A DNA stretch of 33,079 bases from positions 192,411-225,489 of the forward strand of contig NZ_AOJD01000027.1 of assembly GCF_000337415.1 (NCBI RefSeq), in the 5' to 3' direction. Position numbers and translations under genes: made by a program. This document shows, in pieces, positions 1 through 33,079 of the stretch. Origin of the DNA: Halorubrum tebenquichense DSM 14210 (GTDB lineage: Archaea; Halobacteriota; Halobacteria; Halobacteriales; Haloferacaceae). Position 1 is the first letter of the stretch, and every line of letters starts with the position of its first letter. The notes under the pieces were generated by a model, which was not told the origin of the DNA, ran no database searches, and saw only the letters and a list, made by a program, of their open reading frames with translations.

Positions 1-598
1 ACTCGAACAGTTCGACGGCCTGCTCGTAGCGGTCCGACGGTTCGTCCCAGTCGACGACCTCGAAGAAGTTGTCGACGAACTCGCCGCGAGCCGGACCGTA
101 GTCGTGGTAGTAGGAGTGCTCCCAGACGTCGAGCGCGAGGACCGGGTGGCCGCCCCAGACAGCGCCCTGGTCGTGCTTGTCGACCACGACGTTACGAAGC
201 CGGTTCGAGAACGTGTCGTACACCAGGAGCGCCCAGCCGCCGGCCGCGGAGGCCGCCGCCTCGAACTCGCCCTTCCAAGCCTCGTACGAGCCGAAGTCCT
301 CCTCGATGCGGTCGGCGAGGGCACCTTCCGGCTCCGCGCCGCCCTCGGGGGACATGCTCTGCCAGAACAGGTCGTGGAGGATGTGACCCGAGGAGTTGTG
401 GGTCACGTTGCGGATGGCTCCGCCGGACGAGGAGAAGTCGCCCGCGTCGCGGTTCGCTTCGAGCGTCTCCTCGGCGGCGTTCCAACCGTTGACGTAGCCC
501 TGATGGTGGGTGTCGTGATGCCATTCGAGCACCTGCTCGGAGATGTGCGGTTCCAGTGCGTCGTAGTCGTACGGCAGCGGATCGAGTTCGTAGCTCAT
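1..598 (-). CDS. sod: superoxide dismutase (Fe/Mn family), stop codon outside window
   Basis: Converts superoxide to hydrogen peroxide and oxygen in the cytoplasm using a Mn or Fe centre. The 199 visible codons contain the whole expected protein. The four metal ligands of the family are in place: His27 (WHHDTHH), His75 (HILHDLFW), Asp157 and His161 (LDVWEHSYY). The reading frame reaches LFE at base 2, and base 1 would be the T of a stop codon, so probably only the stop is missing. The start is the ATG complementary to 596-598, with a TATA-like stretch (TTCTTACC) about 30 nt upstream, consistent with a leaderless transcript. It is divergent from the pirin gene across an AT-rich 200-bp spacer. 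The metal cannot be decided from the sequence alone. Confidence 0.96.
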   Translation of the reverse strand, partial: MSYELDPLPYDYDALEPHISEQVLEWHHDTHHQGYVNGWNAAEETLEANRDAGDFSSSGGAIRNVTHNSSGHILHDLFWQSMSPEGGAEPEGALADRIEEDFGSYEAWKGEFEAAASAAGGWALLVYDTFSNRLRNVVVDKHDQGAVWGGHPVLALDVWEHSYYHDYGPARGEFVDNFFEVVDWDEPSDRYEQAVELFE

Positions 599-800
599 TG
601 TTGCGTTCCACCGTACTCGCGGCACGGGTAAGAAGGTTCTCTGTAACGCGTTCCAGTAAACTTCCTGCTACTATTGGAACTGCTTTCAAATGTCTGTAAA
701 ACCTCTATTCTGGGTTTCAGAATATATTACCACTGTATTCTGTCAATTTCTCGGTTCCGTAATCGTGATGCTTATCGGCTGTGGTCGGCTCGGTTCGGAC
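599..800. promoter_or_regulatory. AT-rich divergent promoter region, sod / pirin
   Basis: About 200 bp between two divergent genes, clearly richer in A+T than the surrounding coding DNA. It holds the putative sod promoter near 625-635 (minus strand) and a TATA-like TTATC near 771-776, about 27 nt before the pirin ATG. It also holds a three-fold 7-bp half-site array at 706-742, described separately, and a 6-bp inverted repeat GTTCCA (650-655) / TGGAAC (675-680). No convincing gene lies inside. Confidence 0.6.
706..742. promoter_or_regulatory. array of three 7-bp half-sites (TATTCTG / CAGAATA / TATTCTG)
   Basis: TATTCTG occurs at 706-712, its exact reverse complement CAGAATA at 718-724, and TATTCTG again at 736-742. 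The spacing is 7-(5)-7-(11)-7. This gives two overlapping inverted repeats that share the central half-site. The array lies about 60-95 bp upstream of the pirin start and just upstream of its TATA-like box, where an archaeal activator or repressor dimer could bind. The regulator is not identifiable from the window. Confidence 0.45.
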
Positions 801-1550
801 ATGACTTCCAGCCAGCCGAGCGCGGACCGATCGGCTCCGGTCTCCGGCGAGCCGGTCCGCCACGGCACAGGCGTGAACTCGAACCGAGCGTTCCCGACGG
901 GGGCGCACCCGCAGCACCTCGACCCGTTCGTCCTCTTCGAGCGGTTCTACATCGAGCCGGACCAGGGGTTCCCGATGCACCCGCACCGCGGGTTCGAGAT
1001 CGTCTCGTACATGATCGAGGGCGGCATGGACCACGAGGACAGCCTCGGGGTGACGAACACCGCCCGCGAGAACGAGGCGATGCACATCACGACCGGCGGT
1101 GGGATCCGTCACTCCGAGTTCCCCGCCGACGGAGCGGGCTGTAACGGCCTCCAACTCTGGGTCAACCTGCCCCGGGAGGACAAGGAGATGGAGCCTGACT
1201 ACTCGGACGCCGCGGCCGACGAACTGCCGACCGAGACGCTCGATGGCGCGACCGTCACCACGGTCGTCGGCGAGGGGTCGCCGCTCTCGACGCACACGGC
1301 GGTGGAGTACCTCGACGTCGAGGTGACGGGCTCGTGGGCGTGGTCCGTCCCCGACGGGTGGAGCGGCTTCCTCTACGCCGTGGACGGCGCGGGGACGGTC
1401 GACGGCGCGGCGATCGCCGAGGGCGACGTGCTTCCGGTGACGGAGGCGGCGACGGTCGACGTCCGCGGCGAGGACTCGCTGCGCGCGGTCGCGGTCTCTG
1501 GACGCCCCCACGGCGAGCCGATCGACCAGCGCGGCCCGTTCGTGCTCTGA
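801..1550 (+). CDS. pirin family protein
   Basis: A 249-aa bicupin of the pirin family. Bacterial and mammalian pirins are metal-binding proteins, some with quercetin dioxygenase activity or redox-sensing roles; the haloarchaeal substrate is unknown. The N-terminal cupin has the metal set His60 and His62 (in MHPHRGFE), His104 and Glu106 (in GIRHSE). The C-terminal domain (about 150-249) matches pirin_C in position. The frame is open further upstream, but ATG 801 is chosen because a TATA-like box lies about 27 nt before it and the pirin domain begins soon after. It stands opposite sod, which fits a redox-related context, though that is inference. Confidence 0.9.
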   Translation: MTSSQPSADRSAPVSGEPVRHGTGVNSNRAFPTGAHPQHLDPFVLFERFYIEPDQGFPMHPHRGFEIVSYMIEGGMDHEDSLGVTNTARENEAMHITTGGGIRHSEFPADGAGCNGLQLWVNLPREDKEMEPDYSDAAADELPTETLDGATVTTVVGEGSPLSTHTAVEYLDVEVTGSWAWSVPDGWSGFLYAVDGAGTVDGAAIAEGDVLPVTEAATVDVRGEDSLRAVAVSGRPHGEPIDQRGPFVL

Positions 1551-1613
1551 GACTCACCGGGTGCGGTGAGAACGGCGACCGAGTTTTTTGTATTCGGAGT
1601 GAGACCAACCCGC

Positions 1614-2363
1614 ATGGACCTGCGCGCCGCAACCGCCACCGATATCGACGCGGTCCGGTCGGTCGCCCGCGAATCGCTCGTGGCGTCCTACGGACACGCC
1701 GTCGACGAGGAACTGCTGGACGAGGCCGTCGAAGAGTGGTACGACGCCGGCGACCTCGGGGACGACGTCAACGACGACGACGCGGTGTTCCCCGTCGCCC
1801 TCGTGGACGGGGTCGTCGTCGGCTTCGCGGAGAGCTACGTCGTCGGTCGCCGGGAACGCGTCGGCGAGATCGACTGGCTCCACGTCCACCCCGACCACCG
1901 GGGCTCCGGGATCGGCTCCGCGCTGCTCGAACACGTCGAGTCCGGCCTCCGCTCGGCGGAGGTCGACCGGATCGAGGCCCGCGTCCTCGTCGACAACGAG
2001 GCGGGCACGGAGTTCTACGAGCGAGAGGGGTACGAACTCACGGGCGAACGCGACGTCGACATCGGCGGGGAAACGTTCGCGGAACGGGAGTACCGCAAGC
2101 AGGTCGGCCGACTCACCGGCATCTCCGAGGCCGTCTACGAGACCGAGGCGGGAGACACGGTCCACGTCGCGTTCGACGAGAGCGACCGCGGGTCGCGAGC
2201 GCCCTTCTACGTCGCGTACGCCGACCCCGACCACGGGCAGCGGTACGGCTACCTCTGTGGCAACTGCGAGGGGACCGACGTCGCGATCGACACGATGGAC
2301 CGGATGGAGTGCCGCGACTGCGGGAACCGCCGGAAGCCGACGCGCTGGGACGCGGCGTACTGA
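1614..2363 (+). CDS. GNAT N-acetyltransferase with C-terminal zinc-binding domain
   Basis: A 249-aa protein of two parts. Residues 1-150 are a GNAT acyltransferase: the acetyl-CoA loop is visible as HPDHRGSGIGSALLEHVE, followed by VDNEAGTEFYEREGY, which is typical of strand 6-7 of the fold. Residues about 165-249 carry CGNC and CRDC pairs, a likely zinc ribbon, resembling a haloarchaeal C-terminal domain I know as DUF5816 (name from memory). The acceptor substrate cannot be predicted. The start at 1614 has a T-rich promoter-like stretch (GTTTTTTGTAT) about 25-30 nt upstream; the track's earlier Met lies before this box and is unlikely. Confidence 0.88.
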   Translation: MDLRAATATDIDAVRSVARESLVASYGHAVDEELLDEAVEEWYDAGDLGDDVNDDDAVFPVALVDGVVVGFAESYVVGRRERVGEIDWLHVHPDHRGSGIGSALLEHVESGLRSAEVDRIEARVLVDNEAGTEFYEREGYELTGERDVDIGGETFAEREYRKQVGRLTGISEAVYETEAGDTVHVAFDESDRGSRAPFYVAYADPDHGQRYGYLCGNCEGTDVAIDTMDRMECRDCGNRRKPTRWDAAY

Positions 2364-2396
2364 CTCCGGCGCGTTCCCCGGGACGATCCGGTCGCC

Positions 2397-3398
2397 TCAG
2401 AGCGTGTCCATGACGCCGAGGACGCGCTCCTCAGCCTCGCGGCCGGGATCCCACTCGCTCCCGTCGCGGTCGGACGCGCGGTGTTCCTCGACGGTCCGTT
2501 CCATCGCCTCGTCGACCGGCGTCGACTCCCAGCCGAGGTCCGCGAGCGCACAGGTGTCGAGCAGGTGCGGGTACTCGCGGTAGAGCGTGAAGTCGTCGGG
2601 TTCGAGACCGCCGGCCGCGAGGGCGTCGTCGCTCGCGGCGACGATTTCGCAGTCGACCTCGGCGGCGTCGGCGACCGTCTCCAGGGTCTCGCGGAGCGTG
2701 AGCGCGCGTCGGTCGCCGACGTTGTACGCCGCGCCCGGCTCCCCGCGCTCGGCGACGATCCGGAGCGCGCTCGCGACGTCCTCGACGTACGCCCGGTGCC
2801 AGAGGTTCTGTCCGTCGCCGGGGACCACCAGGCGGTCGTGCGTGAGCACGCGGTCGATCCAGTAGTCGAGCCGCTCCGTGTAGTCGTGCGGCCCGTAGAC
2901 GATACACGGGCGGACGGCCATCGCCGCCACGCCCTCCTCGGCGGCCGCGAACACGGCGCGGTCGCCCTCGGCCTTCCGGTTGCCGTACGTCTCGTGAGAG
3001 TCGTCGGTCGCCTGCTCGTCGGTACAGGGCTCCAGCGGCGTCTCGCCCTCCCGTTTGGGAATCTCCTCGGCGGCGTAGCTGGAACCCGACGAGATGTACA
3101 CGTACCCGTCGACGTCGGCGAATATCTCCGTGGCGGCCTCAACGTCTGCCGGCTGGTAGGCGACGCAGTCGATCACGACGTCCGGCTCGACCGACAGCTT
3201 CGCGGCGCGCAGCGCGGTGTCGTCCTTCCGGTCGCCCTCGACGTGGGTCACGCGGTCGTCCGCCGCGAAGGGGTTCTCGTGGGTGCCCCGGTTGAATATC
3301 GCGACCTCGTAGTCGTGTGCCAGCAGTTCGTCGACCGTGTGACGGCCGATGAATCGGGTCCCGCCGACGACGAGCGCGGTATCGGTCATACCCGACAT
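2397..3398 (-). CDS. NAD-dependent epimerase/dehydratase (extended SDR)
   Basis: A 333-aa extended short-chain dehydrogenase/reductase, probably acting on a nucleotide sugar or similar hydroxyl substrate. The N-terminal Rossmann motif is VVGGTRFIGRH (residues 10-20). The catalytic YxxxK is Tyr138-Lys142 (YGNRK), with the Ser of YISSGSS before it. VRPCIVYGPHD and YNVGD are the usual substrate-domain signatures. Two starts are possible: ATG at 3398 or the fourth codon, ATG at 3389. A TTTTCA box lies at the right distance for a leaderless start at 3389. It is convergent with the acetyltransferase gene. The substrate is not predictable. Confidence 0.88.
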   Translation of the reverse strand: MSGMTDTALVVGGTRFIGRHTVDELLAHDYEVAIFNRGTHENPFAADDRVTHVEGDRKDDTALRAAKLSVEPDVVIDCVAYQPADVEAATEIFADVDGYVYISSGSSYAAEEIPKREGETPLEPCTDEQATDDSHETYGNRKAEGDRAVFAAAEEGVAAMAVRPCIVYGPHDYTERLDYWIDRVLTHDRLVVPGDGQNLWHRAYVEDVASALRIVAERGEPGAAYNVGDRRALTLRETLETVADAAEVDCEIVAASDDALAAGGLEPDDFTLYREYPHLLDTCALADLGWESTPVDEAMERTVEEHRASDRDGSEWDPGREAEERVLGVMDTL

Positions 3399-3458
3399 CG
3401 GACGAGCGAGGTGAAAAGCGTGGCCGAATCGGAAGGCGAGTCGGCCGGAGGCCGGGGC

Positions 3459-3599
3459 CTACTCGTCGCCTCGGGGGCCGTCGCCGCGCCATCGGCGGTA
3501 CAGGAGGTACGCGACGCCGAGGCCGATACCCCAGGTCCCGACGCCGAACACCGCGACCGCGACCCCGGAGAGGAACTCGCCGAGCGGAACGCCGAACAT
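3459..3599 (-). CDS. 46-aa single-pass membrane protein, unknown function
   Basis: A small ORF starting at ATG (complement of 3597-3599) and ending TAG at 3459. Residues about 8-34 form one hydrophobic segment (GVAVAVFGVGTWGIGLGVAY), followed by a positively charged LYRRWRG and an acidic end, as expected for a single transmembrane helix with a cytoplasmic C-terminus. It lies just upstream of the epimerase gene on the same strand, about 60 bp away. I do not recognise a family. The hydrophobic pattern and start-to-stop length support a real gene; there is no other evidence. Confidence 0.55.
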   Translation of the reverse strand: MFGVPLGEFLSGVAVAVFGVGTWGIGLGVAYLLYRRWRGDGPRGDE

Positions 3600-3701
3600 A
3601 CCCGAGTTCGGCGCGTCCGCCACATAAACGCTCCGAGAGGAGCGGCGACGACGCGCCGAGAGAGAGATAGCTTCTCGGGGCGGGAGCGTGTAGGGCGGCA
3701 C

Positions 3702-4187
3702 ATGTCCGACCGCTCGCTGCGGCGACCGTGGCTCGCCGCCCTGCTCGCGCTCCTCGTCACCGGACTCGGCCACGCGTACCTCCGCCGGTGGGCCCGCGCG
3801 CTCGGCTGGTATCTGGCGGTGGCCGCGGCCGTCTTCCTGTTCGTCCCCGACGGCACGGTCACCGCGGCGTTCTCCGGGAACCCGCCGCCGGTCCGCGACG
3901 TCGCGCCCGCCGCGGCGGTCGTCGGAGCCAGCGTGATCGACGCGTACGTCGCGGCTCACAGGAACAACCGCGAGTACGAGCGGGAGCGCGACGCGGCCCG
4001 CCCGGCCGGCGCTCCGGGGGCGTCGGTCGGCGTCGGCGGCGACCCCGACGAGGCGTCGGCGGACGCAACCGCGGACGCCGAGGCCGATGGAACCGTGCGC
4101 TGTCCGGAGTGCGGGAGAGAGACGGATCCGACGGTCGACTTCTGTCAGTGGTGCGCGGAGCCGCTGGGCGGAGAAGGCGGGTCGTGA
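3702..4187 (+). CDS. membrane protein with C-terminal zinc ribbon
   Basis: A 161-aa protein. Residues about 8-50 form two closely spaced hydrophobic segments (WLAALLALLVTGLGHAYLRR, then LGWYLAVAAAVFLFVP), with a third near 67-85. The GLGHAYLRRW turn resembles small membrane proteins of the TM2-like kind. A charged, Ala/Asp-rich linker leads to a C-terminal zinc ribbon with CPEC and CQWC. Many haloarchaeal membrane proteins end in such a ribbon; the role is unknown. The start ATG at 3702 follows an upstream AT-rich stretch (AGATAGCTT). It is convergent with the oxidase operon. Confidence 0.8.
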   Translation: MSDRSLRRPWLAALLALLVTGLGHAYLRRWARALGWYLAVAAAVFLFVPDGTVTAAFSGNPPPVRDVAPAAAVVGASVIDAYVAAHRNNREYERERDAARPAGAPGASVGVGGDPDEASADATADAEADGTVRCPECGRETDPTVDFCQWCAEPLGGEGGS

Positions 4188-4248
4188 CGCGGAAGACGGC
4201 AAAGTACGAAGCGGAAACGGCGACGGGAAAACGGGACCGCTGATCCCC

Positions 4249-6747
4249 TCAGAAGAGGTAGAACAGCGGGAAGATGAACACCCAGACGATGTCGACGAAG
4301 TGCCAGTAGAGGCCGAAGTACTCAATCGGCCGCTCGTCGTCGAGGTAGTGACCTTGGTACACCCTGACGAACAGGAAGATGGCGATCACTAAGCCGAGCA
4401 GGACGTGGATCCCGTGGAGCCCGGTCGTGACGTAGTAGATCGACGCCTGGATCGGGTCACCGTGGGCGTTCGCGCCGATGGTGACGCCGCGGTCGAATAT
4501 CTCGTGGTTCCACTCCCACAGCTTGATCGCCATGAAGGTGAACCCGAGCAGGATGGTCGTGCCGAGCGTCGCGAGGACTCCCTGCCTGCTCTTCCGGCGC
4601 GCCGCGACCAGCGCGAGGATGACGGTGAACGAGGACGTGATCAGGACGAACGTGTTGATCAGCCCCGGCAGCGACTCGGTCAGCGGCTCCCACGTCATCC
4701 AGCCCGCGTTGTAGCGGACGAAGACGGCCGCGGAGATGAACGCGCCGAAGACGATCACGTCGGACGCCAGGAAGAACCACATCCCCAGCTTCACCTTCTC
4801 GACGCCGTTGAACGGCCAGCGCTCGGCGAACTCGGTCGGCGGGGCGTAGAAGTCTTCTAGGCCCCACTTGACGCCGGTGTAGAGGAGTCCGACGAGCCCG
4901 ACCACGATCGCCGTCGGGTAGATCGGGTTCGAGATGTTGATCTCGCTCTGCATGGCGCTCTCGCCCAGCACGACGGTGACCGCGTCGGCGAAGCCGGAGA
5001 AGCCGAACAGCGTGACCAGAAGCGCCAGCGAGAGCGCGAACGGCCAGATGCTCGCGTGGCTGGCGTGCTTGTCCCAGTAGGGGTAGTCGGAGATGTGCGC
5101 GGAGTGGCTGTCGCCGCCGTCGGTGGCGACGTCGCCGTTGTCGTCGGTCTTCATCGCGGGACCGCCGTCCGGCACGTAGTCTTTCACGAACTCCAGCTTC
5201 CCGGAGGCGTACGACGGCCGGTTCGGCCAGTTCTCGAGCGGCGGGGGCGACGAGACCGCCCACTCCGCCGTGCGCGAGTAGTCCCACGGGTTGTCGCCGG
5301 CCGGGTCACCGGAGACGTAGGACTTCGCGAAGTTGTAGAACATGATAAAGAACGACAGTCCGAGCACGAACGCCCCGATCGTCCCGAACTGGTGGTAGAT
5401 CTGGAACTCGGGGTTGTACTCGAACACCCGCCGGGGGGTCTCCCAGCCGAGGAACATCGAGAAGTAGACGGCGTTGAACCCGATGAAGAACACCACGAAG
5501 TGGAGCTTTCCGAGGAACTCGTCGTACATCTTCCCCGTTATCTTCGGGAACCAGTAGTAGGCCCCGCCGAACAGCGCCGTGGCCCCGCCGAACATCACGT
5601 AGTGGAAGTGCGCGACCACCCAGTAGGTGCCGCGGAACTCGTAGTCGAGCACGATGGCACCGAGGAAGACGCCCGTGATGCCGCCGAGGATGAACAGCAG
5701 CAGCGCGCCGAACGCGAAGAGGAACGGCGTCGTGAACTGTATCCGCCCCTTGATCAGCGTGTAGATCAGCGCGAAGACGACCAGGTCGAAGGGGAGTGAG
5801 ATCCCGATGGTCGTCGCCATCATCAGCGTCTTGATCTCCAGGTTGATCGTCGTCAGGAACATGTGGTGCATCCACACGAGGAACGACTGGACGGCGATCA
5901 GACAGATGGCGATGATGACCCACTTCCGGCCGACCAGCCGCCGCCCGGAGAACGTCTGGAACAGTTCCAACATGACGCCGAGCGCCGGGAAGAACACGAT
6001 GTACACCTCGGGGTGACCGAAGAACCAGAACAGGTGGCCCCACAGCAGGGAGCCGCCTTCGGTCGCCGAGAAGTAGACGCTGCCGAGGACGCGGTCGGCC
6101 GAAAGGATGAGTCCGACCGCGAGCAGGGCGGCGAACGCGAACAGCATCATCCACACGGTCGTGAGCATCGACCAGGTGAACATCGGCATGTCCATGATCC
6201 CCATCCCCTCGGCGCGGGAGTGGTGGATGGACGTGAGGAAGTTCACCGTCGACGCCGTCGTGCCGGTGACGAACATCGCGAGCGCGAGCACCGCGCCGGT
6301 CGACCCGATGCTCGGCGTGTACATGGGCACGTTGAGCGGGGCGTATATCGTCCACCCCGCGGAGAGCGTGCCGCCCTGGAAGAAGCTGATCGCGAGCAGG
6401 ACGCCCGAGAACAGGTACAGCCAGTAGGACACCGCGTTGAGCCGCGGGAACGCGAGGTCGTCCGCCCCGATCTGGAGCGGCACGAAGTAGTTCGCGAACC
6501 CGAACGCGAACGGCGAGAGGAACCAGAACACCATGATCAGCCCGTGGGCGGTGACGGCCTCGTTGTACGCCAGCCCGGAGAGGATCTGGCTCGTCGGGTC
6601 CCACAGCTGGAGGCGGATTAAAAGCGCCATCACGCCGCCGAACAGCAGGAAGAACAGCGCGGTGATCGTGTACAGGATACCGATGTCCTTGTGATTGGTC
6701 GTGACGAGCCACCGCTTGACGGAGGTCGTCGGCGGGAGTTCGCTCAT
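4249..6747 (-). CDS. coxAC: cytochrome c oxidase subunit I/III fusion (heme-copper oxidase)
   Basis: An 832-aa fusion of the catalytic subunit I (about 1-490) with subunit III (about 560-832), joined by a hydrophilic linker. It reduces O2 to water and pumps protons in the cytoplasmic membrane. Heme and copper ligands are visible: His68 (AHG, heme a), His245 and Tyr249 of GHPEVY (CuB and the crosslinked Tyr), His294-His295 (HHMF, CuB), His380 and His382 (AHFHY). D-pathway residues are present: Asn86, Asp97, Asn104 and Glu247. The segment that usually reads PTGxK, with the K-pathway lysine, reads ISLPFDLVVF, with Val323 at the lysine place. Subunit III ends with the usual WHFVDIVWVFIFPLFYL. Its start overlaps the coxB stop by 4 nt (ATGA), so the two are translationally coupled. 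Confidence 0.96.
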   Translation of the reverse strand: MSELPPTTSVKRWLVTTNHKDIGILYTITALFFLLFGGVMALLIRLQLWDPTSQILSGLAYNEAVTAHGLIMVFWFLSPFAFGFANYFVPLQIGADDLAFPRLNAVSYWLYLFSGVLLAISFFQGGTLSAGWTIYAPLNVPMYTPSIGSTGAVLALAMFVTGTTASTVNFLTSIHHSRAEGMGIMDMPMFTWSMLTTVWMMLFAFAALLAVGLILSADRVLGSVYFSATEGGSLLWGHLFWFFGHPEVYIVFFPALGVMLELFQTFSGRRLVGRKWVIIAICLIAVQSFLVWMHHMFLTTINLEIKTLMMATTIGISLPFDLVVFALIYTLIKGRIQFTTPFLFAFGALLLFILGGITGVFLGAIVLDYEFRGTYWVVAHFHYVMFGGATALFGGAYYWFPKITGKMYDEFLGKLHFVVFFIGFNAVYFSMFLGWETPRRVFEYNPEFQIYHQFGTIGAFVLGLSFFIMFYNFAKSYVSGDPAGDNPWDYSRTAEWAVSSPPPLENWPNRPSYASGKLEFVKDYVPDGGPAMKTDDNGDVATDGGDSHSAHISDYPYWDKHASHASIWPFALSLALLVTLFGFSGFADAVTVVLGESAMQSEINISNPIYPTAIVVGLVGLLYTGVKWGLEDFYAPPTEFAERWPFNGVEKVKLGMWFFLASDVIVFGAFISAAVFVRYNAGWMTWEPLTESLPGLINTFVLITSSFTVILALVAARRKSRQGVLATLGTTILLGFTFMAIKLWEWNHEIFDRGVTIGANAHGDPIQASIYYVTTGLHGIHVLLGLVIAIFLFVRVYQGHYLDDERPIEYFGLYWHFVDIVWVFIFPLFYLF

Positions 6748-7526
6748 GCGCTCACCCCGCTGGCGGCGGACGCGTCGAACGTCACGCCGGCGCTCTCGAT
6801 GCTCTCGCTCTCGGAGTCCTCACCGGTGTCCGCGTACCACTCCTCCCACTCGTCTTGCGGGATGACCGTGATCTGACCCTTCATCGCGGAGTGGCCCGGA
6901 CCGCACAGCTCGAAGCACTCGACGGTGTACGTCGCCTCGCCGCCCTGCGCCTCGACTTCCTCGGAGCTCACCGAGAACCAGTTCTCGTTGTACTCTCCGG
7001 GGATCGCGTCCGACTTTATCCGCAACTCAGACGAACCGAAGTTGTGCCAGACGTCTTGTGATGTCACGTTGATGTCGATCCGCTGATCGGCCGGGACGAT
7101 CAGTTCACCCCGTTCGGTGTGGCCGTTCGGGTACTCGTACACCCAGCCGTACTGCTGTCCCTCGACGAGTATCTCGATGTCGCCGTCGTCCTGGACGCTC
7201 GGTCCGTCCTCGACGTAGAGGAGGAGCCCGTACGCGTACACGACGAGGCTGATGACGACGATGGCGCTCAACCCGAACGAGAGGAAGAGCTTCTTGGCTT
7301 TCGGACCGCCCTGTCCCGTCGGGAGCTCGCCGACAGTCGGCGCGTCGAACTTCTCGTCCGACCGGTTCCCGTCGTCGCGGTACTTGTACACGTTCCACAG
7401 CGTGTACGCCACGACGATGGTGCCGACGAGAGTGCCGAGCGCGAGGAAGACGAAGAAGATCTCGTCGAAGACCTCCGCCTGTGCGCGCCAGTCGCTCCCC
7501 TGTTGTAGGATAACTGGATCTATCAT
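6744..7526 (-). CDS. coxB: cytochrome c oxidase subunit II
   Basis: A 260-aa subunit II, the electron-entry subunit of the terminal oxidase. Two transmembrane helices (about 22-45 and 80-103) precede an extracytoplasmic cupredoxin domain. The complete CuA site is present: His161 (VWHNFG), then Cys204, Glu206, Cys208, His212 and Met215 (CFELCGPGHSAM). There is no cytochrome c domain, so the donor is likely a separate protein, possibly a halocyanin in this lineage (inference). It is first in the coxB-coxAC operon, with the stop overlapping the next ATG. The start is at 7526; a clear promoter could not be fixed in the 310-bp upstream spacer. Confidence 0.95.
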   Translation of the reverse strand: MIDPVILQQGSDWRAQAEVFDEIFFVFLALGTLVGTIVVAYTLWNVYKYRDDGNRSDEKFDAPTVGELPTGQGGPKAKKLFLSFGLSAIVVISLVVYAYGLLLYVEDGPSVQDDGDIEILVEGQQYGWVYEYPNGHTERGELIVPADQRIDINVTSQDVWHNFGSSELRIKSDAIPGEYNENWFSVSSEEVEAQGGEATYTVECFELCGPGHSAMKGQITVIPQDEWEEWYADTGEDSESESIESAGVTFDASAASGVSA

Positions 7527-7836
7527 GTTCGTCTGTCTGCTCTTGTATCTCCCTTAGCGATGGTACACTTATCTCTTGTGTAGCAGACCGGAGGATCGGC
7601 GGCGAAGGTGCCGGTTTCGCGCGGGGATCTGCCCCTCGAACCGGTCCGCCGGAGCCCCGGCGCGGGCCGTCGAGGAGAGGGCGGAACGCGCGCCGGTCGG
7701 CGACGACGAAGACGGCGGTCCGACGGGGTGGAATCCGGGGGGTCGAGCGGGACGGAGACGCCGGGATGACGGGGGAGAGGAGGACGCGTCGAAGGGTATT
7801 TGTACGCGCGAACGGAGGTCCCAATAACGGATATCC
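7527..7836. other. 310-bp divergent spacer without a gene
   Basis: Between coxB and the membrane protein at 7837. The middle is GC-rich and holds only short open frames with Arg/Gly-rich translations and no recognisable features. At the right end, GGGTATTTGTA (7794-7804) is a TATA-like box 33-40 nt before ATG 7837. At the left end, TACAC and GTGTA form a short inverted repeat around 7562-7580 upstream of coxB, too short to call an operator. Confidence 0.5.
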
Positions 7837-8292
7837 ATGACATCACTCACCCTCTTGAGTACGGGTCTGATGGGCCTACTCGTCGTCGCCACGTTCGTCG
7901 CAGTCGCCGAGATCGGAGGGAAGCGGTCCGCTCCCGGCCGCGGCGAGAGCGGCGGACGCTACGAGGCCGTCGTCGCGACGCTCGCCGAGTTCGTCCGGAC
8001 GCCGGTCGTGTGGGCGGTCTCGTTCGTCGGCGTCACCGTTCTCATCGGCGGGAGCATCCTCCTCGGCGTCGGGAGCTTCGGCATCCCCGAGGGGCTCGCC
8101 GGCACGCTGGTGACCGTCGCGTACCTCCTCGTCGCCCTGCTTCTCGTCGGCTTCGTCTTCCTCGGTGCCTACTTCGCGACCCGGAGCCGCGGGCTCGGGA
8201 ACGCGCACGGCGTCGCCGCCGGGACCCTCGCCACCGGTGCGGCCTTCCTCGTTCTCGTCACCGTCCAACTGGTCGTCGGCGTCGTCGGCTGA
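7837..8292 (+). CDS. four-helix membrane protein, unknown function
   Basis: A 151-aa protein with about four hydrophobic segments: residues 3-27, 54-80, 88-112 and 124-150. A short polar loop (about 28-45, Gly/Arg/Ser-rich) follows the first helix. There is no catalytic or metal motif. It is divergent from the cytochrome oxidase operon and separated by 310 bp, so a link with respiration is possible but not shown. A TATA-like box lies 33-40 nt upstream of the ATG. I do not recognise the family. Confidence 0.75.
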   Translation: MTSLTLLSTGLMGLLVVATFVAVAEIGGKRSAPGRGESGGRYEAVVATLAEFVRTPVVWAVSFVGVTVLIGGSILLGVGSFGIPEGLAGTLVTVAYLLVALLLVGFVFLGAYFATRSRGLGNAHGVAAGTLATGAAFLVLVTVQLVVGVVG

Positions 8293-8347
8293 CCGGCCCG
8301 CCGAACCGCTCAGCCGACGGCGATCGAATTCCGAAACGAACACCCCG

Positions 8348-10846
8348 TCAGCGCCCGCCCTCGACGCTCGACTCCCGAAGTCCGCCGTCGAGACCGAGTC
8401 CGACGACCCCGCCGTACCGGCCCCATACGACGACGAGCGACGGGACGAGCAGGATCGAACAGAGGTACGCGTAGAACACGCCCAGCGCGAGCAGGATCCC
8501 GAAGTCGCGCAGCAGGGGAATCACCGCGAGCCACAGGACGCCCAGCCCGGAGACGGTGGTGAGCATGCTGCCGGTGAGCGCCCCGCCGGTCCCGGCGATG
8601 GTGACGTCGAGCGCCTCGTCGACGGGGAGCCCCGACTTGTACTCGTCGACGAACCGGTGGACGAAGTGGACGGTGTAGTCGACGCCGAGCCCGATAGAGA
8701 CGGAGAGGATCGGCGCGTTGATCGGCGTCAGCGGAATGTCGAGCAGCCGCATCGACCCGATGAGCAGCCCGACCGTCACGAGAACAGGGACGAGGTTCAA
8801 CAGGCCGTACACCGCCTTCCCTTCGAGGTACGCGTACGACAGCGCCAGGAACAGCGCCGTGAGGCCGAAGGCCGCGAACAGGCTCCGGATAGCCGACTCC
8901 GTCAACAGGTCGATCACCGCCTCATTGACGACGAGGGAACCGGTCGGGACGGCTTCGAGCGGGGTGCGCTCGGCGAGGGCGCGCACGTCCGCGACCGCCT
9001 CGGAGTTGTCGACGCCGGGCCGGATCGTGTAGTCGATCCGCGCGCTGCCGCGGTCGGCGGCCAGGTAGCCGCGTGCCTGCGTCTCGGCGGGGGAGTCGAG
9101 GAGCGCGTCGTACACCTCGTCGACGTTCCGGTCCGGGACGCCCGTGCCGAGGCGGTCGTTTCGCTCGACGAGCGACGCGAACTCGGGGTCCTGTGCCGCC
9201 CGATCGTCGATCACGGTGACGACGCTCGTCGCTGCCGCGCGGCGCTCGTCGGTGGTCTCGAAGGTGTCCGGCGGGTTCCGCGTCGTCCGGTCGATCAGTT
9301 CCAGGGCGTCGTCGTCTCTGACCGACTGGTCGACGTACAACGTCACGGACCCGCCGAAGTTCTGTTCGAACTCCTCCTCGAACAGGTCCAACACGTCGAG
9401 GAACGTGTACTCGGTCGGCGCGAACGGCTCCGGCAGGTCGGCGTACGTCTCCAGCCGGTCCTGGTCGGGGAAGAACGCCTCCTCCGAGAACTCCGTGTTC
9501 ACCCCCGTGCCGTACGCGCCGCCGGCCGCGCCGCCGACGAGGAGCAGGACGACGACGGCGACCGGAGCGATCCGGGAGAGGTCGACGCCGACGCGGAGGA
9601 CGCGCGCGAGCCGCGACCCGCCCGAGCCGAGCGCGGTCGTCCCGAACTCCGGGATCGGCAGCCGCTCGCGCCACCGGTCGGCCAACACCTTCGCCGCCGG
9701 GAGGTAGACGCTGAATATCAGGAGCGTGAAGATGATCCCGGCGGCCGCGACGATCCCGAAGTCGCGGTTGGGGTCGAAGGGACTCACCACGTTGGAGACG
9801 AGCCCGAACACCGTGGTGATCGTCACAAGCAGGAAGGCGACAACAAGCTGGTCGGTCGTGGTCCGCATCGACGCCCCGATCCCGGTCCCGGTCTCCCGCT
9901 CCTCGCGGTAGCGGTTGACGATGTGGATCCCGAAGTCGATCCCGACCGCGAGCAACAGCGGGAAGACGGTCACGAGCGAGTCCGAGAACGGGATCCCGGC
10001 GTAGCCCATGAAGCCGAACGTCCAGAGTAGCGACAGCAGGAGCGCGGAGATGCCGATCGCCATGTCGATCGGGTCGCGGTACGCGAAGATCAGGAACCCG
10101 ACGATCAGGATGAGCGCCGCCGGGAAGACGATGATCGCGGTGTCGATCAGCAGCGCGCTGATCTCCGACTGGAGGACGCCGTCGCCGAAGAGGATCGCGT
10201 TCTCGCCGGCCTCGTTGCCCGGAACCGAGTCGACGACGTCGACGCTGCGGGTCTGAAGCTCCGTCACCCGCGCCGTCGTCGCCGCGTCCGGCAGGTCGTA
10301 GGTGATCCCCACGATGGCGGTCCCGGCCCGCTGCGCGGTGGGGTTGTAGTCGACGGACACCTGCGGCGCGACCGCGCCGGCCGCGTCCGCGTCGGCGACG
10401 GCGGTCCGGAGGTCGGCCGGCGTCGCCTCCGCCACGGCGTCGCGTCGCTCCGCCGCGCTCTCGGCCGCCGGGTCCAACTGTCGCGCGATCGCGTCCGCGT
10501 GACTCGACGTCGACGCGACCCGGAGCGTCGAACGCGATTCAAGCCGCGACTGCGTCTCCAGCGTCCGGACGAGCGCGTCGCGGGAGAGGACGTTGTCGTC
10601 GGAGACGATCACCTGCGCGGAGGTCGCGGACCCCCCGATCGAAGTCTCGAACTCCTCGTCGATCTCGTCGAGCGCCCGCTGGGCGGGGATGTCCTGCGTG
10701 AACTGGTCCGCGCCCGCGCTGGTCTCGATGCCGGTCAGGCCGCCGGCGAAGACGACGGTGACGAGGAGGAAGGCCGCGATGACCGCCAGCGGCCGCTCCG
10801 TGACGAGGCGGTCGACCCGCTCGATGAGGCGGTCGACCGCGGTCAC
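8348..10846 (-). CDS. RND/MMPL-type exporter with two sterol-sensing-like domains
   Basis: An 832-aa proton-driven exporter of the RND superfamily (HAE3/MMPL type), expected to have 12 membrane helices in two similar halves. Each half has a large extracytoplasmic loop (about 35-205 and 430-620) followed by a five-helix bundle. TM4 signatures carry the proton-relay Asp: GIDFGIHIVNRYREE in the first half and GVDYTVHFVHRF in the second. The start is GTG at 10846, the only start codon after the upstream TGA. It lies 108 nt after, and in the same frame as, the surface protein gene, with which it forms an operon. The TetR gene upstream is divergent. The cargo is unknown; lipids or hydrophobic compounds are typical of the family. 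Confidence 0.9.
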   Translation of the reverse strand: MTAVDRLIERVDRLVTERPLAVIAAFLLVTVVFAGGLTGIETSAGADQFTQDIPAQRALDEIDEEFETSIGGSATSAQVIVSDDNVLSRDALVRTLETQSRLESRSTLRVASTSSHADAIARQLDPAAESAAERRDAVAEATPADLRTAVADADAAGAVAPQVSVDYNPTAQRAGTAIVGITYDLPDAATTARVTELQTRSVDVVDSVPGNEAGENAILFGDGVLQSEISALLIDTAIIVFPAALILIVGFLIFAYRDPIDMAIGISALLLSLLWTFGFMGYAGIPFSDSLVTVFPLLLAVGIDFGIHIVNRYREERETGTGIGASMRTTTDQLVVAFLLVTITTVFGLVSNVVSPFDPNRDFGIVAAAGIIFTLLIFSVYLPAAKVLADRWRERLPIPEFGTTALGSGGSRLARVLRVGVDLSRIAPVAVVVLLLVGGAAGGAYGTGVNTEFSEEAFFPDQDRLETYADLPEPFAPTEYTFLDVLDLFEEEFEQNFGGSVTLYVDQSVRDDDALELIDRTTRNPPDTFETTDERRAAATSVVTVIDDRAAQDPEFASLVERNDRLGTGVPDRNVDEVYDALLDSPAETQARGYLAADRGSARIDYTIRPGVDNSEAVADVRALAERTPLEAVPTGSLVVNEAVIDLLTESAIRSLFAAFGLTALFLALSYAYLEGKAVYGLLNLVPVLVTVGLLIGSMRLLDIPLTPINAPILSVSIGLGVDYTVHFVHRFVDEYKSGLPVDEALDVTIAGTGGALTGSMLTTVSGLGVLWLAVIPLLRDFGILLALGVFYAYLCSILLVPSLVVVWGRYGGVVGLGLDGGLRESSVEGGR

Positions 10847-10954
10847 CGACGCCCCGCTGTCCGGCGGGTCGCCGGTCGCCGTCCGATGGTGGTCACTGAC
10901 CGTCGGAGGTGGATCGGTTCCCTCGCGCGGCCGGTAGTGCGTTCCGTCATCCGA

Positions 10955-12667
10955 TCACCGCCGTCGGTACCAGACAGCGCCGCCGGCCGCGGCGACGACG
11001 ACCAGGACGACGACGGCGATCAGTCCGGTCGGGGTCCCGCCGTCGTCGACGGGTTCGGTCACCGACACCGGGACCTGCGTCACGTCCGAGATGCGGTCGT
11101 TGCCACGCTCGTCGTCGTACCGGAAGTCGAGTTCGATCGGGTGGTCCTCCACGCTCGCGCCCGGGGCGGCGGACACCTCGAACCAGACGTTCGTGGACTC
11201 GCCGGGCTCCAACTCGTCGACGAACGCCTCGTCGTTGACCGTCGACAGCGGGCTGTCGGCGTAGAGGCCGGCGTTGATCGACGACAGCGTCTCCGGCCGC
11301 CGGTTCGTGATCTCCACGTCGATCCGCTGGGTCCCGCCCGCCGGGACCGTGGCGTTCTCGACGTCGAGCTCGAACTCCGGCTGTCGCGGCGCGACCTCGA
11401 CGCGGCGGGTCTCCTCGACGGCGACCGTGGCGTCGCCGCTGTCGTACTCGGTGGTGAACCGGAACTGCCGCGGCCCGGGGTCGGCGCTCCCGCTCACGTC
11501 GGCGTCGAACGAGAACTCCGCGGACTCGCCCGCCGGAATGGTCGGGAGCGCGTACCGGCTCTCGCCGAGGCTCACGCGGTTACTCCCGGAGTCGGCCACG
11601 AGGACCGCGTCCTCAACGTCGACCGGCCCCTCGTTCGTCAGCGTGCCGGAGACCGTCCCGGAGTACCCGACTTCGAGCGTCCCGGAGACGTTGCGCAGCG
11701 AGAACGACTGCTCCGGGATCGGAACGACGCCGGCGCGCGCGGCGGCCGCGGTCGCGTCGACCCCGTTCGGGTCGCGGTAGTCGACCGTCGAGGAGAGCGC
11801 GTACGCTCCGTCGCCGAACGCCTCGCCGACGGTCGAGTCGAACGTCACCGTCCGGTTCTCGCCGGGGGCCCAGTCGCCGACGAACGACTGGCCGCCGCCC
11901 TCGCCGAGTTGGACGCCGGGCGCGGTCGTGGACCCGGAGACGACGGCGTCGCGGGCGGTCTCGTCGCCCACGTTCGCCATCGTGACCGTCACGTCGCCGC
12001 TGCCGCCGACCTGCGCGTCGGTGTCGGTCTCGATGACCGCGAATCGCGCGCCGTCGTCGACGACGATCGTCAGGTCGAAGTCGTCGATCCCGCGCCGGTC
12101 CTTGTGGTCGTTGAACTCGGGAATGACCTCGAAGGTGTACCGGTAGCGGGCCGTCGCCTCCACCTCGTACGTTCCGTCCGGCACGTCGTCGGGCACGGTC
12201 ACGTCGAGCGGGACGGAGACCGGGCTCGCGGAGGTCGGCACGTCGCCGACCGGAATCTTCCCGTCCTCGACGTCGATCGGCACGTCGCCGTCGTCGACCT
12301 CAAGGGTGAGTCCGCGGGCCGTCGTCACCCGGGAGTCGAGCTGGTTGCCGATGGTCATCTCGCCGGTGTTGACGATGTCGACCGTGACCGTCGACTCCGC
12401 GCCGCTCGGCACCGACCGCTGCGAGACGAAGAGGTCGAGCACGGGCGACCCCCGGACCTGTCTGTCCGTCGGGTCCGACGCGGTGCCCGCCTGCGCGACG
12501 GTGCCGTCCGCGGCCGGGCCGCCGACGCCCGAGAGCGCGGCGTGACCGTCTGCGGGGGACGTGTCCGCGTTCGCCGCCGCCGCGCCGGCGAGCGAGACGC
12601 CGACGAGGAGCGCGGCCGCGGCGGCGACGGCGAGCGCGACCGTCGCGAGCCGCGTCGGTCGGCTCAT
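10955..12667 (-). CDS. secreted, membrane-anchored CARDB/NEW3-repeat surface protein (COG1361-like)
   Basis: A 570-aa protein starting at ATG 12667, six nt after a good Shine-Dalgarno GGAGG (12674-12678). An N-terminal signal peptide (about 6-32, Ala-rich) is followed by several beta-sandwich repeats with the phrases typical of CARDB/NEW3-like domains: VTVDIVNTGE, VTVTMANVGDETA, VSGTLTNEGP, IDVEITNRRPE. A C-terminal helix (LIAVVVLVVVAAAGGAVW) and YRRR anchor it in the membrane, with the body outside. The longer frame starting at 12796 begins inside the operator and lacks a signal peptide, so it is rejected. It is first in an operon with the RND exporter; it may be an extracytoplasmic partner of that pump (inference). 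Confidence 0.88.
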   Translation of the reverse strand: MSRPTRLATVALAVAAAAALLVGVSLAGAAAANADTSPADGHAALSGVGGPAADGTVAQAGTASDPTDRQVRGSPVLDLFVSQRSVPSGAESTVTVDIVNTGEMTIGNQLDSRVTTARGLTLEVDDGDVPIDVEDGKIPVGDVPTSASPVSVPLDVTVPDDVPDGTYEVEATARYRYTFEVIPEFNDHKDRRGIDDFDLTIVVDDGARFAVIETDTDAQVGGSGDVTVTMANVGDETARDAVVSGSTTAPGVQLGEGGGQSFVGDWAPGENRTVTFDSTVGEAFGDGAYALSSTVDYRDPNGVDATAAAARAGVVPIPEQSFSLRNVSGTLEVGYSGTVSGTLTNEGPVDVEDAVLVADSGSNRVSLGESRYALPTIPAGESAEFSFDADVSGSADPGPRQFRFTTEYDSGDATVAVEETRRVEVAPRQPEFELDVENATVPAGGTQRIDVEITNRRPETLSSINAGLYADSPLSTVNDEAFVDELEPGESTNVWFEVSAAPGASVEDHPIELDFRYDDERGNDRISDVTQVPVSVTEPVDDGGTPTGLIAVVVLVVVAAAGGAVWYRRR

Positions 12668-12781
12668 CGATCGCCTCCGCCGTCCTTTCGGGAGGGTCTG
12701 ATCGCGCGCGGCGACCGGGCGTGCCGTGACGCGTCGGATCGAGTCATACAGTCCGCTCGGAGCCCCGGGGAATAAGCCTGT

Positions 12782-12799
12782 TGAATGAACGTTCAATCA
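12782..12799. promoter_or_regulatory. 18-bp imperfect palindrome, probable TetR operator
   Basis: TGAATGAACGTTCAATCA is self-complementary except for one symmetric position (A opposite A), with a perfect 10-bp core TGAACGTTCA. It ends two bases before the putative BRE of the tetR promoter (TATA at 12807-12815). It also lies immediately upstream of a minus-strand TATA-like GGCTTATT (12771-12778) serving the surface protein/RND operon. A dimeric TetR protein bound here could repress both promoters. The size and position are typical; binding is inferred. Confidence 0.65.
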
Positions 12800-12806
12800 G
12801 GAGTGG

Positions 12807-12815
12807 TATATAATA
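12807..12815 (+). promoter_or_regulatory. TATA box of the tetR-type gene
   Basis: TATATAATA stands 20-28 nt before the ATG at 12835, the distance expected for a leaderless haloarchaeal transcript. It abuts the palindrome at 12782-12799. Confidence 0.65.
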
Positions 12816-12834
12816 CACCCGCCTACGGGTCCGT

Positions 12835-13620
12835 ATGGACGACCCGTTCGCGGAGCCGTCGGACACCCGGCAGGCGATCCTCGGCGCGGCGTTCCGCGCG
12901 CTCTGCGAGCACGGGTACGCGAACGTCACGATCAAGCGGATCGGCGACGAGTTCGACAAGAGCCAGTCGCTCGTGTATCACCACTACGACGGGAAAGACG
13001 ACCTGCTGCTCGACCTGCTTGAGTTCCTGCTCGACCAGTTCGAGGCGTCCATCGCGGACGGGAGCGCCACGGACCCGCCGGAAGCGAAGGAGGCGTCGGA
13101 GGGGGACGGACCGTCGTGGCGCGGCGAGGCGGCCGCGGGCGGGCCGACCGAGATGCCCCCCGAAGCGGCCTTCGACCGCTCGGCGCGCGAACAGCTCGAC
13201 GGGTACCTCGCGGCCGCGGTCGATCCGGACTCGCTCGACGAGGCGTACGCGCCGGACGCGCGGTTCGTCACGGTGATGACGGAGCTCCGGTCGCAGGCCG
13301 CCAACGACGAGGCGTACCGCGAACACTTCGACCGCAGCGACCGCGTCTTCGGCGCGTACCTCGAACGGATCGTCCGCGAGGCGGCGGCCGAGGCGTCTCG
13401 CGAGGACGCCGCGCCGTCTCCGGGAGGTCCCGAGGCCGCGGACGCCGACCGGTCCGTCGCCGCGTCGGACGTCGCGTCGACGCTCCAGACGTTCGCCACC
13501 GGCGGGATGTTCCGGTGGGCGACGACGAACGACCGGGCGTGGGTCGCGGAGTCGCGGGCCGGGATCGACCGCTACCTGGAGGCGGTGCTGCCGCTCGTGG
13601 AGACGGACGAGCGGTCCTGA
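12835..13620 (+). CDS. TetR/AcrR family transcriptional regulator
   Basis: A 261-aa regulator. The N-terminal HTH (about 10-57) is a clear TetR domain: AILGAAFRALCEHGYANVTI, then the recognition helix region SQSLVYHHYDGKDDLL. The C-terminal ligand-binding region (about 58-261) has Ala/Glu/Asp-rich insertions (about 77-105 and 183-205), as seen in haloarchaeal TetR proteins. It is divergent from the surface-protein/RND exporter operon with a palindrome in between, the classical arrangement for a repressor controlling itself and an efflux pump. The effector is unknown. The start at 12835 is fixed by the TATA box. Confidence 0.92.
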   Translation: MDDPFAEPSDTRQAILGAAFRALCEHGYANVTIKRIGDEFDKSQSLVYHHYDGKDDLLLDLLEFLLDQFEASIADGSATDPPEAKEASEGDGPSWRGEAAAGGPTEMPPEAAFDRSAREQLDGYLAAAVDPDSLDEAYAPDARFVTVMTELRSQAANDEAYREHFDRSDRVFGAYLERIVREAAAEASREDAAPSPGGPEAADADRSVAASDVASTLQTFATGGMFRWATTNDRAWVAESRAGIDRYLEAVLPLVETDERS

Positions 13621-13666
13621 AACGGGGGCCGCCGCGCGCGTGCCGCGCGGTTCGCGGTGCGCGCCG

Positions 13667-14368
13667 TCAGCGGTCGGTGACGCCGTCGGCGTCCATCCGC
13701 GAGACCTCCTCTTCGAGCCACTCGCGGAGCCACTTCACGCGCTTGATGCGCTGGTGGGCGATGCTTTCAGCGGTGTCGGAGACGACGCGGTCCGTGTGGT
13801 CGTACGCGCGCTGAAGCACGCGGTCGACCATCTTCGCGGAGTCCATGTGGGTCCGCGACTCGTAGCCCATCCGCAACAGCATGAGGACCGCGCCGTTCGC
13901 GCCGACCTTGTCGAGCACGTCGGCCTCGATCAGGCATCGGCTCTCCAAGGGCACGGCCGACAGGTCGCCGGTGTACGAGTGGTCGACGACCGCCCCGCAC
14001 ACCTCCTCGATGAACGACTCGGGGTAGTTGCCGCGGCTCTGGAGGTACTCGCGGGTGACGCGCGCGCCGGCCTCCGCGTGAACGTCCTGTTCGGCCTCGA
14101 GCTTGGCGACGTCGTGGAAGACGGCGGCGACACGGACCACGTCGACGTCCGCGCCCTCGGCCTCGGCGATCTCGGTCGCGAGGTCGACGACGTTGAGGAT
14201 GTGGTTGAACCGGTACGACGACGAGTGCCACGGGTACCAGCGCATGCGGCCGCCGTCGTCCTCGCTCTCGACGCTGGCCGCGAGGTAGTCGCGGACGAAC
14301 CCCTTCATCTCCTCGAAATCCTCGTCGCTCACCTCCGTTTCCTTAATTTCGACGCCCACCGGGACCAC
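13667..14368 (-). CDS. HD domain phosphohydrolase
   Basis: A 233-aa protein of the HD superfamily, metal-dependent phosphohydrolases acting on nucleotides or phosphate esters. The metal residues are visible: His56 (FNHILNV), His85-Asp86 (VFHDVAK), His130 (VVDHSYTG) and Asp150/Asp153 (EADVLDKVG). Residues 1-45 are an N-terminal extension with charged residues. The start is GTG: either 14368, or 14359, which is better placed relative to the upstream ATCTTTTCG box. It is convergent with the tetR-type gene (46-bp gap). The substrate is unknown. Confidence 0.87.
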   Translation of the reverse strand: MVPVGVEIKETEVSDEDFEEMKGFVRDYLAASVESEDDGGRMRWYPWHSSSYRFNHILNVVDLATEIAEAEGADVDVVRVAAVFHDVAKLEAEQDVHAEAGARVTREYLQSRGNYPESFIEEVCGAVVDHSYTGDLSAVPLESRCLIEADVLDKVGANGAVLMLLRMGYESRTHMDSAKMVDRVLQRAYDHTDRVVSDTAESIAHQRIKRVKWLREWLEEEVSRMDADGVTDR

Positions 14369-14600
14369 CTCGGGCGAAAAGATCGTGATTCATTACCGTC
14401 ACGGAGGAGCGTTTCGGTCTTAGGCGTTACGACGGAGCCTTCGGCCGGAGACGGCCTCGACGACGAAGCGCGCGGATGGCCTCCGGGGACGGGCTCTCGG
14501 CTGTGCCGCGGCGCGGGACCGCAGAGGGCGCGACGATGCGGGACCGCAGGAGCCGGCGCGACGCGGGACGCTTAACAGGGGCGCGGCCGCATCGGCTGGT

Positions 14601-15527
14601 ATGTTGAGCCCCTTCGGGAGCGATGACCGCGCTCGGTTCCAGCGGGCGGCGGCGGTCAACGTCGTCGGCAACGCGGTGAAGATCGCGGTCGTCGGGGGAA
14701 CGGGGATCGCGTTCGGCAGCATCGCGCTCTTGGCCGACGCGGCCCACTCGGTGGCGGACCTCGTCGCCAGCGCGGTGGTGTTCGTCTGGGGGGGCTCGCG
14801 GTACGAGAGCGCGGACGAGACCCACCCGCACGGCCACCAGCGGATCGAACCGCTGACGGCGCTGTTCGTCGGCGCGACGATCGCGGTCCTCGGACTGCTC
14901 CTGTTGCGCGAGTCGGTGCTCGGGTTCGTCGGTCCGGTGGAGGTGCGGCCGAGCCCCCTCCTCGTCGGAGCGCTGCTGTTCGCGACGGCCGACATGTACC
15001 TGCTGTACCGGTACACGGAACTGGTGAACGCCGAGCTCGGGTCGACCGCGCTCGAGGCCCTCGCGGTGGACTGTCTCAACGACATCTACACCACGCTCGC
15101 CGCCTTGGTCGGCGTGTTCGGCGTGCTGCTGAACGTCCCGATCCTCGATCCGGTCGCCGGGGCGCTCGTCAGCGTCCTCGTCGTGTATCAGGGGATCGAG
15201 ATCGGCCGCGAGAACGTCACGTACCTCGTCGGGGGAGCGCCCCCGCCGGGCGACCGCGACCGGATCGTCGCCGCCCTCCGCGACCACGCCGCCGTCGAGG
15301 GGGTCCACGACCTCACCGTGTTCTACGACGGGACCGACCTGGAGGTCGAGGTCCACGTCGAGGTCGACGGGACGATGACCCTCCGGGAGGCCCACGACGT
15401 GGAGACGGAACTCGTCACGAGCCTCCGCGCGCTGGAGGATGTCGGCGACGTGCACGTCCACCTCGACCCCTCCGGGCTCGGCGAGTGGAAGGACGCACCG
15501 GAGGCGGTCGACGCGCCGCCGGAGTAA
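14601..15527 (+). CDS. cation diffusion facilitator (CDF) metal transporter
   Basis: A 308-aa CDF antiporter exporting divalent metal in exchange for protons. Six membrane helices (about 15-210) precede a cytoplasmic ferredoxin-like metal-sensing domain (about 215-295). The TM2 site is His49-x3-Asp53 (DAAHSVAD). The TM5 site is Asp157-x3-Asp161 (DCLND), where zinc members usually have HxxxD. The His-containing loop HPHGHQRIEP after TM2 is typical. The start ATG 14601 has a CTTAAC box about 28 nt before it. Zn is the usual substrate; the TM5 Asp could shift the selectivity (inference). Confidence 0.92.
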   Translation: MLSPFGSDDRARFQRAAAVNVVGNAVKIAVVGGTGIAFGSIALLADAAHSVADLVASAVVFVWGGSRYESADETHPHGHQRIEPLTALFVGATIAVLGLLLLRESVLGFVGPVEVRPSPLLVGALLFATADMYLLYRYTELVNAELGSTALEALAVDCLNDIYTTLAALVGVFGVLLNVPILDPVAGALVSVLVVYQGIEIGRENVTYLVGGAPPPGDRDRIVAALRDHAAVEGVHDLTVFYDGTDLEVEVHVEVDGTMTLREAHDVETELVTSLRALEDVGDVHVHLDPSGLGEWKDAPEAVDAPPE

Positions 15528-15617
15528 ACGCGGCCACCGCGACCGAGCGACCGCACGGGCCGGCCCGGAACCGCCGGCGGCGTGCGGGTTATGCCGACGC
15601 AAGCCCTACGATCGGAC

Positions 15618-16373
15618 ATGCTCGGCCGCCGCTGGTTGGAGATGACGTGGCGGGACGGACTGTTCGCGCACTGGCCCGTCGACCCGGAGGTCGTCGCTGC
15701 GGCGCTCCCCGACGGTCTCTCGGTCGCGACCCACGACGGCGACGCGTACCTCGGGGTCGTCCCGTTCGTGATGGACGACATCCGCCCCCGAGGCGTGCCG
15801 ATGGGGCTGTCGTTCCCCGAACTCAACCTCCGGACGTACGTCGAGGGACCGAACGGTCCGGGCGTCTACTTCCACAGCCTCGACGCCGACGACCGGCTCG
15901 GCGTGGCGGTCGCCCGAGGGCTGTTCCGGCTCCCGTACTACCGGGCCGAGACCGACGTTCGACGCGGGGGCGGGAGCCTCGGTGACGCCGGCGACGGAAC
16001 CCCCAGCGACGCCGGCGACGCGGACCCGGCGAACGGCCGCTCCGTCCGGTTCGCGAGCCGTCGCGTCCACCGCGGCGTCCCGCACGCCCGGTTCGACGCG
16101 ACCTACGCGCCGGTCGGCGAGGCGTTCACGCCGGAGGCGGGGTCGCTGCCGGCGTTCCTGCTGGAGAACTACCGCTTCTACACCGCGGGGTCTGGCGGGC
16201 GGCTGTACGTCGGCGAGATAGAGCACGAGCCGTGGACGCTGCGGCCGGCGGAGGCGGAGATACGGTCGAACACCCTGTTCGCCGCGAACGGGTTCGACCG
16301 CCCCGACGGCGATCCGATACTCCACTACTCGGAGCCGATCGCGGTCACGGCCGACCGGATCAGGCGGGCCTGA
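15618..16373 (+). CDS. DUF2071 (YqjF-like) family protein
   Basis: A 251-aa protein of the DUF2071/YqjF family, with the opening MTWRDGLFAHWPVDPEVVAAALPDGL and the segment LNLRTYV..PGVYFHSLDAD that characterise it. The fold is related to acetoacetate decarboxylase-like beta-barrels; the activity is unknown. A 20-residue low-complexity insertion rich in Gly, Asp and Ala sits near residues 116-140. ATG 15618 is preceded by a GGTTATG box about 30 nt upstream. Two earlier in-frame Met codons (15582, 15591) lie on or near that box and are less likely. Confidence 0.83.
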   Translation: MLGRRWLEMTWRDGLFAHWPVDPEVVAAALPDGLSVATHDGDAYLGVVPFVMDDIRPRGVPMGLSFPELNLRTYVEGPNGPGVYFHSLDADDRLGVAVARGLFRLPYYRAETDVRRGGGSLGDAGDGTPSDAGDADPANGRSVRFASRRVHRGVPHARFDATYAPVGEAFTPEAGSLPAFLLENYRFYTAGSGGRLYVGEIEHEPWTLRPAEAEIRSNTLFAANGFDRPDGDPILHYSEPIAVTADRIRRA

Positions 16374-16440
16374 CGCCGGGCGGGCCGGACGTGGCGGCGG
16401 CGAACGGCCGGGGTACGGCGACTGCCAGCGAACGACCGGG

Positions 16441-17730
16441 TTACGGGAACAGCCCGCGGTACTCGTGGGCCTTCGCCGTGCGCTCCAAGGCGAGCGTGTA
16501 CGCGGCGGTCCGCAGGTCGGGCAGTTCCTTGGTGTCGTACTGCTCGATCGTCTTGTCGAACGCGTCGCCGATGCGGCGCTCCAACTCGGCGTTGACCGTC
16601 TCCAGCGGCCACGAGAACTCCTGTGCGTTCTGGACCCACTCCAAGTAGGAGACGATGACGCCGCCGGCGTTCGCGAGGATGTCGGGCACGACCTGGATGT
16701 CGCGCTCCGTGAGCACCTCGTCGGCGGCGACGGTCGTCGGACCGTTCGCGGCCTCGACGATCGCAGACGCCCGCAGGTCGTCGACGTTGTCGGCGGTGAT
16801 CACGCCCTCGACGGCGGCCGGGATGAGCACGTCGACGTCGAGGGTGAGAAGCTCCGCGTTGGTGATCTGGTCCGGATTATCCCAGGTGGAGCCGTCCGCG
16901 TTCCCGCGGTACTCGCCCGCGACGTACTCGGAGATTAGGCCGCCGGCGTCGACGTGCGCGCCGAGCGCCGCCACGTCGAGCCCGTCGGGGTCGTAGGCGG
17001 CCCCCGACACGTCCGAGGTCGCGACCACGTTGGCACCCGCCTCGTCGAGGAGCCGGGCGGCGTTGGACCCGACGTTGCCGAACCCTTGGAGGGCGATCGT
17101 GGCGTCCGAGAGGTCGCGGTCGAGGTACTCGAAGAGCCGCTCGGTCACGAGCGAGACGCCGCGGCCGGTCGCCTCGACGCGGCCGGGCGTCCCGCCGATC
17201 TCGAGCGGTTTCCCGGTGACGGCCTGCGGGACGGAGTGCCCCTCGTACATCGAGTAGGTGTCCATCATCCACGCCATCGTCTGCGGGTTCGTGTTCATGT
17301 CCGGCGCGGGCACGTCGACCTCGGGGCCGATCATCCGGCGGATTCCCTCGGTGTACCGCCGGGTCAGGCTCTCCAAGTCGTTCTGCGTCAGCTCCTTCGG
17401 CTCGCAGATCACGCCGCCCTTCGCGCCGCCGTACGGGAGGTCGACCAGCGCGGTCTTCCACGTCATCCACCCGGCGAGCGCCTCGACCTCGCGCTGGGTC
17501 ACCGACGGGTGGAACCGCACGCCGCCCTTGAACGGCCCGCGCGCGCTGTCGAACTGACAGCGGTACCCCTCGAACACCTCGACCTCGCCCGAGTCCAGTT
17601 CGACGGGGAGCGTGACCTTGAGGGTCCGTTCCGGGTGTTTGAGCCGCTCGAAGATCCCGTGGTCCACGTCTGCGTACTCCTCGGCACGGTCCATCTGCGC
17701 GAGCATGTTCTCGAACGGGTCGTCGGTCAT
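16441..17730 (-). CDS. gdhB: glutamate dehydrogenase (Glu/Leu/Phe/Val dehydrogenase family)
   Basis: A 429-aa hexameric-type enzyme that interconverts glutamate and 2-oxoglutarate plus ammonium with NAD(P). The substrate domain has the lysines of the family: Lys68 (PFKGGVRFHP), Lys92 (MTWKTALVDLPYGG) and catalytic Lys104 (GGAKGGV). The Rossmann domain is GFGNVGSNAARLLDEAGANV. The C-terminus with ERTAKAHEYRG is typical. ATG 17730 gives the usual length (415-435 aa) and has an AT-rich ATATGAC box about 28 nt upstream; the longer frame to 17913 runs into the neighbouring promoter. The coenzyme cannot be settled by eye, and haloarchaea have several paralogues, so the symbol is tentative. Confidence 0.93.
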   Translation of the reverse strand: MTDDPFENMLAQMDRAEEYADVDHGIFERLKHPERTLKVTLPVELDSGEVEVFEGYRCQFDSARGPFKGGVRFHPSVTQREVEALAGWMTWKTALVDLPYGGAKGGVICEPKELTQNDLESLTRRYTEGIRRMIGPEVDVPAPDMNTNPQTMAWMMDTYSMYEGHSVPQAVTGKPLEIGGTPGRVEATGRGVSLVTERLFEYLDRDLSDATIALQGFGNVGSNAARLLDEAGANVVATSDVSGAAYDPDGLDVAALGAHVDAGGLISEYVAGEYRGNADGSTWDNPDQITNAELLTLDVDVLIPAAVEGVITADNVDDLRASAIVEAANGPTTVAADEVLTERDIQVVPDILANAGGVIVSYLEWVQNAQEFSWPLETVNAELERRIGDAFDKTIEQYDTKELPDLRTAAYTLALERTAKAHEYRGLFP

Positions 17731-17903
17731 GGCCGGCACGACTCGACCCCGGGTCATATCGGTTTCGGCAAGTATCGCCTTCGAGAGAGAGTGTCTATCA
17801 TGATTGTCGCGTCCGAGTCCCGTCAGTCGCTTCCGGCCGGACTTATACGTCGGGCGCGTCAACCGCCGGCCATGACACGCGGACACGCGACGGGGGACCG
17901 TCG

Positions 17904-18368
17904 ATGACGGCACAGACGCTCCACCCCCGAGTCCAGATCGTGTGGGTCCTCCGTGCGGTGCTCCTGTCGGCGCTCGTCACCGCCCCGTTCGCCGGCGGCG
18001 CGTACCTCGGGTACCTCCCGGAGTGGGCACCGGTGGGGGTCGGAGCCGCGATGCTGACGCTCACCGTCGCGCACGCGCTGCTCCGGTACCGTCGCTGGAG
18101 CTACGAGATCCGCGAGGACGCGATCTACCTCGACCGCGGCGTGATCACGCAGGTGCGGACCACGGTGCCGCTGGTGCGGATCCAGCACGTCGACTCCCGG
18201 CGCGGCCCGATCGAGCGGACCGCCGGGCTCGCCTCGTGCGTGGTGTACACCGCCGGATCGCGGGGCGCTGACGTGCGGATCCCCGGACTCACGCCGGACG
18301 GCGCGAGCGACCTCCGCGAGGAACTGAAACGGCTGGCCATCCGCGCCGACGGGGAGGACGCGGTGTGA
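17904..18368 (+). CDS. membrane PH-domain protein (YdbS-like)
   Basis: A 154-aa protein with two membrane helices (about 13-35 and 42-60) followed by a bacterial-type PH domain (bPH_2, formerly DUF304; about 65-150). The family phrase VPLVRIQHVDSRRGPIERTAGL is clear. The function is unknown, although the pair YdbS/YdbT is known in bacteria, where it affects antibiotic or envelope phenotypes. Its TGA overlaps the GTG of the next gene (GTGA), so the two are coupled. It is divergent from glutamate dehydrogenase. Confidence 0.88.
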   Translation: MTAQTLHPRVQIVWVLRAVLLSALVTAPFAGGAYLGYLPEWAPVGVGAAMLTLTVAHALLRYRRWSYEIREDAIYLDRGVITQVRTTVPLVRIQHVDSRRGPIERTAGLASCVVYTAGSRGADVRIPGLTPDGASDLREELKRLAIRADGEDAV

Positions 18369-20347
18369 AGCTAGCGCCGCAGTCGGTCCCGTACCGCGCG
18401 CTCCAGAAGGCGGCCGGGACCGCCCTCGCCCTGTTCGTGATCGTCAACAGCGGCGGGTTCGGAATCCCGCTGGCGGTCGCCGGCGGCGCGGCGATCCTCC
18501 TCGCGATGCTCGCCTACGAGGTCGCGTACTACCGCCGGTTCGAGTACGTCCTCACGGAAGACACGCTCGACATCTCCTCCGGCGTCATCTCTCGGCGCGA
18601 GCGCGAGATCCCGTACCGCCGGATCCAGAACGTCGACGTGAGCCGGTCCGTGATCCAGCGCGCGATCGGTGTCGCCGCGGTCGATCTGGAGACCGCCGGC
18701 GGCTCCAGCACAGAGGGGTCGATCCGGTTCGTCACGCCCGAGGAGGCGACCCGCCTCCGGCGCGAGGTCCAGCGCCGGAAGTCCGACGCGGGCCGGGCGG
18801 GCGGTGCCGGCGACGGGACCGACGCCGTCGACGACGCGGTCGAGGGCGGGCGCGACGACGCGTTCGCGCCGGACGAGGAGGTCCTGTTCGCCATCTCGCC
18901 CGGAGAACTCGCCCTCGTCGGGGCGCTGTCGTTCGACGGACGCCTCATCGGGCTGTTGGCGTTCCTCAGCTCCGGGTCGTTCCCGGTGCTGTCGGGCTTC
19001 CTGCCGGAGACATCCGCCGCCGCGCTCACCGCGACGGCGTTCGTCGGCGTGGCGGCGCTGTTCCTCGCGTCGTGGCTCATCGGCGCGGGCGTCGCCTTCT
19101 CGAACTACTATGGATTCCGGCTCTCGCGCGCCGGCGACGAACTGCGCTACGAGCGCGGGCTGTTCCGGCGGTACAGCGGGTCGATCCCGACCGAGAAGGT
19201 CCAGACGCTGCGTATCACGGACAACCCCGCGAAGCGGGCGCTGGGCTACGCGAGTCTCTCGATCGAGACCGCGGGGTACGCGCCCGGACAGGGGTCCGAG
19301 TCCGGCAACCAGTCCGCCGTGCCGATCGCGACGACCGACCGCGTCTACCGGCTCGCACACGAGATCGAGTCGTTCGGCACGCCCGAGTTCAACCGGCCGC
19401 CGAAGCGGATCCGCTGGCGGTACGTCGTCCGGTACGCGATGACTGTCGGGGTGCTCACGGGGGTCGCGTACGGCGCGAACTGGTACGTCGCGGCGTCGCT
19501 CCCGTGGTACGGGGTCGCCGCGCTCTTCCTCGCCGTGCCGCCCGCGGCGCACCTCAAGTGGAAGCACCGCGGCTACTGGCTCGGGGAGGACCACCTGCTC
19601 ACCCGCAACGGGTTCTGGAGCCGGACCGTCGCGGTTGTCCCGTACTACCGGATACAGAACGTGATCGACAGCCGAACCGTGTTCCAGCGCCGGTGGGGCG
19701 TGGCGACGGTCGTCGCCGACACCGCGGGGACCGGGTCGCTGACCGGGAGCGACGCCGCCGCGGTCGACTTCGAGATCGACGAGGCCGAGGCGCTGAAGGA
19801 GACGCTCACCGAACGGCTCGCGACCGCCGTCGCGGAGCGGCGGTCGAGCGGGAGCGACCGCTTCGAGTGGGTCGCCGAGGGCGACGGCATCGCCGCGGAA
19901 CCGGACGCGACGGGTACCGGGTCGGCCGCGGAACCGGACGCAACGACGGGGGAACCGGGATCCGCCGCGGAATCGAGGTCAGCGTCGACGGCCGGCGAGA
20001 CCGATCGCAGCGACGCGTCGACCCGTCAGGAGACGACGGGCGACGACGCGCCCGACGACGAGGTCGACATCCCGGACGACGGCGTCGTCCGGCCGGACTT
20101 CTCGTCAAGCGAGCGCGACTACTCGGAGCCGGCGGAGCGGATCGACACGGGCGGGTACGCCGTCGACCAGAACCCCTCGGACGCCGACGTCGCTCACGGC
20201 CCCGGCAGCGCCGGGAGTGACGACGCCGAGAACGACGACGCGGAGGGGGAGAGATCGGAGGGCAGCGAGACGGAGGGCAGTGGGACAGACCGTGACGGGG
20301 CTACGGACGACGGCGGAGACGGCGACGCCCCGGGTTCGAGGGAGTGA
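18365..20347 (+). CDS. large membrane protein with three PH domains (YdbT-like)
   Basis: A 660-aa partner of the preceding gene. Three modules each pair two membrane helices with a bPH_2 domain. The PH cores are recognisable by IPYRRIQNVDVSRSVIQRAI (about 82-101), IPTEKVQTLRITDNPAKRAL (about 278-297) and VPYYRIQNVIDSRTVFQRRW (about 425-444). Residues about 510-660 are a disordered Asp/Glu/Ser/Thr tail with repeated AAEPDAT-like stretches and no predicted fold. The start is GTG 18365, overlapping the previous stop by 4 nt. It probably forms a complex with the 154-aa protein in the cytoplasmic membrane. Confidence 0.88.
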   Translation: MKLAPQSVPYRALQKAAGTALALFVIVNSGGFGIPLAVAGGAAILLAMLAYEVAYYRRFEYVLTEDTLDISSGVISRREREIPYRRIQNVDVSRSVIQRAIGVAAVDLETAGGSSTEGSIRFVTPEEATRLRREVQRRKSDAGRAGGAGDGTDAVDDAVEGGRDDAFAPDEEVLFAISPGELALVGALSFDGRLIGLLAFLSSGSFPVLSGFLPETSAAALTATAFVGVAALFLASWLIGAGVAFSNYYGFRLSRAGDELRYERGLFRRYSGSIPTEKVQTLRITDNPAKRALGYASLSIETAGYAPGQGSESGNQSAVPIATTDRVYRLAHEIESFGTPEFNRPPKRIRWRYVVRYAMTVGVLTGVAYGANWYVAASLPWYGVAALFLAVPPAAHLKWKHRGYWLGEDHLLTRNGFWSRTVAVVPYYRIQNVIDSRTVFQRRWGVATVVADTAGTGSLTGSDAAAVDFEIDEAEALKETLTERLATAVAERRSSGSDRFEWVAEGDGIAAEPDATGTGSAAEPDATTGEPGSAAESRSASTAGETDRSDASTRQETTGDDAPDDEVDIPDDGVVRPDFSSSERDYSEPAERIDTGGYAVDQNPSDADVAHGPGSAGSDDAENDDAEGERSEGSETEGSGTDRDGATDDGGDGDAPGSRE

Positions 20348-20362
20348 CGGCCGCCGGCGGCG

Positions 20363-21508
20363 TCACTCGTCGAGCAGCTGTTGGGCGATCGTGTTCCGCA
20401 GGACTTCGCTGGTTCCCTCGTAGATCTCCGAGAGCTTCGCGTCGCGGTAGAACCGCTCGGCTGGGAAGTCCTTGGTGTAGCCGTAGCCGCCGTGGATCTG
20501 GATCCCCTCGTTGGCGACCTCGCGGGCGATCTCGGAGGCGTACAGCTTCGCCTGCGCGGCCTCCTTGATGTAGTCGTCGTCGCGCATCTTCAGGTCGGCC
20601 GCCTCGTGCATCAACAGCTCCGCGGCGCGGGCTTTCGTGTCCATGTCCGCGAGCTTGTGCTGGATCGCCTGGAAGTCGGAGATCGGGCGTTCGAACTGCT
20701 CGCGCTCCTGAGCGTACGACTTCGCCTCGTCGAGGGCCGCGCGCGCGATGCCCACCGACCGCGCCGCGATCGTGATCCGGCCGCCGTTGAGCGTCTTCAG
20801 CGCGTGGACGAACCCCTCACCCTCCTCGCCGAGCAGCCGGTCCTCGGGGATCCACATGTCGTCGAACCGCAGTTCGGCGGTCGGACACCCCTTGTCGCCG
20901 AGCTTGTCCTCCGTCCCCTCGACGACGAACCCGTCGTCCTCCTCGGGGCGCACGACGAACGACGAGATGCCCTTCCGGCCCGCGTCGGGGTCGGTCTTGG
21001 CGAACAGCGTGACCGTGTCGGCGACGGAGCCGTTGGAGATCCAGAGCTTCCCGCCGTTGACGAGGTAGCCGTCGCCGTCACGCTCCGCGGTGGTCGACAT
21101 GGCGGGCACGTCCGAGCCGGCCTCGGCCTCCGAGAGCGCGAACGCGCCGATGTCCTCGGCGGTGTTCAGGGCCGTGAGGTACTCCTGCTTCTGTTCCTCG
21201 TCGCCGAACTCGTAGAGCATGTTGCCGGCCAGCGAGGTGTGGGCCGCGACGACCGTCCCGAGCCCCCCGGAGCCCCGGGAGATCTCTTCGAGGCCGATCG
21301 CGTAGCTGTGGTAGTCGAGGCCCGCGCCCTCGTACTCGACCGGGAACGGCATCCCCATGAGACCGAGGTCGGCCATCTCGTCGATCAGCTCGGCCGGGAA
21401 CTCGTCGTTCTCGTCGATCTCGGCCGCCCGCGGCACGACCTCTTCGTCGACGAACTCCGCGACGGTGTCGCGGATCTGACGCTGCTCTTCGGTGAGCGTG
21501 AACTCCAT
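20363..21508 (-). CDS. acyl-CoA dehydrogenase
   Basis: A 381-aa FAD flavoenzyme that oxidises acyl-CoA to enoyl-CoA in fatty acid or branched-chain amino acid breakdown. The family signatures are ALSEAEAGSDVPAMSTTAER and KLWISNGSVADT (FAD/substrate region), QIHGGYGYTKDFPAER, and the catalytic base Glu364 in IYEGTSEVLRNTIA. The length is normal. The chain length or branch specificity cannot be told. It is convergent with the PH-protein operon and divergent from the squalene/phytoene synthase gene. Confidence 0.95.
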   Translation of the reverse strand: MEFTLTEEQRQIRDTVAEFVDEEVVPRAAEIDENDEFPAELIDEMADLGLMGMPFPVEYEGAGLDYHSYAIGLEEISRGSGGLGTVVAAHTSLAGNMLYEFGDEEQKQEYLTALNTAEDIGAFALSEAEAGSDVPAMSTTAERDGDGYLVNGGKLWISNGSVADTVTLFAKTDPDAGRKGISSFVVRPEEDDGFVVEGTEDKLGDKGCPTAELRFDDMWIPEDRLLGEEGEGFVHALKTLNGGRITIAARSVGIARAALDEAKSYAQEREQFERPISDFQAIQHKLADMDTKARAAELLMHEAADLKMRDDDYIKEAAQAKLYASEIAREVANEGIQIHGGYGYTKDFPAERFYRDAKLSEIYEGTSEVLRNTIAQQLLDE

Positions 21509-21650
21509 GTCGTGACGTTCGGCCGGGCCGACTTAGCCGTTTCCACACGATTGTACACGGGCCGCCGGTTCGTCGGCGCGAACGGCGGCGGAGTCCTCCG
21601 ATTTCGCGGTTCCGTGCGACGAGCGGCGACCGGCCGCCGTTCCACGAGGC

Positions 21651-21658
21651 TTTTTATG
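21651..21658 (+). promoter_or_regulatory. TATA-like box of the squalene/phytoene synthase gene
   Basis: TTTTTATG sits 28-35 nt before ATG 21686 in otherwise GC-rich DNA, a good haloarchaeal promoter position. Confidence 0.55.
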
Positions 21659-21685
21659 CGTTGTGCCGTAAGGACTGGCAACTGA

Positions 21686-22747
21686 ATGAGCGGACGAGAA
21701 CACGGCCCCGGCGAGGCCGACCTCGCGTGGTGTCACGAGGCGGTCCAAGGGGTCTCGCGGACCTTCGCGCTGACCGTCGACGTGCTAGAGGAGCCGATGG
21801 CCTCGCAGATCTGCGTCGGCTACCTCCTCTGCCGGGTCGCCGACACCGTCGAGGACGCCGGCCACATCCCCCCGGAAGCCCAGAGCGACGTGCTGCGGAC
21901 GTACCGACGAGCGATCGACCCGGACGACGAGACCGAGATCGGCGCGTTCCGCGAGGCGGTCGACGAGTGGCTGCCCGCCGAGCGCGACGACGACTGGACC
22001 GTCGTCGCGGAGGCACCGACGATCGCCGCCACGTTCGAGGAGTTGGACCCGGAGGCGCAGGAGGCCATCGTCCCGCCGGTGTTGGAGATGGTCGACGGGA
22101 TGGCGATGTTCGTCGACCGCCACGCCACCGAGGGCGGCCTCCGCATCGACGACCGCGACGAGTTGGAACAGTACTGCTACTACGCGGCCGGCACCGTCGG
22201 CAACCTCATCACGAACCTGCTCACCCGCGGCGACGTCGCCGAGGAGCGCGCCGACCGGCTGCGCGAGACCGCCGAGGAGTTCGGGCTCCTCTTGCAGCTG
22301 GTGAACGTCTCGAAGGACGTGTACGACGACTACACCGAGGAGAACAACGTCTACCTCCCGGCCGAGTGGCTCGAAGCGGAGGGCGTCGAACAGGAGCGGG
22401 TCGTCCACCCGGAGAACCGGGAGTCGTCCGCCCGCGTCGTCGACCGGACCGCCGACTACGCCCGCTCGTTCCTCGACGACGCGCAGGCGTACCTGGAGAC
22501 GATGCCGCTCTCGAACGGCAACACGATGGAGGCGTGGACCGTCCCGTATCTGCTCGCGGTCGGCACCCTCCGCGAACTCGGGAGCCGCCCGGAGGACGCG
22601 CTCACCGAGACCGGCGTGAAGGTGTCCAGACAGGAGGTGTTCGCGGTGATGTCGGCCGCGAGCGACGTCGGCCGCGACTCGCTGGCGGAGCTGCGGCAGA
22701 CGATCGCCCGGACCCCCTTCCACCGGGCGGTCGGGTCAGCCGACTGA
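21686..22747 (+). CDS. squalene/phytoene synthase family protein
   Basis: A 353-aa trans-prenyltransferase of the head-to-head class. The two Asp-rich motifs that bind Mg-diphosphate are DTVED (53-57, in CRVADTVEDAG) and DVYDD (211-215, in LVNVSKDVYDDYTEENN). The start of the fold, VSRTFALTVDVL, is also typical. The sequence looks closer to squalene synthase than to the haloarchaeal phytoene synthase CrtB as I know it, so a role in making squalene for membranes is more likely than carotenoids. That choice is inference. It is convergent with the Hel308-like helicase. Confidence 0.88.
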   Translation: MSGREHGPGEADLAWCHEAVQGVSRTFALTVDVLEEPMASQICVGYLLCRVADTVEDAGHIPPEAQSDVLRTYRRAIDPDDETEIGAFREAVDEWLPAERDDDWTVVAEAPTIAATFEELDPEAQEAIVPPVLEMVDGMAMFVDRHATEGGLRIDDRDELEQYCYYAAGTVGNLITNLLTRGDVAEERADRLRETAEEFGLLLQLVNVSKDVYDDYTEENNVYLPAEWLEAEGVEQERVVHPENRESSARVVDRTADYARSFLDDAQAYLETMPLSNGNTMEAWTVPYLLAVGTLRELGSRPEDALTETGVKVSRQEVFAVMSAASDVGRDSLAELRQTIARTPFHRAVGSAD

Positions 22748-22784
22748 GCCCGGATCGGACGCGCCGATCGCCTTTTCCACTCTC

Positions 22785-24827
22785 TCACAGCCGCGACCGC
22801 GCACGCGACACCGCCGGGACCCGCACTCCGATCGTCTCGCCGAGCGCCTCGGCGGCGCTCAGCAGCCACTCCGCGCGCTCGACCCGAGAGTCGAGGTCCC
22901 CCGGCCCGATCCGGTAGCGCTCCACCAGCTCCTCGACGGTCGCGCCGCCGATCCACTCGTCTAAGATGCGGGCCGTCTTCACCGACTCCAGCCACCCCTC
23001 GAAGTCGTCCGGCTCGGTCATGTCCGTGGTGAGATGCGCGGAGTTCGTCCGGGCGAACCGGTAGATGTCCGCGCGCTCGGCGTTCCCGAGGTAGGTGTCT
23101 TGCATGTCCGGCGTGTCGCAGATGACTTCGAACGCGGTGAGCGTCGTCGCGTCGGAGAGGCCGGCCGCGGCGCGGAGCCCGGCGACGATCCGCTCGCCCG
23201 TCTCGGGGCGGACGTACTGCTTCGAGGTGGTCTCGCCGACGGCCGTCGCGACGAGCCGGTAGTCCTCGACGCCGCCGGTCTCCCGGGCGACCATGCCGGC
23301 CGCGACGAGGTCGTCGACCGCGACGGCGACCGCGTCGGCGAGGCCGCCGGCCCCGGTCTCCCGCGCGTAGAACGTCCCCTCGAACACGTCGAGGATCTCG
23401 GTCTCGGTCGCGGCGAACCCCGTCGCGATCGCCGCGAGGACGTGGGTCCGGAGCGCCCCGGGATCGGCCAACTGCGACTCGACGGCCTCCGGCTCCCCCT
23501 CGACGTACCGCTCTCGAACCGCGGCGCGCGTGTCGGCGTCGGCGACGAGGACGGCCTCCCCGTGCGGGTCGAGCCCCGGACGCCCCGCTCGGCCGCACAT
23601 CTGGTGGACTTCGAGCGTGGGGATCCACTCCATGCCGGCCTCGCCGTACCGGCGCTGGTCGCGGACGACGACGCGGCGCGCGGGGACGTTGACGCCGGCG
23701 GCCAGCGTGGGCGTCGCGCAGATACACGCCACGTCGCGGTCGCGGAACGCCGACTCGACGACCGACCGGTGGCCCGACCGGAGCCCGGCGTGATGGAACG
23801 CGACGCCGGCGCGCAGGCAGTCGGCGAGCTGCCGGCCGGTGAGCGTCCCGTCCACGTCGGTGGCCTCGTCCGCCGCCGCGTCCGCCGCGTCCTCGATCCC
23901 GAGCGTCTCGGCGAGCCCCTCGTCCGCGAGCCGCTCCGCGAGATCGACCGCCTCGCGGCGGGAGCGGACGAACGCGAGACACTGGCCGCCGTCCGCGACC
24001 GCGTCGGCGACCAGGGCGGCGGTGACCTCGGTGGCGTCCGGCTCGTCGTCCTCCGCGTCGGTCCCGCCTCTAGTGTCGGTGTCGACCTCGGCGTCGGTAT
24101 CGCCCCCTCGGTCGGCTCCGCCCCCGTCGTCCCCGTCAGGGTCCGTTTCACCCCCGGACGCGACGTCGACCGACAGGCTCGTCCCGTCGTCGAAGGCGAC
24201 GTCGCCGCCGACGGCGACGCCGGTCCGCAGCTCGACGGGCCGCCAGTCGGACTCGACGAGGGCGGCGTCGAGCCAGTCCGCGATCGCGTCCGGGTTGTCG
24301 ACGGTCGCCGACAGCGCCACGGTCTGGAGGTCCGGGTTCCGCCGTCGGAGCGTCGCCAGCGTCACTTCGAGGGTCGGCCCGCGCCGCTTTGCGCCCAGCA
24401 GGTGGACCTCGTCGACGACGACGCAGGCCAGCTCGTCGACCCACGAGGCCCCATTGCGGATCGCGGAGTCGACCTTCTCGCTGGTGGCGACCACGACGTC
24501 GTTGCCCGCCAGTTCCTCGCCGGTCGCGTCGAAGTCGCCCGTCGAGATGCCAACGTCGACGCCGGGTAGCGCGGCGAACGTCTCGTACTTCTCACGGGCG
24601 AGCGCGCGGAGCGGACAGACGTACAGCCCGGGACCGTCGGCGGTCAGGAGCGCGAGCTGGGCGACGAACGTCTTCCCCGAGGCGGTCGGCACCGCCGCGA
24701 CCACGTCCGCGCCGCCGCAGACGCCCGCCTCGACCGCCGCGCGCTGCGGCGGGTACAGCTCGCGAACGCCGCGGTCGGCGAAGTGGTCGACGACGGACGA
24801 CGAGAGCGGCAGTTCCCGGACGCGCAT
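22785..24827 (-). CDS. Hel308-like superfamily 2 helicase lacking the C-terminal domain
   Basis: A 680-aa ATP-dependent helicase of the Ski2/Hel308 group. Motifs in order: Q-motif region LYPPQRAAVE (24-33), Walker A AVPTASGKT (45-53), VCPLRALAREKYE, VVVDEVHLLGAKRRGPTLE (DEVH), LSATVDNPD (motif III), then domain 2 with the VGRAGRPG-type motif VI QMCGRAGRPGLDPHGEAV. The winged-helix and ratchet domains follow (about 440-665, including IGPGDLDSRVERAEWL). It stops at about the point where Hel308 normally begins its small helix-hairpin-helix domain V. An acidic Gly/Asp/Thr insertion (about 215-265) interrupts the RecA domains. It is likely a second Hel308-type protein, in repair of stalled forks or a related task. 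Confidence 0.87.
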   Translation of the reverse strand: MRVRELPLSSSVVDHFADRGVRELYPPQRAAVEAGVCGGADVVAAVPTASGKTFVAQLALLTADGPGLYVCPLRALAREKYETFAALPGVDVGISTGDFDATGEELAGNDVVVATSEKVDSAIRNGASWVDELACVVVDEVHLLGAKRRGPTLEVTLATLRRRNPDLQTVALSATVDNPDAIADWLDAALVESDWRPVELRTGVAVGGDVAFDDGTSLSVDVASGGETDPDGDDGGGADRGGDTDAEVDTDTRGGTDAEDDEPDATEVTAALVADAVADGGQCLAFVRSRREAVDLAERLADEGLAETLGIEDAADAAADEATDVDGTLTGRQLADCLRAGVAFHHAGLRSGHRSVVESAFRDRDVACICATPTLAAGVNVPARRVVVRDQRRYGEAGMEWIPTLEVHQMCGRAGRPGLDPHGEAVLVADADTRAAVRERYVEGEPEAVESQLADPGALRTHVLAAIATGFAATETEILDVFEGTFYARETGAGGLADAVAVAVDDLVAAGMVARETGGVEDYRLVATAVGETTSKQYVRPETGERIVAGLRAAAGLSDATTLTAFEVICDTPDMQDTYLGNAERADIYRFARTNSAHLTTDMTEPDDFEGWLESVKTARILDEWIGGATVEELVERYRIGPGDLDSRVERAEWLLSAAEALGETIGVRVPAVSRARSRL

Positions 24828-24910
24828 ACGATCACGCGTTCGGTCGGATCGGTGATAAAGAGTCGGCGGCGTCCCCCTCGACCGGTCGCGGGCGTCGGCT
24901 CGATCCCCGG

Positions 24911-25498
24911 TTACGCGTCGGTGTCGAAGTCCTGAAAGAGCTTCTCGTAGTCTTCATCGTCGGTCGCGACCGCGTCGCGCGACTCGTCGGCCCGCTCGCG
25001 GAGCTCGGCGATCCGGTCGGTGAGCTCCTGGTACTCCTCGTTGTCCGCCAGGTCGCTCGCGCTCTTCTCGGACTCGAGCATTGCCTTCTTCGAGGTCAGC
25101 GAGAACAGCTCCTGGACCTCCGTGTCGTACTCGCCGCGCCGCAGTAGCCCCTCGACGGTGTCCCGGAGCGTGTCGCTGGTGACGGGCTTGACGAGGTAGT
25201 CGTCGAAGCCCATCTCCAGAATGTCGAAGTCCGGCTCGACGGCGGTGACCATCGCGACCCGGCAGTTGATGCCGCGGTCGCGGACGGACGTGAGGACCTC
25301 GTCGCCGGAGAGGCCGGGCATCCGGCGATCGAGGAGGATGGCGTCGACCTCGTCTTCGGCCTCGTCGAGCTGATCGAGGGCCTCGTGGCCGCCGTACGCG
25401 GTTCGAACGCGGTACTCGTCGCCGAGCCAGGCGGCGTACAGGTCGGCCAGATCGGGTTCGTCCTCGACCACGAGGACCAGCGGCGGTTGCTCACTCAT
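24911..25498 (-). CDS. HalX-type response regulator
   Basis: A 195-aa two-domain regulator. The receiver domain (1-115) has the acidic pocket Glu12/Asp13, phosphoacceptor Asp57 (ILLDRRMPG), Thr85 (MVTAVEP) and Lys104 (DDYLVKPV). The C-terminal HalX domain (about 120-190) is the helical output module found almost only in haloarchaea; its target is unknown and it has no HTH. It needs a histidine kinase, and none is adjacent. The upstream region has a strong AT-rich box TATATTAAAATA (25551-25562), about 55 nt before the ATG, giving a short leader. Confidence 0.93.
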   Translation of the reverse strand: MSEQPPLVLVVEDEPDLADLYAAWLGDEYRVRTAYGGHEALDQLDEAEDEVDAILLDRRMPGLSGDEVLTSVRDRGINCRVAMVTAVEPDFDILEMGFDDYLVKPVTSDTLRDTVEGLLRRGEYDTEVQELFSLTSKKAMLESEKSASDLADNEEYQELTDRIAELRERADESRDAVATDDEDYEKLFQDFDTDA

Positions 25499-25550
25499 GG
25501 GTGACGGGAGCGAGGGGGTGTTCGCTCACACGTTTCGTCTCTCCGCTGGC

Positions 25551-25562
25551 TATATTAAAATA
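25551..25562 (-). promoter_or_regulatory. AT-rich promoter box of the response regulator gene
   Basis: On the minus strand this reads TATTTTAATATA, the strongest TATA-like element between 24828 and 27088. It is about 53-64 nt before the response regulator start, allowing a leader of about 25-30 nt. Confidence 0.55.
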
Positions 25563-25600
25563 CCTCTTCGGCGCTCCGGCCGGCTCGGGTCGCTCCGGCG

Positions 25601-27088
25601 CTATTCGCCGGGGCTGTAGTTGGGGGCCTCGTCCGTGATCATCACGTCGTGCGGGTGGCTCTCGCTCTGTCCCGCGGACGAGACGCGGACGAACTCCGCG
25701 CGCTCGTGGAGGTCGGGAACGGTCTCAGCGCCGACGTAGCCCATCCCCGAGCGCATCCCGCCCGTGAGCTGGTGGAGCTCGGAGGCGAGGCTCCCCTTGT
25801 ACGGGGTCGCGGCCTCGACGCCCTCGGGGACGAACTCCTCGTCTTCGTCCTCCTCCTTGAGGTAGCGGTCGCCGCCGCCGGACTTCATCGCGCCGACCGA
25901 GCCCATGCCGCGGTACTGCTTGTACTTCTTGCCGTTCATCGTGATGACGCGGCCGGGGGCCTCGTCGGTGCCGGCGAAGTACGAGCCGAGCATCACCGCG
26001 TCCGCGCCCGCGGCGAGCGCCTTGATCGCGTCGCCGGAGTACCGGATGCCGCCGTCGGCGATCACGGGGACGCCGTGTTCGACGGCGACGTCGGCGACCT
26101 CCGCGACGGCGGTCATCTGGGGCATCCCCGCGCCGCTGACGACGCGAGTGGTACAGATCGACCCCGGCCCGATGCCGACTTTGAGGCCGTCGGCGAAATC
26201 GACCGCGGCCTCGGCCGCCTCGCGCGTGCCGACGTTGCCGACGACGACGTCCGCGTCGACGGTCGCTTTGATAGCCTCCGCGGAGTCGAGGACGTTGAGG
26301 TTGTGAGCGTGCGCGCAGTCGATGAATATCACGTCGACGCCGGCCTCGTCGGCCGCCACGGCGCGCTCCTCCTCGAAGGGCCCGACCGCGACGCCGGCCA
26401 GCAGGCGACCGTCCTCGTCGCGGGCGGCCTCCTCGTGTTCGCGGCGCTGGAGGATTCCCTGCATCGTCACCAGCCCGACCAGCCGCTCGGCCCCGTCGAC
26501 GATGGGGACGCGCTCGATCTTGTGGTCGTACATCAGTTCGAGCGCTTCCCGCGCGCCGACGTCCTCGGGCGCGGTGATGACCTCGTCGGTCATCGCCTCG
26601 CGGACCGCGTCCTCCTCGCCGACCTCCAGGTACGGGCGGATGTCCGTCCCGGAGATGATCCCGAGGACGGTGTCGTCGTCGTCGACGACGGGGGCACCGG
26701 AGACGCCCTGCTGTTCCATCAGCGCGTCGGCCTCGCGGACGGTGTCGTCGGGGGAGACGGTGACGACGTTCTCGCGTCGGATGACGAGTTCGTGCGCCCG
26801 CTTCACGCGCTCGACCTCGGCGGCCGTCTCCTCGACAGTCATGTTGCGGTGGAGGACGCCGAGACCGCCCTCGCGGGCCATCGCGATGGCGAGGTCGCTC
26901 TCGGTGACGGTGTCCATCGCCGCGGACAGCACCGGCACGGTCAGTTCGACGTTCTTCGACACCCGAGTGCTCAGGTCCGCGTCGTCGGGCTCGACGCGGC
27001 TCTCCTTGGGACGGAGGAGCACGTCGTCGAACGTCAGCGCTTCCGGAACCTCGAACTTCGCCGAGAATCGGCCAGAATCTGTCGCCAT
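25601..27088 (-). CDS. guaB: IMP dehydrogenase
   Basis: A 495-aa enzyme oxidising IMP to XMP with NAD, the committed step of GMP synthesis. The barrel opens with [20 protein letters not shown]. Two CBS domains sit at about 95-205 ([20 protein letters not shown] and [20 protein letters not shown]). The active-site loop [20 protein letters not shown] carries the catalytic Cys, with the phosphate site [13 protein letters not shown] and flap [16 protein letters not shown] downstream. The length is normal. ATG 27088 is chosen over the longer frame because a CTTTTCATC box lies about 30 nt upstream and the barrel begins at residue 15. Confidence 0.97.
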
Positions 27089-27671
27089 ATAATCCGTCAC
27101 GAACGGCCGATGAAAAGCGTTGCGAGACGGCACGGACGTGGCGGTTGGTCACGATCGAACCACTTCGATATACACGATTGTGCGGTTCGCGGGGCGGACG
27201 CGCCGGAGCGCCAGTGGGCTTCGCCGCGCCGGCGCTCGCGGTCGCCGCGCCGTCTCTCGCGGCGGCCCCGCCCCCGACCTACCGTCCGAATCCGAGCGCG
27301 GTCGGGTCCCGTCCGCGACGGTCCCGAGGCGGCGTGGGATGTTCGGTGAACTCCGGAATGAATCGAGGTATCGTCGTCGGCCAGCGGGTTTCGCCGTGGA
27401 TCCTTCGTGTCGTGCGGACACGTCTCACACAACCTTTAACGCGACCGAAACACGTATATCTGGTATGGACTCCGACAGTCCCGTGAACGCGCGTATCGCC
27501 GGCAAGTCGAACGTCGACCTCGGCGTCCGCTTCACAGCCGGCAATCCGCGCAAACCCTTTACATGGGCTCGTCGGACCCTTCGCGGTGCGGACTCCGCGT
27601 GGTGGTCCCCACACCATCGCGAGTCGCACGCGTCCCACCGCCACCCCGTCGGTCAGGGCTATCGTCCCTGA
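27089..27671. other. 583-bp spacer; promoters and one doubtful small ORF
   Basis: Between guaB and the membrane protein at 27672. The left half (27089-27430) is GC-rich and no believable gene was found: the open frames give Arg/Pro-rich translations with no recognisable features. The right half has two promoter-like boxes, CCTTTAAC at 27433-27440 and CCTTTACA at 27556-27563. The first precedes a 68-codon ORF (27465-27671) listed separately. The second could drive the gene at 27672 with a leader of roughly 80 nt. No structured RNA was recognised. Confidence 0.5.
27465..27671 (+). CDS. possible 68-aa upstream ORF (doubtful)
   Basis: ATG 27465 lies about 27 nt after a CTTTAAC box, the spacing of a leaderless start, and the frame ends with a TGA directly abutting the ATG of the next gene (27672). 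The translation begins MDSDSPVNARIAGKSNVDLG and is rich in Arg, His and Ser later, with no motif. The second promoter-like box inside it speaks against a conserved gene. It could be a leader ORF or chance. Confidence 0.2.
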   Translation: MDSDSPVNARIAGKSNVDLGVRFTAGNPRKPFTWARRTLRGADSAWWSPHHRESHASHRHPVGQGYRP

Positions 27672-28697
27672 ATGAGCACTTCACGTCACCCCGTCGCCCT
27701 GCGACTAGAACAGCAGGTCGGGAACGCGACGAAGCTGCTCGCGACCGTGATGGTCCTGCCGCTCGTCGACGGCATCTTCCCCGCGCTCGTCGTCGCGGGG
27801 GTCCTCGGATCGGCCGCGGGCGTCGTCGAGACCGGCATCCTGATCTTCGGCGGCTCCGCGACCGCCGCGGTGATCCTCGCGGAGATGGACGGCACCCGGC
27901 GCGAGATGGTCGGGTCCGTGCTGTTGATCGGAGCGGTCATCATCCCGCTCGCCGCGGTCGAGGCCGCCCTCGCGCCGGCGCTGGCCGGACTCTTGGACCT
28001 CGACGTGTTCGGCCGCTTCGCCGGGCTCGTCATCCTGACCATCGCCGCCAAGACCGCCAGCTCCGAGATCGGCGAGTTCCTGCCGAGCCCCGGCGTGATC
28101 ATCGGGCTCGGGCTCGCCGGGAGCTTTGACCCGTCAGGGTTCGCGCTGGAGACCTCGACCGAGTACGTGATCAACGGGACCGCGGCCGCCGCCGTCGGCG
28201 TTTCGTTCGCCCTGGCGATCGCGCTCCTGTCGCCGCACCTCCGCGGTCGCGTCGACATCGACCGGTTCCGGTTCGGGTCGGCGGTCGCGCTGGGCGTGCT
28301 CGCGCTGCCGATCCTGCTCGAACCCTTCGACCTCATGCAGACCGAGGTCCCGATCGCGCTCGCCGTCCTCGCGGTGACGACGCTGTTCGCGTACGACCCG
28401 AACGCGGACGGACTGGGAGACGCCGGCGACGACGACGCGCCGGACGACGACGGCACCTCCGACGCCGATAGCCCCGACGCCGACGGCGCGGACGACGGCG
28501 ACGAACCGGCGGACGCCGCCGACGATCCCGCGGAGGACGTCCCGACCGATCCCCCGCTCGACGCCCCGCCGGAGGGGCCGTCACCGATCGTCGACGACGA
28601 CGTCGCCGTCCTCGCGAACGGCGGGGAGGAACCCAAGAGCGACGGCGACGGGTCGGACCCGTTCACCGACGACGACTCCCGGGCCCCGTGGCTGTGA
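27672..28697 (+). CDS. haloarchaeal membrane protein, DUF5794-like
   Basis: A 341-aa protein. About seven hydrophobic segments span residues 20-240, including LLATVMVLPLVDGIFPALVV, AGVVETGILIFGGSATAAVI and VLLIGAVIIPLAAVEAALAP. The last 100 residues are an acidic, disordered tail rich in Asp, Ala and Pro. It resembles a haloarchaeal family I remember as DUF5794; the function is unknown. The motif TIAAKTASSEIGEFLPSPG between helices is distinctive. It is followed at 115 bp by the DUF5795-like gene, a pairing that may be conserved. Confidence 0.8.
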   Translation: MSTSRHPVALRLEQQVGNATKLLATVMVLPLVDGIFPALVVAGVLGSAAGVVETGILIFGGSATAAVILAEMDGTRREMVGSVLLIGAVIIPLAAVEAALAPALAGLLDLDVFGRFAGLVILTIAAKTASSEIGEFLPSPGVIIGLGLAGSFDPSGFALETSTEYVINGTAAAAVGVSFALAIALLSPHLRGRVDIDRFRFGSAVALGVLALPILLEPFDLMQTEVPIALAVLAVTTLFAYDPNADGLGDAGDDDAPDDDGTSDADSPDADGADDGDEPADAADDPAEDVPTDPPLDAPPEGPSPIVDDDVAVLANGGEEPKSDGDGSDPFTDDDSRAPWL

Positions 28698-28811
28698 CCT
28701 GAAGGTTGGCGCTCGCGAGGTCGCCGCGTCGCACGGCCCGGGCCGGCTCGCTCGGCATCCGCGCGCCGTGCGTGTCGCCGGGGTTTAGGTACTCGACGCC
28801 GAACGACGGGT

Positions 28812-29039
28812 ATGTCGAACCGCGTCGTTCAGGGGCGGATGGTGACGCCAGAAAAGCTCGCGGAGCTGGTCGAGGGCGAGTCGGTGCTGGAGGCGGAGTC
28901 GATCGCCGACGCCGACCGCGACTGCCCGGACTGCGGCGGAGACGTCATCTCCGTCGGCTACATGCCGAGTGTGACCGAGTTCGTCACCGGCTACAAGTGC
29001 CAGGACTGCGACTGGAGCGACGACGATCGGGGGGACTGA
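28812..29039 (+). CDS. 75-aa zinc-finger protein, DUF5795-like
   Basis: A small acidic protein with two CxxC pairs, CPDC (about 38-41) and CQDC (about 63-66), separated by GGDVISVGYMPSVTEFVTGYK, forming a single zinc ribbon. It resembles a short haloarchaeal family I remember as DUF5795. The role is unknown. A TTTAGGT box about 25 nt before ATG 28812 supports this start. It is the last chromosomal gene before tRNA-Trp. Confidence 0.82.
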   Translation: MSNRVVQGRMVTPEKLAELVEGESVLEAESIADADRDCPDCGGDVISVGYMPSVTEFVTGYKCQDCDWSDDDRGD

Positions 29040-29111
29040 CCCGCGTAACGTCTCCCTCCGCGCCGCCTCGCTCCGCCGTCCCGTCTCCCGATCGGGCGCG
29101 ATCGAAACCCC

Positions 29112-29116
29112 TTTAT
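29112..29116 (+). promoter_or_regulatory. TATA box of tRNA-Trp
   Basis: CCTTTATCC (core TTTAT) lies about 36-40 nt before the first base of the mature tRNA, in an otherwise gene-free 112-bp stretch after the zinc-finger gene. Confidence 0.5.
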
Positions 29117-29189
29117 CCGCGTTTCGGTAACGATTCGATGCGAGATCACGCGGGGCTGTGGCCAAGCCAGGCATGGCGACTGACTCCAG

Positions 29190-29290
29190 AGGCTCGCGCC
29201 CGGGACGACACTCCAGACTGATATACCGAGCGGCCGACTGATCATCGGTCGTGTTGACGACCCTCTGGAGTTCCGAGGCGCACCGGAGAT
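29190..29290 (+). ncRNA. tRNA-Trp intron acting as box C/D guide RNA for C34 and U39
   Basis: In Haloferax the tRNA-Trp intron is known to guide 2'-O-methylation of C34 and U39. Here both guides can be read. GACTGATAT (29216-29224) is complementary to 29289-29297, and CCGA (29226-29229) follows as box D', putting U39 (29292) exactly five nt upstream of the box. CTCTGGAGT (29263-29271) is complementary to 29183-29191, and CCGA (29273-29276) follows as box D, putting C34 (29186) at N+5. Box C' is TGACGA (29255-29260) and box C is probably GGACGA (29203-29208). The boxes differ from the usual UGAUGA/CUGA by matching C changes. Confidence 0.85.
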
Positions 29291-29304
29291 ATCAGTCGAT
29301 CGGG

Positions 29305-29326
29305 GGTTCAAATCCCTCCGGCCCCA
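29305..29326 (+). repeat. attachment-site copy within the tRNA-Trp 3' end
   Basis: The last 22 nt of tRNA-Trp (T-loop and acceptor 3' strand, beginning GGTTCAAATCCCTCC) recur at 29407-29428 with one mismatch (21/22). tRNA 3' ends are standard targets of tyrosine recombinases, and the DNA beyond is of accessory type. This copy would be the end that restores the tRNA. Confidence 0.65.
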
Positions 29327-29333
29327 CTTTCTA

Positions 29334-29361
29334 CCGTCGCGAGCAACGTCGCGAGCGACGG
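29334..29361. repeat. hairpin and 9-bp direct repeats just after tRNA-Trp
   Basis: CCGTCGC (29334-29340) is the inverted complement of GCGACGG (29355-29361). Inside, CGTCGCGAG occurs twice (29335-29343 and 29347-29355) with a 3-bp spacer. It could be a tRNA terminator structure or binding sites for an integrase or excisionase next to the attachment site; the sequence alone does not decide. Confidence 0.4.
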
Positions 29362-29373
29362 TGACGTGCCGAG

Positions 29374-29420
29374 GAGGGGTTTGAATCAGGGAGCGACAGC
29401 GACCGAGGTTCAAATCCCTC
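29374..29420. repeat. inverted repeat overlapping the second att-like copy
   Basis: GAGGGGTTTGAA (29374-29385) pairs with TTCAAATCCCTC (29409-29420), with one G-T pair in 12 and a 23-nt loop. The right arm belongs to the T-arm part of the second tRNA-Trp 3' fragment. An inverted copy of the T-arm so near suggests successive integrations or a recombinase-binding arrangement. Confidence 0.4.
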
Positions 29421-29428
29421 CCGCCCCA
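29407..29428 (+). repeat. second copy of the tRNA-Trp 3' end (att-like)
   Basis: Twenty-one of 22 bases match 29305-29326; the single change (G to C) is in the acceptor strand. There is no tRNA 5' half before it, so it is not a tRNA gene. It lies 102 bp after the true tRNA end and directly before the element's first operon. It may be an att site left by an earlier integration. Confidence 0.6.
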
Positions 29429-29495
29429 TAGCGGTCTTCACTCTAACGTATCACGTCTTAGTAATAGGTATTCGAGGAAAAACAGGTCCACGACT

Positions 29496-29502
29496 GGAGG
29501 TG
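29496..29502 (+). promoter_or_regulatory. Shine-Dalgarno site GGAGGTG for the GTG-started gene at 29510
   Basis: A GGAGGTG motif 7 nt before GTG 29510. A leadered transcript with a strong ribosome site is unlike most genes in this window, and it supports the GTG as the true start of the element's operon. Confidence 0.6.
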
Positions 29503-29509
29503 TTCCGGC

Positions 29510-29737
29510 GTGAGCCTCGGACACTCCGGTACCTTCACCGCCGGGAAGGACCGCGAGTTCTTCTGTGACTCCTGCGGCGCGCGCTGTACTCGGAGCATCA
29601 ACGGCGATCTCGAATACGGTCACCTCGTCGGGTGCCCGCAGCGCCCCGACCAGTTCACGATCGGCACCGCTGACGGCTCGTACAAGTACACGCCCGAGGA
29701 GACGGACGCGGACACTGACGGGGGTGCGTCCGCGTGA
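29510..29737 (+). CDS. 75-aa CxxC zinc-binding protein of the integrated element
   Basis: A small protein with CDSCGARC near residues 19-26 and a further Cys in HLVGCPQ (about 42), a likely zinc-binding site. The C-terminus is acidic. Such short CxxC proteins are common in haloarchaeal viruses and plasmids; the function is unknown. It is first in a run of five genes, starting at GTG 29510 after a GGAGGTG ribosome site. Its TGA overlaps the next GTG by 4 nt. Confidence 0.7.
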   Translation: MSLGHSGTFTAGKDREFFCDSCGARCTRSINGDLEYGHLVGCPQRPDQFTIGTADGSYKYTPEETDADTDGGASA

Positions 29738-29874
29738 CCGACGACGATCCCGGCCACGCGAACACCCTCGCGGAACAGCTCCGACTCGCCGAGGAGAACG
29801 GGAACCTCCCCGACGAACTCGCCGACGAGGACGACCCCGAGGAGAGCGACGAGGAGGTGGACGATGTCGAGTGA
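29734..29874 (+). CDS. 46-aa acidic protein
   Basis: GTG 29734 overlaps the preceding stop (GTGA), and its own TGA at 29872-29874 lies inside the next gene, overlapping it by 11 nt. The product begins MTDDDPGHANTLAEQLRLAE and then becomes almost entirely Asp/Glu. Half is a possible amphipathic helix (about 10-22) and the rest is disordered. No family is recognised. The tight gene packing on both sides is the main support. Confidence 0.55.
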   Translation: MTDDDPGHANTLAEQLRLAEENGNLPDELADEDDPEESDEEVDDVE

Positions 29875-30079
29875 GAGCCGCTCGGCTCCCGGCGTCGGTC
29901 ACGTTGGGCCGCTCCTCTCGGCGAAGTGTACGAGCTGCGGAAAGACCTCGGAGAAGCGGACCGCCGAGATCGTCGGCGATCCGTCGGGCGGATCGTTCCG
30001 CCACGTTTGTCACAGCTGCCAGCGCGTCATCTGGTGGAACGTCCTTGAGGTCCTCAGTGACGGAGGTCGATCCGCGTGA
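29864..30079 (+). CDS. 71-aa double-CxxC zinc-ribbon protein
   Basis: Two CxxC pairs are seen: CTSC (about 22-25) and CHSC (about 49-52), separated by GKTSEKRTAEIVGDPSGG, a classic zinc ribbon, followed by QRVIWWNVLEVL. It starts at ATG 29864 inside the preceding gene and ends in a GTGA overlap with the following one. It is probably a DNA- or protein-binding accessory factor of the element; the exact role is unknown. Confidence 0.72.
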   Translation: MSSESRSAPGVGHVGPLLSAKCTSCGKTSEKRTAEIVGDPSGGSFRHVCHSCQRVIWWNVLEVLSDGGRSA

Positions 30080-30633
30080 GCGTCGACGCGTCCTCGACGC
30101 CCGACGCGTCGATGGGCTCGCTCCCCGATCCCCGTATTCAGGACCGACACGGTCCCGAGCCGGTCGCTCACAGCGCGGCGGTTCAATACGTGTTCAACGA
30201 CGCCGACCGAGAACTCTCGGTCTACTCCGTCGTCCACCAGCTGTGGTACGACGTCGTCGCCGACCGCGACCAGGAGCCGGGGACCGTCGGCGAGCTCGAC
30301 GAGCGCGATCACTCGTGGCTCGACGCTCCGACGCCCGGCCGCGAGTGGGTCGTGAAGCTCATCCCGTCGCGGTGGAAGGCCGGAACCGGGACCGGCGACG
30401 ACTACTCCGCGTACTACAAGTACGACCTCACGCTCCGCGAGCGCGACGAGGACGGCGACCTGTACAAGACCGGTCGCGCGTGCTCGCTCCGAGTCCTCCC
30501 GCAGTTCGCGGATCTCAACTACAAGGACGAGAGCGATCTCACGTACCGGTACGGAGAGGGCTCGCTGGTCCGCTGTTCCACGACGTGGGCCGACGAGTCC
30601 GAGAAGGTCGGGGGGGATGTTCGATCTCGTTGA
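30076..30633 (+). CDS. 185-aa protein of the element, possibly the N-terminal part of a longer family
   Basis: The sequence contains YSAYYKYDLTLRERD and CSLRVLPQFADLNYK, a beta-rich pattern I associate from memory with a larger haloarchaeal virus/plasmid protein family (roughly 400 aa, DUF7845). If so, this one is short. It ends soon after a run of seven G (30610-30616). Reading with one G fewer would continue as MFDLVEAARNVDRG for about 35 codons. It starts at GTG 30076 in a GTGA overlap and its own TGA overlaps a TTG of the next frame. It may be intact but shortened, or frameshifted; the sequence alone cannot separate these. Confidence 0.6.
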   Translation: MSVDASSTPDASMGSLPDPRIQDRHGPEPVAHSAAVQYVFNDADRELSVYSVVHQLWYDVVADRDQEPGTVGELDERDHSWLDAPTPGREWVVKLIPSRWKAGTGTGDDYSAYYKYDLTLRERDEDGDLYKTGRACSLRVLPQFADLNYKDESDLTYRYGEGSLVRCSTTWADESEKVGGDVRSR

Positions 30634-31019
30634 AGCCGCCCGCAACGTCGATCGCGGCGCTACGGCTCGGCGCGCGGATGGCGAGCCGCGAGGGACTATC
30701 GGCGATCCCGGCGCGGCTCGTTGAGGACGCGGTCGCCGACGCCAAGCACGAGGTTCGACAGAAGACGATCTCGAAGTTGAACACCCACCAGCACGCGCTG
30801 TACGAGGTCCTCGCCGAGGAGGACGGTCTCATCCAGAAAGAGCTGTACGCGCGGTACGAGGAGGCGCACGATGACCCGGTGACGCTACGGTATCTCCGAG
30901 AGAACTACCTCCCGAAACTGGAACACTACACCCTCGTCGACATCGAGCGACATCGCGGGACGAAGCGGTACCACCTCGTCGATGTCGACCATCCGGAACA
31001 GCATGCCGAACACGTCTAA
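30630..31019 (+). CDS. lone winged-helix protein resembling the Orc1/Cdc6 C-terminal domain
   Basis: A 129-aa product if it starts at TTG 30630 (TTGA overlap, as elsewhere in this operon), or 113 aa from ATG 30678. Counting from ATG 30678, residues about 25-103 look like the DNA-binding winged helix of archaeal Orc1/Cdc6: helix TISKLNTHQHALYEVLAEED, then KELYARYEEAHDDPVTLRYL, then the wing LPKLEHYTLVDIE..RYHLVDVD. No AAA+ ATPase part precedes it. It could bind an origin or promoter of the element, or be a MarR-like regulator. The resemblance is by pattern only. Confidence 0.65.
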   Translation: MKPPATSIAALRLGARMASREGLSAIPARLVEDAVADAKHEVRQKTISKLNTHQHALYEVLAEEDGLIQKELYARYEEAHDDPVTLRYLRENYLPKLEHYTLVDIERHRGTKRYHLVDVDHPEQHAEHV

Positions 31020-31108
31020 CTCCGGCACGTCTGGCGATTTGTGCTCGTTCGGAGGCGATCGGAACCCTGCGGGTCACACTAAACCACGACCGACAACCAG
31101 CGCTCGGT

Positions 31109-31429
31109 ATGGCTTCGAAGCAGCCTGCCCACGGCAGTAGCGCACAGTCAAAAGAGATCCACGTCGACCTCGTCGCGGAGGGGATCAGCGGATACCGCGG
31201 CCCACATCACGCGCTCGCGGTCGTCAGCGTCGACGCGAACTCGGCGCTCCGTATCGAGATCTCGGCCGCGAACGAGCTCGACTGGCAGCTCGACGCGCGG
31301 ATCGTCGACGGCTCGGTCGAGATCGGCCGGATCTTCTGCGAGGGTGATAGCGTCCACGACGACGACGTGCCGAACTGGGTCGAACGCGTCGCCGGCGTCG
31401 TCGGCGAGCGGCTCGACGGAGGTCCGTGA
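31109..31429 (+). CDS. 106-aa protein, unknown function
   Basis: An acidic, soluble 106-aa protein with alternating strands (EIHVDLVAEGISGYRG, HHALAVVSVDANSALRIEIS) and a closing amphipathic helix (VPNWVERVAGVVGERLDGG). No motif is recognised. A CACTAAACC box about 26-30 nt upstream suggests a leaderless start at 31109 and a separate promoter from the preceding operon. Its TGA overlaps the start of the methyltransferase gene, so the two are coupled. Confidence 0.65.
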   Translation: MASKQPAHGSSAQSKEIHVDLVAEGISGYRGPHHALAVVSVDANSALRIEISAANELDWQLDARIVDGSVEIGRIFCEGDSVHDDDVPNWVERVAGVVGERLDGGP

Positions 31430-32220
31430 TGGCGGACGCCGTCTTCCCTTATCCCGGCGGGAAGAGTCGCTTCGCGTGGTGGATCCTCGACCACGTCCCC
31501 GAGCACACCTGCCTCGTGGAAGTGTTCGGCGGCGCGGCCGGCGTCCTCGCGAACAAGGACCCGGACGCGAGCACGGTCGAGGTGTACAACGACCGCGACG
31601 GCGACCTCGTCCAGTTCTTCGAGGTCCTCCGCGATCGGTGCGACGAGCTGGTCGAGTGGCTCGACCGGACGCCGTACTCGCGGGAGCTCCACGACGAGTG
31701 CGCACACAAGTTCTTCAACGGCTACCGGCCCGCCGACCCGATCGAGCGCGCCGGCCAGTTCTTCTACCTCCGGTACACCCAGTGGGGCGGGAAGTACGAC
31801 GGCCCGGCCGGGTTCGGGACGTCGAAGGTCAGCGGTCGGGCGCTGTCGTACGCGAACAAGGTCGACCGACTCGACGAGTTTGCCGACCGGTTCGGTGACG
31901 TCGTCGTCGAGAACCTCGACTGGGCCGACGTCTTCGAGAAGTACGACAGCGAGGACACCGTGTTCTACTGCGACCCGCCGTACGTCGGCTACGAGGACTA
32001 CTACCTCGTGAACACGATCGACCACGGGGCGCTCGTCGACGGGCTGGCAGAACTGGAGGGCGACTGGATCTGCTCGTATGAGGATCTGCCGGAGGGGTTC
32101 GAAGATGTGTACGCGGTCGATCGCGACGAGAAACGGTTCATCAACAGCGGGAAGCGTGGAGAAGCGAAGGACGCGAAAGAACGGTTGGTGATGAACTTCG
32201 AGGCAAAGGGTTGTAACTAA
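31429..32220 (+). CDS. D12-class DNA adenine N6-methyltransferase (Dam-like)
   Basis: A 263-aa methyltransferase that transfers a methyl group from S-adenosylmethionine to adenine N6 in DNA. Motif order is that of the alpha (Dam/D12) class: N-terminal motif X PYPGGKSR (7-14), motif I EVFGGAAGVL (31-40), and catalytic motif IV DPPY (182-185, in FYCDPPYVG). The target recognition region lies between (about 70-150). No restriction endonuclease is seen nearby, so it may be an orphan or viral self-protection enzyme. ATG 31429 overlaps the previous TGA by one base; GTG 31426 is an alternative start. The target sequence cannot be predicted. Confidence 0.9.
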   Translation: MADAVFPYPGGKSRFAWWILDHVPEHTCLVEVFGGAAGVLANKDPDASTVEVYNDRDGDLVQFFEVLRDRCDELVEWLDRTPYSRELHDECAHKFFNGYRPADPIERAGQFFYLRYTQWGGKYDGPAGFGTSKVSGRALSYANKVDRLDEFADRFGDVVVENLDWADVFEKYDSEDTVFYCDPPYVGYEDYYLVNTIDHGALVDGLAELEGDWICSYEDLPEGFEDVYAVDRDEKRFINSGKRGEAKDAKERLVMNFEAKGCN

Positions 32221-32263
32221 CCCGATGTGCTGAGGGGCTTATTGGCCGTCTCAGTCCATTTTA
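32221..32263. terminator. T-rich intergenic stretch between convergent genes
   Basis: Forty-three bp between the methyltransferase and the AT-rich gene. CCATTTTATTATT across 32257-32268 is T-rich on the plus strand and could end plus-strand transcription in the archaeal manner. No hairpin is needed or seen. Base composition changes sharply here. Confidence 0.35.
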
Positions 32264-33025
32264 TTATTGATCATCAAACTCGGCAGCTGCGTCCTCTAGG
32301 AATGAGGCCATTACACTCGACCATTCTCTTCGCTGCGAATCGTAGAATCGTCTGATATCGTTATTTGTATAAAACATATCCTCTGTCTTCGCTAGTGTGA
32401 ATACTATTAAGTCAAGATAAACCTGTAACTCTGGATTCTCAATCTCCGCTTCTTGATACACCTGCCGGTAGAATGGATGCTCGTTGTTTAACGTTACATC
32501 CATTTGAGATCCTTTGTTCTTCATATCATAGAAATTACCACTTCCTAATGTTTCCACTTTTTTGTTAATATACTGGTCCCGTTGGAATTGGTCACGTATT
32601 GACTCAATCCGCTCTTGTTTTTCATCCTCTTTCAGGTCTGATTCTTGTATCTCCTCGATTTTGCGTTGCTTTTCGGATTCCTGTTTTTCAATGTCCTCTT
32701 CTGTGGGAGAATAAGCGCTGGGACGTAGTCGGTCTAGCGCTTTGTTTGCGATCTTTTCTGAGGTAGACTCACGCCCAACGTCATCCTTATTCAACTCTGA
32801 TCTCACGTCCTTACGTTCATCTTGTATTTCATTCCCCAAACTCGTTAGAACGCTTTCTAACCTTTCATCGAGCTTGTCACGGAGATTTGGATCCAGAGAA
32901 AATCGGCTCTTATTTGTTTGGACACCGAACTTTTCGTCTAATTCGGAGGGGAACCTGATTTCGGCTCTGAAATAGTTATACCGATTAGTCTTACGCTCTT
33001 GTGGCGGAGATTGTTGGTGAGTCAT
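32264..33025 (-). CDS. AT-rich gene: protein resembling the C-terminal part of GHKL/Hsp90-like ATPases
   Basis: A 253-aa protein, base composition near 40% GC by eye against well over 60% elsewhere. Residues about 14-55 (NYFRAEIRFPSELDEKFGVQ, then TNKSRFSLDPNLRDKLDERL) resemble the segment following the ATPase and transducer domains of GHKL/MORC-like proteins in defence islands. A long charged coiled coil (about 55-155) follows, then a helical domain (about 170-253). The ATP-binding motifs are absent, so the ATPase may be another gene or was lost. ATG 33025 overlaps the end of an upstream gene (ATGA). The frame is also open upstream to the window edge, so a longer protein is possible. Confidence 0.6.
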   Translation of the reverse strand: MTHQQSPPQERKTNRYNYFRAEIRFPSELDEKFGVQTNKSRFSLDPNLRDKLDERLESVLTSLGNEIQDERKDVRSELNKDDVGRESTSEKIANKALDRLRPSAYSPTEEDIEKQESEKQRKIEEIQESDLKEDEKQERIESIRDQFQRDQYINKKVETLGSGNFYDMKNKGSQMDVTLNNEHPFYRQVYQEAEIENPELQVYLDLIVFTLAKTEDMFYTNNDIRRFYDSQRREWSSVMASFLEDAAAEFDDQ

Positions 33026-33079
33026 AGCGCAGTTTCGAGGATGGTTTTGAGTGCTTCTTTCCCCGGTTTTCGGAACACT
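33022..33079 (-). CDS. C-terminal end of an upstream gene, partial
   Basis: The last 18 codons of an open frame entering from beyond the window, reading VFRKPGKEALKTILETAL and a TGA that overlaps the next ATG by 4 nt. The helical, amphipathic ending and the ATGA overlap fit a co-transcribed partner. It is too short to identify. Confidence 0.4.
   Translation of the reverse strand, partial: VFRKPGKEALKTILETAL

What the first reader, a model, noticed from the sequence alone, without database searches (positions are those of the whole stretch)
32264..33079. AT-rich cassette with GHKL/MORC-like C-terminal protein: possible defence system fragment
Composition drops abruptly at about 32221. The protein's early segment (FRAEIRFPSELDEKFGVQTN) resembles the region after the ATPase domain of GHKL proteins known from anti-phage islands, yet the ATP-binding part is missing. 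It is coupled by ATGA to an unseen upstream gene. Either a split two-gene ATPase system or a truncated defence gene lies at the window edge, and a tRNA-borne element is a usual place for one.
Basis: inference. Interest (0 to 1): 0.6.

Follow-up and report, generated by a model that had tools for sequence, protein, structure and literature searches.

The report
Transposon-cut stump of an archaeal defence ATPase
The reading frame at the window's edge is the back half of a MORC-like ATPase gene, cut by a jumping gene inside a spot where related salt-loving archaea keep swapping virus-defence genes, so it is a broken member of a known kind rather than a working new system.

Summary
In detail: GC falls from 0.64 to 0.42 after 32220, and a 253-aa minus-strand ORF fills 32264-33025. 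Codons 12-253 are 81% identical to residues 310-550 of an intact 550-aa GHKL ATPase in another haloarchaeal family. Homology starts at the first base after an IS1595-family insertion sequence (IS). The ORF's ATG and first ten codons are IS end, and the 'ATGA coupling' is the transposase stop codon. The ATPase half is found nowhere in this genome. The target-site repeat is missing, so an IS-linked deletion is likely. The window ends at an assembly gap inside the IS.

Intact orthologues are MORC/paraMORC-like ATPases with a HEPN-type (Ymh/TIGR02391) gene just upstream. A sister group has a convergent pentapeptide-repeat/K+-channel gene, often with DNA methyltransferases nearby.

The site is a cargo slot between a D12 methyltransferase gene and a wHTH gene. 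In other Halorubrum genomes the space after the methyltransferase holds Type I, Type IIG or Eco57I-type modification genes, HerA or other GHKL ATPases.

Verdict: the GHKL and truncated-defence-gene guesses are right; the split two-gene ATPase guess is wrong. It is a decayed member of a known kind. The slot and the ATPase-channel pair are the more interesting by-products.

The parts
32264..32993 (-). 3' remnant of a MORC/paraMORC-like GHKL ATPase gene (the codons for residues 310-550 of the orthologue), beginning within the predicted S5/transducer region
   Evidence: 81% identity to L050:8917-10569 residues 310-550; DNA homology begins at the first base after the IS; 54.5% identity to the Haloarcula rara protein
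32994..33079 (-). end of an IS1595-family insertion sequence (terminal repeat CGCTCTTGTGGCGGAGATTG... and 3' end of the transposase gene); the rest of the about 1.0-kb IS lies beyond the window (L009:3492-4495)
   Evidence: repeated at 7 other places in the genome, many at contig ends; transposase scores 151 against a cut-off of 75 for NF033547; end repeats match at 23 of 30 positions
33022..33025 (-). ATGA: start codon of the chimeric 253-aa ORF overlapping the transposase stop codon; both lie inside the IS
   Evidence: sequence
31429..32220 (+). D12-class N6-adenine DNA methyltransferase; the constant left anchor of the cargo slot, of virus type
   Evidence: PF02086 79 bits; phrog_56; conserved at 84-93% in eight other Halorubrum genomes, with homology ending at about 32201-32211 in each
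31109..31429 (+). 106-aa ORF conserved with the D12 gene as part of the left anchor
32212..33079 (.). part of the variable cargo slot seen in this window; the slot ends at L009:5205, just beyond a wHTH gene at L009:4838-5128
   Evidence: relatives hold unrelated cargo at the same place

Best explanation
The ORF is a pseudogene-like 3' remnant of a MORC/paraMORC-type GHKL ATPase gene. SHOWN: the gene once encoded a protein of about 550 aa. An IS1595-family element now begins at its codon 310 and supplies the start codon. The N-terminal ATP-binding half and the partner gene seen beside orthologues are not found elsewhere in this assembly. The site is a cargo slot that holds restriction-modification and other defence genes in related Halorubrum genomes. 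INFERRED: transposition was followed by a deletion next to the IS, since no copy of the flanking target sequence is found at any other IS end. INFERRED mechanism of the intact system: the GHKL-S5 module binds ATP and dimerises as a DNA-responsive clamp. On meeting foreign or incorrectly modified DNA, it releases or activates a separate toxic effector encoded next to it (a HEPN-type Ymh RNase in this gene's own clade), which stops the infected cell. In this genome the system should be inactive. Any 253-aa product read from the IS start codon would lack the ATP-binding fold.
For: 81% identity, homology starting exactly at the IS edge; HATPase domains in full-length relatives; MORC2, MORC3 and SMCHD1 are the best sequence and fold matches of the full-length protein; ATPase half and Ymh gene absent from the genome; IS1595 element, its copies, duplicated assembly ends; three sister copies have 8-9-bp target repeats, this one has none; Ymh/TIGR02391 gene directly upstream of the GHKL gene in both intact members of this clade; Ymh is a HEPN family, reported fused to paraMORCs in R-M neighbourhoods; cargo slot with defence genes in relatives.
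Against: The assembly is a draft and this very junction rests on a scaffold gap, so a missing 5' half could in principle lie in unassembled sequence. The remnant has no stop codon or frameshift, so recent truncation or retained function cannot be excluded. Neither AlphaFold model is reliable (mean pLDDT 56 and 57, five-sequence alignments), so the fold of the remnant itself was not shown. No activity is known for any close relative.
Confidence: 0.88

Rival explanations
1. The IS-driven 253-aa chimera is a working protein, for example a dominant-negative or partner-binding C-terminal fragment translated by re-initiation at the transposase stop codon.
For: The fusion is in frame, the start codon overlaps the transposase stop (ATGA), and there is no internal stop in 242 codons.
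Against: The ATP-binding half and the partner gene are missing. An in-frame fusion happens by chance in one insertion of three. No other genome was found with the truncated form.
Confidence: 0.06
2. A split two-gene GHKL ATPase system, with the ATP-binding half encoded by an upstream gene.
For: ATGA overlap with an upstream gene.
Against: The upstream gene is an IS1595 transposase. All intact relatives are single-chain. The N-terminal half is absent from the genome.
Confidence: 0.01
3. The scaffold join is wrong and the GHKL 5' half lies next to another IS copy on a different contig, so the gene is interrupted but both halves survive.
For: The junction is a one-N scaffold join, and no target-site repeat matches across it.
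Against: tblastn of full-length relatives over all IS-flanking contig ends found only the known 3' part, and the whole-genome search with the N-terminal half found nothing. Both flanks of the join are the two anchors that border the same slot in three relatives.
Confidence: 0.05

Closest known systems
paraMORC GHKL ATPases of restriction-modification neighbourhoods (Iyer, Abhiman and Aravind 2008, PMC2292703)
   Same: GHKL domain with the N, G1 and G2 motifs, a predicted S5 domain and a C-terminal extension in full-length relatives; DNA methyltransferases adjacent in H. aidingense and Haloferax mucosum; defence-type location
   Different: the window copy has lost the GHKL domain; I did not assign it to paraMORC 1-5 by a tree; no SFII helicase next to the haloarchaeal copies
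paraMORC-Ymh (HEPN) proteins proposed as analogues of PrrC/RloC (Anantharaman et al. 2013, PMC3710099)
   Same: a Ymh (PF09509/TIGR02391) domain together with a MORC-like GHKL ATPase
   Different: in the two haloarchaeal loci the two are separate adjacent genes, Ymh first, rather than one fused protein
MZA system, MzaB ATPase
   Same: distant GHKL similarity of the full-length relatives (NCBIfam 44-47 bits; PADLOC 27.6-46 bits)
   Different: far below the curated cut-off of 850 bits; no Z1 or AIPR partners recognised next to the relatives
IS1595-family insertion sequences
   Same: transposase, zinc ribbon and terminal inverted repeats; 8-9-bp target repeats in three sister copies
   Different: this copy lacks a matching target repeat, which suggests an adjacent deletion
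defence cargo slots of proviruses and mobile elements
   Same: constant flanking genes with interchangeable R-M and defence cargo
   Different: an archaeal (Halorubrum) example bounded by a D12 methyltransferase gene and a wHTH gene; one library search showed no paper obviously describing it, but this was not an exhaustive check

Membership tests
MORC/paraMORC GHKL ATPase | GHKL (Bergerat) ATP-binding domain | tested here: not met
   absent from the window ORF and from the rest of the genome; present in all full-length relatives. So the window holds a fragment of a family gene, not a functional member
MORC/paraMORC GHKL ATPase | S5/transducer domain with a conserved basic residue | tested here: inconclusive
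   an invariant Q-T-N-K-S-R stretch follows the IS edge and is a candidate lysine loop; the structure models are too weak there
MORC/paraMORC GHKL ATPase | closest relatives among known structures are MORCs | tested here: met
   profile of full-length relatives: MORC2 best; fold search of the full-length model: MORC3 and SMCHD1 best (low-confidence model)
MORC/paraMORC GHKL ATPase | R-M or nuclease gene neighbourhood | tested here: met
   methyltransferase genes near two haloarchaeal relatives; helicase plus PLD-family gene beside a distant plasmid relative, helicase beside another; R-M cargo in the same slot of related genomes
paraMORC-Ymh (HEPN) system | Ymh HEPN domain with the Rx4-6H motif, fused or adjacent | tested here: not met
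   adjacent gene present in two intact orthologous loci (52.7 and 39.6 bits, cut-off 39.45), with RNPPHH/RNPPSH; not found in this genome
MZA defence system | MzaB at the curated score | tested here: not met
   44-47 bits against a cut-off of 850 for full-length relatives
IS1595 family | IS1595 transposase | tested here: met
   PF12762 69.4 bits (cut-off 27) and NF033547 151.3 bits (cut-off 75)
IS1595 family | terminal inverted repeats | tested here: met
   23 of 30 positions
IS1595 family | 8-bp target-site duplication | tested here: not met
   8-9 bp in three sister copies (CTGAAGAA, TTGACCAGA, TTTCAGGG); none at this copy
functional anti-phage defence system | protection against virus infection | not testable with these tools
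   needs an experiment with an intact orthologue

The most novel reading that the evidence does not exclude
The family to which the remnant belongs is a modular haloarchaeal defence system in which one MORC-like GHKL ATPase works with exchangeable effectors: a HEPN RNase (Ymh) encoded upstream in one clade, and in the sister clade a convergently encoded 712-733-aa protein joining pentapeptide repeats to a two-helix pore (K+-channel filter TTLGFGD/TTLGYGD in two of three), whose gene ends 2-8 bp from the ATPase gene in all three loci. A DNA-sensing ATPase opening an ion channel would be a new architecture.
Probability: 0.2. Interest if true: 0.6.

Novelty: new member of a known kind. Interest (0 to 1): 0.35.

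Why it matters
It shows how an odd orphan ORF at a composition break can be a transposon-truncated defence gene, and why a start codon and 'coupling' supplied by an IS should not be read as an operon. It also points to a recurrent Halorubrum cargo slot, between a D12 methyltransferase gene and a wHTH gene, in which new archaeal defence genes can be sought, and to intact orthologues in which MORC-type ATPases can be tested against haloviruses.

Tried and rejected
The family libraries gave nothing for the remnant itself: best Pfam 15.6 bits against a cut-off of 25, PADLOC LeoBC E 0.057, NCBIfam none. No relative was found by a single-sequence scan of genome contigs, in phage records or in viral contigs with the alignment. 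AlphaFold models of remnant and full-length protein were poor; the remnant model was therefore not searched, and only the best part of the full-length one carries meaning. The D12 methyltransferase as part of the GHKL system was considered and rejected: it is the constant anchor of the slot with quite different cargo in relatives. Virus records gave only short matches to the flanks, so no specific parent virus was named. Literature searches for a GHKL/pentapeptide-channel system, TIGR02391 with 'defense', and HalA gave nothing useful. A tRNA-borne integration with a second distant attachment copy was not found.

Full report
WHAT IS IN THE SEQUENCE. The window is C27:192411-225489 of a 93-contig haloarchaeal genome. 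The 253-aa minus-strand ORF at 32264-33025 is real as an ORF, and GC falls from 0.64 in the preceding D12 methyltransferase gene to 0.42 in the ORF.

THE WINDOW EDGE IS AN ASSEMBLY JOINT INSIDE A TRANSPOSON. The last 86 bases (32994-33079) occur at seven other places in the genome, many of them contig ends. Beyond the window there is one N, and the same 86 bases are repeated after it. What follows is a transposase of the IS1595 family (PF12762 69 bits; NF033547 151 bits, cut-off 75). The other end of the element is joined in the same way (N at L009:4496, 86-base duplication). The ends are inverted repeats (23 of 30 positions). The ORF's ATG overlaps the transposase stop codon (ATGA) inside the IS, so the start, the first ten codons and the apparent coupling belong to the IS. 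The gene remnant is 32264-32993.

WHAT WAS CUT. A search of 170 genomes of the family and 391 of the class found full-length relatives in only four genomes besides this one. The closest is L050:8917-10569 (550 aa, another family): 196 of 241 residues are identical, aligned to its residues 310-550, and the DNA homology begins at the first base after the IS. Between the two, third codon positions differ at 152 of 243 and first and second positions at 60 of 486, the mark of past selection for protein sequence. A complete Haloarcula rara genome carries a further one, 54.5% identical to the remnant. All full-length relatives have HATPase_c_3 and HATPase_c domains in their first 150 residues with clear N, G1 and G2 motifs. 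A profile of them finds MORC2 first among solved structures, and the full-length model, though of low confidence (mean pLDDT 56), finds MORC3 and SMCHD1 first. The N-terminal half is not found in this genome, nor near any IS end examined. Three sister IS copies have 8-9-bp target repeats, but the sequence left of this copy (TTAGTCTTA) has no partner at any right end. An adjacent deletion is the simplest account; it is inferred, not shown.

WHAT THE INTACT SYSTEM LOOKS LIKE. In both intact members of the remnant's own clade (L050 and L051) a 320-322-aa gene lies directly upstream. Its C-terminal domain is TIGR02391/PF09509 'Ymh' (52.7 and 39.6 bits, cut-off 39.45), with RNPPHH or RNPPSH matching the HEPN Rx4-6H signature. 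Ymh is a HEPN (predicted RNase) family and has been reported fused to paraMORC ATPases in restriction-modification neighbourhoods, proposed as analogues of PrrC/RloC (PMC3710099). MORC and paraMORC proteins as a whole were tied to restriction-modification systems by PMC2292703. In the sister clade (Halorubrum aidingense, Haloferax mucosum, Haloarcula sebkhae) the ATPase gene instead converges on a gene for a 712-733-aa protein of pentapeptide repeats followed by two hydrophobic helices and a pore loop (TTLGFGD, TTLGYGD; degenerate in the third), with 2-8 bp between the stop codons. N4/N6 DNA methyltransferase genes are adjacent in two of these. Distant plasmid relatives stand beside a helicase, in one case with a PLD-family gene as well. 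Ymh is also not found in the window's genome.

WHERE IT SITS. The genes left of the remnant (106-aa ORF and D12 methyltransferase) are conserved at 84-93% in eight other Halorubrum genomes, and homology stops at about 32201-32211 in every one. In three of them the right-hand flank of this genome's IS (L009:5206 onward) reappears after 7-10 kb of other DNA, with a wHTH gene 39-48% identical just inside it. That supports the scaffold join. The DNA after the left anchor differs in each: HerA ATPase plus methyltransferase (L147), a double-HATPase protein plus Eco57I-type methyltransferase (L148), a C5 methyltransferase plus two PDC-M33A-like genes (L150), Type I restriction R and S subunits (L152), a Type IIG enzyme plus an HKD/SNF2 helicase (L154), and genes without a known family (L149). 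For L150, L152 and L154 the right anchor was not reached in the stretch read. This is a defence cargo slot. The flanking genes are of virus type (PHROGs).

HOW IT MOST LIKELY WORKS. The intact protein would be an ATP-driven GHKL-S5 clamp that senses DNA state and controls an adjacent toxic effector, an RNase in this clade. That mechanism is inference from family knowledge and gene order. In this genome the ATP-binding half and the effector are gone, so the remnant is most likely inert.

VERDICT. The split-ATPase option and the meaning given to ATGA are wrong. The finding itself is a decayed member of a known kind. The ATPase-channel pair and the cargo slot are the parts worth following.

Noticed in passing
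L038:8434-12240; L039:5520-9376; L049:6630-10510: Convergent pair of a MORC-like GHKL ATPase gene and a pentapeptide-repeat/two-helix pore-loop (K+-channel filter) gene in three haloarchaeal genera, stop codons 2-8 bp apart; possible new defence pairing.
   Followed up: partly
window 32212 to L009:5205; L147-L150, L152, L154: Cargo slot after a D12 methyltransferase gene (right anchor, a wHTH gene, seen in three relatives) holding different restriction or defence genes in different Halorubrum genomes.
   Followed up: partly
L038:16020-18926: 968-aa protein in Halorubrum aidingense joining an N-terminal GHKL-type ATPase to a C-terminal N4/N6 DNA methyltransferase, near the GHKL/channel pair.
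   Followed up: no
L148:8784-13028: Protein with two HATPase domains and a neighbouring possible response-regulator-like protein beside an Eco57I-type methyltransferase, reminiscent of the HEF_HK/Response_reg_2 set of PMC8011034.
   Followed up: no
window 29152-29326 and 29407-29428: Intron-bearing tRNA-Trp gene (missed by ARAGORN without introns) and a 22-bp copy of its 3' end with one mismatch about 80 bp downstream; no third copy in the genome.
   Followed up: partly
G000 contigs C2, C3, C4, C12, C17, C18, C19, C27, C36, C37, C77, C80, C81: At least seven copies of the IS1595-family element break the assembly; three have clean 8-9-bp target repeats, while several ends have no partner, suggesting IS-linked rearrangements.
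   Followed up: partly
L040:4392-9448: A second, more divergent GHKL homologue in Halorubrum aidingense with an integrase gene and a 348-aa pentapeptide-repeat/channel gene within 3 kb.
   Followed up: no
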